This document shows, piece by piece, positions 1 through 64,000 of a stretch of DNA of 64,000 nucleotides. The DNA lies in assembly GCA_018883245.1 (NCBI GenBank), contig VEQL01000002.1, positions 92,960 to 156,959 on the forward strand, written 5' to 3'. The stretch is from Chthoniobacterales bacterium. GTDB lineage: Bacteria > Verrucomicrobiota > Verrucomicrobiia > Chthoniobacterales > JACTMZ01. A program made the position numbers and the translations under genes. Every line of letters starts with the position of its first letter. Position 1 is the stretch's first letter. Below the pieces are notes generated by a model. That model had not been told where the DNA came from. It worked only from the letters and a program-made list of their open reading frames with translations, and did not search any database.

Positions 1-82
1 CCGAAACCCTCAGCGGAATGACGGGGGCAGAACCGTCCATTCCGGCGCCGGCAATTCCCGCGGCCTGAGTCGCCGCCGTCAA
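1..82 (-). CDS. Possible partial CDS after exbD, cut by the window edge
   Basis: An open frame continues leftward from the end of the second exbD. A TTG at 82-80 overlaps the exbD TGA in a TTGA arrangement, and an in-frame ATG lies at 40-38. About 27 residues are visible before the window ends, rich in Ala and Gly. The position suggests the next gene of the tolQ-exbD operon, where a TonB-like or envelope protein would be usual, but nothing in this fragment identifies it. Coordinates and reality are tentative. Confidence 0.3.
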   Translation of the reverse strand, partial: MTAATQAAGIAGAGMDGSAPVIPLRVS

Positions 83-498
83 CTGAACGTCAAGTTTTTG
101 ACGCCCGCGGCAGCGGCGGAATTGAGCACGTCGATGATGCGTTCCTGCTTGGCGTTGTCGTTGGGACGGATGATCACCGGATCCTTGTCCCCGAATCGCT
201 GGATGTTGTCTTTCAGCCGCGCCCGCAACTCCGGCATTTCCTTGCTCGCAGGGGTGTCGAAGATTTTGTTGTTCATCGAAACAACGCCGTCGGCGCTGAT
301 GTCGATGATCACCGGAGTGGGCGGGGGACCGGATGCCGCGCCGCCGCGCCCGCTGGGCAGGCTGATGTTGAGTTCTTTCTCGATGACGTTCGAGCCGGCC
401 GAGGCCATGAAGAAAATGAGCAGCACAAATACGACGTCGACCATCGGCGCAATCTGGAAGCCGACATCTCCATCTTCTGAACCTACGGAACCTGCCAT
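79..498 (-). CDS. exbD: ExbD/TolR-type biopolymer transport protein (second copy)
   Basis: A 139-residue protein with the ExbD/TolR layout: short cytoplasmic N-terminus, one transmembrane helix at about residues 17-36, and a periplasmic domain. The FQIAPMVDVVFVLLIFFM segment carries the intramembrane Asp that takes part in proton flow in this family. It lies about 50 bp downstream of another exbD and of a TolQ-like gene, so the operon would supply TolQ-like stator and TolR-like partners for a proton-driven envelope complex. Having two diverged exbD genes after one tolQ is common in this phylum. ATG start at 498. The client, whether a TonB-like or Tol-like system, cannot be told from this window. 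Confidence 0.9.
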   Translation of the reverse strand: MAGSVGSEDGDVGFQIAPMVDVVFVLLIFFMASAGSNVIEKELNISLPSGRGGAASGPPPTPVIIDISADGVVSMNNKIFDTPASKEMPELRARLKDNIQRFGDKDPVIIRPNDNAKQERIIDVLNSAAAAGVKNLTFS

Positions 499-547
499 GG
501 CGGAATAGTTGCAGTGCTGCCGCGCGCGCGCAAGAGCTTCGGGAGGA

Positions 548-1030
548 TCAGGAGGAGGTTGGCGGCGCCTCTTTGTCCACGACGGAGAACGTGACGTTGG
601 CCACGCCGGCTTTGCCCACCGCCTCGAGCACGCTCCTCATCACGCTGTAGCGCACTTCCTTGTCGGCCCTAACAAGGACGCGCACCATGGGGTTGGCGCG
701 GATGTTCTCCTGCAGGATGGGAACGAGGTCGAGCGGCGACCCGTAATCGCGTTCCTTCACGGTGATCGACACGGCGTTGTTGATCGGATTGTAAGCGACG
801 TTGACGATGACTTGGCCCGGGTTCTCCTTCGCTTCCTTGGCGTCCTTGGCGACGGGCAGGCGGATGTCGCGGTTGGTCTGCAGCACCTGGGTTGTGCTGA
901 TCGACATGAAGAAGACCAGCAGCACCAGGAGAATGTCGATCATCGGGGCGATCTGGAACTCCGGATCAGCATCGGGCTCCGGTGCACGACGCTTCATCTT
1001 GCCCCGCCGATGACTGCGTTCCTCGGACAT
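548..1030 (-). CDS. exbD: ExbD/TolR-type biopolymer transport protein (first copy)
   Basis: A 160-residue ExbD/TolR family protein. A basic N-terminus (RRGKMKRR) precedes one membrane helix at about residues 28-46 containing PMIDILLVLLVFFMS with the conserved Asp. A periplasmic domain of about 110 residues follows. The ATG at 1030 lies 12 bp after the TolQ-like stop, indicating co-transcription. The protein is expected to pair with the upstream MotA/TolQ/ExbB homologue as an inner-membrane proton channel. It is clearly diverged from the next exbD, so the two may form heteromers or serve different clients. That last point is inference. Confidence 0.92.
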   Translation of the reverse strand: MSEERSHRRGKMKRRAPEPDADPEFQIAPMIDILLVLLVFFMSISTTQVLQTNRDIRLPVAKDAKEAKENPGQVIVNVAYNPINNAVSITVKERDYGSPLDLVPILQENIRANPMVRVLVRADKEVRYSVMRSVLEAVGKAGVANVTFSVVDKEAPPTSS

Positions 1031-1042
1031 CGCGTCAGGCGG

Positions 1043-1960
1043 TTACTGCTGCCAGTCGAGCGTGGCGCCGCAGCTCGGGCAAGGATTCTGGCCGGCAACG
1101 ATCGGCGACTGGCACACCGGGCAGTTGGTGGTGAGCTGCATGGAAACTTTGTGGGATGTCTTGGCTTCGGCGCCCGCGCTCGCATGCAGTCCGTCACCCG
1201 CATCGAAATTCTCGCCGATGCGCAACCCCTGCACCTCGTCGAACGGAATATCCTCGACGAGCATATTGAGTTCACTGTCGGCATACACGATCGCGTCGCT
1301 GATGCGGTTGCGAAAGAAGTAATAGAAAATGAATGCCGGGATGGCGATGAAGAGACCGCTCGCCGTGGCCAGGAGCACTTCACCGATTCGCAAGGCGAGC
1401 GCGCCCATGTCGTTGACGCCCCCTTGGCCGAGGACCGAGAAGGCGCCCATCATTCCGATGACGGTTCCGAGCAGACCGATCATCGGTGAAATGACGCCGA
1501 TGACCGACAAGTAGCTGTTGCGTGTTTTGAACTTCTGGCCTTCACGCACGCCGAAATCGATGAGGGCTGCTTCGGTGGCTTCCTTGCCGCGGCCGAGGCG
1601 CTCGAGAGCTCCGCCGAGGACACCTGCAATATAGACCTTGGGGTTGGCTTTGCAGGTTTCCCATGCCTCCTGGAAATTTCCGGCGCTGAGCGAGGTCTGC
1701 AGCGCGCTGACCAGTTCCTTTGGCGCGAGGCTCTGCTGCCGCACGGTGATGAAGAGCTGGATGATGAAGGTCACCATGACCACGGAGGTTGTGACGATAC
1801 AGATCCAGATGAAAACGATGAGCGGGCCGCCATGCAGGATGGTCTCGATGATGGACATGTTCTGCGGGTTGACGCCTTCCTCTGCGGCAAAGGCTGGTGA
1901 GGCGGCAAGCAGGAGGAGCGGAAGGATCCCAAGGGCGGGTGTGATGGTGCGTATGCGCAT
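1043..1960 (-). CDS. tolQ: MotA/TolQ/ExbB family proton channel with C-terminal zinc ribbon
   Basis: A 305-residue protein when started at the ATG at 1960; a TTG at 1993 would add 11 residues. A signal-like hydrophobic N-terminus ending in SPAFA is followed by a membrane helix near residues 40-65. The conserved MotA/TolQ/ExbB region follows (SPMIGLLGTVIGMMGAF, then a third helix near GEVLLATASGLFIAIPAFIF). It is the proton-channel partner of the two downstream ExbD proteins. Unusually, the last 26 residues form a CPVC-x10-CPSC zinc ribbon (Cys 280, 283, 294, 297), which canonical TolQ and ExbB lack. The gene lies between a TPR gene and exbD on the same strand. Confidence 0.9.
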   Translation of the reverse strand: MRIRTITPALGILPLLLLAASPAFAAEEGVNPQNMSIIETILHGGPLIVFIWICIVTTSVVMVTFIIQLFITVRQQSLAPKELVSALQTSLSAGNFQEAWETCKANPKVYIAGVLGGALERLGRGKEATEAALIDFGVREGQKFKTRNSYLSVIGVISPMIGLLGTVIGMMGAFSVLGQGGVNDMGALALRIGEVLLATASGLFIAIPAFIFYYFFRNRISDAIVYADSELNMLVEDIPFDEVQGLRIGENFDAGDGLHASAGAEAKTSHKVSMQLTTNCPVCQSPIVAGQNPCPSCGATLDWQQ

Positions 1961-1995
1961 TGGCGTTTTTTTCGGGTTGGTGGGTCTGTTCAAAT

Positions 1996-2748
1996 TCAGG
2001 GCGCAATGAGCCCGGCATGCTCTGCGCGGAGGGTGTCGGCGCGTTTCTGCGCGTCGGACGCCGCATTACGGTCGTAGGGGAAGACGGCGGACGCTTTGAG
2101 ATATTGTTCCAAGGCCGCTTGATGTTCGCCGGCGGCTTCGCTGATCCGGCCCGCGAGGTAGTGGGCTTGTCCGAGAGCCATGCCTTTGACTGGCCCCGGG
2201 AAAGAGCTTTTTGCCGATTCTGCCAGCACCGGATCCAGCAGCTTCTTGGCCTCGTCATATTTTCCCTCGTCCACGGCGAGGCGCGCCATACCCAGGTTGG
2301 CGAGGGTCGTGGATTTCGGGTAAGTTTTGATGAAATTCTCGTAAGCGGCTTTCGCTCCCGCTTTGTCACCGACTGCGAGTTTGGCGTCGGCCAGCATCAC
2401 CGCCGACCTCTCAGCCCATGGAGCGGGCAGCCCGGCAAAGGCGTCATTGATCTTTTGCAGCGCGGCCAAAGCCCCCTTGGCATCGCCCGAGGCAAGCTGC
2501 GCCGAGGCGGTTTCAAAGTCTGACGGCGCGACCATGCGGATTTCCTTCACCTCGGTGAGGGGAATTCCCGTCGCGGCGCCTCCGGAGATCTGCACTCGCA
2601 CGTTGCCGCCGCTCACCCCGGTGATCTTGCCCTCGCGCACTTGCCCGTTGTTCAGCGTCACGGCGTCCTGCGCCGATCCCGGCGGGCAGAGAGCAAGCCA
2701 AGCCGCGAACATTAGCGCGCTGCGCAGGGGGTGGGGGCTTGCTTTCAT
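1996..2748 (-). CDS. Secreted tetratricopeptide-repeat protein
   Basis: About 250 residues from the ATG at 2748; a GTG at 2769 is the alternative start. The N-terminus is a good signal peptide (hydrophobic core, cleavage near GSAQ). A short beta-rich region follows (GQVREGKITGVSGGNVRVQI, residues about 35-70), then a helical array of several TPR-like repeats to the C-terminus. It is the first gene of a minus-strand operon with the TolQ- and ExbD-like genes, so it probably acts as a periplasmic scaffold of that complex, in the way YbgF/CpoB does in Tol-Pal systems. The analogy is positional, and no specific orthology is claimed. Confidence 0.75.
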   Translation of the reverse strand: MKASPHPLRSALMFAAWLALCPPGSAQDAVTLNNGQVREGKITGVSGGNVRVQISGGAATGIPLTEVKEIRMVAPSDFETASAQLASGDAKGALAALQKINDAFAGLPAPWAERSAVMLADAKLAVGDKAGAKAAYENFIKTYPKSTTLANLGMARLAVDEGKYDEAKKLLDPVLAESAKSSFPGPVKGMALGQAHYLAGRISEAAGEHQAALEQYLKASAVFPYDRNAASDAQKRADTLRAEHAGLIAP

Positions 2749-2798
2749 CAGGTCGATCAAATAATCCACGGTTCCGCGTTTTTCAACACAATCGTCTT

Positions 2799-4313
2799 AT
2801 GTTTACCACTCTCCGAAAACACCAGCGATGGCTGATGTTGCTCATCGCCGCCCTGACCATCATCGCCTTCGCCTTTCTCTACAACACGACCGAGATGGAC
2901 CGGGTAGGCAGCAACATGGTGGCCCGCATCTATGGCCGCAATGTCATGCAGGTGGACGTCGAGCGTGCCGTGCGCAATTACCAGTTGGCTCTGGCGCTGG
3001 GCCAATTCGAGCTGGTCCGGGATCTTTCCGGCCAAGCCCAGAGCGAGGACGAGGCGGCCGACAATTTCATCTGGAACCTTATGGTCTTGCAGCACGAGTC
3101 GGCCGCGCTCGGCGTGGAACCCGGGGACAAAGCGGTCGTCGATGCCGTCAAAGCGCTGCGAGTCTTCCAGAAAGACGGACAGTTCGATCCGGTCAAATAC
3201 GGTTCATTCCTGCAGGAACAGCTCGCGCCGCGCGGATTCACCGAGCGCCAACTCGAGTCGGTGATCAAAGACAGCCTCCGCTTGAAGGCGGTGAAAGGCT
3301 TGGTCGAGACACCTGCTTTCGTCACGCACGAGGACATCGCGCCTGCTCTGGAACGTGTGGCTCCGGCCGACCTCAAGATTTTGCGTTTCGATGCGGCGGC
3401 AATCGGCAAGGACATCCAAGTCACGGACGAAGAATTGACCAAAGCTTTCGAGGAGCGCAAAAGCTCGCTCAATGCGCCCGAAAAGCGCTCTGTTCGCTAC
3501 GTCGCCTTCGTTTTGTCCGCAAAAGACGCCGAGGCCGGGGACAAGGAGCGCGTCGAGGCGTTGCAGAAAATCGCCACCGCAACCGGTGATCTGGCACAGG
3601 CTCTCGGTGAGCCGGGGCAGAATCTCCAGAACGTTGCCTCGTCCAAAGGGCTCGAGGTCAAGACGACGCCGTTTTTCGCGCCTGATGGTGCGGCGGGCGA
3701 AAAGCTGGCCGATGCCGAGGCCGACGTCGTGAAGGCTGCCGCCTCCGTGGCTTTCCGTTTGCCGCCGTCGCCGGGCAATTTCGAAATCGTCCAGCTCGCC
3801 GAAAATGGCTACGCCGTCATCGAGATCGCCGAGCTGCAGGCCGCGCGCCCGCTCAGCTTCGAGGAGGCACGGGCCGACATCCGTGCCGATCTCATCGCCC
3901 GCAAGCGCGAGACGGCCGTCCGCGAAGCCGTGGGCAAGGCCCTGCCCGTCATTCGGGAAAATCTCGCGGGCGGCAAGACGATCGACGAGGCAGCGAAGGC
4001 TGCCGGTGTAAAAACCGAGGAGATCAAAGGGCTCACCGTGTTGTCGCAAGATCTTGAAGCGGCCCAGCGCCAGATCGCAGCCGCCATCATGGATGTGCCG
4101 ACCGGATCGCTCGGGGAATTCGTCCCGTCGCCCGATGGAGGTTTCGTGCCTTTTGTTGTCTCACGTGCGAATGCCGACGATGCGAAGGTCGCCGAAAGAA
4201 AACCGGTGATCGAGCAGGGGTTGTTGCAGGGGAAAAAAATGCTCTGTTTCGCCCAATGGCTGGCCACGGCCCGCGGAAAAGCCGATCTGCAAACGCTGCG
4301 GTCGGCGATGTGA
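2799..4313 (+). CDS. PpiD/SurA-like membrane-anchored periplasmic chaperone
   Basis: A 504-residue protein from the ATG at 2799. A cytoplasmic stub and one membrane helix (residues 11-28) resemble PpiD. They are followed by a SurA_N-like helical domain (about 40-220) and a C-terminal helical segment typical of SurA/PpiD chaperones. The part where a parvulin rotamase domain should lie (about 230-340) lacks the usual GGDLG-type signatures, so it may be degenerate. The likely role is folding of outer-membrane or secreted proteins at the inner membrane. The ORF could extend to 2739, but the anchor helix then sits unusually far in. It is divergent from the TPR/tolQ operon and followed by metG. Confidence 0.75.
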   Translation: MFTTLRKHQRWLMLLIAALTIIAFAFLYNTTEMDRVGSNMVARIYGRNVMQVDVERAVRNYQLALALGQFELVRDLSGQAQSEDEAADNFIWNLMVLQHESAALGVEPGDKAVVDAVKALRVFQKDGQFDPVKYGSFLQEQLAPRGFTERQLESVIKDSLRLKAVKGLVETPAFVTHEDIAPALERVAPADLKILRFDAAAIGKDIQVTDEELTKAFEERKSSLNAPEKRSVRYVAFVLSAKDAEAGDKERVEALQKIATATGDLAQALGEPGQNLQNVASSKGLEVKTTPFFAPDGAAGEKLADAEADVVKAAASVAFRLPPSPGNFEIVQLAENGYAVIEIAELQAARPLSFEEARADIRADLIARKRETAVREAVGKALPVIRENLAGGKTIDEAAKAAGVKTEEIKGLTVLSQDLEAAQRQIAAAIMDVPTGSLGEFVPSPDGGFVPFVVSRANADDAKVAERKPVIEQGLLQGKKMLCFAQWLATARGKADLQTLRSAM

Positions 4314-4373
4314 TCCGGCGCGCGGCCGCATTTTGGCGTTGGGTCGCGACTGTGCCGCCGCTTTCATAGTTTT

Positions 4374-5927
4374 ATGTCCGCAAAGACGTTTTTCATAACC
4401 ACCGCGATCGATTACACGAACGCTCCGCCCCATATCGGTCATGCCTACGAAAAGGTGCTGGCCGATGTCGTTGCCCGCTGGCATCGCGAGCGCGGGCGTC
4501 CCGTGTTTTTTCTCACCGGTGTCGACCAGCACGGGCAGAAAGTGCAGCAGTCTGCGGAAAAGGCGGGTGTGTCGCCGGCGGAATTCGCGCGCTCGGTCAC
4601 GGAAAAGTTCAAAAGCCTCTGGGCCAAGCTTGGCATTTCTTACGACGGATGGGCCGAGACAACCGATCCGCGCCATGTCGCCGCCGTGCAGGCGGTGTTG
4701 CAGCAACTGCACGATCAAGGCGACCTCTACAAGGCGCGCCACAGCGGGCACTACAGCGTGAGGCAGGAGCAATTCCTCACCGACAAGGAGCGCAACGAGA
4801 AGGGCGAGTTCGGTCCGGAGTGGGGAGAGGTTGTTTTTATCGAGGAGGAGAACTGGTATTTCCGTCTGTCGAAATACCGGCCCTGGCTGGCGGAGCACAT
4901 CGCCGCGCATCCCGACTTTGTTTTTCCCGGGTTCCGCTGCACGGAATTGGCCAACGCGGTTGCCAAGGAGGCCGGCGACCTGTGTATCTCGCGCCCGAAG
5001 TCGCGGCTGGCCTGGGGTATCGAGCTGCCTTTCGACCGCGATTACGTGACCTACGTCTGGTTTGACGCGTTGATGAACTACGTCACTTTCGCCGGTTACC
5101 GCGCGGCAACAGGTGCGGGTCTTCCCGACTTCGAAAAGCTCTGGCCCTGCGACGCTCATGTCATAGGCAAAGACATTCTCGTTCCGGCTCATGGCATCTA
5201 CTGGCCCGTCATGCTCAAAGCCGCGGGAGTTGCCACCATGCCCAAGCTGCTCGTGCATGGATGGTGGAATCTCGGCGGGGCAAAGGTCAGCAAGAGCGCG
5301 GGCAATGTTATTGATCCCGACGCTTTGGCGGACAAATACGGCGTGGATGCCCTGCGCTATTACCTCATGCGGGACATTGCGACGGGACAGGATGCCGACT
5401 TCAACGAGGAGCGTCTGCGCGCTCGGTATCAAGCGGATCTCGCCAACGATCTCGGCAATTTGGTCAATCGCACCGTGAGCATGACCAAGCGTTACCGGGG
5501 TGGCGTATTGCGGGTCGTGCCGGCCGACCCGTCGGGCGATGCCGTCGCGCTCAACGCGCTGGGATCGGAAGTCGCAAAGCGCTTCGACCTGACCATGGAA
5601 AGCTATCAAGTGCATTCCGCGCTGGAAGCCGTCTGGGAATTGATCGCCGCGGCCAACGCCTTCGTCGAAAGCTCCGCGCCCTGGAAGCTGGCAAAAGACG
5701 AGGCGCAGGCCGCACGGCTCGATGAGGTTCTCACGACGTTGGTCGAGGCCGCGCGCTTGGCAGCGGCATTGGCTCACCCCGTGATTCCCGTCGCGAGCGA
5801 CCGGTTGCTCGGGCAACTCGGTTTCGCCGGGGATTTTTCTTCCGCATGGGGCGCGGTCCGCGATGGACATACGGTTGGCGATCCGGTCCCGGTGTTTCCC
5901 CGCTTGGAGACGCCCGCGGCGGCGTGA
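4374..5927 (+). CDS. metG: Methionyl-tRNA synthetase
   Basis: A 517-residue class I aminoacyl-tRNA synthetase. The signature HIGH is present exactly at residues 20-23 after TNAPPH. The KMSKS loop appears as KVSKS at 304-308. The anticodon-binding helical domain follows from about residue 370. The connective peptide contains GHYSVRQEQFLTD where zinc-binding MetG enzymes have paired cysteines, so this is a metal-free, short MetG without the C-terminal dimerisation domain. It charges initiator and elongator Met-tRNA. It is followed after 7 bp by an acyltransferase gene. Confidence 0.97.
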   Translation: MSAKTFFITTAIDYTNAPPHIGHAYEKVLADVVARWHRERGRPVFFLTGVDQHGQKVQQSAEKAGVSPAEFARSVTEKFKSLWAKLGISYDGWAETTDPRHVAAVQAVLQQLHDQGDLYKARHSGHYSVRQEQFLTDKERNEKGEFGPEWGEVVFIEEENWYFRLSKYRPWLAEHIAAHPDFVFPGFRCTELANAVAKEAGDLCISRPKSRLAWGIELPFDRDYVTYVWFDALMNYVTFAGYRAATGAGLPDFEKLWPCDAHVIGKDILVPAHGIYWPVMLKAAGVATMPKLLVHGWWNLGGAKVSKSAGNVIDPDALADKYGVDALRYYLMRDIATGQDADFNEERLRARYQADLANDLGNLVNRTVSMTKRYRGGVLRVVPADPSGDAVALNALGSEVAKRFDLTMESYQVHSALEAVWELIAAANAFVESSAPWKLAKDEAQAARLDEVLTTLVEAARLAAALAHPVIPVASDRLLGQLGFAGDFSSAWGAVRDGHTVGDPVPVFPRLETPAAA

Positions 5928-5934
5928 TTCGGTT

Positions 5935-6963
5935 GTGAGCAAAAAATTTCCCAAATGGGAAGAAGTCCGCGGCTGGCGACGTGTCCGTTGCCGCATCGAG
6001 CAGGCCGGACTCTGGCTGGCTTCTCGTCTGGTTCCTTTGTTCCCTTGGCCCTTGCTGCGCGGTATCGCCTGGTTCATCGGCGGCTTGGTGTTCCATCTCG
6101 ACAAACGCGGACGCGCCTACGCGCTGGCCAACCTGACGATGGTGTTCGGCAGGGAAAAGTCGCCGCAGGAAATCCGTCGCGTCGCGAAGGATTCTTACCG
6201 CCAATTTGCGCGCACGATGCTCGAGTTGTTCTGGGTTCCGAACCTGCGGAAAGAAAACTACCGCCGGCGTGTGGAGGTCGAAGGATACGAAAAGGCGCGC
6301 GATGCTTGCCGCGGCGGAAAGGGCGCGATCGGTATCTGTCTGCACTACGGCAACTTCGAGTGGCTCAGCCTCGCGTCGGGTTTCGAGGTCACTCAAGGAG
6401 TCATCGTCACGCAACAATTCCGCAACCCGTTGCTCGGTGTCTTCTTCGACCGGTTGCGCGCGGCCAGCGGGCACCGCATAATCCAGCAGGAGCGTTCCCT
6501 TCTCTCGACCCTCAAACATCTCAAAAGCGGCGGCAGTGTCGGCATTCTCACCGACCTTCAACTCGACCCGCGTCATCCCACAGTTCCGGTCAAATCGTTC
6601 GGCCGCTGGTGTCCGATGACAAAAATGCATGCCGTCCTGCACCAGCATACCGGCTTGCCGATTCTTCCCATGGAATGCATTCCGCTGCCCGACGGACGCT
6701 ACCGGCTTGTGGTGCACGATCCTTTGCAGTTTCCCGCGGATGCCACCGAGCGCGAAATTGCGCAGAAGTGCTGGGACGTGCTCGAGCCGCAGGTGCGACG
6801 ACACCCCGAGAGCTGGCTCTGGGCCTACAAGCATTGGAGATATATTCCGCCGGGCGCCGATGCCGCGGACTATCCTTATTACGCATCGCGCAATCCGGCG
6901 TTCGATGAATTGATGAAGACGGAGTTGGCGACTGAGACCACCTCAAGCGATACTAAACCATGA
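5935..6963 (+). CDS. Lipid A-type lysophospholipid acyltransferase (LpxL/HtrB family)
   Basis: A 342-residue protein from the GTG at 5935, chosen because it begins directly after the metG stop. A hydrophobic segment near residues 25-55 would anchor it to the inner membrane. The acyltransferase motif HX4E is present as HYGNFE with His137 and Glu142, the catalytic pair in LpxL/LpxM enzymes. The family transfers an acyl chain onto Kdo2-lipid A or related lipids. The exact acceptor in this organism is unknown. The stop overlaps the start of the next lipoprotein gene (ATGA), so the two are translationally coupled. Confidence 0.88.
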   Translation: MSKKFPKWEEVRGWRRVRCRIEQAGLWLASRLVPLFPWPLLRGIAWFIGGLVFHLDKRGRAYALANLTMVFGREKSPQEIRRVAKDSYRQFARTMLELFWVPNLRKENYRRRVEVEGYEKARDACRGGKGAIGICLHYGNFEWLSLASGFEVTQGVIVTQQFRNPLLGVFFDRLRAASGHRIIQQERSLLSTLKHLKSGGSVGILTDLQLDPRHPTVPVKSFGRWCPMTKMHAVLHQHTGLPILPMECIPLPDGRYRLVVHDPLQFPADATEREIAQKCWDVLEPQVRRHPESWLWAYKHWRYIPPGADAADYPYYASRNPAFDELMKTELATETTSSDTKP

Positions 6964-7517
6964 AAAAGTGTTTCCTCTGCGTGCTGCTTCTGACCGGTTG
7001 CGCATCCGGCCCGACCGATTTTTGCACCGAATATCGCGAGGCCTTGGCTGGGCGTCAGGGTGTTGTCATCGCGGGACGCGCCGACGGGGAGCGCCTGACT
7101 GCAGGCTTCGCCGCACTTTACGGAGATCTTTCCCCGGACAACGTGGAGTCGCGCGTTCGCGAGGTGTATGCTCCCGAAGCGTGGTTCAACGATACGCTCG
7201 CGACGGAATCGGGCATTGAAGCCATCGAGAAATATCTGCTCAAAACGGCGCAGGGTGCGCAGCTTGTCCGCGCAAAAATCAACGATGTGGCTGTGTCCGG
7301 CAACGATTGCTATGTGCGCTGGACAATGGAGGTGCGGACAAAAAATCTGGCCGGTGGCCGGCCGGTCATAACCGAAGGCATGTCGCAGTTGCGCTTCGAC
7401 GATGAAGGTCGCATCGTTTTTCACCAAGATTTCTGGAATCCGTCCAACGGCATCTACCAACACCTGCCGCTGCTCGGTCCGGCAATCCGCTTCGTGAACG
7501 GCCTGATTGCTAAATAG
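6960..7517 (+). CDS. Lipoprotein with NTF2/SnoaL-like domain
   Basis: A 185-residue protein. The N-terminus is a lipoprotein signal with lipobox LTGC, giving a lipidated Cys14. The remainder has the alternating helix and curved-sheet pattern of NTF2/SnoaL-like folds, including YAPEAWFNDTLATESG and the late strand GMSQLRFDDEGRIVFHQDFW. Many such domains bind small hydrophobic ligands. No catalytic assignment can be made. Its start overlaps the acyltransferase stop by 4 bp, suggesting a related envelope-lipid function. It ends 18 bp from the convergent HerA-like gene. Confidence 0.75.
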   Translation: MKKCFLCVLLLTGCASGPTDFCTEYREALAGRQGVVIAGRADGERLTAGFAALYGDLSPDNVESRVREVYAPEAWFNDTLATESGIEAIEKYLLKTAQGAQLVRAKINDVAVSGNDCYVRWTMEVRTKNLAGGRPVITEGMSQLRFDDEGRIVFHQDFWNPSNGIYQHLPLLGPAIRFVNGLIAK

Positions 7518-7535
7518 CTGCTCCTGCGGGCCGGA

Positions 7536-9893
7536 TCACGTTGTCCACAGAATGCCTGAGGAACGGACCTCGAGGGTCGAGGGCAATATTTTCAGGCGCA
7601 AAATTTCCGGAACGGCGGCCGTCGCGGTGCGCTGAGGCATAGCGGCTATCTGGCTCTCGAGTTCGGCTTCCAAGTCCGCGACATTCGCCTCGGCCTCGGC
7701 CAGCTTTTCCTCTGCCGTGCCGACATCGGCGCTTTGCTTCATGGCGCGGGTTCCGGCGCGAGCGGCCGTTCCTGCGCGCGAGATGTGGCCGATACTCGAA
7801 GCTTTTTTTCCCAGCAGGGCACCCAGCAGCGACGTGCCCACGCTGATTGCGGTCTGCATCTGCGCGGCCCGGGCTTCGGATTTTTCACGCGTCACCCGGT
7901 CGCGGGCTTGGGCCACTTTCTGCGCCGCCGAGTTCATCCGTGCCGAAAATTTCTCCCGGAGCCTGCGGACGGCTTCGTCGCGTTCCTCGCGTGCTGCTTG
8001 ATCGAGACGAAGGCGGAAGTCGCCTTCCTTCTCGAATGGGATCCCGGTGACTGTTCCCGATCGCAAAACCGTGACCTCAAGCGCCTCGCCGAGTTTCGTC
8101 CGTGCCTCGGCAAGCCACGGTTGCTGGCTCGCGGCGTGCAATGCGGCAGGAACGACGCTTGCGAAGAGTTGTCCGGCGTGGGCACGCGGCGGCTGGAACG
8201 CTTCGGCGGGACCGGCCACGCGGGCATGCGCCCAAGACGGTTGTCCTTTGGTGTCGAGCGGCACGGACACGACGACTTCGGCAGACGCCTCGGCGACGGG
8301 GCGTTTCGATGCGAATGCCGCCCGGATGATCAGTCCCACTGAGGGCAAAAGCGTTGAATTTCCTGCGGCATCGGCGGCGACAAGTTGCCATACGCCGGGC
8401 TCTGCAGCGGGCGGTTCGGGCGAACCCGCAGACGCTGCAGGCGCCGGAGAGGTTGGCGCGGGTGGTGCTGCGGCGGGAGCCGGTTTCGCGCCGGCCATGA
8501 GCTGCCGGATCTGCTCGCGGGTGAGGGGACCACGCAGATAGCTCATCGTCCAACGTGTGCTGAACATGACGGGTGCCGGCAAATGCACGCTGTTGAGCAG
8601 GAACACGCGCTTGCCGAGTTTGTTGAGCATCTCATGCAACCCCGCGCGGTCGGCCCCGCGTCCGGCGCTTGCACTCTCCAGTCCTTCAAGAACGCGTTGC
8701 TTGTCGCGGTCCGTTTGCAGGCGTCCAATGAACCAAGTCCCGCAGTTCGCCAAAGCCTTGTAGTCCAAGTCGGCCGGATTCTGCGTGGCGAGCAGCAGGC
8801 CGAGACCGAAAGCACGTGCCTGCTTGAGCAAAAGGAGCAGGGGACCTTTCGATGGCGGGTTCGCCACGGGCGGCAGGTAGCCGAAGATTTCGTCGAGATA
8901 AAGCAAGGCGCGCAGCGATGGTGTGCCAGGCTGTCGCCTCATCCACGCGATCACCTCGTCGAGCAAGGTTGTGACGAAAAACATCCGCTCTGCGTCAGAC
9001 AGGTGCGCGATGCTGAGCACCGCGAGGCGGGGTTTGCCTTCCGGGGTGTGCAGCAGGCGCGCAATGTCCAGCGGCTCGCCCTCCCGCCACGTGGCGAACC
9101 CGGGCGAGGCCAGCAGATTGTTCAGGGCCATCACCAGATCCATGCGCTGCTTCGATGGGAAAAAGTCATCCAGCGGCAGCACGCCGATTTTATCGAAGGG
9201 CGGGTTTTGCACCGCGGCGATCAGCCCGGGCAGATCAGGCGATTCGCCGCGCACCCACGCGTTCTGCAGGATGGCCGATAGCAGGCTGAACTCGCGGCTG
9301 CGCAGCGGATCGGCATCGATTTTTAGTAGTCCAAGCAATCCCGCCGTCGTGCTTTGCACGCGTTCGGCAAGAAGTTCCGCGTCTTCCGCCACGGAATGGT
9401 CCGGCGCGGCGAACGAGCGCAAAATCGAGAGGGGAATGCCGGCATTGCTTCCCGGTGTGTAAATGGCGATGTCTGCTTTCTCCCGCAAAGCCGCGACACG
9501 CTCCGGCGTCTGGCCCCATTCAGCCAGACCCGCCTTCCACTTCTCTGCCTCGGCCGCCGCGAAATCCTCCGCATCCACACCCGCCTTGCGCGCATCCTCC
9601 ACGTTGACCCACGGAGCAAAGTCTTCACCGGACATCTTTGGAAAAGTGAGGAGCAGATTCCCGAGGTCGCCTTTGGGATCGATCATCAGCGCGGGGATCC
9701 CGTCCATCGCCGCCTCCTCGAGCAGCGCGATGCAAAGGCCCGTCTTGCCGCTGCCGGTCATGCCGATGCAGACGCCGTGGGTCGTCAGATTCGATGAATC
9801 GTAGAGCAAGGGTTCGCCGGTCGGCTTGCCGTTGGCATCCACTTCGCGTCCGAGATAAAAAAGGCCGAGCTTCTCGTAGATATCGGGGTTCAT
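7536..9893 (-). CDS. HerA-like P-loop ATPase with C-terminal coiled coil
   Basis: A 785-residue protein from the ATG at 9893 (MNPDIYEKLG). The N-terminal half is a HerA/FtsK-type AAA ATPase: Walker A GMTGSGKT at residues 44-51, a MIDPKGDLGN segment typical of DUF87/HerA proteins, and Walker B LLYLDE ending at Asp334-Glu335. An Ala/Pro-rich linker follows the ATPase core. The C-terminal third holds charged coiled coil flanking a small-residue segment (GTSLLGALLGKK). HerA relatives are hexameric DNA translocases, but no NurA nuclease or other defence partner is adjacent here. Its substrate is therefore unknown. Confidence 0.8.
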   Translation of the reverse strand: MNPDIYEKLGLFYLGREVDANGKPTGEPLLYDSSNLTTHGVCIGMTGSGKTGLCIALLEEAAMDGIPALMIDPKGDLGNLLLTFPKMSGEDFAPWVNVEDARKAGVDAEDFAAAEAEKWKAGLAEWGQTPERVAALREKADIAIYTPGSNAGIPLSILRSFAAPDHSVAEDAELLAERVQSTTAGLLGLLKIDADPLRSREFSLLSAILQNAWVRGESPDLPGLIAAVQNPPFDKIGVLPLDDFFPSKQRMDLVMALNNLLASPGFATWREGEPLDIARLLHTPEGKPRLAVLSIAHLSDAERMFFVTTLLDEVIAWMRRQPGTPSLRALLYLDEIFGYLPPVANPPSKGPLLLLLKQARAFGLGLLLATQNPADLDYKALANCGTWFIGRLQTDRDKQRVLEGLESASAGRGADRAGLHEMLNKLGKRVFLLNSVHLPAPVMFSTRWTMSYLRGPLTREQIRQLMAGAKPAPAAAPPAPTSPAPAASAGSPEPPAAEPGVWQLVAADAAGNSTLLPSVGLIIRAAFASKRPVAEASAEVVVSVPLDTKGQPSWAHARVAGPAEAFQPPRAHAGQLFASVVPAALHAASQQPWLAEARTKLGEALEVTVLRSGTVTGIPFEKEGDFRLRLDQAAREERDEAVRRLREKFSARMNSAAQKVAQARDRVTREKSEARAAQMQTAISVGTSLLGALLGKKASSIGHISRAGTAARAGTRAMKQSADVGTAEEKLAEAEANVADLEAELESQIAAMPQRTATAAVPEILRLKILPSTLEVRSSGILWTT

Positions 9894-10003
9894 GGTCACC
9901 TGCAAAGAAACGCGGAATCCCCTTTGCATGAAAGCGGAAATGAGGCACTTTTTCGTCAGTCCGTCACCTTCCTCCCCTTTCCAACCAAATTATTCGAAAC
10001 CCA

Positions 10004-10492
10004 ATGAATAGTTCCGTTCCCAACCGCCGCGTTTCCTGCGGTGCCTTCACCCTCATCGAACTGATGGTAGTTGTCGCGATCATCGCCATCCTTGCAGGCC
10101 TTACGCTCAGCACGATGGGCTACATGAACCGCAAGGCGGCGCGGTCCAGGGCCGAAGCTGAAGTCGCAGCTCTTGCCGCCGCCATCGAGAGCTACAAATT
10201 GGACAACGGTCTTTATCCGCAGATGGACAATCCAAGTTCCACGTCCATGGCTAATGTGACGACCACAAACCTCTATGCGGCATTGTGCCCTACCGGCGCA
10301 GGCAAAGTTTATTTGGAGCCTAGACCGTCGATGCTGAATACGAATAGCACCAGATATTCGTTCATCGATCCCTGGGGAAACGCGTATAACTACCGCACAA
10401 ATACAAACGGAAACATACTCGTAAACAGCAATTTTTTCGACGTATGGAGCACTGCGGGCAGCACAAACACGGACGATTACATCAGGAACTGA
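10004..10492 (+). CDS. GspG-like type II pseudopilin
   Basis: A 162-residue protein with a class III (prepilin peptidase) signal: the leader ends CGA and is followed by FTLIELMVVVAIIAILAGL, with Phe15 as the likely mature residue and Glu at +5. A helix about 50 residues long leads into a globular C-terminus containing DNGLYPQ and FIDPWGNAYNYR, typical of major pseudopilin GspG. It is the first of six co-directional secretion-type genes, 14 bp ahead of the next one. Threonine- and asparagine-rich surface stretches differ from enterobacterial GspG. It probably assembles into a short pseudopilus. Confidence 0.88.
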   Translation: MNSSVPNRRVSCGAFTLIELMVVVAIIAILAGLTLSTMGYMNRKAARSRAEAEVAALAAAIESYKLDNGLYPQMDNPSSTSMANVTTTNLYAALCPTGAGKVYLEPRPSMLNTNSTRYSFIDPWGNAYNYRTNTNGNILVNSNFFDVWSTAGSTNTDDYIRN

Positions 10493-10505
10493 CCTGATGT
10501 GAGTC

Positions 10506-11099
10506 ATGAAGCGAAAAGCTTCATCTTCGGGCGGCGAGGGATTCACGCTCGTCGAACTGCTGATCGCTGTTGCGCTCGTTGCAATTCTGTCCTCTTTGCT
10601 GACCCCCGCCATTATGGGACTGCTCGGTGTCGGCGGTCCGCGCGGTGGTGTCAGCGCTCTGGCTGCTGCGCTGGAGCAGGCGCGGTTTGCCGCCATGCAA
10701 AGCGGCGTCAGCGCTTACGTCGGCTTTCCGTTTTCGGATCCCGCCATCGCCGCTGACGCAAGGTATTCTTCCTTCATCGTGTTCCGGGATCCGCGTGAAG
10801 ATGAGGTAACTGTTGTTCCAATCTCCCGCTGGCTGAGGATGCCGCGCGGGGTTTACATCGCGCCGGGCACAAATTTTCCGTCAACGATAAAGACGGTCGC
10901 TAATATGCCGAAGCTAGCCATGCGGTCGCCATCCGCGCTCTCGGTGGTGCAGTTCGACCGCTTTGGCAGGCTCAAACCCTCCACGGGTGATGTTGTCCTG
11001 GTGGTCGGGCAAAAAGCGCAGCCGGAGGGCGATTTTGTCGCTGGGAAAAGCACAGTCATCATCCAGCCTCTGACCGGGCGCGTGGTGGTGACGGAATAA
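10506..11099 (+). CDS. Verru_Chthon cassette protein D-like / GspH-like pseudopilin
   Basis: A 197-residue protein with a prepilin signal: basic leader, Gly12 then FTLVELLIAVALVAILSSLL, with Glu17 at +5. The rest is a minor-pseudopilin-like domain with segments such as RYSSFIVFRDPRED. It is the first gene of a four-gene array that matches the verrucomicrobial Verru_Chthon cassette, whose members carry prepilin-like N-termini. Assignment as member D rests on size and order, not on a profile search. It is nearly contiguous with the next gene. Confidence 0.78.
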   Translation: MKRKASSSGGEGFTLVELLIAVALVAILSSLLTPAIMGLLGVGGPRGGVSALAAALEQARFAAMQSGVSAYVGFPFSDPAIAADARYSSFIVFRDPREDEVTVVPISRWLRMPRGVYIAPGTNFPSTIKTVANMPKLAMRSPSALSVVQFDRFGRLKPSTGDVVLVVGQKAQPEGDFVAGKSTVIIQPLTGRVVVTE

Positions 11100-11101
11100 G
11101 C

Positions 11102-11677
11102 GTGATGCGAGCGGTGCGAAAAATCGGTAAGACCACTGCCGGTCTCGCATCTCCGCAGGGGTTCTCGCTGGTCGAGGTGACGATAGCGATCGGCCTTTTC
11201 GCATTTGTTGTGGTTGCGATTGTCGGCATGTTTCCCGCAACAATGAAAATGAGGTCGGAGTCCGCGCTTGAAACACGGGCGGCAATGATCGCAGAGGAGT
11301 TATTTGCCGCGGTTCGCAAGGCGCCAGCCATGACGAATGTTCTTCTCCGGGCCGGCCCGGATCTTTTCGACGCGAACAACTTGCAGGCCGTGGACTTAAA
11401 GGCGGAGCCTGTGGTTGTTGGCTATCCGGCCCAGACGAGCGTTCCATTTTTTATGTGGTGCAAGGGGCGGGGTGCCGGGGATCCCGCCGCGGCATGGGAC
11501 AGCGGTCAGATGCCGGCCGGCGCCACGGCTAACGAAATACTGTTCCTCGCGAGACTTTCTGCCACGAATGTGAACAACGACCTATACCGGGTGGACGTTC
11601 AAGTTCGTGCGCCCGCCGCCGTGCCCAGGGCCAGATCCACAGTGGTGGGTTTTTCGACACTCCAATACAAGCCGTGA
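11102..11677 (+). CDS. Verru_Chthon cassette protein B-like prepilin-type protein
   Basis: A 191-residue protein starting at the GTG at 11102 or the ATG at 11105. The prepilin signal is PQG followed by FSLVEVTIAIGLFAFVVVAI, with Glu at +5. The remainder is a GspI/PilV-like minor pseudopilin domain ending VVGFSTLQY. The start lies 2 bp after the upstream stop, and the stop overlaps the next gene's GTG, so translation is coupled throughout. A component of a pseudopilus tip complex is the likeliest role. Letter B follows from position and length. Confidence 0.78.
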   Translation: MMRAVRKIGKTTAGLASPQGFSLVEVTIAIGLFAFVVVAIVGMFPATMKMRSESALETRAAMIAEELFAAVRKAPAMTNVLLRAGPDLFDANNLQAVDLKAEPVVVGYPAQTSVPFFMWCKGRGAGDPAAAWDSGQMPAGATANEILFLARLSATNVNNDLYRVDVQVRAPAAVPRARSTVVGFSTLQYKP

Positions 11678-12444
11678 CGAAATTTCAGAGATCCGGACGT
11701 TGCGATGGCAGGCGTCCGCATGATGCAAGCAGCGAGGCCTTTTCGCTGGTTGAGGTTCTGGTTGCCTCAGCTGTTATGGGCATCCTTATGATGATTCTGC
11801 TCGGGACCATGGGCGCAACCCTTTCCCTGTGGCGGACGGGCGAACGCAAAATCAGCGCTGATCGCGAAGGTCGCGCCCTTCAGTTGATGTTGATGCAGGA
11901 TTTGCGCAATGTCGTGATGCCCCGCTCTCCGGCGCTCTGGCCCCGCGTGGTGAGCAATGGCGCTAATATTCATCTTCAGTTCTTGGCGTTGCTGCCCACG
12001 GATTACCAGACAAACCCCTCGGATGCAGGGGACATCTGTTTTATCGATTACGCGTTGGTTCCCGGGGAGCGCCGGTTAATGCGCTCTTTCAAAGGCAGTG
12101 CAGAAACATTGGCAGTTCTCCAAGCGGGCTCTTTTCCCGCGCCTTCGACAAACAGTGCCCAACTCGTTGCAAGTGCATTGCTGCCTGAAAATCGTCAGGC
12201 CGTGCGCCGGATGGCGCTGGGCCAATACGTCACAAACAGCAATTTCGTGATTCTGGATACAAACCTGCATCCCATTTCCTGCGCCTATAGCGCGGGGAAC
12301 TGTCCGGCGATGATCGAGTTCAACTTCGCCGCGGTGGATTCTCAGACCGCGACCAATGCTGCTTTGTTGGAAAACACGAACGCGCTCCTGCCTGGTGCAG
12401 CACTGTTTTCCTTCCGCGTTGACCTCCCGGATCCACAGCCATGA
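11674..12444 (+). CDS. Verru_Chthon cassette protein C-like prepilin-type protein
   Basis: A 256-residue protein with a GTG start at 11674 inside a GTGA overlap with the upstream gene. Leader SSEA is followed by FSLVEVLVASAVMGILMMIL, a class III signal with Glu27 at +5. The length and N-terminus resemble GspJ/PilW-type minor pseudopilins. The body contains tracts such as RTGERKISADREGRALQLMM-like helical sequence. The stop overlaps the next ATG by 4 bp. It probably forms the tip complex with the B-like and A-like proteins, by analogy with GspI-GspJ-GspK. Confidence 0.78.
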   Translation: MTKFQRSGRCDGRRPHDASSEAFSLVEVLVASAVMGILMMILLGTMGATLSLWRTGERKISADREGRALQLMLMQDLRNVVMPRSPALWPRVVSNGANIHLQFLALLPTDYQTNPSDAGDICFIDYALVPGERRLMRSFKGSAETLAVLQAGSFPAPSTNSAQLVASALLPENRQAVRRMALGQYVTNSNFVILDTNLHPISCAYSAGNCPAMIEFNFAAVDSQTATNAALLENTNALLPGAALFSFRVDLPDPQP

Positions 12445-15400
12445 AAGATGGCGAGGCAGCAGACCAAAAGCGCGGCGCCGCGCTCGTCACCACGGTGATC
12501 GTCATTGCCGTTTTGGCGGTGGTCATGGTGGCTTTCAGCCAGACGGCAACAACCGAGCGTTTTACCACGCGGATTGTGTCCGACTATTTGCAGGCGCAAC
12601 TTGCCGCTGAGGCAGGGGCTGAGTCCGCATTGGCAAGCTTGTGGCAAACCACGCTTGACGGACCTTATGCCACTATCTACGCCCGCAACCCCGCGTCGAC
12701 CGTTCCCTCTCCATACCTCTTCTTTGCGAAGAGACAGCTGAACGAAGGAATTGTTGCCACGCGAAGATATCCTTTGTTCAGTTCCGCTTTCACGACCGAA
12801 TCGTATTTCGATTCCGCCAACGCTTCGCTCATCGACACGAACGCGCGCACGCTGAACGATGAGATTCAAGGAGAGTCGGTCTCGCGGAACATCACCGACC
12901 CCACCGACCTGGCGGTTGATATCAATCGCGTTTGGCAGGTGATGACAAACGGGCTTGTCGGACTCACAACCAACGGCACGCGCTTGGCCATTCCCGTCAA
13001 CTGGATCTACCTGAGCAACAATGCAGGAAAGATCGTAGGCCGTTTTGCGTATTGGACCGACGACGAGTGCAGCAAGCTCGATGTCGGAATTGCGGGCAAC
13101 AACACCAACGGACCGTGGAACAGCGCGCTTCCTCGGAGTTACGGAACGAACTTGGGGGAGGTCAGCCTGTCCTTTTTAACCAATAGCTCGCCGGGCGGTG
13201 TCGGTGTCTCCGGTGGATTATTGAGCAAGAGCCAAGTGGATAACCTTCTTGCCTTCAAGCGGACCGCCTCAACTCTTGGGGACAAAAGCCTGCTTCGCTT
13301 TCCGCTGGTTGAAGGTGCAGCCCCCATCAATGACAGCGATGTTTGGAATAGGCTCCGGCCATATATCACCACAGCGGCATATCACGACCGCCGCGCTCCC
13401 GACGGGAAGCTGAAGTTGAATCTGAATACGGTTATAGCGGCTGCTCCAACCGACGCGGCACGTATCCAGCAGGAGATGGATTCAATCACGGAAGCCATCA
13501 CTAATAATCTTCCGGAATTTGGTGCACGCTCGGCTTCCGATGCCACGGGGGATGACAGGGAGTTTTATGTCCGCAAAATTGCCGCAAATATCCGGGATTT
13601 TGTTGATGCGGACAATGCCGCGACCGTTGTCACGGCGTTTGGCGCGACTTCGGTGGCCACGAATGTGTTGAGCGTGCGAAGTTTGATGCCATTCGGAAAT
13701 AGTCTGACACTTCACGATATACCAGCGGTGGGTAAGGATGGTGCACCTGTTCTTTCGGAGTATCTCTGCGTTATAACAGCCCAAAATCCTGCTGCTGGAG
13801 CAGGTGGAACTGTGTCGCTAAACGCGAAATTCGCCCACTATGTCGAGCTTCACAATCCTACTGGTCGCACAGTTCGGTATAGCGACCTTAACGATCCTTA
13901 TATCCTTTTGACCCAGCGCGAGCGCTGGACCGAGCGAAAGCCCAGTGCAGGCGGCTGGATGGACATCCCGCTTCGTCCTCCCGACTTGGTTATGCGTTTG
14001 CCATCAAGTTTTGAAATTCCTCCCAATGGCTACGCGGTTGTGACAACTGACAGCACGCCCATTGCCATCGCTGCAGGAACTGTTTACGGGCTGACGCGGG
14101 GCACCGGTCCCGGCACTTGGGATACTTTCGATCCCGGTGGTGCGTCTATACCCATGGCTGGCGTCGATGAAGTCTATCAGTTGACGACACAGGAGATAAC
14201 CGTGTCCGGTAATCCCAGATACAATGTTTTCACCAGCAAGAGCTCGGCTATGCCTTACGCGGACGCGGAAGAGCGCTTGGTGTTTGCTTCCAGTGCGGGG
14301 GTCTACGATATCGCGCCGAAGATTTATACGGCTGACCGTTTATTCATAGGAAGGGGTGCTGACAACCCCGTCTACAATTGGACTTTCCCTGCAGATCCTG
14401 TGACTTTCTCAAGGAACACTTCAGGCGACGCCGATACGGAGGCGCGATTCAGTCGCGGCGACCTTCTTGCGAACATGGAGATTTCATCTCTAGCGAACAA
14501 CACCGGGGGCACCTGGCGAACAACTGCGGCGGGAGGAGCGGTTTATCAGAGCAAATTCAACGCAAACTCAAACAGTCTGACCTTGGGTTCTCTCAACTTT
14601 AATTATAGCGACCGGGGATTTGCCACTGGCGTCTCCAGATGGCGCCGCGGTTGGAAGGAATACACCTCCGACCCCGCCGGCAATCATTTTGTCGCCAACC
14701 GCCCGCTCTTCTCAGTCGGCGAGCTGGGCTTCGTTTATGACCCGTCGCGGCACTCGCTTGCCGGATATCGTTCGCACGGCGCGACCCTCCGCTTGGGCCA
14801 GTCCGACGCAGGAACCAACAATCGTGCGGGCAACGGAACCGGCGAATATGCCAATTGGCTCGGTGGGCGCGGCTCCGATTTCGTCACAAATACAAACTAC
14901 CTGCGAAACGCTTTCCTTCTTGCGGATATTTTTACCACGAGCACGAACGACCGTGGGCGCGTGAACCCGAACTCCCTTGTGAGGGATGGCGGGTTTGTTT
15001 TCAGAGCCCTGACTGAGGGCTTTGTTTTCGAGACCAATCCCGCCAGTGGAGCGTCTGCAGCGCTGGGCGGAAAAACGATCAACAGCAATGCTTTGCTTCC
15101 GAATCTCCTCGCGACAGCGACCAATGCTGCCGGCCTGGTTTCTTTGGGTGACGTTTCCCTGGCGTCAGCCTTCCATGCGGGAACCAATTTGGTGGCGGGA
15201 GTGGATATGACGAACACCACCACGCCGGTATCAGATGCCGGCAAGGAGGAGTTCTTTCGCCGCAGTGCGAACCTTCTCACGACCCAAAGCCTGGGTTTTA
15301 CCGTCTTTTCGATCGGCCAATCAGGTCGATTCGTCGGTGACAGGTTCCAAGTTTCCTCGACCGCAGTCAAAGAATTGCTGGTTCATCTCGCGCCGACATA

Positions 15401-15479
15401 CCCCGAGGCAACCAGCGATTTCGAGCGTGTCGCGCCGCAGCGTTGGAATTTCGTCAAGCTGCGTGAGATGAATTACTGA
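12441..15479 (+). CDS. Verru_Chthon cassette protein A-like large GspK/PilX-type protein
   Basis: A 1012-residue protein. The N-terminus RGAALVTTVIVIAVLAVVMV resembles GspK/PilX, which lack the usual Glu at +5. It is followed by the helix LQAQLAAEAGAESALASL, characteristic of PilX/GspK-like proteins. The remaining 900 residues are a large extracytoplasmic region rich in Asn, Thr and Ser with no recognised enzyme motif. A size near 1000 residues and its place after three prepilin-like genes fit Verru_Chthon protein A. In type II secretion the large GspK caps the pseudopilus tip, so a cap or adhesive role is a reasonable inference. Start overlaps the previous stop (ATGA). Confidence 0.8.
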   Translation: MKDGEAADQKRGAALVTTVIVIAVLAVVMVAFSQTATTERFTTRIVSDYLQAQLAAEAGAESALASLWQTTLDGPYATIYARNPASTVPSPYLFFAKRQLNEGIVATRRYPLFSSAFTTESYFDSANASLIDTNARTLNDEIQGESVSRNITDPTDLAVDINRVWQVMTNGLVGLTTNGTRLAIPVNWIYLSNNAGKIVGRFAYWTDDECSKLDVGIAGNNTNGPWNSALPRSYGTNLGEVSLSFLTNSSPGGVGVSGGLLSKSQVDNLLAFKRTASTLGDKSLLRFPLVEGAAPINDSDVWNRLRPYITTAAYHDRRAPDGKLKLNLNTVIAAAPTDAARIQQEMDSITEAITNNLPEFGARSASDATGDDREFYVRKIAANIRDFVDADNAATVVTAFGATSVATNVLSVRSLMPFGNSLTLHDIPAVGKDGAPVLSEYLCVITAQNPAAGAGGTVSLNAKFAHYVELHNPTGRTVRYSDLNDPYILLTQRERWTERKPSAGGWMDIPLRPPDLVMRLPSSFEIPPNGYAVVTTDSTPIAIAAGTVYGLTRGTGPGTWDTFDPGGASIPMAGVDEVYQLTTQEITVSGNPRYNVFTSKSSAMPYADAEERLVFASSAGVYDIAPKIYTADRLFIGRGADNPVYNWTFPADPVTFSRNTSGDADTEARFSRGDLLANMEISSLANNTGGTWRTTAAGGAVYQSKFNANSNSLTLGSLNFNYSDRGFATGVSRWRRGWKEYTSDPAGNHFVANRPLFSVGELGFVYDPSRHSLAGYRSHGATLRLGQSDAGTNNRAGNGTGEYANWLGGRGSDFVTNTNYLRNAFLLADIFTTSTNDRGRVNPNSLVRDGGFVFRALTEGFVFETNPASGASAALGGKTINSNALLPNLLATATNAAGLVSLGDVSLASAFHAGTNLVAGVDMTNTTTPVSDAGKEEFFRRSANLLTTQSLGFTVFSIGQSGRFVGDRFQVSSTAVKELLVHLAPTYPEATSDFERVAPQRWNFVKLREMNY

Positions 15480-16285
15480 TGAAAAACGCCTCTTTCCCGC
15501 GCGTGCTGACTTTTTCCATATGGTTTGCCATGGCGTTTGCGTGCCCGGGCCTGTCCGAAGCGCGGGAGGAGGCACGGCCGGAGTATGGGAGCCAGCTTGA
15601 TCCGCGGAAAACGGCCTACGCCTCTTTCGTGAACGTCTGCGGCACGGATTTGCAGGATCGTTGGCGTGCCTCGCTGGATGTCACTTTCAAGAGCGCGACC
15701 TTGGTAACGGACCTGCGTGTCGGTGAAAGCTCCCTCATGCAGCCGGTCGAAGCAGAGGGGCAAGGAACACTCGAAGTCCGGAGGCGCGGAAGTCCGGAGG
15801 TGTTGGAACGAATTCCGGCCAACTTGCCGCCGGGAACTTTCTGCACAGTGGTGATCTCCGGCATGATCGGCCACAAGTCGGATGTCCGGGCTCTTGTGCT
15901 GCGCGACTACCCGTTGTTGGAAAACCAAAAAAGGCGTGGCATGGCCAGGCTTCTACTGGTTTCAACGATCGGCGGCTACCAAACAAAAGTGACTATCGGC
16001 GGGGAAAGTATTGGGAATTTGCAACCCGGCCTGCCTAGAGAGCTTTTCATCACTCCGGGAGAGAAAGAGATTAAAATGTTCTTTCAGGACAAAAAATTCG
16101 GGGACCGCGATCTGCATACGCTTTCCGGCCTTGCGGCCAAGCCGGGCGAAAACTGCAATGTGATATTTTTCGACTCTCCGCAAACGCCGGGGCGACCGAA
16201 TGTCTTGGCGATAAACGCCGACCAGCAACGGAACGAGTTGCTCGAAAGCTTAAAACCGGAAACGCAATCGTTGCCAAAGAAATAA
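15479..16285 (+). CDS. Secreted protein with two similar beta-rich domains, last gene of the pseudopilin cassette
   Basis: A 268-residue protein not recognised by name. A Sec signal peptide (cleavage near GLSEA) is followed by two halves with the same plan. The first runs from YASFVNVCG to GTFCTVVISG, the second from RLLLVSTIGG to GENCNVIFFDS. The layout resembles tandem DUF4397-like beta domains, but this is a visual call. The ATG shares one base with the stop of the A-like gene (TGATG), so it is cotranslated with the cassette. It may be a periplasmic accessory or exported client of the pseudopilus. Confidence 0.65.
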   Translation: MKNASFPRVLTFSIWFAMAFACPGLSEAREEARPEYGSQLDPRKTAYASFVNVCGTDLQDRWRASLDVTFKSATLVTDLRVGESSLMQPVEAEGQGTLEVRRRGSPEVLERIPANLPPGTFCTVVISGMIGHKSDVRALVLRDYPLLENQKRRGMARLLLVSTIGGYQTKVTIGGESIGNLQPGLPRELFITPGEKEIKMFFQDKKFGDRDLHTLSGLAAKPGENCNVIFFDSPQTPGRPNVLAINADQQRNELLESLKPETQSLPKK

Positions 16286-16407
16286 GAGAAAGTCTTTTCC
16301 TTGAAGGGCGCGCAGGCGACGGGGATAAGCGGACGGACGCGTCGTCATGCTCCGCAATCTTCAGTGCGCTATCAGAGGGACATGGTGCGCCTGCGGTTCC
16401 GCGTCGC

Positions 16408-17004
16408 CTATTGCCAAGAAATGATGTCGTCCTTGGCGGTCCCTGAGTTTTTGTCACCTGATCCAAACGTTTTGTCTGGACCAGCTGAAGCTGCAATCAC
16501 GGAATAGTTGAGGTTCGCAAAACCCGCATTTTGAGAGTAGAAATTGTTGATTGCGTTGTCGTAATTGTCATCGAGCCTGATCTTATAAGGTTGTCCCCAA
16601 GGGTCATAAAATACGCCATCCGGTCCGATTCCACCTTTTTTAGCGTTTGAAACTTTAGGCTCAAAAAAAGCGATCATTCTCGGATTGAATCTGATTTTGT
16701 CGTCACCCTCATTTGCGACACCGCGCAAAACAGTTACCAGCCTGTTATTATCCGATTCAAACTCCCCTTTGTCAGCGACAGTCGGCAGTTTGCCATACTC
16801 CAACTGATAAGCCTTGATGGCTGTGACCAATTGCTGAAGGTCATTGCGAGCTTGGGCCTTCCGGCCTTGCTCAAGCGCCCCTTGAACTGCCGGAAACGCC
16901 AAGCCGGCCAGAACAGCGATAATCGCGATGACGACGAGAAGTTCGATAAGGGTGAAGGCGTTGCGGCGGAGGGCGGGGCGGGGCAGGGATGATTTGAGGG
17001 TCAT
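16408..17004 (-). CDS. GspG-like type II pseudopilin (second copy)
   Basis: A 198-residue protein from the ATG at 17004 (MTLKSSLPRP). The prepilin leader ends RRNA, followed by FTLIELLVVIAIIAVLAGLA with Glu21 at +5. The long helix continues through QGRKAQARNDLQQLVTAIKA. The C-terminal domain contains FYDPWGQPYKIRLDDNYDN, equivalent to the calcium-binding end of GspG. It lies on the strand opposite to the cassette and converges on it with a 122-bp gap in which no convincing terminator was seen. The upstream reading frame to 17094 is unlikely to be coding. Confidence 0.85.
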   Translation of the reverse strand: MTLKSSLPRPALRRNAFTLIELLVVIAIIAVLAGLAFPAVQGALEQGRKAQARNDLQQLVTAIKAYQLEYGKLPTVADKGEFESDNNRLVTVLRGVANEGDDKIRFNPRMIAFFEPKVSNAKKGGIGPDGVFYDPWGQPYKIRLDDNYDNAINNFYSQNAGFANLNYSVIAASAGPDKTFGSGDKNSGTAKDDIISWQ

Positions 17005-17150
17005 GGTCGTGATGAACTGGGGACTATTTAGCCCGCGGCGGCCGCGCCCGCAAACTTTTGCTTCGGGCGACGATTGTGCGGGCAGTCTGAACACGGCTTG
17101 CGCCCGTTAAACAATCGTGTATCCAGTTGGTAAGTCACGTTTCCCCCCTT

Positions 17151-17591
17151 GTGAACACCGGCTCCAAATCGCCGCGCTACATCCAACGTCAGCACGAGCG
17201 TCGTTTTCTCTCGGCGATTGCGCCTTTGGTTTGGTTTGTGGGGCTGATTGGCATCGGCCTGCTGGCTACACTGTTCGTCCAATACGGTGTGCGCGGTGGC
17301 GTGCCCTCGTGGCTGTGGGTGGTTGCGGGTGTGTTGCTCGCTGTTCCGCTCGGCTTCTTCGCGTTCATGCTCTTCCGAGGCCATCTTCGCCGCGCGGTTA
17401 AATCCCGGCGTCCACATGCACCGCAGCAGATGCGCGCGGCCGGAGGATTTGTGCCGCCGCAACCCATTGCGCCCGTAAGCCTACGCAGCGCCGATGCCTT
17501 GAAAAGCAAATCGGAGGGATTGGGGCGCCCGGATTCGCATCGTCAATCCTTCGATAAAGGAACAAGCCGCGACAAATACCAGAGCCGTTGA
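17151..17591 (+). CDS. Small two-helix membrane protein
   Basis: About 146 residues from the GTG at 17151; a TTG at 17127 is also possible. Two hydrophobic helices are predicted, at roughly residues 25-46 and 53-74, separated by a short loop and followed by a basic RGHLRRAVKSRR segment. The remaining 60 residues are polar, Pro/Gln-rich and probably disordered and cytoplasmic. No family is recognised. It precedes the DUF1800/DUF1501 pair by 45 bp and may be transcribed with it. The start is uncertain, and the gene is a prediction based on membrane topology alone. Confidence 0.5.
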   Translation: MNTGSKSPRYIQRQHERRFLSAIAPLVWFVGLIGIGLLATLFVQYGVRGGVPSWLWVVAGVLLAVPLGFFAFMLFRGHLRRAVKSRRPHAPQQMRAAGGFVPPQPIAPVSLRSADALKSKSEGLGRPDSHRQSFDKGTSRDKYQSR

Positions 17592-17636
17592 CTTTTTTCC
17601 GCATCGCACGCGCGGGTGCGGGGTTAAAGGACTCGT

Positions 17637-19046
17637 ATGGCTGTCGCAACTCAAGTGCAGTGGAACGCGCGGACAGCAGCACATTTGCTGCGGCGGGCTG
17701 GCTTCGGGGGAACTCCGGAGGAGGCGGCCAGACTCGAGGCCCTCGGGATGGAGGGGGCAGTGGACCATCTGCTCCAACCCAGCGAAGGCGGTCTTGATGC
17801 GCCGGCAACCGATCCGGCAGAGCGGGAGAAAGAAAGAAGACTCCGGCAGGCGCGCAAAAACGGGAAAGACGAGGAGTTTCGACGTTTCAAACGCCAACAG
17901 ATGGAAGCGTTCCGCGACATCCAATATTGGTGGTTGCGGCGCATGAGGGATCCGCGGCAAGCAGTGTCCGAGAAGCTGACACTTTTCTGGCACGGACATT
18001 TCGCGACGAGCCAGACCAAGGTGCGCTGCAATCATGCAATGCTGTTGCAAAATCAGACCTTGCGGCGACTCGGCAGCGGTCCTTTCCGGGATTTGTGCGA
18101 GGCCATGGTTTGCGACCCTGCAATGCTCGTGTGGCTCGACGGACGCCAGAACCAAGCGAAAGCACCGAACGAGAATTTCTCGCGCGAGGTGATGGAGCTT
18201 TTCACGCTCGGGGAAGGGAACTACACGGAGGATGATATTCGCGAGGCGGCCCGCGCTTTCACCGGTTGGGTGGTGCACCGCGACAATGGGCAGGCGGATT
18301 TCGTGCCGCGGCGATACGACAGCGGAGAGAAAGTTATTTTCGGAAAACGCGGACGATTCGATGCCGCTGGAACGATCGACCTGTTGTGCTCACTGCCGCG
18401 CTGCGCAGAATTTCTGGCGGGAAAACTTTGGGAGTTCTACGCGGGAAGGGCACCTTCGCCGGAGCTCGCCCCTGCTCTGGCATCCCGCTACGGGGAGGAG
18501 AAGCTGCACACGGGCAAGTTTCTGCGCTTTGCCTTCACGCACCCGGAGTTCTACTCGGACCGAGTTCGCTCCTCGCAGGTGAAAAGTCCCGTGCAGTGGC
18601 TTGTGCAGGCCTCGTCCGAGCTGGGACGGCAACTGCTGCCGCCGGGAGTTGCTTTGCCTCTCGTCTCCGACCTCGGTCAGAGGCTCTTTCAACCTCCAAG
18701 CGTCAAAGGGTGGGATGGTGGAGCGGCGTGGATCAACAGTGCCACGCTGATACGCCGGAGCAACACCGCCCGCCTTTTCGTTTCGGTCGCACCTCCGCTG
18801 CCAGAGATCGGCGAAAGCTCTCTTGACGCACTGGCTTGGCGCAATGTCGCGCCGCCCGAAGCGCGCGTGTCCGCCGACGCGCTGCAAAAGCGGCTTGAGG
18901 CGGTGTTTCTCGCTGCTGCGCCGTCTACGACCACACGGCATCACCTCGGCTCGGTGCTGGAGAAAAAGGCCTTCCCTTGCACGGATGAGACCGTGCGCGA
19001 GGCGTCGATGGTTTTGCTTGCCGCGCCGGAATACAACCTCTGCTGA
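17637..19046 (+). CDS. DUF1800 family protein
   Basis: A 469-residue protein with the DUF1800 pattern. The N-terminal region has HLLRRAGFGGTPEE. Central segments are KLTLFWHGHFATSQ and NENFSREVMELFTLGEGNYTE. Near the C-terminus lie FQPPSVKGWDGG and the aliphatic tail LLAAPEYNL. The function is unknown. The family is widespread in Verrucomicrobia and Planctomycetes and is habitually encoded next to DUF1501 proteins, as here with a 6-bp gap. No signal peptide is seen, whereas the partner carries a Tat signal. The pairing suggests export as a complex, but that is inference. Confidence 0.9.
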   Translation: MAVATQVQWNARTAAHLLRRAGFGGTPEEAARLEALGMEGAVDHLLQPSEGGLDAPATDPAEREKERRLRQARKNGKDEEFRRFKRQQMEAFRDIQYWWLRRMRDPRQAVSEKLTLFWHGHFATSQTKVRCNHAMLLQNQTLRRLGSGPFRDLCEAMVCDPAMLVWLDGRQNQAKAPNENFSREVMELFTLGEGNYTEDDIREAARAFTGWVVHRDNGQADFVPRRYDSGEKVIFGKRGRFDAAGTIDLLCSLPRCAEFLAGKLWEFYAGRAPSPELAPALASRYGEEKLHTGKFLRFAFTHPEFYSDRVRSSQVKSPVQWLVQASSELGRQLLPPGVALPLVSDLGQRLFQPPSVKGWDGGAAWINSATLIRRSNTARLFVSVAPPLPEIGESSLDALAWRNVAPPEARVSADALQKRLEAVFLAAAPSTTTRHHLGSVLEKKAFPCTDETVREASMVLLAAPEYNLC

Positions 19047-19052
19047 AACGCC

Positions 19053-20336
19053 ATGAACGAACATCTTTTCACGCGCCGCCGCTTCCTGCGCACCACGTTG
19101 CTTGGGGGCGCAGTCGCCACGACGGTTCCATCTTTCATCGACCGCACATTCGCCGCGCTGCTCGAGTCGGCGGAAACCGGTTTCTCCACGGCAACCGGCA
19201 AGGACAGCACGATCCTTGTCGTGATGCAGTTGGCAGGAGGCAACGACGGACTCAACACGGTCGTGCCCTTCGCGGACGACGCGTATTACAGCGCCCGCCC
19301 GGCACTGGCGATCCCGGCGGCTAAAGTGCTCCGCGTGAACGACCATTGCGGACTTCACCCGTCCTTGACGAATCTCGCGTCGATGCTCGGCGAGGGCAGC
19401 GCTGCCATCGTCCAGGGTGTGGGCTATCCGAACCCGAACCGTTCTCATTTTCGCGCGACGGAGATCTGGCACACGGCGAGCGATTCCGACAAGATGGACA
19501 CATACGGCTGGCTGGGCCGTTATTGCGATGCGGCCTGCAGTGGCGAAGATCCCGGGCAGGCCATCGCCACGGCGGACCAGTTGCCGCAGGCCTTGCGGTC
19601 CAAGTCGGGCAAGGCCATCGCCATCGGCTCGCCGCAGGACTACCGGTTCCAGCAAGGCATGGATCCGGCGCCAGCCGAGCCTGACGATGACGAGGCAGCG
19701 CCGGACGGTGGCTCGATTGACATGCTTTTCGGATCGTCAGCGCCCGAGACCGGCCTTGCCGATTTTCTCCAGCGTGCCGCGCTGGACGCAGCGGCGTCTT
19801 CCGCGCAAGTGCAGGACATTCTGCGGAAAGCCCGCAGCAGCAAGGAATATCCCGCATCGGATCTCGGTCGTCGCCTGAAACTCGTGGCCCAGCTCATCGG
19901 TGGCGGCATGCCCGCGCGCGTTTACTATGTTTCCCTCGGAGGTTTCGACACGCACGCGAACCAGACCGGCGCCCACGACCGGCAGCTTCGCGTGTTCGAC
20001 GAGGCGGTGGCCGCTTTTTGCCGCGACCTCAAAGATCAGGGGAATTTCGATCGCGTGACTTTGCTGACCTTCAGCGAGTTCGGTCGGCGCGTTGCGCAGA
20101 ATGCGAGCAATGGCACCGACCACGGAGCGGCGGCGCCTCTGTTTCTTTTTGGCGGAGGCGTGAAAGCCGGAATCCATTGCGAGCATCCAAGTCTGACCAA
20201 GCTATACCGTGGCGATCTGGTGCATGGCACGGACTTCCGTCGAGTTTATGCCACCATTCTCGAGCGCTGGCTGGCTACACCTTCGAAGCCTGTGCTTGGA
20301 CGCGACTTCGGGACACTTGATCTGTTCCGCGCATAG
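19053..20336 (+). CDS. DUF1501 family Tat-exported protein
   Basis: A 427-residue protein. The N-terminus TRRRFLRTTLLGGAVATT is a twin-arginine signal, so the protein is folded before export. DUF1501 hallmarks follow: VVMQLAGGNDGLNTVVPF early, YVSLGGFDTHANQ in the middle, and LLTFSEFGRRVAQNASNGTD with a DHGAAAPLF stretch late. The family belongs to the alkaline phosphatase/sulfatase-like superfamily, but no substrate has been assigned. Its gene follows DUF1800 by 6 bp, the usual arrangement. The acidic insert at residues 207-220 (EPDDDEAAPDGG) is probably a flexible loop. Confidence 0.92.
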   Translation: MNEHLFTRRRFLRTTLLGGAVATTVPSFIDRTFAALLESAETGFSTATGKDSTILVVMQLAGGNDGLNTVVPFADDAYYSARPALAIPAAKVLRVNDHCGLHPSLTNLASMLGEGSAAIVQGVGYPNPNRSHFRATEIWHTASDSDKMDTYGWLGRYCDAACSGEDPGQAIATADQLPQALRSKSGKAIAIGSPQDYRFQQGMDPAPAEPDDDEAAPDGGSIDMLFGSSAPETGLADFLQRAALDAAASSAQVQDILRKARSSKEYPASDLGRRLKLVAQLIGGGMPARVYYVSLGGFDTHANQTGAHDRQLRVFDEAVAAFCRDLKDQGNFDRVTLLTFSEFGRRVAQNASNGTDHGAAAPLFLFGGGVKAGIHCEHPSLTKLYRGDLVHGTDFRRVYATILERWLATPSKPVLGRDFGTLDLFRA

Positions 20337-20468
20337 GGCACTCGGGTAAAACTTGGCCTCGGGTTTTTGGCAGATCGCTTTTTACGAAGGCGCTGCGGTG
20401 CTGCATTTACGGGGTTGGGTGCTGCCTGCCGGCTCGACGTGCCGGCTTTCAGTTGGCAGAGTCCGGCC

Positions 20469-21131
20469 ATGACGACTCCGCTTTTTGATCCTGTGCTGGC
20501 CGAAAAAGTCTCGCAAGCCGGCGTCGTGGCGGTGCTGGTGGTCGATGATGTCGGCGATGCAGTCCCTTTGGCCCGGGCGCTGCTTGAAGGTGGCGTGAAT
20601 GTCATGGAGCTGACCATGCGCACGCCGGCGGCTATCGAGGCGCTCGTGCAGATTCGTCGCGAGGCGCCGGAAATGACGGCCGGCATCGGCACCATCCTGA
20701 CGGTAGAGCAGTTGCATGCCGCACGCAAAGCCGGAGCGGCGTTCGGGGTGTCGCCGGGTTGCAATCCGCGCCTACTTGCGGCCGCGCGGGAGGCTGAGTT
20801 TTCTTTCGGTCCCGGCGTGGCCACGCCGAGCGATATCGAGACGGCGCTCGAATACGGTTGCCGCTTGCTGAAATTCTTTCCCGCCGAGCAACTCGGCGGA
20901 TTGCCCTATCTTGCTGCCATGGCTGCGCCCTACGCGCACCTTGGGTTGCGCTACATACCGCTCGGGGGATTGACACCGAAAAATGCCGGCGCGTATCTCC
21001 GCGACAAAATCATAGCTGCCATCGGCGGGTCCTGGATCGCGCCGCGCGATGCTATCAAAGCCAAAGATTGGGCGACGATCGCTTCCAACGCCCGTGCCGC
21101 CCGGCAGTTGGTGGAGCAACGCCAAGCATGA
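20469..21131 (+). CDS. eda: KDPG/KHG aldolase
   Basis: A 220-residue TIM-barrel aldolase from the ATG at 20469. Catalytic features of 2-dehydro-3-deoxy-phosphogluconate/4-hydroxy-2-oxoglutarate aldolases are present: ELTMRTP with Glu47, GIGTILTVEQ, GVSPGCNP, and the Schiff-base Lys135 in LLKFFPAEQLGG. It cleaves KDPG to pyruvate and glyceraldehyde 3-phosphate. It opens a run of carbohydrate genes (ThuA-like, sugar isomerase, Gfo/Idh oxidoreductase), so it may act at the end of a sugar-acid pathway and not in classical Entner-Doudoroff flux. Confidence 0.92.
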   Translation: MTTPLFDPVLAEKVSQAGVVAVLVVDDVGDAVPLARALLEGGVNVMELTMRTPAAIEALVQIRREAPEMTAGIGTILTVEQLHAARKAGAAFGVSPGCNPRLLAAAREAEFSFGPGVATPSDIETALEYGCRLLKFFPAEQLGGLPYLAAMAAPYAHLGLRYIPLGGLTPKNAGAYLRDKIIAAIGGSWIAPRDAIKAKDWATIASNARAARQLVEQRQA

Positions 21132-21241
21132 AGTCCGGCTTTCAGGCGCACCGCTCTGTCTACGGTGGACCTCTGCAGGTTTCACGCGAATAGGCAGTTG
21201 CGATTGCAAAATCCGCCAGTTGCATTGATTTTTGCCGATCC

Positions 21242-22006
21242 ATGAGCATCCGCGTCACCGTTTGGGGCGAATTCCGCCACGAGAAGAAAAACCCCGCAGT
21301 CGCGGCGATTTATCCCGACGGCATGCACGAGACGATTGCAGCGTTTTTGCGCAAAGATCCGGAACTCGAGGTATGCACGGCCTGGCTGGACCAACCGGAA
21401 CACGGCCTTTGCGTGGACCGGTTGGAAAAAACCGATGTTCTCGTCTGGTGGGGGCACATGGCGCACGGGGATGTCGCTGATGCGGTGGTCGAGTGCGTCC
21501 ACCGCCGCGTGCTCGAAGGCATGGGACTTGTCGCTTTGCACTCGGGCCATTACTCGAAAATTTTCAAACGCCTCATGGGCACGACATGTTCGCTCAAATG
21601 GCGGGAAGCGACCGACAAAGAGCGCGTGTGGAATGTTGCGCCGCACCATCCGATCACCTCCGGGCTTGGCGAATTTTTCGAGATTCCCGCCGAGGAAATG
21701 TATGGCGAGCCGTTCGGTATCCCCGCGCCGGACGAGCTGATCTTCATTTCGTGGTTCACCGGCGGCGAAGTATTCCGCAGTGGAGCGACGTGGCAACGCG
21801 GAAACGGCCGGGTGTTTTATTTCCGTCCAGGACACGAGACTTATCCGACTTATCACGACGCGAATGTGCAGCGCGTCATCACCAATGGCGTCAAATGGGC
21901 GCGCTCGACGGTCCGTATCCCCGACGTCTGCGCGAATTCGCCTCCGCTTGAGCCTTTGCCGGAGGACTCTGCGGCCGCGGAACGTTCCGCCGTGGGTTTC
22001 CGCTGA
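21242..22006 (+). CDS. ThuA-like trehalose-utilisation family protein
   Basis: A 254-residue protein with a flavodoxin/GATase-like fold signature of the ThuA family. It shows [10 protein letters not shown] at the N-terminus, the strand-loop [28 protein letters not shown], and the late segment [18 protein letters not shown] with conserved histidines. ThuA proteins are linked to degradation of trehalose and related disaccharides, but their chemistry is poorly known. The neighbours support a cytoplasmic role in sugar catabolism. The gap to the aldolase is 110 bp. Confidence 0.9.
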
Positions 22007-22209
22007 CTTTAGGTTGCCGCAAAAGCAGCCGGCTTGCTGCAGACCAAGTGCGGGTGCTACTACGCCAACATTGTCGCGCGGCAGACGGACGGAGCAGTGC
22101 CGGCCGCCGCAATCGTGTGAACAAGGCGACCGCTTCTCGTTCTCGACTTGGCGGCGAAAAGTGAGAAAGTCGTGTGTTCCATTCCCGCCAAATTCCACTG
22201 AATTCTCCC

Positions 22210-23253
22210 ATGAAAAGACCTGTCACTCTCTTCACTGGCCAATGGGCTGATCTGCCGCTTGCCGAACTCGCTCCTTTGGCCAAACGCATGGGCTACGACG
22301 GCCTCGAACTTGCCTGCTGGGGAGACCATTTCGAGGTTGACCGCGCCCTGTCTTCAAAATCCTACGTCCGCGAAAAATGGGAATTGCTCTCGGACCATGG
22401 GCTGACCTGCTTTGCCATCTCGAACCATCTCGTCGGCCAGGCGGTATGCGATCTTATCGATGAGCGGCACAAAGCCATATTACCGCCGGAAGTCTGGGGC
22501 AACGGCGATCCTGAGAGTGTTCGCCGGCGCGCGGCGAAGCAAATGATCGCCGCAGGCAGGGCAGCGCGCGCTTTTTTCGACACGAAGCCCGGTTATGCGA
22601 AGAGCCGACACCCGGTCACGGTCAATGGATTCACCGGCTCATCCATTTGGCATTCGATCTACTCATTCCCTCCGACCTCGCAGGAATACTGGGACAGAGG
22701 CTTCGCCGATTTCGGGAAACGCTGGCGTCCGATCCTCGACTCTTTCGAAAAAGTCGATGTCAATTTCGGCCTCGAGGTCCATCCGACCGAAATCGCCTTC
22801 GATATCGCCTCGGCCGGGCGTGCGCTGGCCGCGGTCGGAAACCATCCGCGCTTCGGATTCAACTACGACCCGTCGCATCTCGGCTATCAAGGCGTGGATT
22901 ACGTGCAATTCATCCGCTGTTTCGGCCCGCGGATTTTCCACGCGCACATCAAAGACGTATGGTGGGGCAAGGGGACGGGCGATAGCGGGGTGTTCGGCGG
23001 CCATTTGTCCTTCGGCGATCCGCGTCGCTATTGGGATTTTCGTTCGCCGGGCCGCGGGGACATCGATTTCGAGGCGGTGATCGTCGCTCTCAACGACGCC
23101 GGCTATCACGGTCCGCTTTCGGTCGAATGGGAAGATATCCGGATGGACCGCATCCATGGGGCGACTGAAGCGGCGGATTTCACGCGCAAACTCGATTTTC
23201 CGACGAGCGCCGTGGCTTTCGATGCGGCGTTTGCCAAAAAGAAGAAGTCATGA
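22210..23253 (+). CDS. Sugar phosphate isomerase/epimerase (xylose isomerase-like TIM barrel)
   Basis: A 347-residue protein from the ATG at 22210. It has the AP-endonuclease-2/xylose isomerase-like TIM barrel: [14 protein letters not shown] early, then the metal ligand regions [38 protein letters not shown] and [14 protein letters not shown] that together supply Glu, Asp, His and Glu. Such enzymes isomerise or epimerise keto-sugars or inositols. The stop overlaps the start of a Gfo/Idh gene by 4 bp, a classical pairing in inositol- and rare-sugar operons. The exact sugar is not determined. Confidence 0.9.
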
Positions 23254-24416
23254 GCGCCGCGACCCGCAAAATCCGCATGGGCATGGTCGGAGGCGGCCGC
23301 GGTGCATTCATCGGCGCTGTCCACCGTGCGGCAGCGGCACTTGATGGACAGATCGCACTGGTTTGCGGTGCGTTCAGCAGCGACCCGCAGCGCTCGAAAG
23401 ATTCGGGTGCCGATTTGTTCCTGCCGCCGGAGCGCTGTTACGGAACATTCGAAGAAATGATGGCCAACGAGGCTGCGTTGCCGCGGGACTTGCGCATGGA
23501 CTTCGTATCCATCGTCACCCCGAATCATTTGCATTTTGCGCCGGCCAAGGCGGCGCTGGAACACGGATTCCATGTCGTCTCCGACAAACCTGCGACTTTC
23601 AATCTCGCGGAAGCCAGGGCACTCGGCGACTTGCTTGATCGCACCGGGTTGCTCTACGCGCTCACGCACAACTACACGGGATATCCTCTGGTCAAGGAGG
23701 CGCGCGAGATCATCCGCTCTGGGCGTCTCGGCAAGATCCGCAAAGTTGTCGTCGAATACCCTCAGGGCTGGCTGGCCACCCGCTTGGAAGAAACGGGACA
23801 GAAGCAAGCCTCGTGGCGGACGGATCCCGCGCGCTCCGGTGCGGCCGGATGTCTCGGCGACATCGGGACGCACGCCGAGAACCTTGCTGAATACATCACA
23901 AGTCTGCGGATCAAAGAACTGGCCGCGGACTTGACGGCTTTCGTCCCGGGGCGCCGGCTCGATGACGACGCCAATATTTTGCTGCGCTTCGAGGGCGGCG
24001 CCAAGGGTGTGCTGCACGCTTCGCAGATCTCGGTCGGCGAGGAGAACAATCTGAACATTCGCGTTTATGGCGAACTCGGCGGGCTCGAATGGCACCAGCA
24101 GGAGCCGAATACGCTTCTGCTCAAGTGGCCGGATCGTCCGACCGAAATCCTGCGCGCAGGCATGGGTTACCTCGGCAAGTCCGCGGCAGAAAACACGCGT
24201 GTTCCTCCCGGACATCCGGAGGGTTACCTCGAGGCGTTTGCGAACATTTATCGCAACTTTGCCAGCCACCTCCGTGCGGTGATGGAAAAACGCGAACCGG
24301 ATCCATCCGCGCTCGACTATCCGAAAATCGCCGACGGCATCCGCGGCATGGCGTTTATCGAAGCCGCGGTGGAAAGCTCGAAAAACAACGCGCGCTGGAC
24401 CTTCTTGCCCGGGTAA
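23250..24416 (+). CDS. Gfo/Idh/MocA family NAD(P)-dependent oxidoreductase
   Basis: A 388-residue protein. An N-terminal Rossmann fold carries [12 protein letters not shown] and the strand [16 protein letters not shown]. The family EKP motif appears as DKP in [14 protein letters not shown]. The C-terminal alpha/beta domain includes [13 protein letters not shown] with the conserved catalytic-region His. It would oxidise or reduce a sugar or inositol hydroxyl. It is translationally coupled (ATGA) to the preceding isomerase and completes the carbohydrate group started by the aldolase. Convergent with aroK. Confidence 0.93.
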
Positions 24417-24522
24417 AAAATCTTTCCGGGAAACTCGCGGGGCTTCTCGCCCTGGGGTTGCTGTCGAAGGTCCGCTGAATCCTCGAGCACGCTGCGCCAC
24501 CCCGCGGGGGTCGGGACAGGTT

Positions 24523-25026
24523 CTACTGCAGGGCGGCTAGGACGGCTTCGGCGGTTTGCCGGTGGCTCAGTTTTCCGGAGTCGATGCGGACAGTGGCGGC
24601 TTCGCGGTAGAGAGGTTCGCGGGCGCGGTAAAGTTCCTCCAGCGTGCGGCGCGGATCGGCTGTGCGCAGGAGAGGGCGTTTGCTGTGTTTGACGCGCTGG
24701 TGCAGTTGCTCCGGCGTGGCGTCGAGCCAGACAACCGGACCGATCTGCGGAAGGATTGCGCGGTTGTCGGCGGAGATAATGACGCCGCCGCCGGTGGCAA
24801 CGATGAGTCCGAGGCGTCCGACAAGGCTTCGGAGGACGCGCGTTTCAATCTCGCGGAAGTGCGCCTCGCCGTGCTGTTTGAAAATCGCCGGGATCGACAT
24901 GCCGGCCTCCAGGGTGACGAGCGTGTCGGTATCCACCAGGGCGTAGCCGGTGAGCGACGCGAGGATCCGGCCGACGCTGGATTTGCCGGATCCCATGAAT
25001 CCGACGAGGACCAGATTGCGAAACAC
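24523..25026 (-). CDS. aroK: Shikimate kinase
   Basis: A 167-residue P-loop kinase. Walker A is GFMGSGKSS at residues 9-17. Shikimate-binding features include DTD at 32-34, the HFREIE segment, and the VATGGGVII loop. The lid region carries KRPLLR. It phosphorylates shikimate in the chorismate (aromatic amino acid) pathway. It starts 3 bp after the stop of the cold-shock gene, so the two are probably co-transcribed, an unusual but simple pairing. Length is normal for the family. Confidence 0.95.
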   Translation of the reverse strand: MFRNLVLVGFMGSGKSSVGRILASLTGYALVDTDTLVTLEAGMSIPAIFKQHGEAHFREIETRVLRSLVGRLGLIVATGGGVIISADNRAILPQIGPVVWLDATPEQLHQRVKHSKRPLLRTADPRRTLEELYRAREPLYREAATVRIDSGKLSHRQTAEAVLAALQ

Positions 25027-25028
25027 TT

Positions 25029-25235
25029 TCAGACTTTCACGACGTTCAGGGCTTTGGGTCCGCGCTCGCTGGGCGAGAGTTCGAACTCGACCGCGTCGCC
25101 CTCCTCCAGCGTTTTGTAGCCATCGCCGCGAATCTCCGAATAATGCACGAAGATGTCGGCGCTGGCGCCGCTGGGGTCGGTGATAAAGCCGAAGCCCTTT
25201 TTGTTGTTAAACCATTTTACAATTCCTCGGGACAT
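25029..25235 (-). CDS. Cold-shock domain protein (CspA family)
   Basis: A 68-residue protein comprising one cold-shock domain. It has [18 protein letters not shown] with RNP1 KGFGFI at 13-18, RNP2-like DIFVH at 27-31, and the closing [16 protein letters not shown]. It binds single-stranded RNA/DNA as a chaperone or antiterminator. The ATG at 25235 was chosen because it gives the exact family length; the upstream frame is intergenic. About 230 bp separate it from the divergent sua5, leaving room for a regulated leader. Confidence 0.95.
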
Positions 25236-25280
25236 ACATCTGGGGTGGTTTCTTGACGCGATTCTCCGCGTCTGCTGCGT

Positions 25281-25309
25281 ATATGAGTGTGCGCCGGAGG
25301 GGTCGTCAA
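25281..25309 (-). promoter_or_regulatory. Candidate sigma70-type promoter of the cold-shock gene
   Basis: On the minus strand TTGACG (complement of 25304-25309) is followed after 17 bp by TCATAT (complement of 25281-25286). The -35 matches five of six consensus bases, the -10 only three. The spacing is ideal, and it would give a leader of roughly 40 nt before the cspA ATG. Mapping evidence is absent, so this is a pattern match only. Confidence 0.3.
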
Positions 25310-25467
25310 TTGCATATTGGAAAAGGTAATCAACCCGGTCATGATTCGCGGGCTGCGATGTCTGCGCAAAAACACCTCGCCGGCGCTTGCCATCAGTCGT
25401 CGAACGGAGGCCGCAAGAAACTTCGGGCGAGCAGACGGCGATCCGGCAGCGTATCGCATCGGACACC

Positions 25468-26445
25468 ATGAAAACCGAGGTCATCTCCGCTTTGGGCGAT
25501 GTGCAAATTGGCGCTGCGGCCTTGCACGCGGCGGAATTTTTGCGTCGAGGCGACGTGGTGGCGGTGCCGACCGAAACAGTTTACGGCTTGGCGTGCGATG
25601 CAATGGATGCGTCCGCTGCCACGAAGGTGTTCGCCGCGAAAGAGCGTCCGGCATTCGATCCGCTCATCGTGCATGTGGCCGGCGAGGAATGGATCGAAAA
25701 ACTGTCATGCGCAGACGGCGATGTGCTCGAGGCCGCGCGAAAACTCGCGGCGGCTTTTTGGCCGGGACCCTTGACCATGGTGCTTCCGTCCAACGATACG
25801 GTTCCGGACATTGTGCGCTCGGGGCTGCCGACCGTCGCATTGCGTTGCAGTGCGCATCCGGTGATGGCGGCGGTGGTGGCAGCGCTTGGGCATCCCGTGG
25901 CCGCGCCCAGCGCCAACCGTTTCGGGAGAATCAGTCCGGTGACGGCGCAGGACGTGGTCGAGGAGTTGGGCGGACGCATTCCGTTGGTGGTCGACGGGGG
26001 GGCGTGCCGGCACGGACTGGAATCGACGATCGTGGCCGTGGAAGCCGGGCGCCTGGTTCTTCTTCGCCCCGGGCCGGTGACTCGCGAGCAGTTGGAAAAG
26101 TTTGCCCGCGTCGAGCATGCGGAACGCGCCGTTGCGATCGCTGCCCCGGGCATGCTCGAGAGCCATTATGCGCCGCGAACCCCGCTGACGATCCTCTCGC
26201 CGGGCGCGACATTGCCTGCTGATGCGGCGGAAAGCGGGCTACTTGCCTTCGGCGGGGGGACGGCAGGATTTGCCGCACTGGAAAATCTGCCGGCCGACCC
26301 CGCGGAGGCGGCGCCGGTGTTCTTCTCGGCCCTTCGTCGGCTCGACTCATCGGGCGTGAAACGCATTTATGCCCGCACGGTTGCGGAATCCGGGCTGGGC
26401 ATGGCCATCATGGATCGGCTACGCAGGGCGGCATCGCATGAGTAA
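25468..26445 (+). CDS. sua5: L-threonylcarbamoyladenylate synthase (Sua5/YwlC type)
   Basis: A 325-residue protein from the ATG at 25468. The YrdC domain (about 1-200) has [16 protein letters not shown], the [12 protein letters not shown] segment, WPGPLTMVL and [15 protein letters not shown]-terminal Sua5 domain (about 210-325) distinguishes it from the short TsaC form. It makes threonylcarbamoyl-AMP for the t6A37 modification of ANN-decoding tRNAs. The stop overlaps murJ by 8 bp, so both are on one transcript. Confidence 0.95.
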
Positions 26446-28045
26446 GGAAAAGCTCAACACGCGCGCCGCCGGCATCGTGGCCTTGGCTGTGATGCTGAGT
26501 CGCGTGCTCGGACTGGCGCGCGAGTTGATCCTGGCTGCGCTTTTCGGTGCAGGGCGGGGGATGGACGCCTATATCACGGCCTTCCGTGCCCCGAACCTCT
26601 TGCGGGATCTTTTTGCCGAGGGCGCGTTGTCGGTGGCATTTGTGACGGTCTTTTCCAAAATCGGGGTGGAGAGGGGCGTGGACGCGGCGTGGGTGCTTGC
26701 GCGCAAGATGGCCACCCTCACGCTCGTGTTCATGAGCATCGTCACGCTGCTTGGAATTATTTTTGCAGGCCCGCTTATGGACTTGCTGGCGCCTGGTTTT
26801 GATCCCGCGAAGTCTGCGTTTGCCATTGAACTCACGCGCATCATGTTCCCGTTTATTTTGCTCGTCTCTCTCGCGGCGCTGGTGATGGGGATGCTCAATT
26901 CGCGCAACGTTTTCGGCATGCCTGCGATGGCATCGAGCTTTTTCAACATCGGTTCCATTGTCGGTGGTGTGGCCATCGCATGGCTGATTGACCCGTGTTT
27001 CGGACCTCGCGCCTTGGTTGGAATCGCCATAGGCACGCTTGTCGGCGGGTTTCTGCAGCTGGCCGTTCAGTTGCCGAGCCTGCGCAAGGTCGGGTTTTCC
27101 TTCGCCTTCGACTTCCATTGGAACGATCCGGATGTGAAGCGGGTGCTTGTCCTCATGTTGCCGGCGGTTATTGCCGCAAGTGCCGTGCAGGTGAATGTGA
27201 TGGTGAACAGCGTGTTTGCCTCCTATCTCGGCGATGGCGCCGTGAGTTGGCTGTCCTACGCGTTCCGTTTGATGCAGCTGCCTCTCGGGATATTCGGTGT
27301 GGCCATCGCCACGGTCACGCTGCCCGCAGTTTCCAAAATCGCGGCTGGCGGCGACATGGCGCACTTCCGCGCAACATTGTCCAAGGCGCTGCGGCTGGCC
27401 CTTTTTCTCACCTTGCCGGCCACTGTAGGGCTTGTCCTCATGAGCGACGAAATCATCGGCCTCATTTATCAGCGCGGGAAATTTTCTCCCGCCGACACGC
27501 TCCAGACCGGTGCTGCGCTGAAGTTTTACGCGGTGGGCCTCATGGCCTACGCATGCATCAAGGTTCTGTCGCCGGCATTTTACGCTCTCGACCGCAAATG
27601 GACGCCGATGATGGTGAGCTTCGTGGCCATCGCGCTCAACGTGCTCTTGAACTGGCAGCTCACATTCCGCATGGGAATGGGGCACCGCGGACTCGCTTTG
27701 TCCACCGGACTTTCCGCCGTGGCGAATTTTCTGATGCTCTACTTGCTCATGCGCCGCGCTGCCGCAGGAATGAACACCGCGTCGTTGATCGGTCCGTTCG
27801 CGAAGATGATTGTTGCCGCGGGTGCGTTGGCCGCGGTCTGCCATGCAGGGCGCTTGAGGCTTGAGCCGTGGCTGGCTGCGGTGTCACTGACGGACCGCAC
27901 GTGGTCGCTTCTCACGGTGATCGCGGCCGGTGCTGCCGCCTACTTCGGTGTCTGTGCCTTGCTCCACGTCGGAGAAGCGCGCGAGGCGTTGATGCTGATC
28001 CGCCGCAAAATCTCGCGGCGCGCCATGTCGCCGCCCGGCGCCTAG
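26438..28045 (+). CDS. murJ: Lipid II flippase MurJ
   Basis: A 535-residue polytopic membrane protein from the ATG at 26438, with about 14 hydrophobic helices. MurJ/MviN signatures include VMLSRVLGLARELILAALFG and AYITAFRAPNLLRDLFAEGALS at the N-terminus and the central LPAVIAASAVQVNVMVN. It moves lipid II across the inner membrane for peptidoglycan synthesis. It overlaps sua5 by 8 bp. Its TAG stop shares bases with the stop of the convergent glycosyltransferase gene. Confidence 0.96.
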   Translation: MSKEKLNTRAAGIVALAVMLSRVLGLARELILAALFGAGRGMDAYITAFRAPNLLRDLFAEGALSVAFVTVFSKIGVERGVDAAWVLARKMATLTLVFMSIVTLLGIIFAGPLMDLLAPGFDPAKSAFAIELTRIMFPFILLVSLAALVMGMLNSRNVFGMPAMASSFFNIGSIVGGVAIAWLIDPCFGPRALVGIAIGTLVGGFLQLAVQLPSLRKVGFSFAFDFHWNDPDVKRVLVLMLPAVIAASAVQVNVMVNSVFASYLGDGAVSWLSYAFRLMQLPLGIFGVAIATVTLPAVSKIAAGGDMAHFRATLSKALRLALFLTLPATVGLVLMSDEIIGLIYQRGKFSPADTLQTGAALKFYAVGLMAYACIKVLSPAFYALDRKWTPMMVSFVAIALNVLLNWQLTFRMGMGHRGLALSTGLSAVANFLMLYLLMRRAAAGMNTASLIGPFAKMIVAAGALAAVCHAGRLRLEPWLAAVSLTDRTWSLLTVIAAGAAAYFGVCALLHVGEAREALMLIRRKISRRAMSPPGA

Positions 28046-29010
28046 CTGAATTGCCGGGCTGTCCACCGGGCGATTGTCTCCGCATCATGAATGTCCGGGA
28101 CAGCCGATTTCGCCCGGGATGACGCGGGATCGAGCGCGGGAAAAAACTCGCCGCCTTTCCATACATGCGCTCCCGGACGATAGGGTCCGACTTTGCACGG
28201 GTCGCTCCATGTGTGAATGCCGATGAGTTTGTCCGTGACCGCGGCGGCCAGATGCATCGGTCCGCTGTCCACGCTGACGACGAAGGCCGCGCTGCGTAGC
28301 AGCCAGATCAACTCGGCAAGATTGGTTTTGTTCGATAAATTCACGGCATTTTCCGGCAGACCCGGCAGGGAAGCCTCGTTGCGTCCGGCAATGACGACAG
28401 GATGGGCCGCCTTGCGGCAGAAAGCGCGGATACTTTCCGTCGTGAGTGATTTCCCGTGTCCTCGGGAGAAGGGGTGTAAAAGGATCCACGGTGCGGGTGG
28501 CAAGGCGGCGGAGGGCTGTCTGCCGGCTGGGAGGCTGAAAACCGGCGACCCTTCCATCGTAGCTCCGACCGCTGCGGCAAGCCCAAGGTAGCGCTCGACG
28601 GCGTGCGCATCGGCGTCAATGCGCACCGTTTTCGAGTGGAAAAGGCGGGCGCCCTCGCGTGCATCTGACATTCCGTAAACAGGGGTTCCGCGGAACGCCT
28701 GCGCCGTCAACGCCGTGCGCAGCAGTCCCTGAAAGTCGAGGATGAGGTCGGGTTGGAGTTTTGTCGGAAGGTCCGCCCGCCATCGCCGGAAACGCAGCCA
28801 TCCGGCTGGTCCCCGGAATTCCGCGCGCGGGAAAACAAGCGTGCTATCGACGTGGGGGTTCCCTATGAGCAGCGGTTCCCATTCGGGGTTCACCATCCAA
28901 GTGATGTGCGCCTTTGCGAAGCGCGCGCGCAGGGCGGCTACCGCTGGAAGAGTGTGGACGATATCGCCCAGGGAGCTGGGCTTGAGCACCAGCAGGCGGG
29001 AAGGGTTCAT
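28042..29010 (-). CDS. Glycosyltransferase family 9 (heptosyltransferase-like)
   Basis: A 322-residue GT-B enzyme from the ATG at 29010. The N-terminus LLVLKPSSLGDIVHTLPA is the standard GT9 opening. A second Rossmann half includes ILLHPFSRGHGKSLT (sugar-nucleotide and phosphate contacts) and FVVSVDSGPMHLAAAV. Family members such as WaaC and WaaF add ADP-heptose to the LPS inner core. The exact donor here is not proven. The start overlaps the stop of the phosphoesterase gene (ATGA), linking it to a long minus-strand run. Confidence 0.9.
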   Translation of the reverse strand: MNPSRLLVLKPSSLGDIVHTLPAVAALRARFAKAHITWMVNPEWEPLLIGNPHVDSTLVFPRAEFRGPAGWLRFRRWRADLPTKLQPDLILDFQGLLRTALTAQAFRGTPVYGMSDAREGARLFHSKTVRIDADAHAVERYLGLAAAVGATMEGSPVFSLPAGRQPSAALPPAPWILLHPFSRGHGKSLTTESIRAFCRKAAHPVVIAGRNEASLPGLPENAVNLSNKTNLAELIWLLRSAAFVVSVDSGPMHLAAAVTDKLIGIHTWSDPCKVGPYRPGAHVWKGGEFFPALDPASSRAKSAVPDIHDAETIARWTARQFS

Positions 29011-29729
29011 TTGCCGACGGCAAGCCGGTGGGCGAGTTCCTCCGGCAGCCCGGCATCGATGATTTTGCGCTGCGCCGTTTCGATGTCGTAAGGGACACGC
29101 CGCAGTTCGATGTCCATCGTCTCCGGTTGATAAATCACGTAGGCGGCACGCCAATCGCCGTCGCGCGGCTGTCCGACACTGCCGACGTTGATCATGTATT
29201 GCGTTCCCGGGTGCAGGCGCACGGTGTCATAGAGCTGTTTTTTCACCACGATGCCCGTGCGGTAAAGGAAGGGCTCGTGGGTATGGCCGAAGAAGCACAC
29301 CGGCGTGTGTTGGTAGGTGAAACTTGCAGCCGCATCACCGGGGGTGACAATGTAGCCCCACTTGTGCGGCGTATCGAGGGTGGCGTGCACGACGGTGAAG
29401 TCGCGGATCACACGCTGGAGTCGCAGCGACCGCAGCCACTCTTTGTCCTCATCCCCGAGTTGCTGGCGCGTCCAGCGGATGGCGACGTCGGCAAGGTCGG
29501 TGAAGCCTGTAACGGCGCCGGACATCGCCGCCTGCTCGTCGTGGTTTCCCTTGATGACCGGGCAATCCAGAGCCCGCACGGTTTCGATGCAGGCCGCCGG
29601 GTCGGCACTGTAGCCCACCAAGTCACCCAGGCAGATGTAGTGCGTGCAGTCTTGGATTTGCGCGTCGGCCAAGACGGACTGCAAAGCCTCGAGGTTGCTG
29701 TGGATGTCACCGAAAAGGGCGATGCGCAT
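29007..29729 (-). CDS. Calcineurin-like metallophosphoesterase (YfcE/MJ0936 type)
   Basis: A 240-residue protein from the ATG at 29729. Dimetal phosphoesterase motifs occur in order: GDIHSN (Asp8, His10), GDLVGYSADP, GNHDE, VHATLD and FGHTHEP. Such proteins hydrolyse phosphodiesters or cyclic nucleotides in the cytoplasm. No signal peptide or membrane segment is present. It is 64 bp downstream of a TPR gene and overlaps the GT9 gene by 4 bp. The natural substrate is unknown. Confidence 0.9.
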   Translation of the reverse strand: MRIALFGDIHSNLEALQSVLADAQIQDCTHYICLGDLVGYSADPAACIETVRALDCPVIKGNHDEQAAMSGAVTGFTDLADVAIRWTRQQLGDEDKEWLRSLRLQRVIRDFTVVHATLDTPHKWGYIVTPGDAAASFTYQHTPVCFFGHTHEPFLYRTGIVVKKQLYDTVRLHPGTQYMINVGSVGQPRDGDWRAAYVIYQPETMDIELRRVPYDIETAQRKIIDAGLPEELAHRLAVGK

Positions 29730-29793
29730 GGAAAGGGCGTGTCTTGAGATTCCGCCGGATACCGTGCCTTGGCAATGCTGATTGCTGCCGCGA

Positions 29794-30567
29794 TCAATCC
29801 GCCGGAGCGGGATCCTGGATCCGCTGGTGTTGCGGAACACCGAGCTTTGTCTCGAGTTCCCCGAGCAGGGTGATTACTCGGGGCAGACGCTCGCTCTCTC
29901 CCAGATCATAGATGGCGCGGAGGCGGTCGTAAGCTTCCTTCTCGCGGCCCGGCACCTGGGCCAGCTCGTAAGCAGCCATGCGTTTCACATAAGCGGGCGC
30001 GCCGTCCATTTGCGCTGCGCGATCGAACGCTGCCGCTGCGCCGGCATGATCGGAGAACTTGTCCCGCAGCATAACACCGAGGCGTTCGTGGAGCAGATAG
30101 CTGTCCGGGTTGTTGGCGATGCCGCGCTCCAGGAAGTCGCGGCCGAGGCGCTTGTATTCGCGCTCGGCCCGGATGCGGAGCAACTCGCTCGGTTCACGCG
30201 GATTCTCCCGCGCGGCGATGGCTGCATTCCATGCCATGTGCCATGAGGACAGATCCCAATACACGAGCGAGCGCGGTTGCAGCGCCGTGACGCTCTGGAA
30301 GATGCCCGCCATGCGCCCCCACGCGGTCTGTTCCCACGCGGTGTGCGCATCGATCCACAGGAAAGCGGCGACAAGGGAGCGGAATCCCCCGAGGGCCGCG
30401 GCGTAAGAAAGCTGCCCGATCTGCTCGCGCAGGCTGATTTCGGGAATGCCGGAACGCAGGCCCGACATTCTTTGCAGTCGGTCGAGCGACCGCTCAAACG
30501 GCAACCGGGCAAGCCCGAAAAGAACGATGGCCGCCGCGACGAGGATCCATTTTCCCGCCGGGCGCAT
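29794..30567 (-). CDS. Membrane-anchored TPR-like protein
   Basis: A 257-residue protein from the ATG at 30567. One N-terminal helix (about residues 6-22, KWILVAAAIVLFGLA) would anchor it. The rest is helical with TPR-like repeats, clearest around FLERGIANNPDSYLLHERLG and the next segment FSDHAGAAAAFDRAAQ. Its start follows the ABC permease stop with a 2-bp gap, so the two may act together at the inner membrane. No specific family is recognised. Confidence 0.75.
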   Translation of the reverse strand: MRPAGKWILVAAAIVLFGLARLPFERSLDRLQRMSGLRSGIPEISLREQIGQLSYAAALGGFRSLVAAFLWIDAHTAWEQTAWGRMAGIFQSVTALQPRSLVYWDLSSWHMAWNAAIAARENPREPSELLRIRAEREYKRLGRDFLERGIANNPDSYLLHERLGVMLRDKFSDHAGAAAAFDRAAQMDGAPAYVKRMAAYELAQVPGREKEAYDRLRAIYDLGESERLPRVITLLGELETKLGVPQHQRIQDPAPAD

Positions 30568-30569
30568 GG

Positions 30570-31430
30570 TCAGAGTTCGCGGTTGTGGAAAACGGCGGCG
30601 GCCAATGCTGTGTAGACGGCAATATAAGCCGCGCCTAGGGCGAGTGTTTTCATCAGCAAGCCCGCTGGGATGTCCACGCCTGTCACGATGCTGTCGGTGA
30701 GGTTGAAAGCCTGCAGATCCGGGAAGACGAGCGAGATGCCGGCCATGAGGACTTTGGTGCCGAATCCGCCTTCTCCGGCCGCGAGCCAGTATTCCCGCGC
30801 CGTGGCTTGCAGGTGCCCGATAAAATAGGCGGCGAAGGCCGTGATCGTGGTGAAAATCGTCGAACTGGCGAACGTGGATATGAAAAGCGTGAGGGCCGCG
30901 AGCAGCCACGCCTTGACGAGTATCACGATTCCCGCGGCGAACAGGTCCGGGTCGTGGCCGGCCGAGCGGATTTTGTCCAAAGCGTTTTGCAACTCGGCGG
31001 CCGGCAGCGAAGCCATCTCGATTTGCGCGGCATGAAGCAGGGTCTGCGTGCGAAGGACGAGCACCACGGCGAAAACCGCCCCCATGAGCAGGACCGCGAG
31101 CGTGAGGAGAAGCAGGACGCCACCCAGCTTGCCGAGGATGTATTCAGTCCGGGACACCGGCTTGGCGAGGATCGTGTAGATGGTGCGATCCTCGATGTCC
31201 TTGGGTAGCAGCGTGGCGGCGGCGAGAATGGCGAGAAGCGAACTGAAGATGCCCATCGCACCGAGTGCGATATCCTTAAGCATCTGGAACTCCTCCTCGA
31301 AGCTGAAACGTGCGAGAAAGAACGAATTGCCGATTACGAGCAGGGCGAAAATGACCAGAAAGTAAAAGACCTTGAGCCTGACCAGCTCGGTCCACGTCGT
31401 GGCGGCGATCGCGGCGATGCGTCGTGTCAT
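30570..31430 (-). CDS. ABC-2 type transporter permease, no ATPase nearby
   Basis: A 286-residue integral membrane protein from the ATG at 31430. The N-terminal amphipathic stretch and helix (TWTELVRLKVFYFLVIFALL), then about six helices, match ABC-2 permeases of the NatB/NosY type. The conserved LPKDIEDRTIYTILAKPVSRTEYILGK-like region lies near residues 75-105. No ATP-binding subunit is visible in its operon, so the partner must be encoded elsewhere. It overlaps the proB stop by 4 bp and is followed by a TPR gene. Confidence 0.85.
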   Translation of the reverse strand: MTRRIAAIAATTWTELVRLKVFYFLVIFALLVIGNSFFLARFSFEEEFQMLKDIALGAMGIFSSLLAILAAATLLPKDIEDRTIYTILAKPVSRTEYILGKLGGVLLLLTLAVLLMGAVFAVVLVLRTQTLLHAAQIEMASLPAAELQNALDKIRSAGHDPDLFAAGIVILVKAWLLAALTLFISTFASSTIFTTITAFAAYFIGHLQATAREYWLAAGEGGFGTKVLMAGISLVFPDLQAFNLTDSIVTGVDIPAGLLMKTLALGAAYIAVYTALAAAVFHNREL

Positions 31431-32185
31431 TTCGAAGCAGGGAATTTTGTTCCCGCGTCGCGGTCGCCGACCGCGGCGTCCATTTGCCCGGCTTGCCTGC
31501 CGTCGAGGATCCATGTCTCGATGCCCGTGGAAGTGGCGAAATCGACCGCGTCCAGCTTGCTCGCCATGCCGCCGGTGCTGTGCTCTCCCTTCTCCCCCGT
31601 GACATGGGAACGCGCCCGGCCAAGATCCGTCACCGTCGGGAGGCGGCGCCCGTCGGCCTGCAGCCCGTCGCTGCGCGTGAGGATGAGGTAGAGGTCCGCG
31701 CGGCAAAGCCCGGCAACCTCGGCCCCGAGTCGGTCGTTGTCACCGAGGCCGAGTTCCTCGACCGCCACGGAATCGTTTTCGTTGATCACGGGTATAACGT
31801 TCCTGTGCTTCAGAAGTTCGCGAAGCGTATTCTCTGCATTGCGTCGCCGCTGGCGGCTGTCGATGTCGCCGTGGGTGAGCAGAAGCTGCGCCACGATGAG
31901 CCGGTGGGCGGTCAGCGCTTCCTCCCACGCGCGCATGAGTTGGGATTGTCCGACTGCGGCGCACGCCTGCTTGGCCGTGAGCGACGACGGGCGTGTTCCT
32001 AGGCCGAGCGCCGCGACGCCGGCGGCGACCGCTGCGCTGGAAATGACGATAACTTCGTGCCCGGCGGACACGAGCCCGGCGATCTCGGACGCGAAGCGGG
32101 CGAACTGCGCACGGTCCAGCTGCAGGCCGCTGGCGTCGGTCGTGAGGACACCCGTTCCGAATTTTGCGACGATGCGTTTTTTCAT
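31427..32185 (-). CDS. proB: Glutamate 5-kinase, short form without PUA domain
   Basis: A 252-residue amino-acid kinase from the ATG at 32185. Features include VAKFGTGVL, VIVISSAAVAAGV, PVINENDSV and LGDNDRLGAEVA (magnesium and nucleotide contacts), then STGGMASKLDAV. It catalyses the first step of proline biosynthesis. The usual bacterial enzyme of about 370 residues has a C-terminal PUA domain that is absent here. No proA is in the window. The start overlaps the holB stop and the end overlaps the permease start, each by 4 bp. Confidence 0.93.
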   Translation of the reverse strand: MKKRIVAKFGTGVLTTDASGLQLDRAQFARFASEIAGLVSAGHEVIVISSAAVAAGVAALGLGTRPSSLTAKQACAAVGQSQLMRAWEEALTAHRLIVAQLLLTHGDIDSRQRRRNAENTLRELLKHRNVIPVINENDSVAVEELGLGDNDRLGAEVAGLCRADLYLILTRSDGLQADGRRLPTVTDLGRARSHVTGEKGEHSTGGMASKLDAVDFATSTGIETWILDGRQAGQMDAAVGDRDAGTKFPASK

Positions 32186-33153
32186 GGGCATGCGAGACCG
32201 AGACAACCGGCTTCCAAGGCGAAGTCCTCCTTCACGTTGCGGTCCAAAAGAAGCCGCAGGCGCGCCGCGCCGTCAAGAACGCGCAACAGCGCCGCATCGT
32301 CAAGCGTGGCGGCAAGTTGCCGCGATTCCTGCGCCAAAGCCGGAAAGCGCAGGTGTCCGACCCCGTGACGCGCGCGCAGCACGTCGGCTGTTCTCTCCGC
32401 CACCACGGCGACGAGGTGCTGGCGCACGGCGACCGCACGGGCTTCGACCAGCGCCTTGAGCCGGGCCTCCTCTTCTTTGATCCACTGCTCGTCGGCGGTG
32501 TCGCCGAGGCGCTTTTTCTCCTCTTTGAAGGCGGCGGATGTCTCGTCCGCGATGTTTTCCCGGGCCTCGCGCAAAAGTTTTTGCAGGTGTCGCGCGAGAA
32601 GCAGGGCGCGTCCTGTCCGCCCGAGGCCGGGCGAAGCAAGCAGACGTCCCGTCGCAGCCGCGATCTCGGCATCAGCTTCACCGAGCGACTTTTGTTGCGC
32701 CGTGCGCACCGGAAAGTGGGCGCAGCGCGAGACGATGGTCACGGGAAGAAGTCCGGGGTTGGAAGTGACGAGCACGAACAGGCACCCGGGCGGGGGTTCT
32801 TCGAGTGTCTTGAGGAACGCGTTGGCGGCGGCGACGTGGAGGCGGTCGGCATCGAAAACCAAACCCGTCTTGACGGCGCCCGCACGGAAGCTCGTGGAGA
32901 AAAAGGGCCGGCAGAACTCGCGGAAGTCGTCGACGAGGATGCGGCGCGATTTGGACTCCGGTTCGAGAACATGGATGTCCGGATGGCCAGCGACTTTGTC
33001 AATTCCGATGGCGTTGACCATGGCTGCAATGTCCAGCGCGAGTTGCCGGCGTCCGCTGCCCGGTTCGCCGGTGACGAGCAACGCGTGGGGCAGGCGTCGC
33101 GCCTGGTGGAGACGACGCAGACGGTCGAGAATTTCAGCGGGCAAAAAAGCCAT
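32182..33153 (-). CDS. holB: DNA polymerase III delta-prime subunit
   Basis: A 323-residue clamp-loader AAA+ protein from the ATG at 33153. The P-loop is GEPGSGRRQL, with Arg in place of the catalytic Lys, in keeping with delta-prime being a non-hydrolysing subunit. The SRC motif occurs in LVTSNPGLLPVTIVSRCAHF. No zinc-binding cysteine cluster is seen. It overlaps tmk by 20 bp, a common tmk-holB arrangement, and proB by 4 bp. Confidence 0.88.
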   Translation of the reverse strand: MAFLPAEILDRLRRLHQARRLPHALLVTGEPGSGRRQLALDIAAMVNAIGIDKVAGHPDIHVLEPESKSRRILVDDFREFCRPFFSTSFRAGAVKTGLVFDADRLHVAAANAFLKTLEEPPPGCLFVLVTSNPGLLPVTIVSRCAHFPVRTAQQKSLGEADAEIAAATGRLLASPGLGRTGRALLLARHLQKLLREARENIADETSAAFKEEKKRLGDTADEQWIKEEEARLKALVEARAVAVRQHLVAVVAERTADVLRARHGVGHLRFPALAQESRQLAATLDDAALLRVLDGAARLRLLLDRNVKEDFALEAGCLGLACP

Positions 33154-33778
33154 GGAAGCGTTCAAGCAGGGTGTCGCGGATTTGCGCGGCGATATTTTCC
33201 TCGGGCGCCGAGGCGTCGAGGACGGCGAAGCGCGAGGGTTCTTGTCCCGCGACGCGCAGGTAACCCTCGCGCACGGCGCGATAAAACTCGGGGGGTTCAC
33301 TCTCCATCCGGTCGGCTGGCCGGTCACGCTTGGCCAAGCGCTCGAACGCCTTCCGCTCGTCCATGTCCAGCACGAACGTGACGTCCGGGACGGTGCCGCC
33401 GACAGCGAAATCATTGATCGTTGTCACCATGCCGGGATCGAGGCGTCGCGCGACACCTTGGTAAACCGTGGTCGAGTCGTGAAACCTGTCGCTGATCACA
33501 ACGCGACCTTTGTCCAATGCCGGTCGTATCAGCTCGCGCACAAGCTGGGCGCGGCTGGCGGCGAAGAGCAGCAGTTCCGCCTCCGCTGAAAGTCCGTGGC
33601 CTTGCGGGGCGTGCTGGAGAAGGTGGCGGATCTCGTCGCCGGCGGGCGTGCCCCCGGGCTCACGCGTGATGACCGGCTCCAGGCCCCGCGAAGCGATCCA
33701 CTCCGCCAATCGCGCGATCTGGGTCGATTTTCCGCATCCCTCGGATCCCTCGAAAGTGACAAATAGGCCTCGTCTCAT
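33134..33778 (-). CDS. tmk: Thymidylate kinase
   Basis: A 214-residue P-loop nucleoside monophosphate kinase from the ATG at 33778; an upstream start at 33790 adds four residues. Walker A is FEGSEGCGKST at residues 9-19. TREPGGTPAGDEIR and VVISDRFHDSTTVYQG contribute the dTMP site with the DR(F/Y) motif. A basic lid occurs as KRDRPADRME. It makes dTDP for DNA synthesis and opens the minus-strand run leading to holB, proB and the envelope genes. Confidence 0.96.
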   Translation of the reverse strand: MRRGLFVTFEGSEGCGKSTQIARLAEWIASRGLEPVITREPGGTPAGDEIRHLLQHAPQGHGLSAEAELLLFAASRAQLVRELIRPALDKGRVVISDRFHDSTTVYQGVARRLDPGMVTTINDFAVGGTVPDVTFVLDMDERKAFERLAKRDRPADRMESEPPEFYRAVREGYLRVAGQEPSRFAVLDASAPEENIAAQIRDTLLERFHGFFAR

Positions 33779-33839
33779 CGCTTCGCGCAATTAGACTCTG
33801 CCTTGCCCGCGGGGGCAAAAGCATTCCGAGGAAAACACG

Positions 33840-34892
33840 ATGAAAATTGTTTTTGTCGAGACCGAGGACGACGAGCAGCCTTTTTTTGCCGAAAGCCTCG
33901 CGGATCACGAGGTCGAATTCGTGGAAACGCTTCAGGAAGTGCCGGCGGATGCCGAGATCGTCTCGGTCTTCGTCAACTCGCGCGTCGGGGCCGACTTTTT
34001 CCGCAGGCATCCGAAGGTCAAGTTGGTGGCATCACGCTCCTCGGCGACGGATCATTTGGACGCGGCTGCGGCCGCCAAACGGGGTGTTGTCCTGGCGCAT
34101 ATCCCCGATTACGGGGCCGCAACGGTGGCCGAGCACACTTTCGCCCTCATCCTCGGCGTGGCACGCAAGCTGCGTCATTGCCTCTCGGCCGGGCATCGCG
34201 GTCGCGGCACCTCGGAACGGTTGCGCGGCATGGAACTGCAGGGCAAGACGCTCGGGGTGGTCGGCGCGGGTCGCGTCGGTTTGCAAGTGATCCGGATCGC
34301 GCAGGGTTTCGGATTGAAGTGCCTCGCCTATGACATGAATCCGGATCCCGACGCGGCACGCGAGCTCGGCTTCGAGTATGTCACGCTCGACAAATTGTTG
34401 CGCTCGTCCGATGTCATCACCCTTCACGTCCCCTTGACCCGGCGGACCAGGCAAATGCTCAACGTGAAGCGTCTGGCAAGGTGCAAGCCTGGCGTCATTC
34501 TCATCAACACCGCGCGCGGTGCCCTGGTCGATATCGACGCACTGCTCTCGGGTTTGGACAGCGGGCGAATAGGCGGCATCGGCATCGACGTGCTGGAGGA
34601 CGACAAGGCGTTCAACCGCGACCCCGCGCATGCCATCGGCGCGCAAATCGTCCAGAAGATCCACGCCATGTCCACTCCGGGCGGCGATTCCTCGAAACGC
34701 GACGAGCGGTTGCGCGAATTGCGCGGTATCATGCGCAACAAGCAGTTGCTCGGTCACGACAACGTTTTCTTCACGCCCCACGTGGGCTTCAACAGCGTCG
34801 AAGCCATCGAGCGCATCAACCTTGGCACGGTGGAAAATATCAAAGGCTTCATCTCCGGATGTCTGCCACAGGAGGCTCTGGCCCGACCGTGA
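33840..34892 (+). CDS. D-isomer-specific 2-hydroxyacid dehydrogenase
   Basis: A 350-residue NAD-dependent dehydrogenase. The NAD domain has GVVGAGRVGLQVIRIAQGFG, the catalytic Arg in NTARGALVD, the Glu in GIGIDVLED and the catalytic His in FFTPHVGFNS. The overall order resembles D-lactate and phosphoglycerate dehydrogenases. An insertion of about 40 residues (AIGAQIVQKIHAMSTPGGDS and onward) separates the Glu and His regions. The likely reaction is interconversion of a 2-keto acid and D-2-hydroxyacid. The stop overlaps the next gene's GTG. Confidence 0.92.
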   Translation: MKIVFVETEDDEQPFFAESLADHEVEFVETLQEVPADAEIVSVFVNSRVGADFFRRHPKVKLVASRSSATDHLDAAAAAKRGVVLAHIPDYGAATVAEHTFALILGVARKLRHCLSAGHRGRGTSERLRGMELQGKTLGVVGAGRVGLQVIRIAQGFGLKCLAYDMNPDPDAARELGFEYVTLDKLLRSSDVITLHVPLTRRTRQMLNVKRLARCKPGVILINTARGALVDIDALLSGLDSGRIGGIGIDVLEDDKAFNRDPAHAIGAQIVQKIHAMSTPGGDSSKRDERLRELRGIMRNKQLLGHDNVFFTPHVGFNSVEAIERINLGTVENIKGFISGCLPQEALARP

Positions 34893-35299
34893 AGCACTGG
34901 CTCGTCAAGCAGGAGCCGGACTCCTACCCGTGGGAGCAGTTTGTCCGCGACGGACAGACGGCGTGGACCGGCGTGAGGAATTTTCAGGCCCGCAACAATT
35001 TGCGCAGCATGCGAAAAGGGGACGAAGTGTTCTATTACCACAGTGTGACCGGTAAGTGCGTGATGGGGACGGCCCGCGTGGCGCGCGAGGCTTACCCCGA
35101 CCCGACGGCCAAGGATGGCGATTGGTCGTGTGTCGACCTCGAGCAGGCCAAGGCATTCGGCACACCCGTTACCCTGGCGCAGATCAAGTGCGAGCCCGGT
35201 CTGCGGGACATCGGTCTGGTGCGGCAATCGCGACTCAGTGTTGTCCCGCTCACGTCATCAGAGGCTGCTCTTTTGCGCCGGTTGGGAGGCGTTTCGTGA
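34889..35299 (+). CDS. EVE domain protein
   Basis: A 136-residue protein starting at a GTG inside a GTGA overlap with the dehydrogenase. EVE/PUA-like fold hallmarks are HWLVKQEPDSYPWEQF at the start, WTGVRNFQARNNLR, and KGDEVFYYHSVTGKCVMG. EVE domains belong to the PUA superfamily and recognise modified bases in DNA or RNA. Biological substrates in free-standing bacterial EVE proteins are uncertain. The stop overlaps the GTG of the amylase gene, so it is cotranslated on both sides. Confidence 0.9.
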   Translation: MKHWLVKQEPDSYPWEQFVRDGQTAWTGVRNFQARNNLRSMRKGDEVFYYHSVTGKCVMGTARVAREAYPDPTAKDGDWSCVDLEQAKAFGTPVTLAQIKCEPGLRDIGLVRQSRLSVVPLTSSEAALLRRLGGVS

Positions 35300-37146
35300 G
35301 ATTCCTCGCGTTCCCTTGCGCCGTCCTGCTTGCCGCTGCGCCGGCAGGCCGTGCATTCGCGCCCAAGCCCGACCCGAAGGCATGGCAGGCCGAGGCGGTC
35401 TGGTATCAGATTTTTCCCGAGCGCTTTCGCAATGGTGATCCCGACAATGATCCCGTGCGCGACAGCCTTGGCGGCAAAGAATGGCTGCCGTCGTCCTGGC
35501 AGACGAGGGCATGGACCTCCGATTGGTATGCGCGCGACGCGTGGGAGCAGGCTCGCGGGGAGGATTTTTACTGGACGGTCGGCGAGCGCCGCTACGGGGG
35601 TGACATCCAGGGAATCATCGACAAGCTGGATTACCTGCGCGACCTCGGCATCAACGCGATTTATCTCAACCCCGTTTTCTGGTCGGGTTCGCACCACAAA
35701 TACGACACGTGGAGCTATCACCACGTCGATCCATGGTTCGGTCCCGACCCCGAGGGCGACGTGAAGTTGATCGAAAAGGAGACCGAAGACCCCGCGACAT
35801 GGCAGTGGACCGCGGCGGACAAACTCTTCCTCGAAATGGTGCGGCAAGCGCACGACCGCGGGATGCGGGTGGTCATCGACGGAGTGTTCAACCACTCGGG
35901 CGCCGGTTTTTTCGCCTTCCGCGACCTGCGAGAAAATCAGCAGGCCTCGCGATTCAAAGAATGGTTCATCATCGAAACATGGGATGATCCGGGAACGCCG
36001 CAGAACGAATTCCGCTGGCACGGTTGGCACGGCATCACCGAGATGCCGGAGTTCGCCGAGGCATGGAGCGGAGACCGTGGCGACCTTGTTCCCGGGGTGA
36101 AAAGCTACATCATGGCCGTCACCCGACGCTGGATGCAGCCGGATGGCGACGTCTCGCGGGGGGTGGATGGTTGGCGCCTCGATGTCGCTTGGATGGTGCC
36201 GCCGGCCTTCTGGCGGGATTGGAACGCCTTGGTGCACGAAATCAATCCTTCGGCCGTCACTATAACGGAGGTTTGGAAAGATGCGCACAAGACCACGAAG
36301 GAAGGGGATTTCGATGCAACGATGAATTACGAGGGATTTGCCATGCCGGTGAAGGGGTGGCTGTTCGACCATGCGCTCAAGCCTTCGGCCTTCGCCGCGT
36401 GGCTGGATCGCACGCGTGCTTTCTGGCCGTCAGCCACGGCGCTGCGTTTGCAGAACCTGCTCGATTCGCATGACACACCGCGCGCGGGATCGGCGGCCTT
36501 CGACGGACGCCCCGGAAAAAAATACATCAACCCCGACGAATTCGACTTGGCGGTGGGCGGAATCGTCTCGCCGAAAAACAACCGCGATTACCTCTGGCAG
36601 AAGCCCGACGATCGCGCGTGGAAATTGGTGCGTATGGCCGTGACCCTTCAGATGGCCTACGTGGGGACGCCTTTCATCTACTACGGTGGCGAAGCGGGGA
36701 TGTGGGGCGCGAACGACCCCGACTGCCGGAAGCCGATGGTGTGGGACGATCTGGTCTACGACGACGAGTTCACGGCCCCGGATGGACGGCGCGTTGCGCG
36801 AAATCAGGTCAAATTCGATCGCAGCCTGCACGCGTTTTTCAAAGCGGCCATCGCGCTCCGTCGCAACACGCCGGTCCTGAATGCCGGAGAATTTCGCTGG
36901 CTGCTTGCCGATGATGCGGCCAGCACGCTGGCATTCGAGCGCACCGGAGGGCCGGCGCGTGCTCTCGTCATTTTCAACCGCGGCGAAACCGGGCAAACCG
37001 TGCGGCTCGAGGCGCCTCCCGGATGGCCGGACGGCCCGGTGCATGCGTGCTTTGTTTCCGACGGCGGATCGGCCACCGTTCGAAAAGCCGATGGTTCGCT
37101 GTTTGCCGAGATGGCGCCACTGACCGCCGCGGTTTTCCTGCCATGA
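35296..37146 (+). CDS. Secreted GH13 alpha-amylase-family glycosidase
   Basis: A 616-residue protein from the GTG at 35296, overlapping the EVE stop. A signal peptide (FLAFPCAVLLAAAPAG) is followed by the GH13 barrel. Catalytic regions are complete: DGVFNHSG, GWRLDVAW with nucleophile Asp296, ITEVWK with acid/base Glu325, and DSHDTPR with Asp393. The opening VWYQIFPERFRNGDP resembles cyclomaltodextrinases and neopullulanases. It is predicted to hydrolyse alpha-1,4 glucans or cyclodextrins in the periplasm or outside. A short C-terminal beta domain ends the protein. Confidence 0.92.
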   Translation: MRFLAFPCAVLLAAAPAGRAFAPKPDPKAWQAEAVWYQIFPERFRNGDPDNDPVRDSLGGKEWLPSSWQTRAWTSDWYARDAWEQARGEDFYWTVGERRYGGDIQGIIDKLDYLRDLGINAIYLNPVFWSGSHHKYDTWSYHHVDPWFGPDPEGDVKLIEKETEDPATWQWTAADKLFLEMVRQAHDRGMRVVIDGVFNHSGAGFFAFRDLRENQQASRFKEWFIIETWDDPGTPQNEFRWHGWHGITEMPEFAEAWSGDRGDLVPGVKSYIMAVTRRWMQPDGDVSRGVDGWRLDVAWMVPPAFWRDWNALVHEINPSAVTITEVWKDAHKTTKEGDFDATMNYEGFAMPVKGWLFDHALKPSAFAAWLDRTRAFWPSATALRLQNLLDSHDTPRAGSAAFDGRPGKKYINPDEFDLAVGGIVSPKNNRDYLWQKPDDRAWKLVRMAVTLQMAYVGTPFIYYGGEAGMWGANDPDCRKPMVWDDLVYDDEFTAPDGRRVARNQVKFDRSLHAFFKAAIALRRNTPVLNAGEFRWLLADDAASTLAFERTGGPARALVIFNRGETGQTVRLEAPPGWPDGPVHACFVSDGGSATVRKADGSLFAEMAPLTAAVFLP

Positions 37147-37793
37147 GCGCGAAATCTCATCATTTCTGGTCCGCCGTCCTTGCTGTGGGTTTTATTCTCG
37201 TGACCATCGGCGGTTTGCTGGTTTGGGACGCGCCGGTTGCGGATTCGCTGCGGGGTGGGGCGGTCGGGCCTGCGACAGCGGTTGCGCGTTTTCTTTCACG
37301 CTACGGCGATTTTCCCTTCCTTCTCGCCGGCGGAATCGTGTGTCTGGCCGTCGCCTTGAGGCAGCGACGCCGCGAGTGGGCGCGGATTCTCACCGCGATG
37401 ATTCTTTCGGGAGTCCTCGCCGGTCTGGCGACCAATGTGATCAAACTTGCAGCGGGACGGGTGCGTCCGCGCGCCGAGAACATCGAGATGGGCTGGTATG
37501 GTCCGCGGCAGGGAGCCGAGTGGGTTTCGCTGAGGCACGAGTTCCAAGCTTTTCCCTCGTCGCACGCGTCGAGTGCGTTCGGCTTCTTTTTTCCACTGTT
37601 TTTCTCGCGCAGGCTGATCGGATCCGCGGGCCTGATTGTCTCGGCTGCAGTGGCTTGGTCGCGGGTTCAACTCAATGCCCACCACGTTTCGGATGTGGCG
37701 GTCGGAGCGCTCGTCGGCCTTCTCGCCGCCCTGCTCGTGTGGGAGTGGATTGTCCGCCGCGGCGGGTTGGCGCGCTGGCTCGGTCCGGCTTAA
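37143..37793 (+). CDS. PAP2-family membrane phosphatase
   Basis: A 216-residue integral membrane protein with about six helices. The three PAP2 phosphatase motifs are seen: KLAAGRVRPR, PSSHAS, and SRVQLNAHHVSDV with the catalytic His and Asp. Relatives dephosphorylate lipid phosphates such as undecaprenyl pyrophosphate. The start overlaps the amylase stop by 4 bp. Its TAA shares bases with the stop of the convergent GspE gene. Confidence 0.92.
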   Translation: MSAKSHHFWSAVLAVGFILVTIGGLLVWDAPVADSLRGGAVGPATAVARFLSRYGDFPFLLAGGIVCLAVALRQRRREWARILTAMILSGVLAGLATNVIKLAAGRVRPRAENIEMGWYGPRQGAEWVSLRHEFQAFPSSHASSAFGFFFPLFFSRRLIGSAGLIVSAAVAWSRVQLNAHHVSDVAVGALVGLLAALLVWEWIVRRGGLARWLGPA

Positions 37794-39505
37794 GTGTATT
37801 TGAGGATTTCCTCGACGCTCGTTTCGCCGTCGAAGATGGCCTGCAGGCCTTCTTCGCGCAGGGTGCGCATGCCGAGTTCGATCGCTTTCTGGCGGAGAAC
37901 GACGCCCGGCACGCGCTGGTTGATCATTTCGCGCAGCGTGTCGTTCAGGCGCAGCGTCTCGAAAATGCCTTTGCGGCCTTTGTAGCCGGTGTCGCCACAT
38001 TCGTCGCAGCCTTTGCCTTTGTAGAATTTTTTGTCGCCGACCTCGTGGGGCGAAAGGCCGAGGAGCATGAGTTCATCCTCGCTCGGTTCGTAGGACTCGA
38101 TGCAGTTCGCGCAGATGCGGCGGACGAGGCGCTGGGCCACGACAAGTTCGAGGGACGCGGAAATAAGGAACGGTTCGACGCCCATGTCGAGCAGGCGGGT
38201 GATGGCGCCGGTCGAGTCGTTGGTGTGCAGCGAGGTGAAGACAAGGTGGCCGGTGAGCGAAGCTTGAATGGCGATCTGCGCCGTCTCGAGGTCGCGGGTT
38301 TCACCGACGAGGATGCGGTCGGGATCCTGGCGAAGGAAGGCGCGGAGGACTCTCGCGAAATCCAGTCCGATGCCCTCGTTGACCGGAACCTGCATGATGC
38401 CGTCGATGTCGTATTCGACCGGATCCTCGGCCGTGAGAAGTTTGGCGTTGGGCTCGTTGATCTCGCGGAGGCAGGCGTAGAGTGTGGTGGTTTTTCCCGA
38501 TCCGGTCGGGCCGGTGACGATGATGATGCCATTCGGCAGCTTGATCATGTCGCGTAGCGTTTTCTTGATGCGTTCCGGCACGCCGAGCTTGTCGAGGTCC
38601 AGTTGCACCGCAGAGCGGTCGAGGATACGCAGCACGACGCTTTCGCCGAATTGCGTGGGCAGCGTGGATACACGGAGGTCGATGGCGAACGGCTTGCCGT
38701 CGCGCAGGACCGATCGCTGGATGCGGCCGTCCTGAGGGAGCCGGCTTTCGGCGATGTTGAGGTTGGAAATGACTTTGATGCGGGAGATCAGCTCCCTCGC
38801 GATAGAGCTGTAAGCTTTTCGGTCGCTCTTAGTCAGCAGGGAGCGCAGGGTTCCGTCCACGCGCATGCGGACATCCATGTATTCCTCGAACGGTTCGAAA
38901 TGGATGTCGCTCGCCTTGGCCTTGATGCCGATGTCTATGAGGTTGTCCACGATCTGCGTGACATACTGGCTCCGTTCCTCGTCGGTCATCGGCCCCGCGG
39001 CTTTGGTCGAGAGTTCGCTCAACTTCTCGCGAAGTTCCTTTTGCGTGACGGTGGAGAAGCCCTCGGTCGCGTAGTCGATTGACTCGTAATACTGCGTGAT
39101 GAGCTCCTCGATGCGGCGCACCGGCGCGACGCTCACGTGGATGTCGCGGTTGAGGGCAAAGCGCAGCTCCGAGACTTTTTCCGTATCGAGCGGATCGCTC
39201 AGGGCCACATAGAGCGCTCCCTCGTGCTCTGCGATGGGCAACGCACGGTGCAAGCGCGCCAACCCCACGGGAATTGTGTCGCGCAGGTTGGTTGGCAACT
39301 CGAAATCGCTCAGATCGATGTAATTCGCGCCGATGGAATTCGCGATCGCATGGTAAAAAGTGTGTTCATCAACGATGCCTTCGGCGACGAGGTAGTCTTC
39401 CGGCGGGCGTCCGCTCTGCAGGATGGTGTTCAGCAGTTCATCCGACTGGTCCGCGGCGAGGACGCCCTGGTCCACGAGGGTGGTTATGACGATATGCGGA
39501 TCCAT
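37790..39505 (-). CDS. gspE: GspE/PilB-type secretion ATPase (second of two)
   Basis: A 571-residue ATPase. The N-terminal GspE/MshE-type domain (about 1-140) is followed by the catalytic core: Walker A GPTGSGKT at 332-339, an ASDIHFEP Asp-box region near 199-205, HTND at 427-430, and Walker B ILVGETRDLET at 398-408. The core has a Thr where many family members have Ile (GEIRD). Four zinc-binding cysteines fit CxxC (465, 468) and CxxC (500, 503). It powers assembly of a type II or type IV pilus-like filament. It lies 4 bp downstream of a second such ATPase. Confidence 0.93.
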   Translation of the reverse strand: MDPHIVITTLVDQGVLAADQSDELLNTILQSGRPPEDYLVAEGIVDEHTFYHAIANSIGANYIDLSDFELPTNLRDTIPVGLARLHRALPIAEHEGALYVALSDPLDTEKVSELRFALNRDIHVSVAPVRRIEELITQYYESIDYATEGFSTVTQKELREKLSELSTKAAGPMTDEERSQYVTQIVDNLIDIGIKAKASDIHFEPFEEYMDVRMRVDGTLRSLLTKSDRKAYSSIARELISRIKVISNLNIAESRLPQDGRIQRSVLRDGKPFAIDLRVSTLPTQFGESVVLRILDRSAVQLDLDKLGVPERIKKTLRDMIKLPNGIIIVTGPTGSGKTTTLYACLREINEPNAKLLTAEDPVEYDIDGIMQVPVNEGIGLDFARVLRAFLRQDPDRILVGETRDLETAQIAIQASLTGHLVFTSLHTNDSTGAITRLLDMGVEPFLISASLELVVAQRLVRRICANCIESYEPSEDELMLLGLSPHEVGDKKFYKGKGCDECGDTGYKGRKGIFETLRLNDTLREMINQRVPGVVLRQKAIELGMRTLREEGLQAIFDGETSVEEILKYT

Positions 39506-39509
39506 GGCG

Positions 39510-41198
39510 TTAGTCGCTGTCCCCCATGGTCACGGCAAGCACCTCGTCGAACGTTGTCAGTCCGGCAAAAACCTTCTGGTATCCGTCCTCGCGGAGCGTC
39601 CGCATTCCCTGTTCGCGCGCGCGCCTGCGCAATTGGACCGTGCTGACCTGCTCGGAGCGGTCCTGGGTTTCCCCCATGCGGTTGATCATCTGGCGCATTT
39701 CGTCATCCACCTTGAAAATCTCGAAAATTCCGAGGCGTCCGCGGTAGCCGGTGAAGCGGCAGCGCTCGCAACCCTTGGGCTTGCAAATGTGCATGTCCGC
39801 GAGCTGGTCGGAGTCGATATGGAGCGTGGCAATTTCGTCTTCGGTCAACGTCGCGGGCTCCTTGCACGAGCACAATTTGCGGCAAAGACGCTGGGCCATC
39901 ACCGCGCGGACCGCGCTGGAAACGAGGTAGGGCTTGACGCCGATGTCGATAAGGCGCGCGACCGCGCTCGGCGCGTCGTTGGTGTGCAGGGTCGACAGCA
40001 CAAGGTGACCGGTGAGAGAGGCGTTGATGGCAATGCCCGCCGTTTCGAGGTCGCGAATTTCACCGATCATGATGATGTTCGGGGCCTGGCGCAGAATGGA
40101 GCGAAGCGCACGGGCGAAGGTCATCCCGATGTCGGATTTCACGTGCACCTGGTTGACGCCCGGCATCACGTATTCGATCGGGTCCTCGACGGTGATGATC
40201 TTCCGGCTCTCGTTGTTGATTTCCGACAGGCACGCATAGAGCGTGGTCGTTTTGCCCGAACCGGTCGGGCCGGTGACGAGGATAATTCCGTCAGCCAGCT
40301 TGATGAGACTGCGGAAATATTCCTGATCGTCGCTCATGAACCCGAGGTCGGGCAGTTTGATGGACAGCGTGCTCTGGTCGAGGAGGCGCATGACGATGGA
40401 CTCGCCCTGCGAAGTGGGAATGGTGGAGACACGAAGGTCGAGCGGCTTGCCGCGGACCTGGCACTGGATGCGGCCGTCCTGGGGCATGCGTTTTTCGTCG
40501 ATGCTCATGGTCTCGGTCATGATTTTCAGACGGCTGACCACGGCCCCTTGAAGAGAGGGGGGGAGCATCTTGTATTGCTCGAGTTCGCCATCGATGCGGA
40601 ATCTGACGCGGAATCCTTCTTCCACCGGCTCCAGGTGAATGTCGCTCGCGCGCATTTCCTGCGCCTTTTCCAGAAAGTCCTGCACGAGCGTGATGACTGC
40701 GGCGTCGTCCTCACCGGCGGCAGCGCCTTTTTCCCCTTCTGTGCCCGGCGCGACGAGCGTTGTCTGCCGCGGGTAGATGTCCTTGATGAGCTCGTCGAGC
40801 CGCTCGGGATCCGCATAGAGAAATTCGACCTCGGTCTTCAGGACCAAGGGGACGGTGTCGAAAGCCTCGAAATTCAGCGGGTCGGCGATCGCGACTTGGA
40901 GACCGTGGTTGGTCTGCTGCAACGGGAGAAGGCGGTGCCTGCGCACGACCTCACCCGGGATCAGCTTCTGCAGTTCGCGCACGCGTTGCACCGTTGCTTC
41001 GTCGTCAAGGTCGGCAAAAGTCAGGCTGTTGATGTGGGCGACCGCTTCGTGGACGTCCCTCGGGCGGATGGCGCCGTCCTCGAGCAGGGCATCGACGGTG
41101 GAGGCACCGGGATGGTTTTCGCGCGCGTCCTTCACCTGCTGCCTGGTCACGCGCAACTGGTCGAGGAGAACTTCGAGGACTTGGTCGTCTGTTTGCAC
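39510..41198 (-). CDS. gspE: GspE/PilB-type secretion ATPase (first of two)
   Basis: A 562-residue paralogue starting at a GTG at 41198. Domain order is as in its neighbour: N-terminal domain, ASDIHLEP, Walker A GPTGSGKT at 310-317, Walker B IIMIGEIRDLET at 375-386, and HTND near 405-408. The cysteine cluster differs: Cys439, 443 and 445 replace the first CxxC, followed by CERC at 477-480. Having two adjacent, clearly different GspE genes suggests two filaments or a two-motor system. No GspF, GspD or prepilin peptidase is in the window. Confidence 0.93.
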   Translation of the reverse strand: MQTDDQVLEVLLDQLRVTRQQVKDARENHPGASTVDALLEDGAIRPRDVHEAVAHINSLTFADLDDEATVQRVRELQKLIPGEVVRRHRLLPLQQTNHGLQVAIADPLNFEAFDTVPLVLKTEVEFLYADPERLDELIKDIYPRQTTLVAPGTEGEKGAAAGEDDAAVITLVQDFLEKAQEMRASDIHLEPVEEGFRVRFRIDGELEQYKMLPPSLQGAVVSRLKIMTETMSIDEKRMPQDGRIQCQVRGKPLDLRVSTIPTSQGESIVMRLLDQSTLSIKLPDLGFMSDDQEYFRSLIKLADGIILVTGPTGSGKTTTLYACLSEINNESRKIITVEDPIEYVMPGVNQVHVKSDIGMTFARALRSILRQAPNIIMIGEIRDLETAGIAINASLTGHLVLSTLHTNDAPSAVARLIDIGVKPYLVSSAVRAVMAQRLCRKLCSCKEPATLTEDEIATLHIDSDQLADMHICKPKGCERCRFTGYRGRLGIFEIFKVDDEMRQMINRMGETQDRSEQVSTVQLRRRAREQGMRTLREDGYQKVFAGLTTFDEVLAVTMGDSD

Positions 41199-41330
41199 GC
41201 GGTGAGGAGGAATCGAACAGATTGGTTAAAGGCGGCGGTGCGCGGTGTCAAGGAGTGCGGGGCCGGCTCGATCAGCGATGCGTTGCCAATGGCGCGGGTT
41301 TGCCTAATATCGCGTTCGCAAACACTCCCA

Positions 41331-41957
41331 ATGAGCAAATATCAAACCTACTTGATTTTCGGCGCGCCCGGCAGCGGCAAGGGCACGCAAGGTCGGGCGC
41401 TCGGCACGGTGCCCGGCTATTATCACATGGCCTGCGGAGACGTGTTCCGGTCCCTCGACCTCCGCACGCCGCTGGGCAAACAATTCCTCGAATATTCGAG
41501 CCGGGGCGAACTGGTTCCCGACGACGTGACGATCAAGCTCTGGAAGGCGCGCATCGACCAGAGCGTCGAAACGCATGAGTTTCATCCGGACCACGATTTT
41601 CTCGTGCTCGACGGAATCCCGCGCAATGTGCATCAGGCGCAGATGCTGGAAGACACCATCCGGGTGCGCCGTATTTGCCATCTTTCGTGCCCCGACCGGC
41701 CCAAGCTTGTCGAGCGCCTGAAGCGCCGCGCGTTGCGCGACAACCGCTTCGACGACGCCAACGAGGAAGTCATCCGCCACCGCCTCGAGACCTACGACAA
41801 CGAATCGCGGCCTCTGCTCGAGTATTACGGGCCGGACCGGATCCTGCACATCGATGCCACGCAATCGCCCGTGGATGTCCTCGCGAGTATTTTGGAAATG
41901 CTCGTGCAGGACCGCCGCAACCACTTCGGCGAGGAGGGGTTCAGCGCGGTGACATGA
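41331..41957 (+). CDS. adk: Adenylate kinase-family nucleoside monophosphate kinase, short-lid form
   Basis: A 208-residue P-loop kinase from the ATG at 41331. FGAPGSGKGTQG is the nucleotide-binding loop. CGDVFR and LDGIPRN supply the AMP-binding and catalytic regions. The lid is short and has no zinc cysteines. It equilibrates adenine nucleotides. The reading frame stays open far upstream to 39423, but that extension lies antisense to the GspE genes and is a shadow. The stop overlaps the next ATG by 4 bp. Confidence 0.92.
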   Translation: MSKYQTYLIFGAPGSGKGTQGRALGTVPGYYHMACGDVFRSLDLRTPLGKQFLEYSSRGELVPDDVTIKLWKARIDQSVETHEFHPDHDFLVLDGIPRNVHQAQMLEDTIRVRRICHLSCPDRPKLVERLKRRALRDNRFDDANEEVIRHRLETYDNESRPLLEYYGPDRILHIDATQSPVDVLASILEMLVQDRRNHFGEEGFSAVT

Positions 41958-42181
41958 GCGGCCAGTTCGAGAGCCTGCGTGCGAGCAGTCTCTACTGCCG
42001 TCGTTGCGGGCAACCCATGCCGGTGCGCGAGAAGTTGCTCTTGGTCCTGCCGGACAAGGAGATCTACGACTACCTTTGCACCGGTTGCGCGGACTCGCTC
42101 GGCCAACGCGAAGTGACCGCCGGGGAGTTGATCCGCGCTCGTTCGCGGTCGATGCGTCCGGCGCGCCGCGTGCTGGCATGA
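41954..42181 (+). CDS. Small zinc-ribbon protein between adk and fmt
   Basis: A 75-residue protein with CRRC (Cys15, 18) and CTGC (Cys42, 45) pairs forming a likely four-cysteine zinc site. The segment between them (KLLLVLPDKEIYDYL) is hydrophobic and beta-prone. The C-terminus is basic (RARSRSMRPARRV), suggesting nucleic-acid contact. It overlaps adk by 4 bp and fmt by 4 bp, so all three are cotranslated. The family is not recognised. A role in translation initiation or RNA binding is inferred from neighbours only. Confidence 0.7.
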   Translation: MSGQFESLRASSLYCRRCGQPMPVREKLLLVLPDKEIYDYLCTGCADSLGQREVTAGELIRARSRSMRPARRVLA

Positions 42182-43083
42182 AGATTGTTTTCGTCGCCAG
42201 CGGGGACATCGCGATTCCTTCATTCCGCTGGTTGCTCGATGCTCCCGGCGTCGAAGTTGCGGCGCTGGTGACGCAACCCGACCGTCCGTCCGGCCGCGGG
42301 TTGAAGCTCAAGCCATCTTTGCTCAAGCAGCTTGCGATCGACCGCGGTATACCGGTCCTCCAGCCGGAAAAAATACGCGTCGCAACGCCGGAGCTTTCCA
42401 CATTGCAGCCGGATCTGCTGGTCGTCATGGCCTACGGTCAGATCCTGCCGCAGGCTGTCCTTGATATTCCCCGCCTCGGGGCGTTGAACCTTCATGCATC
42501 GCTTCTTCCGCGTCATCGCGGAGCTTCCCCTGTGCATGCGGCGATTCTCGCGGGGGACTCGATGAGCGGCGTCACCGTGATGTGGATGGATGCCGGAATG
42601 GACACCGGCGATATATTGCTCGCCCGCGAATGCGTCATCGGACCCGAGGAAACGGCAGGAAGTCTGCACGACAAGCTCGCAGTGCTGGCGCCGCAGGCTT
42701 TGTCCGCCGGCTTGGATTTGATCTCCCGCGACGATGCGCCGCACATTCCGCAAGATGCCGCTCTTGCCACCTATGCGCCCAAGCTCGGGCGGGGGATGGG
42801 GACGGTGCACTGGTCGATGCCGGCTGGCGAAATCGCCCTGCGCATCCGTGGTTTGCATCCGTGGCCCGGATGCACGACCGAAGTCGTGCTGGATGACGGA
42901 AGCCGGGTTCTATTGAAGATTCACCGCGCAAAGATCGCCGCCGGTGCTCCTGAGCCTTGCCGCCTTCGCTTCGCCTGTGGAGGAGGAGGGGTTCTCGAGC
43001 TGCTTGAGGTCCAACCCGCGGGAGGAAAGCGGATGACCTCAGACGACTTTGTGCGCGGTCACCGCGTAGTCCGTGCTCTCTGA
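42178..43083 (+). CDS. fmt: Methionyl-tRNA formyltransferase
   Basis: A 301-residue enzyme from the ATG at 42178. The formyltransferase catalytic core has ALNLHASLLPRHRGASP with the conserved Asn and His, then VTVMWMDAGMDTGDIL. The C-terminal OB-like domain starts near residue 205 and contains GLHPWPGC. It transfers formyl from 10-formyl-THF to Met-tRNA. It ends 27 bp from the convergent membrane-protein gene. Length is normal. Confidence 0.95.
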   Translation: MKIVFVASGDIAIPSFRWLLDAPGVEVAALVTQPDRPSGRGLKLKPSLLKQLAIDRGIPVLQPEKIRVATPELSTLQPDLLVVMAYGQILPQAVLDIPRLGALNLHASLLPRHRGASPVHAAILAGDSMSGVTVMWMDAGMDTGDILLARECVIGPEETAGSLHDKLAVLAPQALSAGLDLISRDDAPHIPQDAALATYAPKLGRGMGTVHWSMPAGEIALRIRGLHPWPGCTTEVVLDDGSRVLLKIHRAKIAAGAPEPCRLRFACGGGGVLELLEVQPAGGKRMTSDDFVRGHRVVRAL

Positions 43084-43110
43084 GCGGAGTGTTTTTGTCC
43101 CGCTTTGCAG

Positions 43111-43494
43111 CTACCCAGACCGCTCCTTGCCCCGCTCGAGGTGCAGGCGGTGAAGGACGCGGTGCACAATGGGCGAAGCGAGGATGCCGACGCTGGACAC
43201 CACGACCAATGTGCCGAAGAGCGCGTAGAGCGAAGAGAACATCTTCAACGCGTTGCTCGATTCGCGCTCGGTATAGAGCGGGCCGGCCCCGCTTAGCAGC
43301 ATGCTTGCCTCGAGAAAAGAATCCACAAAGTCGAGTCTCTCAGCCTCGGTGTCTTTCGAGATGATCATGTAGCCAGCGATGCCGCCGGCCAGCGTCACGC
43401 CGACAACGCAGACCACCAAAAGCATCTGGCGGGCCATGCGTCCGACAAAAACGCGCCCCGGCGCCAAGGGTTCTGAGTGATGTTCCCAAGCCAT
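43111..43494 (-). CDS. Two-helix membrane protein resembling a K+-channel pore module
   Basis: About 127 residues if started at the ATG at 43494; an in-frame ATG at 43560 would add 22. Helix 1 (about residues 22-41) is followed by a re-entrant-like segment FLEASMLLSGAGPLYT and helix 2 (FSSLYALFGTLVVVSSVGIL, about 79-98), then a basic, His-rich tail. The order TM-pore loop-TM and the SLYALFG signature recall two-TM potassium channels. The TVGYG filter is replaced by SGAGP, so channel function is unproven. No Shine-Dalgarno sequence is obvious. An operator-like palindrome overlaps the preferred start. Confidence 0.55.
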   Translation of the reverse strand: MAWEHHSEPLAPGRVFVGRMARQMLLVVCVVGVTLAGGIAGYMIISKDTEAERLDFVDSFLEASMLLSGAGPLYTERESSNALKMFSSLYALFGTLVVVSSVGILASPIVHRVLHRLHLERGKERSG

Positions 43495-43508
43495 GCAAAC
43501 GTTTGCAT
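43493..43508. promoter_or_regulatory. Perfect 16-bp palindrome, LacI/CcpA-type operator candidate
   Basis: ATGCAAACGTTTGCAT is its own reverse complement, with a central CG as in LacI/GalR-family operators and the cre consensus. It overlaps the proposed start codon of the minus-strand 2TM gene and lies 216 bp upstream of the giant amylase ATG. Sugar-responsive control of the amylase is an attractive inference. No other exact copy was noticed in the window. Confidence 0.5.
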
Positions 43509-43647
43509 ACAGCAAGCTATCCGGCGATCCAAGCGCTCTCGGGTGCGCGACTGCCGCCATATGAGTAAACAAAAAGTCACAGCTCCGACTTTTTTCTGTT
43601 TTCTTCCTGAACGGGGTTCTCAAACGAGTGTCTAAATTAACAGAGAA

Positions 43648-43717
43648 GCAGGGGTCTGCTCTGCCTTGGAAATCTCTCAAACCCATGAGGCGCACCCTTG
43701 ACAACAGAAACCCCTGC
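43648..43717 (+). other. Paired inverted arms in the amylase leader
   Basis: GCAGGGGT at 43648-43655 is complementary to ACCCCTGC at 43710-43717, 54 nt apart. The second arm lies 6 nt before the giant amylase ATG and just upstream of its GGGAG ribosome-binding site. A long-range leader stem could limit translation. A consensus-like TTGACA lies at 43698-43703 without a good -10. Both are weak observations. Confidence 0.2.
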
Positions 43718-43723
43718 GGGAGA

Positions 43724-46700
43724 ATGACATATCCCCAGATGATTGCCCCGCGCGCTCATTGGCGGCGTCTGGTCGCCCTTGTTGCCGGTTGCCTCCTGTT
43801 GACAGGGGGTCAACCGCCGTCCGCCCGTGCCGAGGCGATGCTGCAACTGTTCAATGTTTCATGGGCCGAGGTCACAAAAAAAATGCCCGAACTGGCCGAG
43901 GCGGGCTACGGTTCGCTTTGGCTGCCGCCACCGACCAAGGGGTCGGGTGGTCTTTCTGTCGGTTACGACATGTGGGATCCGTTCGACCTTGGCTCCAAAA
44001 ACCAGCGCGACACCGTGCGCACGCGTTACGGCACGGAGGCTGAATTGCTCGAACTGGTCGAGACCGCTCACCGTTTTGGGATTCGCATTTATTTCGACAA
44101 CATCATGAACCACCGGGCTTTCGACGTGCCCGGCTACAACGAAAACACGGCGATCGACGTTTATCCGGGGATGGTGCCGGAGGATTTTCATTTGCGCAAA
44201 ACCGAGGACGGTTTTTACCGAAAGTGGGATAACACGCGTGATTGGGGCAGCGCTTGGCAGGTGCAGAATCTCGGTCTCGCCGACCTAATAGACATTGCTC
44301 ACGAGACGCCAAACGCCAATTTCGGCACGAGCGAGGGTTCGACGCATCCGAAGTATTCGTTCATCCGCGATCTCGAGCGCCCTGCGCAATACGACAAAGA
44401 CAAAGACGGCAATCAAGCCTACTTTGGCGTGCTGATCGATCAGGCGCGAGCGGAGCTCGGATTAAGCGCAAGCAACGAAGATGTTCGTCTCAAAGCGCGC
44501 AGCTACATTTTGGCGAACACAAACAACGCGTTCGTGGAAGATGTAGGCGCATACCTTATCCGCGCTGTCCGTTGGAAAATGGACCGCACCAAGGCCGACG
44601 GCCTGCGCCTGGACGCCGTGAAGCACGTGCCGGATTATTTCTTCGGCCAGCAAACGGGTGCGGACAAAGACTCGAGCGACGCCGGCTACCTGGGCGGCGT
44701 GCAATGGCAGTTCAACCGCACACGCGGTTTCAGCGATGCCAACCATCGCGATTCGGTGTTCGACGAGAAACGAATCCGCGACGATGCGATGGTCTTCGGT
44801 GAGCACCTCGGGCAACCGCCCGGGTATGGAGGTTATTGGGATGCCGGCATGCGTCTGGTCGACAATGATCTTCGCAGCAAGCTCAACGGTGTTCTGGGCA
44901 ACATGTGGTCTGGATTGCAAGGACTCGACGCCCCCGGCGCGGGCGGTTTTGCCGCCAGCCTCGGTGTGACCCATGCCAATAGCCACGACAGCGATTACGC
45001 CGCGCAGAAAGAATGGCAACATGCGTTCTACATGACCCGTGAGGGCATGGGGCTGATTTATTCCGACGGCTACAACAAGGCCGAGACCCTCGGGGAATCA
45101 GGCGGCGCTTTCCCGCGCCACGCCAACACCGCCTATCTCGGCCAGTTCGGCGATCCGCGCATCCCGAATATCCTGAAGCTGCACAACGATTTCGCCCGCG
45201 GTCTGCAGCAGGGACGCTGGGCGGATGGCGACTACCTCGCCTTCGAGCGCCGCGACAACCGCAACCCGGATGGCTCGGTGCGCAGTGCCAACGCGGCCGA
45301 GGAAATTACCATGGTGATGATGATGAACGATAACACTGCGCAGGGTCAGGCGCGTGGCATCAGCACCAGTTTCCCCGGCAGCGCATTGCTTTATCAATAC
45401 GCCGAGGGCCCCAGCGGTTCGAGCATGACGGGTTTTTACAAGTTCGCGGGCGAACTGGGTTCCGTCACCGTCCCACCCGGTGGTTATTTCCTTTTCAGCT
45501 ACCGCACGCCCGAATTGTCCACGCTGTGGCCGGATGCCGCGATCACGCTTTACCAGGCCAATGCATCGACAGGCCAACTCCAGGAGGTTCCACGGATAAC
45601 GGTGACGCGCAAAGATGGACGCGACGGCGACAAGAGTTTCAATCCTTACGGTCTTGCCAATCGCGGTTATCCGACCAATGCCACGCCGGTTGATTACACC
45701 TATCAGACGAGCGTGCCCGTGGTGAAAGGCAACACGCCGCTCACCATCCTCGCGCGCGCCGACGGATCGGCGGAGAACATCCTGATCAAACTCGACGGTG
45801 GCGTGGATCTCAATGGCACCGGTCTCGGCACCGATCCGGCCCAACGCGACAATCCTCCCGGACTCCGCACTGATGTCTACCTCGGCTATGAGCAACCGAC
45901 CTTCATCGACCGGCAGCACCCGGAAAAATTCGCGGCCGAGGATACCAAACGCAGTCGCATAGGTTCGCCGGGCGCTGAAACCTACGTTAGATTTCCGGAC
46001 GGAAGTTACAGTGTGAACCTAGGCCCGACAAATGGTGCCTTCACAAACAATTTCTCCTCCGAAAACGGAAACGTCGTTTCTTGGATTTATCACAGTCCGA
46101 CCAACATTGTGGGTGGCCCGGCTGGAACTAACGGAGTTGGAAGCCCCCAGTTTGGTTCGATTGTCGGCACGAATATGGTGCTGTGGGCCAAAACGCCGAC
46201 GAACATCGGAAGTGGCTACAAAATGTTCGTCTATTACACGACGGGAGGGGCGTCTTACCCCGAGGGAGCGGGCGGCATTGGTCGCGGAGAGACAAGGGTT
46301 GCCGAGTTCGATTTCAGGCACGACGAAACGGGAAACGATCCGGGAAGTTGGTGGAGCGCCACAAACCTGCCTAGCAGCCTCCTTTCGTCTGAGGTCCGCT
46401 ACAAGATCGGCGTTTATCGGACGGAAAAAGCGACCAACCGGGAGACGCCATCTTGGTGGCCGGGCAGTTTGGACTCCGTGACCTATAAAAAGAAGATGCT
46501 GACCACTTTCCGGGTCGCTGAGTTCGACCCCGCCAATGTGCAGCACTTCCCCCACAACGATTACGCTCGCGCGCCCACCTTGGGAGAGCCTTATGAGAAG
46601 TGGCCCTGGGCCATGAGGACCGGTCTTGCGGAGGGCTTCCACGTCATGCGCGCCCGCGCGTTTCTGCCGACAGGCAAAGGCGGGCGCTCCTTGGATGCTG

Positions 46701-49700
46701 CCCCCCTTTACCAGACCTTCGTCCAAACGTTTTACTACGACGCGCTGCCGCCGCAGGGCACGGTTGCCTGGCCCGCAAACAACGGCGACACGGTCGGCGG
46801 GTCAAGCTACGAACTGGTGATCCGCACGGACTCCACGGTGGAAGAGGTCTGGTATCACATCGACGACTCCGATGCGCGGAACAACGACAGCGCGACAAAA
46901 CAGTTGAACGGCAACGGCGCGGGATTCGAACCGTTCGACGATGCCAACCAGAACGGCCTCCGTGATGCCGCGGAGGATTTCACCGACGTCAATGGTAACG
47001 GCATCTACGACATATCCTTGTCCGACAGTTGGGCCAAGGCGACCGAGGTGACTGCGCCCGAGGGTGTGACGCAAAAGGAATGGCGATTCCGCTACAACAA
47101 CATTCCGGCGAGCGGCGAGGGCACGATCAAGATCCGTCTCCTCGAAGCCTCCTCCTCGCGCGATCTCACGCTGTCACCCGGGTCCGCCAACGTGACTGAG
47201 CTGACCCGCAGCGTGCAAACGCGCGGGCCTGACGAGCGTGTCATGATCGCCTGGCCCCAAAGCGATGGCAACCGGGTCGATGACAACTACACGATGAAAG
47301 TCTACTTCACGAAGGAACTGGCCAACGGCATCAGCGAGCAGCAGCTCAAGGACCGCTTCACCTTCACCATCGCGAGCCGTTCGTCGGGCAGTTCCGAGGG
47401 GGCCGTTGCGCAGAGCCGGTCCGATTTCATCATCAGCTACGACGTCAACGACCAGTTCCACGAGTTGGCCGTCCCGCTGCCCAACATGTATAACGGCATC
47501 GCCGACTTCCTCCACACGCTCAAAGTTGTCTATGCTTTTCCCGACGATCATCCGGACACGGCAAAACGCGGCCTGAAGCTCGAAGCAGTCCGGCTCGCCA
47601 CCGCCAATCCGAGCACCAAACCCTTCATCCGCATCATCCGTCCGACGGAGGTCGGCTCCGATGGCAAACCGACCGAAATCATACTGCGCGATGTTCCCGG
47701 TCCGGACTCCCTTGATTATGAGGTTTGGGTCGAGACAAGCACGAATGTGGTGACTGCTCCAACGCTCAACGGCATTGCCACCAACAACGCTCTTCCCGTG
47801 GTGCCGGGGGCCACCGCCAACACGTGGAAATACAATTGGAGCATCACGGCTCCGGGGACTTATCCCATTACGGCAACGACCGTATTGAATGGACAGACTA
47901 ACAGCACCTCGCGCAATGCCCGAGTCATCCTGCGCCAAGTGGTCGATGCCGACGGGACAACCGATAATGACGACGACAACGACGGTCTGATCGATATCGA
48001 CGAGACAAACCAAAAACCTCTGCCCCCCGAAAAAATTGCGGAGAATTACAACAACGGTGACGTGCATCTCTACTACGCCACCGGTCGCAGTTTGCCGACG
48101 AGTCCGGATAGTGACGGCGACGGCCTGCCGGATGGCTTGGAGGTCGGTTGGCGGGGTGCCATCAGTCCTCCGACCGACACGAGTATCGATACAAACGGCG
48201 ACGGCGTGCCTAACTTCCGCGGGGATCTCGATCCGCCGCTCTATGCTGTGGTTGAAAACGCTGCAGCAGTTCCAGGCGTCGGCGACCGGAGTCAGGGTGA
48301 CCTCCGCACCCGCCAAGCTGCGGGAACCGTCACCGATCCAACCAACGCGGACACGGATGGTGACGGCATCCTTGACGGCATCGAAGATGCCAACATCAAC
48401 GGGTGGACAGATGGCGACGGCAAAGCGCTCCCTCTCGCCGCCGCGATCTCGCAATACACGGTTGAGCGGCCGAATCCAGGCGACTGGCCGAATAACATCA
48501 TCGATTTCTTCGAAACCTGGGCCGAAACCAGTCCGTCCAAGGCAGACTCCGATGACGACGGTTTAAAGGACGGCTACGGCGAAGACAAAAACTGCAACGG
48601 TTTGATCGAAGGTGATACCAATACGAATCGCCGTTATGACGCCGGCGAGGCGTGGACTGAAACGGATCCGCTCAACGAAGACACCGATGCCGACGGTTTG
48701 CCGGATGGTTGGGAGGATCAGTTCGGTCTTGATCTGCTCGACAACGGCACCGACAGCTACCGGACGGCCGCGCTGAATGACGGCAATGCAAACAGCGGCG
48801 CGGATGGTGATCCGGACGGCGATAGAGTGAAAAATATCGACGAATTGGCCGCCGGCACCAACCCGAATCAGCCGAACAACCCGGGTGGCGGGGGTGTCGG
48901 TGAAGGCGCCATCCGCATCGGCCAATTCACGGATTGGACGCACACGGATCTCCTCGCCCTTGATGAATACAACGAGGGTGGAAGCCAGGGGGCGGATGTC
49001 TACCGCTCTTGGAACAACACTGATAATTCGCGCGACATCGTAGCCTTTTCTTTCCGCGACGGAGGTGAGGCAGACGGCCGGGTTTATTTCCGCATCGATT
49101 TCCTCGATCTGGCGGCCTACGCCGAGCAGGGCGAGGTCGACGCCTACATCGTGATCGACACGGGCAACCCTGCGGCGGGCGAACGCGCTCTACCCAACGG
49201 TGTGGACATCGCCACCGAGATGGGTTGGGAGGCTGTGGTTGCAGTCTATGCCACCGATTTCGGAACGGTGTTCACGGACAGCCAAAGAACCAACAACACC
49301 CAGGACAAATACCAAGATCCCGGGGCGGCCTTCGGTGTGCAGACCCGCCCGTTCGGCGCACCCGGACTCAATCGTGCGGCTTGGTCCAGCGTTTACGACG
49401 CCCTCGAAATCTCCATCGACCGGCAGAGCTTGATCGATGCCGGGTGGCTGGGCGACCCGAACACGCTGAATTTCCAGGTGTTCACGACCAAGCCCAACAC
49501 CCAGGCCGGCGGCACCGGTGATATCGCCGGCCGCAATGATATCCGCGATACCGTCTCGGACGACTGGATCACTTCGGACTACTGGAAGGATCAGGATAAC
49601 ATCCAACTCAACGAGAAGCTCAGCTACTACTTCGGCCGCGATCTGTCGCAGGGCAACATCAACAACCGTAAATTCAACGACCGCAACAAGTCGGCCAAGG

Positions 49701-52150
49701 TCATGCTCGTGGCTCACGGCAACCAGACGATCCAACCGGCCAGTGTCACGCAGGCGCTGATCCGCAGCGGAACGCCTCCGGTTGGCTACTCGCGGTTGCT
49801 GCAGACGCACGAGGCCTACAACGCACCGCTCACGCTGCACATTACGCCGACCCTCGCTTCCGCGCTACAGTGGGCGGTCAATCCGAGTGCGGGCGCATGG
49901 CCGAACAATGATGGGCCTTCATTCAACGCGAAGCTTCGCGACCTGATCGCGACGGGGCGTGTTTCGTTGCTCGGGTCCAGCTTCTCCGACCACATTCCGA
50001 AATATTTCCTGCAGGAATTCAACAACTCCAACAAGGAACTGGCTGAGCAGTTCCTTGATGCCATCTACGGAAATGGCAACGCTGTCGCATCGCGCTCCAT
50101 ATTCTGGGCGCCGGAACGTGTTCTCGACAGTGTGTCGCTCGAGACGATCTACAGCATGGGCTATCGCTATGTGTTTGCCGACCAGATGAAGCACTTCGTC
50201 AAATGGTTTGGCCGGACTCCCGCGCTAGGCACCGACGGTTATTGCATCAACGAAGTCAACGGGATGAAAATCTTCCCGATTCACGATGTGACTTCCGCTT
50301 ACCTCGAGCAGACGTTGGACTACGGATCGAGTCTCCCGGTGCGTCAGCTTCTCTCCCGCCGATCGCGCAGTAATGTTCAGGATCAGGTCGTGGTGATGTG
50401 GAAGGATCTGGGTGACTTTTCCACCGATGCCAAGGCGACGAGCTATGATAGCAACGTTCGCTGGCTCTCCAGTCGTCCGTGGGTCCGCGTGGTCACCGCG
50501 CAGCAGATTGCAGAACAAGAGATCAGCTATCCGGGCCGAACCCCAGAGACATCAGGAAATACATACACCCAGTGGAGCACCGTCTTCCGAGGCACCGGTC
50601 AGATCTTGCCACAGACCTCCAAGGACTGGATCGATCACGCCACCCAGGGGAGCTACGACAACTGGTATCACGGGTCGTCGAGCGAGGAAGGTTTGAAGAA
50701 CAGGACATTCGGTGCGACGGAGGCGTTCGGTCAAGTTGGTGTGAGCGGTCATGCCAACCAAGCGTGGCTTGCGGCGAACAGTGCCTACCGATCCAACCTC
50801 CGCCAAGTCGCCGCAGCTGTGATCCACGGTTCAATGTTCCAGACGGCCTTCCACAATACCACGAATAACAACCTCTCGAAGTTCAGCTCGGGCGATTATA
50901 TTTATCCCGACACCGACACGGGACAGAAGTTGGCAGACTTTGTCCGCAACACCCAAGCGCAGGCCCGATTCGCCAACATTTACGGGCGCGTCCAGATTTG
51001 GGCGGCCAACGCGACCCCAACAAGCCTCGGCGCATCGTCCGAGGATGTGGATCTGGACGGAGCGAGTGAATACTTGCTCTACAACAGCCGGGTGTTTGCC
51101 GTCTTTGAGAAGAAAGGCGGACGCATGACGGCAGCATGGCTGCGGGATGGCGCCACGGGCAATGTCTGGCAGGTGGCCGGAAATTTTGCCTCTTACAGCA
51201 ATGCGGACACCGAGGATGAAGGCGAGAGCAACTTCGTCACAGGGACCACCACCATAAATGCCTATCGCACTAGCGGGTTCAAAGACTGGTGGGTCGTCAC
51301 GGGCACCGCTGGCAGCAGCACTGCGGTTAATACGGAATACACGGTGACCCCGACAGCGAGCGCCGCTGGTTGGATGTTCTCGCAGGGCGGAATTAGCAAG
51401 ACGATCACCTTGGCCGATGCCACGACGGGCAACCTTACGGCCGCCTATAGTCTGAGTGGACCGAACAAGCTTTATGTCCGCTTCGGCCTTGCACCGGACC
51501 TGCTCGACTTGATGCTGAACGGACAGGCTAACCTTGAGACTTCGACTGTAGGTAGCAGTCGCCTCAACCTGCTCAACAACGCCGCTGACGGCCCCGTCCG
51601 TGCGTTTGTCGAAACGTCAGCCGGCAGCTCGATCAACAGTGCCGCGACCGACAAAGATGATTCCGGTTTCACCACCGTCAACCTGCGCAACCAGGCGCAG
51701 ACGCAGCAGGTCGAAGTCGAAATCACCGGCAATACTGTCATTACCCTCGGTTTCGATCAGGGGGTGTCCACCGACGCTGACAACGACGGACTGGCGGACC
51801 AATGGGAAAGCGACAATTTCGGCGATCTAATCCGTGATGGGACCGGCGACTATGACAATGACGGACTGACCGACAAACAGGAATATGTGCTTGGCTCGGA
51901 TCCGAAAGACGCGGGCAGCGGCAAGCCTGTGATGGTCAGGGATGCAAACGGCTTCCATGTGACATTCCCGACGAAGGCTGGCCGCACCTACACGGTCAAA
52001 TACCGCGACAGTCTGATCTCCGGGGATTGGACGGGTATTGTCGGCAATCCTGTCGCCGGCGATGGCATCAGCAAGACTGTGACCGACACAGATGCCGGAA
52101 GTGTCAAAAGCCGATTCTACCGCGTTGAGGCGAGCATCACATCGCAATAG
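43724..52150 (+). CDS. Giant secreted GH13 plus GH57-like glycan-degrading protein with TSP3 repeats
   Basis: About 2808 residues from the ATG at 43724, which has GGGAG 5 nt upstream; a GTG at 43628 would add 32. A signal peptide (RRLVALVAGCLLL) is followed by a GH13 domain with complete catalytic sites: IYFDNIMNH, GLRLDAVKH (Asp297), FGEHL (Glu360) and NSHDSD (Asp422). Beta-rich modules follow to about 1400. Calcium-binding thrombospondin type 3 repeats (DSDGDGLPDG type) occupy about 1406-1719, then a DOMON/glucodextranase-C-like domain (1728-1963). A GH57-like region runs about 1990-2260: VAHGNQT, then WAPERV with Glu2131, then KDLGDF with Asp2228. A beta domain with DLDGASEYLL resembles GH57 C-terminal modules. 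The end carries a second TSP3 segment and a verrucomicrobial-type C-terminal domain. Confidence 0.88.
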   Translation: MTYPQMIAPRAHWRRLVALVAGCLLLTGGQPPSARAEAMLQLFNVSWAEVTKKMPELAEAGYGSLWLPPPTKGSGGLSVGYDMWDPFDLGSKNQRDTVRTRYGTEAELLELVETAHRFGIRIYFDNIMNHRAFDVPGYNENTAIDVYPGMVPEDFHLRKTEDGFYRKWDNTRDWGSAWQVQNLGLADLIDIAHETPNANFGTSEGSTHPKYSFIRDLERPAQYDKDKDGNQAYFGVLIDQARAELGLSASNEDVRLKARSYILANTNNAFVEDVGAYLIRAVRWKMDRTKADGLRLDAVKHVPDYFFGQQTGADKDSSDAGYLGGVQWQFNRTRGFSDANHRDSVFDEKRIRDDAMVFGEHLGQPPGYGGYWDAGMRLVDNDLRSKLNGVLGNMWSGLQGLDAPGAGGFAASLGVTHANSHDSDYAAQKEWQHAFYMTREGMGLIYSDGYNKAETLGESGGAFPRHANTAYLGQFGDPRIPNILKLHNDFARGLQQGRWADGDYLAFERRDNRNPDGSVRSANAAEEITMVMMMNDNTAQGQARGISTSFPGSALLYQYAEGPSGSSMTGFYKFAGELGSVTVPPGGYFLFSYRTPELSTLWPDAAITLYQANASTGQLQEVPRITVTRKDGRDGDKSFNPYGLANRGYPTNATPVDYTYQTSVPVVKGNTPLTILARADGSAENILIKLDGGVDLNGTGLGTDPAQRDNPPGLRTDVYLGYEQPTFIDRQHPEKFAAEDTKRSRIGSPGAETYVRFPDGSYSVNLGPTNGAFTNNFSSENGNVVSWIYHSPTNIVGGPAGTNGVGSPQFGSIVGTNMVLWAKTPTNIGSGYKMFVYYTTGGASYPEGAGGIGRGETRVAEFDFRHDETGNDPGSWWSATNLPSSLLSSEVRYKIGVYRTEKATNRETPSWWPGSLDSVTYKKKMLTTFRVAEFDPANVQHFPHNDYARAPTLGEPYEKWPWAMRTGLAEGFHVMRARAFLPTGKGGRSLDAAPLYQTFVQTFYYDALPPQGTVAWPANNGDTVGGSSYELVIRTDSTVEEVWYHIDDSDARNNDSATKQLNGNGAGFEPFDDANQNGLRDAAEDFTDVNGNGIYDISLSDSWAKATEVTAPEGVTQKEWRFRYNNIPASGEGTIKIRLLEASSSRDLTLSPGSANVTELTRSVQTRGPDERVMIAWPQSDGNRVDDNYTMKVYFTKELANGISEQQLKDRFTFTIASRSSGSSEGAVAQSRSDFIISYDVNDQFHELAVPLPNMYNGIADFLHTLKVVYAFPDDHPDTAKRGLKLEAVRLATANPSTKPFIRIIRPTEVGSDGKPTEIILRDVPGPDSLDYEVWVETSTNVVTAPTLNGIATNNALPVVPGATANTWKYNWSITAPGTYPITATTVLNGQTNSTSRNARVILRQVVDADGTTDNDDDNDGLIDIDETNQKPLPPEKIAENYNNGDVHLYYATGRSLPTSPDSDGDGLPDGLEVGWRGAISPPTDTSIDTNGDGVPNFRGDLDPPLYAVVENAAAVPGVGDRSQGDLRTRQAAGTVTDPTNADTDGDGILDGIEDANINGWTDGDGKALPLAAAISQYTVERPNPGDWPNNIIDFFETWAETSPSKADSDDDGLKDGYGEDKNCNGLIEGDTNTNRRYDAGEAWTETDPLNEDTDADGLPDGWEDQFGLDLLDNGTDSYRTAALNDGNANSGADGDPDGDRVKNIDELAAGTNPNQPNNPGGGGVGEGAIRIGQFTDWTHTDLLALDEYNEGGSQGADVYRSWNNTDNSRDIVAFSFRDGGEADGRVYFRIDFLDLAAYAEQGEVDAYIVIDTGNPAAGERALPNGVDIATEMGWEAVVAVYATDFGTVFTDSQRTNNTQDKYQDPGAAFGVQTRPFGAPGLNRAAWSSVYDALEISIDRQSLIDAGWLGDPNTLNFQVFTTKPNTQAGGTGDIAGRNDIRDTVSDDWITSDYWKDQDNIQLNEKLSYYFGRDLSQGNINNRKFNDRNKSAKVMLVAHGNQTIQPASVTQALIRSGTPPVGYSRLLQTHEAYNAPLTLHITPTLASALQWAVNPSAGAWPNNDGPSFNAKLRDLIATGRVSLLGSSFSDHIPKYFLQEFNNSNKELAEQFLDAIYGNGNAVASRSIFWAPERVLDSVSLETIYSMGYRYVFADQMKHFVKWFGRTPALGTDGYCINEVNGMKIFPIHDVTSAYLEQTLDYGSSLPVRQLLSRRSRSNVQDQVVVMWKDLGDFSTDAKATSYDSNVRWLSSRPWVRVVTAQQIAEQEISYPGRTPETSGNTYTQWSTVFRGTGQILPQTSKDWIDHATQGSYDNWYHGSSSEEGLKNRTFGATEAFGQVGVSGHANQAWLAANSAYRSNLRQVAAAVIHGSMFQTAFHNTTNNNLSKFSSGDYIYPDTDTGQKLADFVRNTQAQARFANIYGRVQIWAANATPTSLGASSEDVDLDGASEYLLYNSRVFAVFEKKGGRMTAAWLRDGATGNVWQVAGNFASYSNADTEDEGESNFVTGTTTINAYRTSGFKDWWVVTGTAGSSTAVNTEYTVTPTASAAGWMFSQGGISKTITLADATTGNLTAAYSLSGPNKLYVRFGLAPDLLDLMLNGQANLETSTVGSSRLNLLNNAADGPVRAFVETSAGSSINSAATDKDDSGFTTVNLRNQAQTQQVEVEITGNTVITLGFDQGVSTDADNDGLADQWESDNFGDLIRDGTGDYDNDGLTDKQEYVLGSDPKDAGSGKPVMVRDANGFHVTFPTKAGRTYTVKYRDSLISGDWTGIVGNPVAGDGISKTVTDTDAGSVKSRFYRVEASITSQ
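47941..48880 (+). repeat. Thrombospondin type 3 calcium-binding repeat block (in protein)
   Basis: Within the giant ORF about seven degenerate Asp/Gly/Asn repeats occur, such as DNDDDNDGLID, DSDGDGLPDG, DTDGDGILDG, DSDDDGLKDG and DTDADGLPDG. They encode calcium-binding loops that act as rigid spacers between the GH13 and GH57-like halves. The block is recognised at the protein level; DNA copies are diverged, so recent tandem duplication is not apparent. Confidence 0.85.
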
Positions 52151-52360
52151 ATCGGTTTTGTAGAAGTTGTAGCCGTTGCGCCATCTGCTGCGCGTGCTCA
52201 GAAGTGGCATCGCGCTTCCAGCCGATGGCTTTGGCTTCTTCTTTGGCAGGGATGCCAATGCCACATTCGGCAGCGTCGCCTCAGGGTAGGAGACAAGCCG
52301 GTGGCCACATCATTTCTTGAACCGCTATAGCCATGGTATGGCTGTGGATGCTGCCGGAGC

Positions 52361-52385
52361 GGACAGTCTTTATGACTGTCCTTTT
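52361..52385 (+). terminator. Rho-independent terminator after the giant amylase
   Basis: A perfect 8-bp stem, GGACAGTC (52361-52368) and GACTGTCC (52374-52381), encloses a TTTAT loop and is followed by TTTT on the plus strand. It lies 210 bp beyond the amylase stop. The minus-strand deacetylase stop codon (TAA, complement of 52370-52372) falls inside the loop. On the minus strand no T tract follows, so the element favours plus-strand termination. Confidence 0.6.
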
Positions 52386-53365
52386 CCCTCTCGCGGCGCT
52401 TCAGGGGTTTGCTGCCCCGGTTTGCGCGGAGCGGTATCGCGGGTCTTGTCTTGTTTGGGTGTTGGCGGCGGCGGTGGCTCGGCCATCGCAAGAAGCTGGC
52501 TCACCGTGACAAAGCGGTAACCCTTGGCCTTGAGCTGCGAGATCGTCTGCGGCATGGCGGCGATCGTCCCCGGGTGGATGTCGTGCGCGAGAAGGATGGC
52601 GCCGGGATGGGCGCCGGTGACAAGGCGGCGCGTGACAACGTCAGCGCCCGGACGTTTCCAATCACGCGGATCCACCGACCAAAGAATGACATCGAGGCCG
52701 TAATCGTTGATCAGGGAGCGCTGGACGCGTTCGTTCAGGGCGCCGTAAGTCGGGCGCATGATGGTGACCTTTTGCCCAGTGGTTTGCTCGATGATCTCAG
52801 ATGTCCGGCGTATCTCGCGGTCCAAACGCTCGGCGCTCACCTTGGGCAGGCTGGGGTGATCCCAGGAATGGTTGGCGATCTCATGACCCTCGTTGACGAT
52901 GCGCCGCGCGATATCGGGGTAGGCTGACACATTGCTTCCCAGGACGAAAAATGTCGCGGGCACGTCTTCCGCGCGGAGGATGTCGAGCAACTTGGGTGTC
53001 AGTTGACCGTGCGGCCCGTCGTCGAAGGTAAGAGCGACAACCTTCTGGCTGGTATAGACGGAGTTGAAAAGTCCGGGACGGACAAGTTTCCCGGATGATT
53101 CGGAGGAAGCGGCAGGCGAGGGTGTCATCTCCGCATATTCCGGTGACTTATTGATTGCGGGGCTTGCCATGGGTCCGCCCGGGTGCAGTTGCGGTGCGGG
53201 GAGCGCGGGAGTAGGAGTCGGTGCCGCGGGTTCGATGGTCGATGATGGCGACTGCGCCTCGCCGCTGTAGGGAATGGCAATATCTTCGGCCCGCAGCAGG
53301 TAAGGGGGCAGTGCCCCGATCCAGACGCTACACGCCAAGAACAGCAGCTTTCGCATGGTGTTCAT
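52370..53365 (-). CDS. NodB-type polysaccharide deacetylase
   Basis: A 331-residue protein from the ATG at 53365 (AAGGGG ribosome-binding site). A signal peptide leads to a Pro/Ala/Ser-rich linker (about 35-95), then the NodB domain: TFDDGP at 113-118 (Asp115, Asp116), His166 and His170 in HSWDHP, RPTYG at 204-208 in place of RPPYG, DPRDW, and LLAHDIHPG. It removes acetyl or similar groups from a polysaccharide such as peptidoglycan or exopolysaccharide. The C-terminus is Pro/Lys-rich. Convergent with the giant amylase gene. Confidence 0.92.
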   Translation of the reverse strand: MNTMRKLLFLACSVWIGALPPYLLRAEDIAIPYSGEAQSPSSTIEPAAPTPTPALPAPQLHPGGPMASPAINKSPEYAEMTPSPAASSESSGKLVRPGLFNSVYTSQKVVALTFDDGPHGQLTPKLLDILRAEDVPATFFVLGSNVSAYPDIARRIVNEGHEIANHSWDHPSLPKVSAERLDREIRRTSEIIEQTTGQKVTIMRPTYGALNERVQRSLINDYGLDVILWSVDPRDWKRPGADVVTRRLVTGAHPGAILLAHDIHPGTIAAMPQTISQLKAKGYRFVTVSQLLAMAEPPPPPTPKQDKTRDTAPRKPGQQTPEAPREGKGQS

Positions 53366-53469
53366 ATTCCCCTTCGAAGCGCGTTTGGCAATTAGAACCT
53401 ATCCCAACAACCTTGCGGGATGGCCCAGGGGCGCGGTGCGGGTCGTATGGCAAGGCGCGAGATGTTTGC

Positions 53470-55149
53470 TCAGGCCGGTGCGGTTGCGGGGTTTCTTGCG
53501 CGCCGGTGCCGGACAATGGCAAGGGCTAGGTAGGCGGCTTCGACGGCAATAAAAAGAATCACGTAGCCTTCGCCGCCGACTCCAAATCCGTAGCTGTGCT
53601 TGCCGGTTCCAAGGACGAAATTGACGCCATACCATGCCATGAGCACGCCGCTGAAATTGACCACTGCCGCCACGGCCATGCCGAAGTCGCCCCACCATCC
53701 GGCCATTTTGCCATGGATGGCCACGACATACATGAGCAACGCGATAAGGGCCCATGTTTCCTTGGGGTCCCATCCCCAAAAACGGCCCCAACTGTAGTTG
53801 GCCCATACGCCTCCGAGGATGGTGCCCGCGGCAAGGAGAATGAGGCCGACAAACATCATCCGGTAAAGCCACGTGTGCAGGTTGTGCATGGCGGGAGCTG
53901 TGCGCGGTTGCCGGATGTAGCGCCACAGAACGACATGGGCAAAGCCGAGCGCGAGGGCGAATGCCGCGTAACTCAAGGTGATGGTGAGAACATGGACGGT
54001 GAGCCAGAAATTATCGCGCAGCACGGGGACGAGCGGATCGAGTCGCGAGGGCATGGCGACAGGGAGGCTGCGGGCAAGGAGCAGTCCGAGAAAGCTCACC
54101 GGAAGCGCGCTCAGCAGCATGAGGCGGTTGCGGTAAGCAGCGTAAAAGAGGAGCCCGAAAAGCACTGTGCCCATGGCGACCCAGATCACGGACTCATACA
54201 TGTTGGTGACCGGGGCACGTCCGGCGACCAGCACTCGCAAGGTGATGCCAACCAACATGAACGCGAGGCCCAGCACGCTTGCCACGACACCCCCGCGCAG
54301 CGGCCAGCGCCGCCAGCCGTGCCTCGCGCCGGCGGCAAGCAGCAAGCCTCCCGCCGCGAAAAGCCACATCGCGGAGTCGAACGGCTTGAGCCGATTGTAG
54401 AGAAGTTCGCGGTCGATGGCGCGGGTGGACGGATAAAGCTCCGGGTTGAGCGCACGCAGGTCGCTTTGGAGATGTGAGGCTACATCGGAAAAACGCGCGT
54501 CGTCCCCATTCTGCATGGCGCTGTTGAGTTCACGCAGGTTCTGCAGCACGGGCATGCTCTTTTCTGCAGGGTAGGCGGCGGCCATCTCGGCAAGGCCCAT
54601 CCATGGCGTGCCGGGTGCGGATCCTGGGGGCGGCGGAGCGAATTTGAAGGCCGATGTGTCGGCGAGGGCGTCGAACACGGCCAGGCGCTGCAGGACCGTC
54701 TGGGCCTCGGTGTTGACCATCGGCGGTGGCTCCTCGGGATTGGCCCGACGCATGGCCACGGCCTCGCGGCTGAGTGTTTCGAGTTCCTTGGCCGCGCCCG
54801 CGATTTCCCGACGCGAAAATCTTTTGCGCGAGGGATCGAGACCGAGCTTTTTCGCGAGCGGATGGTAGGAGATGAGGATCAGCGGTTCGTCCGCCCAATC
54901 ACGCGTTGCGTAAAAAATCGATATGGCGAATTCGTCTCCGCCGACTTTCTCGCCGGCTTTTGTTGTCACCGGATCGCGCCCCGAAATTTTGACCAGCGCC
55001 TCGTGGCCGAAGGTTCCCATCGGCTTTTTGCGGCCCGAGTCTTGCACGATGATCGGTTCCCACGGGCGCAGGTTGACGGGCGCGGCATGGGTCGCGGCGG
55101 CGAGGGCGAGGATGATTAATGCAGTGTATCTCATGGCGTTGAGTGTCAT
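53470..55149 (-). CDS. ccsA: Cytochrome c biogenesis protein CcsA/ResC-like with N-terminal extension
   Basis: A 559-residue protein from the ATG at 55149, which shares the last base of the resB TAA (TAATG); an ATG at 55134 is also possible. A signal-like start and about 280 extracytoplasmic residues precede the CcsA domain of about eight helices. The haem-handling WWD motif is GRFWGWDPKETWALIA, flanked by conserved His positions. With ResB it forms the System II cytochrome c synthase. The large N-terminal domain is not part of classic CcsA and its role is unknown. Confidence 0.9.
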   Translation of the reverse strand: MTLNAMRYTALIILALAAATHAAPVNLRPWEPIIVQDSGRKKPMGTFGHEALVKISGRDPVTTKAGEKVGGDEFAISIFYATRDWADEPLILISYHPLAKKLGLDPSRKRFSRREIAGAAKELETLSREAVAMRRANPEEPPPMVNTEAQTVLQRLAVFDALADTSAFKFAPPPPGSAPGTPWMGLAEMAAAYPAEKSMPVLQNLRELNSAMQNGDDARFSDVASHLQSDLRALNPELYPSTRAIDRELLYNRLKPFDSAMWLFAAGGLLLAAGARHGWRRWPLRGGVVASVLGLAFMLVGITLRVLVAGRAPVTNMYESVIWVAMGTVLFGLLFYAAYRNRLMLLSALPVSFLGLLLARSLPVAMPSRLDPLVPVLRDNFWLTVHVLTITLSYAAFALALGFAHVVLWRYIRQPRTAPAMHNLHTWLYRMMFVGLILLAAGTILGGVWANYSWGRFWGWDPKETWALIALLMYVVAIHGKMAGWWGDFGMAVAAVVNFSGVLMAWYGVNFVLGTGKHSYGFGVGGEGYVILFIAVEAAYLALAIVRHRRARNPATAPA

Positions 55150-56633
55150 TAAGAGTCGCTTCCGGACGCGCCGGAAGATTTGGTGGGCCGGCGGAGGGCG
55201 AACATCAGCACCAGGCCGGTGCAAAGCACGAGCGATCCGGTCCATTTCGGCAGCCAGCCCGGGTCGCGGAGGATCTGCACCGAGCTTTGTGTGAGATCGT
55301 TCGGGTTCCAAGAGGCTTGCGAAATTTTGTAGGTCAGCCCGGTAAGGGAACGCCACAAGGCGTCGGGGTAATTGGCAGGCTGGTTCATCGAGCATGAACC
55401 GGTGCCTGCCACCGTTCCGTCCGGAAGAACCATGGCAAGATCGCTGCGGAAAGACGCAGGTTCGTCCGTGCCTTCGTTGCGCTCAACCACGAAGTCCTCG
55501 AGCACCAGCCCGAAAGGAAGCCGGTGGACCTCCCAGCCGTAGGCGACTTCCAACGGCCATTGTCCCGTCGGCAGGCTTGCCCGCCAGCCCGAGGCGACCC
55601 ATTGCTCGACTTTGCGATCGCCTTGCGAGGCGCGCACGAGAATTCCGTCGAGAAGCGATTGGCCCGCGGGTGCAGGCTCTCCTTCCGGAACCGGCGCAAA
55701 ACGGAATCCCGGAACGGCTGATGGAATTGTTTTCACTGCTTCGATCGTCCAATCCGCCCAGCCCGTGGCGAGAGGCTGGCCCGCGACGAGCGTTTTTTGC
55801 GCAAGGCGTTGTCCGCGGATGAATATCTCCACGGCGAGAGATCCGTCGCGCTCGGTGCGAACAATGGCGCGATTGGCCGCGCCTGTGGCGGGGGCGGGCG
55901 AGTCGGAGTCGGTGAAATCAACGGTGACCAGGCCGAGATCCAGCCGCGAGTGATCGCGATTGCCGGCCAGCAACCATTGCTCGACGGTCTGGCCCATGGC
56001 CTTGGTTTGCAGACGGACCAAGGCCGCCGCTTTTCCGTCCGGCGAAGCGCTGGGCTCGAACTTCGAAAGCAAGCGGTGCGAGCTTTCCACCGCCTCGACC
56101 TTCCATCCGCCGGGCGTGGTCCACAACTCGACGGGGCGGCCGTCGCGCACGCGCAGCGGTTGGCGGCCGATTTGGACCATGACCGCACGTCGCGCATCAG
56201 GATCGCGGATCGTGATCTGGCGCTTTTGCAGCACAAGCGCGTTGTCGGGAGGCGATTTTTTGAACAGCGTCATGGTGCCCTCGATGCCCCAGATCTGCCC
56301 GATCACGGCCCCGATCATCACTACGATCATGCCCAAGTGGGTCAAAAGAAATCCGGTCTGGTGCTTTTTCCATGGCCACCTCATCAGCGCGCTGCAAGCG
56401 AGGTTGGCCGCGAGAAGAGCGAGCCAAAGGTTGAACCACGGCGCCTCGTAAATCCACGTGCGCGCGGTGTCGGCGTCGAACTTCGACTCGGCAAGCGTGC
56501 CGACGATGCTCATGACGATGAGAACGGCCAGCAGGATGACGGCGAGTTGCAGCGATGCGAGGAAGCGGAAGACGGGGTTTCTTTTCCAAGCATGCCGCGG
56601 CGGGCGGGTTTTGCTCTCGCCGGATGACGTCAT
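55149..56633 (-). CDS. resB: Cytochrome c biogenesis protein ResB/Ccs1-like
   Basis: A 494-residue protein from the ATG at 56633. Hydrophobic helices near residues 20-45, 65-85 and 95-120, then a large periplasmic beta-rich region and a final helix (about 465-482), match ResB/Ccs1. The signature FRFLASLQLAVILLAVLIVMS opens the domain. It delivers haem with CcsA to apocytochrome c. It overlaps the downstream ccsA-like start by one base and diverges from lysS with a 150-bp spacer. Confidence 0.9.
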   Translation of the reverse strand: MTSSGESKTRPPRHAWKRNPVFRFLASLQLAVILLAVLIVMSIVGTLAESKFDADTARTWIYEAPWFNLWLALLAANLACSALMRWPWKKHQTGFLLTHLGMIVVMIGAVIGQIWGIEGTMTLFKKSPPDNALVLQKRQITIRDPDARRAVMVQIGRQPLRVRDGRPVELWTTPGGWKVEAVESSHRLLSKFEPSASPDGKAAALVRLQTKAMGQTVEQWLLAGNRDHSRLDLGLVTVDFTDSDSPAPATGAANRAIVRTERDGSLAVEIFIRGQRLAQKTLVAGQPLATGWADWTIEAVKTIPSAVPGFRFAPVPEGEPAPAGQSLLDGILVRASQGDRKVEQWVASGWRASLPTGQWPLEVAYGWEVHRLPFGLVLEDFVVERNEGTDEPASFRSDLAMVLPDGTVAGTGSCSMNQPANYPDALWRSLTGLTYKISQASWNPNDLTQSSVQILRDPGWLPKWTGSLVLCTGLVLMFALRRPTKSSGASGSDS

Positions 56634-56783
56634 GAAACCGGCTACGCTAAATGCAGCATTGCGTGTGTCAAGGAATGCAGGTCTTTTGTGGCTGCGAGAT
56701 GCCGTCCGGGGCGGCGCCGATTCGTGCGGTGCTGCAATTTCGTCTGGCCCGCGGGCTCGGGCGATCGCATCCTTTCCATTCTG

Positions 56784-58238
56784 ATGAGCGATGCAAACAG
56801 TCTGACTGCAGTGCGCCTGCAAAAGCGCGAGGAACTCGAAGCCCGTGGCATGCGGCCTTACGGTGCGGCATTTCCCGTCACGGGCGACGTGGGAGATGTT
56901 CGTGCTTCGTTCTCGGAGGGCAGGAAGGTGCGGTTGGCTGGCCGGGTCACCGCGCGCCGCGACATGGGCAAGAGCCACTTTCTCGATTTGAGCGACCATA
57001 GCGGGCGGATGCAGGTCTATCTTCAGGACAAGACGATCGGCGACAAGGGGCTCGCGGTTTATGGCATGCTCGACATCGGCGATTTTGTCGGCGTCGAAGG
57101 CGAATGCTTCACCACGAAGACCGGCGAACCTTCGCTCAAGGCGGATAAATTCGAACTGCTCTCCAAATCATTGCACCCATTGCCGGAAAAGTGGCACGGA
57201 TTGCAGGATGTCGAGGCGCGGCACCGCCAGCGCTACCTCGATCTGATCTCCAACGCGCACGCGCGGGAAATCTTCCGCAAGCGATTCGCCATCATCCGCG
57301 AAATCCGTGCCTTTTTCGAGGAGCGTGGCTTTCTCGAAGTGGAAACGCCGATGATGCAGGCGGTGGCTGGCGGGGCGGCCGCCAATCCTTTCCAGACACA
57401 CCATAACGCGCTTGGTCTGGATCTCTATCTGCGCATCGCGCCGGAACTTTACCTCAAGCGCCTGCTTGTGGGCGGCTTCACCAAAGTGTTCGAGCTCAAT
57501 CGCAACTTCCGCAACGAAGGTGTGTCGCGGCGCCACAATCCCGAGTTCACCATGCTCGAGGCTTATTGGGCTTACGCCGATTTTGAAATGATGGCCGAAC
57601 TGGTCGAGGAACTCGTCTGTCGCGTGGCCGAGAGAGTCTGCGGCGGGCTGCGAATCGAACACCGCGACGGCGACGGCGATGTGGCGCGCGTGATCAACCT
57701 AGCCCGGCCTTGGCGCCGTGCTGGATACCGCGACTTGGTCGAGGAAGCCGAGCCCGGCTGGTTTGCGCGCGACGCGTCCGGCCGGCGCAATCGAGCGCTG
57801 GAACTCGGCCTCGACATCTCGCACTGCACCGAGGATTACGAGGTGACGCAGCATGTTTTCGAGAAGTTGGTCGAGGAAAAGAGCATCGATCCGGTGTTCG
57901 TCACCCACTGCCCGAAGGAACTCATCCCGCTGGCCAAAGCCAATGCACAGGACGACTCCGTGCTCGACGTGTTCGAGCTCGTGATGAACGGGCAGGAAAT
58001 CGCGCCCGGTTATTCGGAGTTGAACGATCCGGTGATCCAGCGGCAGCGGCTGCTCGAGCAATCCGGGGGCGAACAGCACAAGATCGACGAGGAGTTCCTG
58101 CAGGCGCTCGAGCACGGCATGCCTCCGGCCGGAGGCATGGGCATGGGGATCGACCGGCTGGTCATGCTGCTGACCGGGGCGGACTCGATCCGCGAAGTCA
58201 TTTTGTTCCCGCACTTGAAGCCGCGGGCGGAGGCCTGA
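56784..58238 (+). CDS. lysS: Lysyl-tRNA synthetase, class II
   Basis: A 484-residue enzyme from the ATG at 56784. An OB-fold anticodon-binding domain ([20 protein letters not shown]) precedes class II motifs. Motif 1 lies near FLEVETPMM. Motif 2 is [20 protein letters not shown]. Motif 3 is [15 protein letters not shown]. It attaches lysine to tRNA-Lys. The 16-bp gap to the following MFS gene contains GGAGG, indicating cotranscription. Length fits bacterial LysS. Confidence 0.97.
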
Positions 58239-58254
58239 CGGAGGTTCGGCCGCG

Positions 58255-59574
58255 ATGCGCTTCTTCGGCACGTCCGGTTATCCGCCGGGTTCGCTCAATG
58301 TCAACGGCTTCAGTTTTTTCAACGCCCTCTCGTTCCAGATTATCCTCGGCGGCCCGGTTATTCTTTTCGCCAAGTCGCTGCACGCCTCGTCGTTTGTCTT
58401 GGGAACCATCGCGGCGCTGACGCCACTGCTGACGGTTCTGCAACTCGTCGCGGCGCGCTTCCTGCACCGCGCGGGCTACAAGCGTTTCGTGTTGGCAGGG
58501 TGGGGCGCACGCACATTTTTCACACTCGCGGTCACCTTGCTCCCTTTGGTGCCGGGTCTGAGCGCGGGCTGGCGGCTCACGCTGCTGCTCGGTGCGCTTT
58601 TCTTTTTCAGCCTGCTGCGAAACTTCGCTGCGGGCGCGTGGTTGCCGTGGATCTCTGTTCTCGTGCCCGCAAACATGCGCGGACGGTTTCTTTCGCGCGA
58701 CCATGCTTTCATGCACCTCGGGTGCCTTGCAGCGCTGTTAGTCTCGGCGTGGATCATGGCGGGATCTGTGGAGGATGGAGAATACGCAGCGGTATTCGGA
58801 ATCGGCTTCGTTGCCGCTCTCGTGAGCCTGTGGTTCATCCGCCGCATTCCCGAGGCCCATTCGCACGAAGAAATGCGCCGGTCGGGTATCGCCGTTCCGT
58901 GGGCTGCGATGCTGCGTTATCCGCCGTTCGCCCGCTTGCTCTGGTTCAGCACGATGTATGCGGCAATGATCGGCAGCCTCGGGGTTTTCACGGTCGAGTT
59001 CCAGATCGTCCGGGCCAAGCTCGCGGAAAGCACCATCCTTTTGCTGGGAAGTTTTTCGTTCGCCGGTGCACTCGCGGGGCTGGCCGTGACGGCACCGAGC
59101 CTGGATGCTACCGGAAGCAAGCCGTGGCTGCGCCGCGCCATGCATTTGATGATTGCCGTGATCGCGGGATGGCTGCTGCTCGCGGGCGGTATCCTTCCGT
59201 GCCGGCCTTGGCTGGTCGGGGCGTTGAATCTTCTGGGCGGCGTGGCCGGTGCGATTTTCGGTGTTTCCAGCACGCGCATTTTGCTGGGCAGTGTCCCGGT
59301 GATGGGACGCAACCATTTTTTTGCACTGTTTACCGTCGTTTCCGGCCTCGGCTTGGGCTTTGCCCCCATGTTTTGGGGTGCACTGCTCGATGCCGTGGGG
59401 CGGTTGGACTTCACTGCGGGGCCGATTTCTGTCAACCGCTACACGCTTTATTTCGCCGCGTTGGTGATTCTTGGGTGGTGGAACCAACGCCTCGTTGCGC
59501 GCCTGCATGAGGGCGCGACGGACGACACGGCCGTGCCGCCCGCAGAACCCATGCCGGTCGCTCCCGTGGAGTGA
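58255..59574 (+). CDS. Major facilitator superfamily transporter
   Basis: A 439-residue polytopic protein with about 12 helices. The first half has NALSFQIILGGPVILFAKSL and the loop ANMRGRFLSRDHAF typical of MFS exporters lacking close family clues. The second half begins near residue 220 after a charged cytoplasmic loop. Substrate unknown. It begins 16 bp after lysS. The C-terminus is short and acidic/Pro-rich (PPAEPMPVAPVE). Confidence 0.85.
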   Translation: MRFFGTSGYPPGSLNVNGFSFFNALSFQIILGGPVILFAKSLHASSFVLGTIAALTPLLTVLQLVAARFLHRAGYKRFVLAGWGARTFFTLAVTLLPLVPGLSAGWRLTLLLGALFFFSLLRNFAAGAWLPWISVLVPANMRGRFLSRDHAFMHLGCLAALLVSAWIMAGSVEDGEYAAVFGIGFVAALVSLWFIRRIPEAHSHEEMRRSGIAVPWAAMLRYPPFARLLWFSTMYAAMIGSLGVFTVEFQIVRAKLAESTILLLGSFSFAGALAGLAVTAPSLDATGSKPWLRRAMHLMIAVIAGWLLLAGGILPCRPWLVGALNLLGGVAGAIFGVSSTRILLGSVPVMGRNHFFALFTVVSGLGLGFAPMFWGALLDAVGRLDFTAGPISVNRYTLYFAALVILGWWNQRLVARLHEGATDDTAVPPAEPMPVAPVE

Positions 59575-59661
59575 TGCTGGGGGATTCGATGGTCTTCGTA
59601 GTCGCCCTGCTACCTTGATTCCCAATTTGCCGTGAGGCTTTTGCTCCGCCCGCCAGCTGCT

Positions 59662-59692
59662 CGACACAAATTTTGTTTTTGCTCTTGTGTCG
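59662..59692 (+). promoter_or_regulatory. Inverted repeat upstream of the exopolysaccharide export operon
   Basis: CGACACAA (59662-59669) and TTGTGTCG (59685-59692) form perfect 8-bp arms around a 15-nt T-rich centre, 67 bp before the beta-barrel gene. It could be an operator half-site pair, a leader hairpin, or a terminator-like structure for the upstream MFS gene. No regulator gene is adjacent to identify it. Confidence 0.3.
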
Positions 59693-59758
59693 GGTGCCAA
59701 ATTCCTATGAGAATACTTGTTGCCCTCACTGCCCCGTAGAGTGCTCTAACCTCCTGTG

Positions 59759-61027
59759 ATGACCACTGTCCGCAACTGTTTCTTTGTTGGAGCAATTCTG
59801 CTTTATGCAGTTCCGGCTTTCGCACAGGACATTGCCCGCCCATCGCTGGGCATGCAGCGCGGGGCCAATCCAATCGCGGCTTCCACGATCCCAGCCTCGC
59901 GCTACAACGTAAAAGTCGGGCCGGTCAAAATGCTTTTCAATGCGGGGGTGGGCGCCGAATACAACACCAACGTCAATCTCTCCGAGGAAAATCCCATCGC
60001 GGACTTCGTCTTCACACCGAGGGTGGGGGTGGGGCTTTACTGGCCCATCACCAAGATGAACAAGCTGCGCATGAACGTGCAACTCGGCTGGCAGTATTAT
60101 CTGAATAATCCCGATTTGGGCAGTCAGACCCTGATCATCGATCCGGGCACGGAGTTCTTTTTCAATATCTACGTGAATGAGGCGAACCTCATGATCACAT
60201 TGTTCGAGCGGCCGAGCATCTCCGTGAACCCGATCGACAACGCAACGGTTTCCAACGCCACGGACTACGCCATTTTCAACAACACGGCTGGCATCGACCT
60301 GCTTTGGGATTTGAACGACGTGGAGCTGGGGCTTGGATATTCAAACTTTATCCAATACGCGATCAACGAGACCTTCGATTACACAAACCGCGTCTCGAAC
60401 CAGGTTTTCGGCAACGCATCTTTCCTTGTGCTTCCTTATTTGCGCCTCGGCCTCGAAGGCTCCGCCACATTCTCCGTATATACAGCCGGCTCCGCGCCCG
60501 GTTCGAACGCGTTGAACAACAATGTGAACTATACCCTCGGGCCTTTTGCCACGGGCAACATCTCCCGCTATGTGGATTGGATGGCCGGCGTCGGCTGGCA
60601 AATCACCGACTTCAACGAGAGCAACAACCCTCTCAATACGGGCAATTACAGCAATCCTTATTACTACCTCAACCTCGACCACACGCTGAACAAATTCTTC
60701 AGCCATCGCGTCACGACCGGCCTCGAGGCTATTCCCAGTGTGGAGTCGAACTACGCCCAGCTCTTCTTCGTGCGCTACAGCTTCAACTGGCTGCTCTTCA
60801 AGGACTGGTCGCTCGGCGGGGCCGCCTTCTACGAAGATGGCGTGGAGTCGCCCGGCCCGAACTCAGAGGACTTCAACCGCGTGGGGGGAACGCTTTCCCT
60901 CAGCTACCAGCTCACCAAACACTGGGTTTTCAACATTTACTACGGCGTGATCGCCAAAGGTTCCACAGTTTCATTTGACGGATACAATCAACAGCGCTTT
61001 GGTCTCAATGCGACCTACCATTTTTAA
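59759..61027 (+). CDS. Outer-membrane beta-barrel protein of an exopolysaccharide locus
   Basis: About 422 residues from the ATG at 59759; a GTG at 59756 is adjacent. A signal peptide (cleavage near PAFAQ) is followed by many alternating beta strands with aromatic girdle residues, ending LNATYHF with a C-terminal Phe as expected for Bam substrates. It resembles the beta-barrel porin type 2 proteins found before Wza/Wzc genes in this phylum. It may be the outer-membrane exit or anchor for the polymer. The Wza-like gene follows after 3 bp. Confidence 0.8.
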   Translation: MTTVRNCFFVGAILLYAVPAFAQDIARPSLGMQRGANPIAASTIPASRYNVKVGPVKMLFNAGVGAEYNTNVNLSEENPIADFVFTPRVGVGLYWPITKMNKLRMNVQLGWQYYLNNPDLGSQTLIIDPGTEFFFNIYVNEANLMITLFERPSISVNPIDNATVSNATDYAIFNNTAGIDLLWDLNDVELGLGYSNFIQYAINETFDYTNRVSNQVFGNASFLVLPYLRLGLEGSATFSVYTAGSAPGSNALNNNVNYTLGPFATGNISRYVDWMAGVGWQITDFNESNNPLNTGNYSNPYYYLNLDHTLNKFFSHRVTTGLEAIPSVESNYAQLFFVRYSFNWLLFKDWSLGGAAFYEDGVESPGPNSEDFNRVGGTLSLSYQLTKHWVFNIYYGVIAKGSTVSFDGYNQQRFGLNATYHF

Positions 61028-61030
61028 TCC

Positions 61031-61774
61031 ATGCACAAAAAGCGCATTCGCGTCGGCTTCGGCTGGCGCCTTGTTCTCGCCGCCGCGGCGCTGACCCTGC
61101 CTGCCGCGGGCGTTTTCGCGCAGCAAAACGTAACCCCGCAATTCGCCCCGAGTGCGCCGGTCGGCACGCCGCCGCCGCCAATGCCCGAGACGCCTCCTGC
61201 CCGCGCTGGAATGGCTGCCGTCTCGGCCACCGTATCCATGGATGTCCTCGACTCCGGGCGTCCGCTCTCGCGTGGCGACGTGGTCAACTTCCGCATTGTC
61301 GAGGACCGGGATCCCGCCGTGAGTCTGCAGGTCACCGATTCGGGCGATATCGAGGTTCCTTACATCGGCCGCGTGCGCGCCGCCGGCAAGACGCCCCGCG
61401 CGCTTGCCTACGAGGTGAAGAGTCTCCTCGAGCGCGACTATTATCACAATGCCACGGTGATCATCGGTCTCGACATGGAAGGTCAGCGTTCGCCAGGGCG
61501 CATTTACGTCACCGGCGCTGTCAACGGCGCCGGTCCTCAAGACATCCCTCCCAACGAGCGCTTCACCGTCAGTAAAGCAATTCTTCGGGCTGGCGGGTTT
61601 GCAGATTTTTCCAATCAGCGCAAAGTGAAACTGACGCGCACAAGGCCCGACGGGTTCACGGAAACCATGATCGTTGATGTGAAGCAGATCATCGACAAAG
61701 GTCGTCCCGAACTTGATGTCGAGGTTCAGCCCAACGATCTCATCGTCGTGCCCGAGCGCATGATCAATTTTTAG
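61031..61774 (+). CDS. Polysaccharide export protein (Wza-like)
   Basis: A 247-residue protein with a Sec signal peptide (cleavage near VFAQQ) but no lipobox, unlike E. coli Wza. The Poly_export domain (about 75-155) contains RPLSRGDVVNFRI and DIEVPYIGRVRA. An SLBB-like domain follows (GRIYVTGAVNGAG), ending in EVQPNDLIVVPERMINF. It would form the periplasmic/outer-membrane export channel of an exopolysaccharide. Between the beta-barrel and Wzc-like genes. Confidence 0.9.
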   Translation: MHKKRIRVGFGWRLVLAAAALTLPAAGVFAQQNVTPQFAPSAPVGTPPPPMPETPPARAGMAAVSATVSMDVLDSGRPLSRGDVVNFRIVEDRDPAVSLQVTDSGDIEVPYIGRVRAAGKTPRALAYEVKSLLERDYYHNATVIIGLDMEGQRSPGRIYVTGAVNGAGPQDIPPNERFTVSKAILRAGGFADFSNQRKVKLTRTRPDGFTETMIVDVKQIIDKGRPELDVEVQPNDLIVVPERMINF

Positions 61775-61778
61775 CGTC

Positions 61779-63884
61779 ATGCCCGCCACCTACTCCGATA
61801 TCACCACGCCGGCAGGCGCGCAGCAGCACGAGCGCGCCGAAATCCTGCAGCTCACATTCCAGCGCTACAAATACATGCTGCAAAACTGGTGGTGGATCCC
61901 GCTCCTCACCACCGCCATCGGCCTCGGCCTGCAGGCATGGATGGTGCTCAGCGCGCCCCCGCAATACCAGTCCAACGGACGTCTCATGGTGTCCGGCAAA
62001 ATCGCCTTGCCCGAAGGCGCCGTTTACAACGAGGAGGCAGCCAACTTTTTCGGCACGCAACTGGAATTGCTGCAGAGCAGCGAAGTCGCCCGCCGCGCCG
62101 ATGCCCGCGTGATGGCGCTCAATCCGAACTTGGAAAAAGTCCCGGTCAAACTCTTCGCCAGCATTTTGCCGAAGACCTCGATTTTCGCCGTCTCGGCGCA
62201 AGGACTGCAGCCCCAGCAGACCAAAGCCTACCTCGACGCGGTGATGGACGAATACATCGCTTACCGCAAATCAATGCGCTCGGACAAATCAGACGTCACA
62301 TTGAGCGCCATCACCGACCAAGTCGTGGATTTGGAGAAAAATTTGCGCAAAGCCGAGGACGAGCTGCTCAACTGGCAGAAGGAAAACAACGTCGTTTTTC
62401 TCCAGGAGGAAGGCAACAGCGCAGGAACATACCTCGCGCAACTCAACCGGCAACTTGCCAATCTCAACACCGAATATCAGCTGCTCGAGACGCTCTCGCT
62501 CGAACAAAACCTCGAGCGCCAGAACAGGGTGGAAGCCATGGCCAAAAACGAGCCCGAGAGCATGAACTCGATCATGCGCGGATTCGGACCGGCGGCCGAC
62601 TACCTCAAGGCCCGCCAGGAACTCCAGCTTCTGCGCGCGCAACTTGTCGAAATGGGGGTCAATTTGAAGCCCCGCCACCCGAAAATGGCGGAGCTGAGCC
62701 AGCGCATAGCCATGCAAGAACGGCTCATGGAAATTTTCCAGGGACAAACCAAAGAGCAATTTGCTTCGCAGATGGACTCTCTCCGCGTTCAGATCAAAAA
62801 CATCCAGGCATCGGTCAAAGAGTGGGAGGTCAAGGCCCTCGATCTCAGCCGCCGTCTTGGCGAATACGAGCGCCTCAAGAGCAAGGTCGAGCGACTCAAG
62901 GGCCTTTACGAGAAGCTGCTTGCCAGCGTTCAGAGTGTCGATGTGAACCGCAACATCGACCAGGACGTCGTGATGGTGATGGAATACGGCACGCCGCCAT
63001 CGGTCGTGCGACCCGATCTCGGCCGCGCCTTGCTCATGGGCGGTCTGGGAGGCTTTGCGGTGGGACTCGGCATTCTTCTGCTCATCGGGAAGCTCGACGA
63101 CCGCTACATTTCCGTCTCGGAACTCGAGGCCCACTCCGAGCTTGATGTCGTCGGCCTTATCCCGCGACTCAAAGCCTCGGAAATGCAAGTGCTCGAGACC
63201 AACGACAAGCGCCACATTCTCGTCGAGTCGTTCCGCAACATCCGGTCCAGTATCCTTTTCATGCCGGCGGGCGACTACAACCCGAAGAGTTTTCTCGTCA
63301 GCAGCGCCATCCCGGGCGAGGGGAAATCCACGCTGGCGATGGATCTTGCCGTCACTATGGCGCTCGCAGGGTCGAAGACATTGCTGGTCGATGCGGACCT
63401 TCGTCGAGGCCGCCTCAATCGCCACTTTGCCGTGCAGAGCGAGCCGGGTTTGGCCGAGATACTCAAGGAGCAATCGACTTACGAAAAGGCTGTCGTGTCC
63501 ACTCAGATCCCGAATCTCTCCTTCATCCCGCGTGGAAAGGCCCTCGCGGCGGGAACCGAACCCGTGCCCAGCGCAAACTTCTCCAAGCTCGTGTCGCAAC
63601 TCCACGACCGCTACGACTACATCATCATCGACAGCTGTCCGGTTCTGGCAGCCGACGACTCCAGTGCCATGGCGCCTCTGGTTGATGCCGTCTTTTTTGT
63701 GGTCCGCGCACGCTTCACCTCCGCGCGACTGTTCATCCGCTCCCTCAAGCTCCTGGCCGTGCGCGGTGTCAATGTCCGCGGCCTGATCTACAACTGCGCC
63801 GAGATGGGAAGCTCCGACTACCCGTATTACCAATACAAGGAATACCATCGCACTACCACCGCACCGACGGTGGCAAAAACTTGA
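61779..63884 (+). CDS. Wzz/Wzc-type chain-length regulator with tyrosine autokinase domain
   Basis: A 701-residue protein. The N-terminal Wzz-like part has two membrane helices (about 40-60 and 415-435) and a long periplasmic coiled coil between them. The cytoplasmic BY-kinase part has Walker A AIPGEGKST, Walker A-prime LLVDADLRRGR and Walker B IIIDSCPVL. A tyrosine cluster at the C-terminus (Tyr681, 683, 684, 686, 689) is the autophosphorylation tail. It controls polymer length and export with the Wza-like protein. The gap to the Wza-like gene is 4 bp. Confidence 0.93.
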   Translation: MPATYSDITTPAGAQQHERAEILQLTFQRYKYMLQNWWWIPLLTTAIGLGLQAWMVLSAPPQYQSNGRLMVSGKIALPEGAVYNEEAANFFGTQLELLQSSEVARRADARVMALNPNLEKVPVKLFASILPKTSIFAVSAQGLQPQQTKAYLDAVMDEYIAYRKSMRSDKSDVTLSAITDQVVDLEKNLRKAEDELLNWQKENNVVFLQEEGNSAGTYLAQLNRQLANLNTEYQLLETLSLEQNLERQNRVEAMAKNEPESMNSIMRGFGPAADYLKARQELQLLRAQLVEMGVNLKPRHPKMAELSQRIAMQERLMEIFQGQTKEQFASQMDSLRVQIKNIQASVKEWEVKALDLSRRLGEYERLKSKVERLKGLYEKLLASVQSVDVNRNIDQDVVMVMEYGTPPSVVRPDLGRALLMGGLGGFAVGLGILLLIGKLDDRYISVSELEAHSELDVVGLIPRLKASEMQVLETNDKRHILVESFRNIRSSILFMPAGDYNPKSFLVSSAIPGEGKSTLAMDLAVTMALAGSKTLLVDADLRRGRLNRHFAVQSEPGLAEILKEQSTYEKAVVSTQIPNLSFIPRGKALAAGTEPVPSANFSKLVSQLHDRYDYIIIDSCPVLAADDSSAMAPLVDAVFFVVRARFTSARLFIRSLKLLAVRGVNVRGLIYNCAEMGSSDYPYYQYKEYHRTTTAPTVAKT

Positions 63885-63908
63885 TCCGCAGGCCGCGCCG
63901 CGTAGTAT
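63881..63908 (+). promoter_or_regulatory. Candidate promoter of the tRNA-Phe gene
   Basis: TTGATC (63881-63886) and TAGTAT (63903-63908) are separated by 16 bp and lie about 15 bp before the tRNA. Each hexamer matches four of six consensus bases. The site overlaps the Wzc stop codon. Pattern match only. Confidence 0.25.
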
Positions 63909-63923
63909 CAAATTTTCGACAAC

Positions 63924-63996
63924 GGCTAGGTAGCTCAGTTGGCAGAGCAGAGGACTGAAAATCCTCGTGTCGGGGGTTCGATTCCCTCCCTAGCCA
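63924..63996 (+). tRNA. tRNA-Phe (GAA)
   Basis: A complete cloverleaf: acceptor GGCTAGG pairs with CCTAGCC, D-arm GCTC/GAGC, and anticodon stem GAGGA/TCCTC with loop CTGAAAA giving anticodon GAA. The T-arm is GGGGG-TTCGATT-CCCTC with one G-U pair. The discriminator is A96 and is followed by CCT, so the 3-prime CCA is not encoded and must be added post-transcriptionally. The gene ends 4 bases before the window edge. Confidence 0.97.
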
Positions 63997-64000
63997 CCTC

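Follow-up and report, generated by a model that had tools for sequence, protein, structure and literature searches.

A single secreted-type reading frame carrying GH13 and GH57 regions, widespread in Verrucomicrobiota

Multidomain carbohydrate enzymes are common, and the enzymes of GH13 and of GH57 are each well known on their own. In the 64,000-nucleotide stretch of DNA analyzed here (the window), landmarks of both were recognized in one very long open frame, which raises the question of whether two starch-degrading enzymes are joined there in one working protein. The gene occupies positions 43724..52150 (+), with the ATG at 43724 and the stop codon ending at 52150; the frame is confirmed to be open throughout and encodes 2,808 aa, in agreement with the original prediction of about 2808 residues, while initiation at an alternative GTG at 43628 would lengthen the product to 2,840 aa. 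The Pfam families Alpha-amylase and Glyco_hydro_57 are both represented above cut-off in this single protein, and active-site residues of two unrelated starch-enzyme families are present in its one chain. The reading preferred here, with a probability of about two in three, is a single-chain two-enzyme degrader of alpha-glucans, with GH13 at the N-terminus and GH57 at the C-terminus; its secretion is predicted, and its C-terminal module perhaps holds it at the cell surface.

Catalytic regions of the fusion protein

Residues 1–36 (43724..43831, +), read by eye, resemble a signal peptide ending in ARA-EA, and secretion of the protein is predicted. The GH13 catalytic region follows at residues 38–620 (43835..45583, +). 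It matches the family model PF00128 (Alpha-amylase) with 38 bits at a cut-off of 22, and the Asp/Glu/Asp triad is represented by D297, E360 and D422, at the positions originally assigned to it. In an alignment of 80 rows the triad is invariant among rows with a letter at the respective position (D 63/63, E 65/65, D 66/66). PRK09441-type alpha-amylase models of NCBIfam give at best 120.6 bits, below the curated cut-off of 516. The top PDB sequence match of the region, the GH13 alpha-amylase 1mwo (E 2.7e-25), extends over 89 residues, and most of the approximately 580 residues of the region have no sequence alignment to solved alpha-amylases, including 1mwo.

The GH57 barrel with its helical region, containing E2131, D2228 and D2231, is located at residues 1986–2430 (49679..51013, +). 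The family model PF03065 (Glyco_hydro_57) matches residues 2032–2233 with 24.6 bits at a cut-off of 21.2, and with 29.7 bits in the genome-wide search. The seven-stranded GH57 barrel is present in a predicted structural model with pLDDT 94; an earlier prediction from nine sequences, with pLDDT 42.8, was set aside. The nucleophile of GH57 is defined as a Glu at strand beta4 in the accessible text of PMC6037648. With strands counted by hand, E2131 (model residue 152) lies past the fourth barrel strand (143–148), and D2228 (model residue 249), at the end of the strand 244–249, takes the place of the proton-donor Asp at beta7; both acids, named in the original prediction, were confirmed in the sequence at the positions given. 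D2231 lies three residues past D2228. Among the five conserved sequence regions of GH57, regions 1, 3 and 4 were matched by eye.

Conservation of these residues is uneven. In the 80-row alignment, E2131 is present in 79 rows, and H2157, W2247 and W2253 are each present in all 80. D2228 was found in only 51 rows, the others carrying N (12), H (4), W (3), S (3) and rarer letters. Position 2231 is occupied by D or E in 78/80 rows, including all 29 rows that lack D2228. A quick tree of 81 rows, inferred after removal of the motif columns around 2228, requires at least nine changes of state at this position. Within the clade that contains the window protein (19 rows, support 100), 2228 is D throughout. 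Four free-standing GH57 relatives contain the motif FDDWEAF, which places D at 2228 and A at 2231.

The earlier observation holds and its interpretation is largely supported; the one correction concerns the second acid, at 2228. Since this position is not D in 29 of the 80 rows, catalysis by the GH57 part may be altered or absent in some branches of the family: either the acid would have shifted to 2231 there, or the GH57 part would be degenerate. The repeated change at 2228, with the neighboring position staying acidic, provides a natural test of a shift in the acid catalyst of a glycosidase. A broader account, in which end-to-end joined secreted enzymes gave rise to a phylum-wide single-chain alpha-glucan machine whose acid catalyst moved from 2228 to 2231 repeatedly, is possible but doubtful.

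Degeneracy could be assumed for the GH57 region in general, which would then be a glucan-binding or scaffold part, with GH13 as the only working enzyme. The substitutions at 2228 and their repeated origin on the tree are consistent with such a role, as is the higher variability of the GH57 half (mean p-distance 0.522 vs 0.358 in the slower-changing GH13 half), but the near-invariance of E2131, the acid retained at 2231, the fully conserved H2157, W2247 and W2253, and the constancy of D2228 both in the clade of the window protein and in 137/137 proteins with a letter there make it unlikely.

Two active enzymes in one chain remain the preferred reading, and the fold bears on the identity of the second. 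Top matches of the predicted barrel among solved structures are GH57 enzymes, the nearest being amylopullulanase and 4-alpha-glucanotransferase, and behind the barrel the model contains a beta-sandwich of mutarotase-like fold (residues 2434–2680; 51023..51763, +). The GH57 assignment, initially made by eye, is borne out by this fold and by the PF03065 score above cut-off. It is quite improbable that the C-terminal region is instead a NodB-type deacetylase or a GH38/GH119-like enzyme; the NodB and GH38 identities were considered and set aside.

Regions between and behind the catalytic parts

The middle region (residues 621–1400; 45584..47923, +) has no family label, and Pfam revealed no consistent family in it. 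A profile of approximately residues 800–910 matched the N-terminal part (residues 19–116) of the solved alpha-amylase 8jnx_A with E 0.0014, and this stretch may be a glucan-binding module. The middle region is followed by internal acidic repeats of TSP3-like type (residues 1410–1715; 47951..48868, +). A regular expression detected 15 acidic TSP3-like motifs in the fusion protein, nine of them at residues 1416–1694, whereas the sole Pfam TSP3 match is below cut-off (19 bits vs 25) and is best at 2709–2730.

The conserved module preceding GH57 (residues 1716–1975; 48869..49648, +) had been described as DOMON-like, a label that was not upheld. Pfam gave no match, DOMON included, in this stretch of the fusion protein itself, and no stable family was found in the modules of 21 members, with Laminin_G_3 matched in 9/21 and PF09985 in 1/21 (E 0.039).

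The protein ends in a TSP3-like and FYRV module (residues 2684–2808; 51773..52147, +), which is common to three other ORFs of the same genome, on contigs 66, 50 and 40; the ORF on contig 40 also contains passenger-associated repeats. A sorting or anchoring role of the module is a possible guess from its recurrence. The ORF on contig 50 (L123:1217-5362, -) is a secreted-looking frame of 1,382 aa with another GH57 match (37 bits) and a CBM53 match just under cut-off, and it ends in this module.

Spread and origin of the fusion

Two homologue searches yielded 389 and 803 proteins at E <= 0.001, and the best 120 of each were listed. Among the best 120 listed for the GH57 half, 110 measure 2,700–3,000 aa, lengths set in part by the method, because the searches admit only 0.55–1.75x the query length. 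In an alignment of the window protein with 140 homologues, D297, E360, D422, E2131 and D2228 are all kept in 128/141 rows; of the remaining 13, 12 are without letters in one of the two regions, and the last carries G at 2131 together with a gap at 2228. One record without a GH57 Pfam match (P0126) follows the family to approximately residue 2,017 and then diverges, and was taken as broken or chimeric. These 141 rows had been picked by similarity, and the survey was therefore widened.

A scan of genome contigs with peptide patterns of the GH57 half revealed 79 loci. By hand count, 76 of their titles refer to members of Verrucomicrobiota broadly defined (with Kiritimatiellae and Pontiellaceae); the remaining three are titled 'bacterium' or 'uncultured bacterium' or bear a Paceibacterota label. 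In 62/79 loci, a single frame holds the complete GH13 triad together with a letter at 2131. Among the 17 loci lacking this combination, 12 are open at the 5' end, L088 is open at both ends, and L036, L072, L084 and L090 have broken frames, with earlier parts of the family protein in the adjoining frame. L076 was too short and was kept out of alignment A2; L098 was listed and omitted from the later analysis input.

The phylum was also sampled with 383 genomes, that of the window included; the GH57 profile matches 44 of them, spanning 29/192 genera. By hand count, 41 of these 44 genomes (that of the window being one of them) have the match within a frame of 2,400 aa or more, and in all 41 the GH13-half query matches the same contig and the same frame length. 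Among close relatives, 13/57 genomes match; the distribution is patchy, since the matches fall in 9/11 genomes of the window's own genus (itself included) and in 4/46 of the rest of the order. The search for the same architecture in other genomes, suggested at the outset, shows the GH13 and GH57 layout to be widespread in Verrucomicrobiota and common to dozens of other records.

Frames of similar length are present in the named strains Cerasicoccus arenae (L046), Brevifollis gellanilyticus (L079) and Haloferula rosea (L091), and these, together with the 41 genomes of the phylum sample, make an assembly or frame artefact exceedingly improbable, even though the source genome is a draft assembly of 84 contigs.

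Relatives of the fusion gene are carried by P0023, P0157 and L033, labelled as cyanobacteria or Paceibacterota, which are likely mis-binned verrucomicrobial contigs. Longer versions are represented by L130 (3,275 aa), with its extra length partly around window residue 800, and by other frames of 3,009–3,383 aa. Frames of about 2,200–2,330 aa (e.g., G101, G270 and G387) have a GH13 N-terminus at 32–37% identity, with no GH57 profile match listed.

Both halves also exist separately. Free-standing GH57 frames (L125–L128; 1,140–1,235 aa) align to window residues 1729–2805 with 24.5–28% identity, and free-standing GH13 proteins (P0236, P0238, P0249, P0250 and P0258; 1,191–1,196 aa) align to residues 5–1173 with 38–40% identity; each has one catalytic region, whereas the fusion has both. 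Four of the five GH13 proteins then match the C-terminal module of the window protein, and the tails of the free-standing GH13 proteins weakly match the end of the internal TSP3 stretch (window residues 1645–1714). Open frames of about 1,370–1,450 aa that include the GH13 part occur in a dozen genomes, and six of these genomes carry the fusion as well. The stretches around four free GH57 genes, checked for a free GH13 gene alongside, contain no relative of the GH13 part of the fusion, one of these stretches being only 6 kb.

Most simply, these alignments are read as the joining of two secreted enzymes that each had a tail, the first tail being left as an internal spacer. Such an end-to-end birth of the gene is likely, because both halves are still found on their own, with a C-terminal module of the same kind. 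Distances in the GH13 half and in the GH57 half, compared for the 62 of 80 rows with both halves, correlate with r 0.67, a value reached in none of 2,000 permutations, and the halves have accordingly travelled together since joining. With the layout conserved in many families of one phylum and both free halves extant, the origin of the fusion and the gain from joining are directly testable.

Gene neighborhood, proposed function and known systems

In the window, the fusion gene has fmt upstream of it and, on the opposite strand, a polysaccharide deacetylase gene downstream, with none of the companion genes next to it. A cyclomaltodextrinase/maltodextrin-glucosidase-like GH13 gene is located approximately 6.5 kb upstream (35056..37146, +), with its best NCBIfam matches below cut-off. 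The BLAST cluster of such cyclomaltodextrinase-like GH13 proteins (600 aa) is found near the fusion in 15/79 loci, plus the window, and a cluster of LacI-type genes (350 aa), Pfam-scanned in the member from the Cerasicoccus locus only, is found in 14/79. A GH13-like gene of about 800–1,410 aa is present within 700 bp 3' of the fusion in 31 of the 62 loci with at least 1.2 kb downstream and absent in 31, a few truncated loci being misjudged in this count because the longest plus-strand frame was taken as the fusion. The gene order in Cerasicoccus is as follows: a divergent LacI-type regulator, the fusion, the GH13-like gene (its Pfam match just under cut-off), the cyclomaltodextrinase-like GH13 gene, and GH31 on the other strand. 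The GH13-like partner in the window's own genome is located on contig 66 (L122:653-4093, +); it comprises 1,147 aa, is 42.8% identical to the Cerasicoccus one, has a Pfam GH13 match just under cut-off and carries the TSP3-like and FYRV C-terminal module.

A perfect 16-bp palindrome at 43493..43508, approximately 215 bp before the start codon, has the core AAACGTTT, which we take to be LacI-type operator-like. No second exact match to it was found in the same genome; with up to two mismatches there are two genome matches, and the reversed control pattern also gives two, so the palindrome of the window marks no regulon. The core occurs seven times in 61 upstream regions, compared with 0.575 on average after shuffling (maximum 3 in 200), and ranks top among 64 palindromes of equal composition. 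This enrichment lies upstream of more distant relatives; the core was found in 0/13 tested loci of the window's own clade, and a site of this type in none of the tested loci with the 350-aa LacI-type neighbor.

In the proposed mechanism, the GH13 part would act outside the cell and cleave starch or glycogen internally, and the GH57 part would perform debranching or rearrangement/transfer on the fragments beside it. The TSP3-like stretches would serve as calcium-binding spacers between the parts; the C-terminal module, to judge by its recurrence, might hold the protein at the cell surface. Companion enzymes of GH13 and GH31, whose genes lie in the same neighborhood in relatives, would finish the breakdown, under a LacI-type repressor.

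The fusion combines known enzyme families in a new architecture that is widely conserved, and annotation with a single label would miss half of the enzyme. No description of one chain joining GH13 and GH57 was found in the accessible text of the literature searched, subscription journals being mostly outside its scope. In the accessible parts of the respective papers, GH13 and GH57 are overrepresented in freshwater Verrucomicrobia genomes of one lake (PMC5615132), and the GH57 of Sandaracinus is a single-domain protein (PMC5010890). The Aquifex aeolicus GH57 amylopullulanase (9ii1 and related entries) is a chain of 476 residues with 13% identity, and the Thermococcus litoralis 4-alpha-glucanotransferase (1k1x) is a chain of 636 residues with 14% identity and an rmsd of 9.4 A over a long alignment, whereas in the fusion GH57 stands within 2,808 residues together with GH13. 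Alpha-glucan PULs, as described in the accessible text of PMC10877868 and PMC11206854, encode GH13, GH57 and GH77 as separate enzymes, the type III PUL of the former being reported in Gammaproteobacteria; GH13 and GH57 stand side by side there, whereas in the fusion they form one chain.
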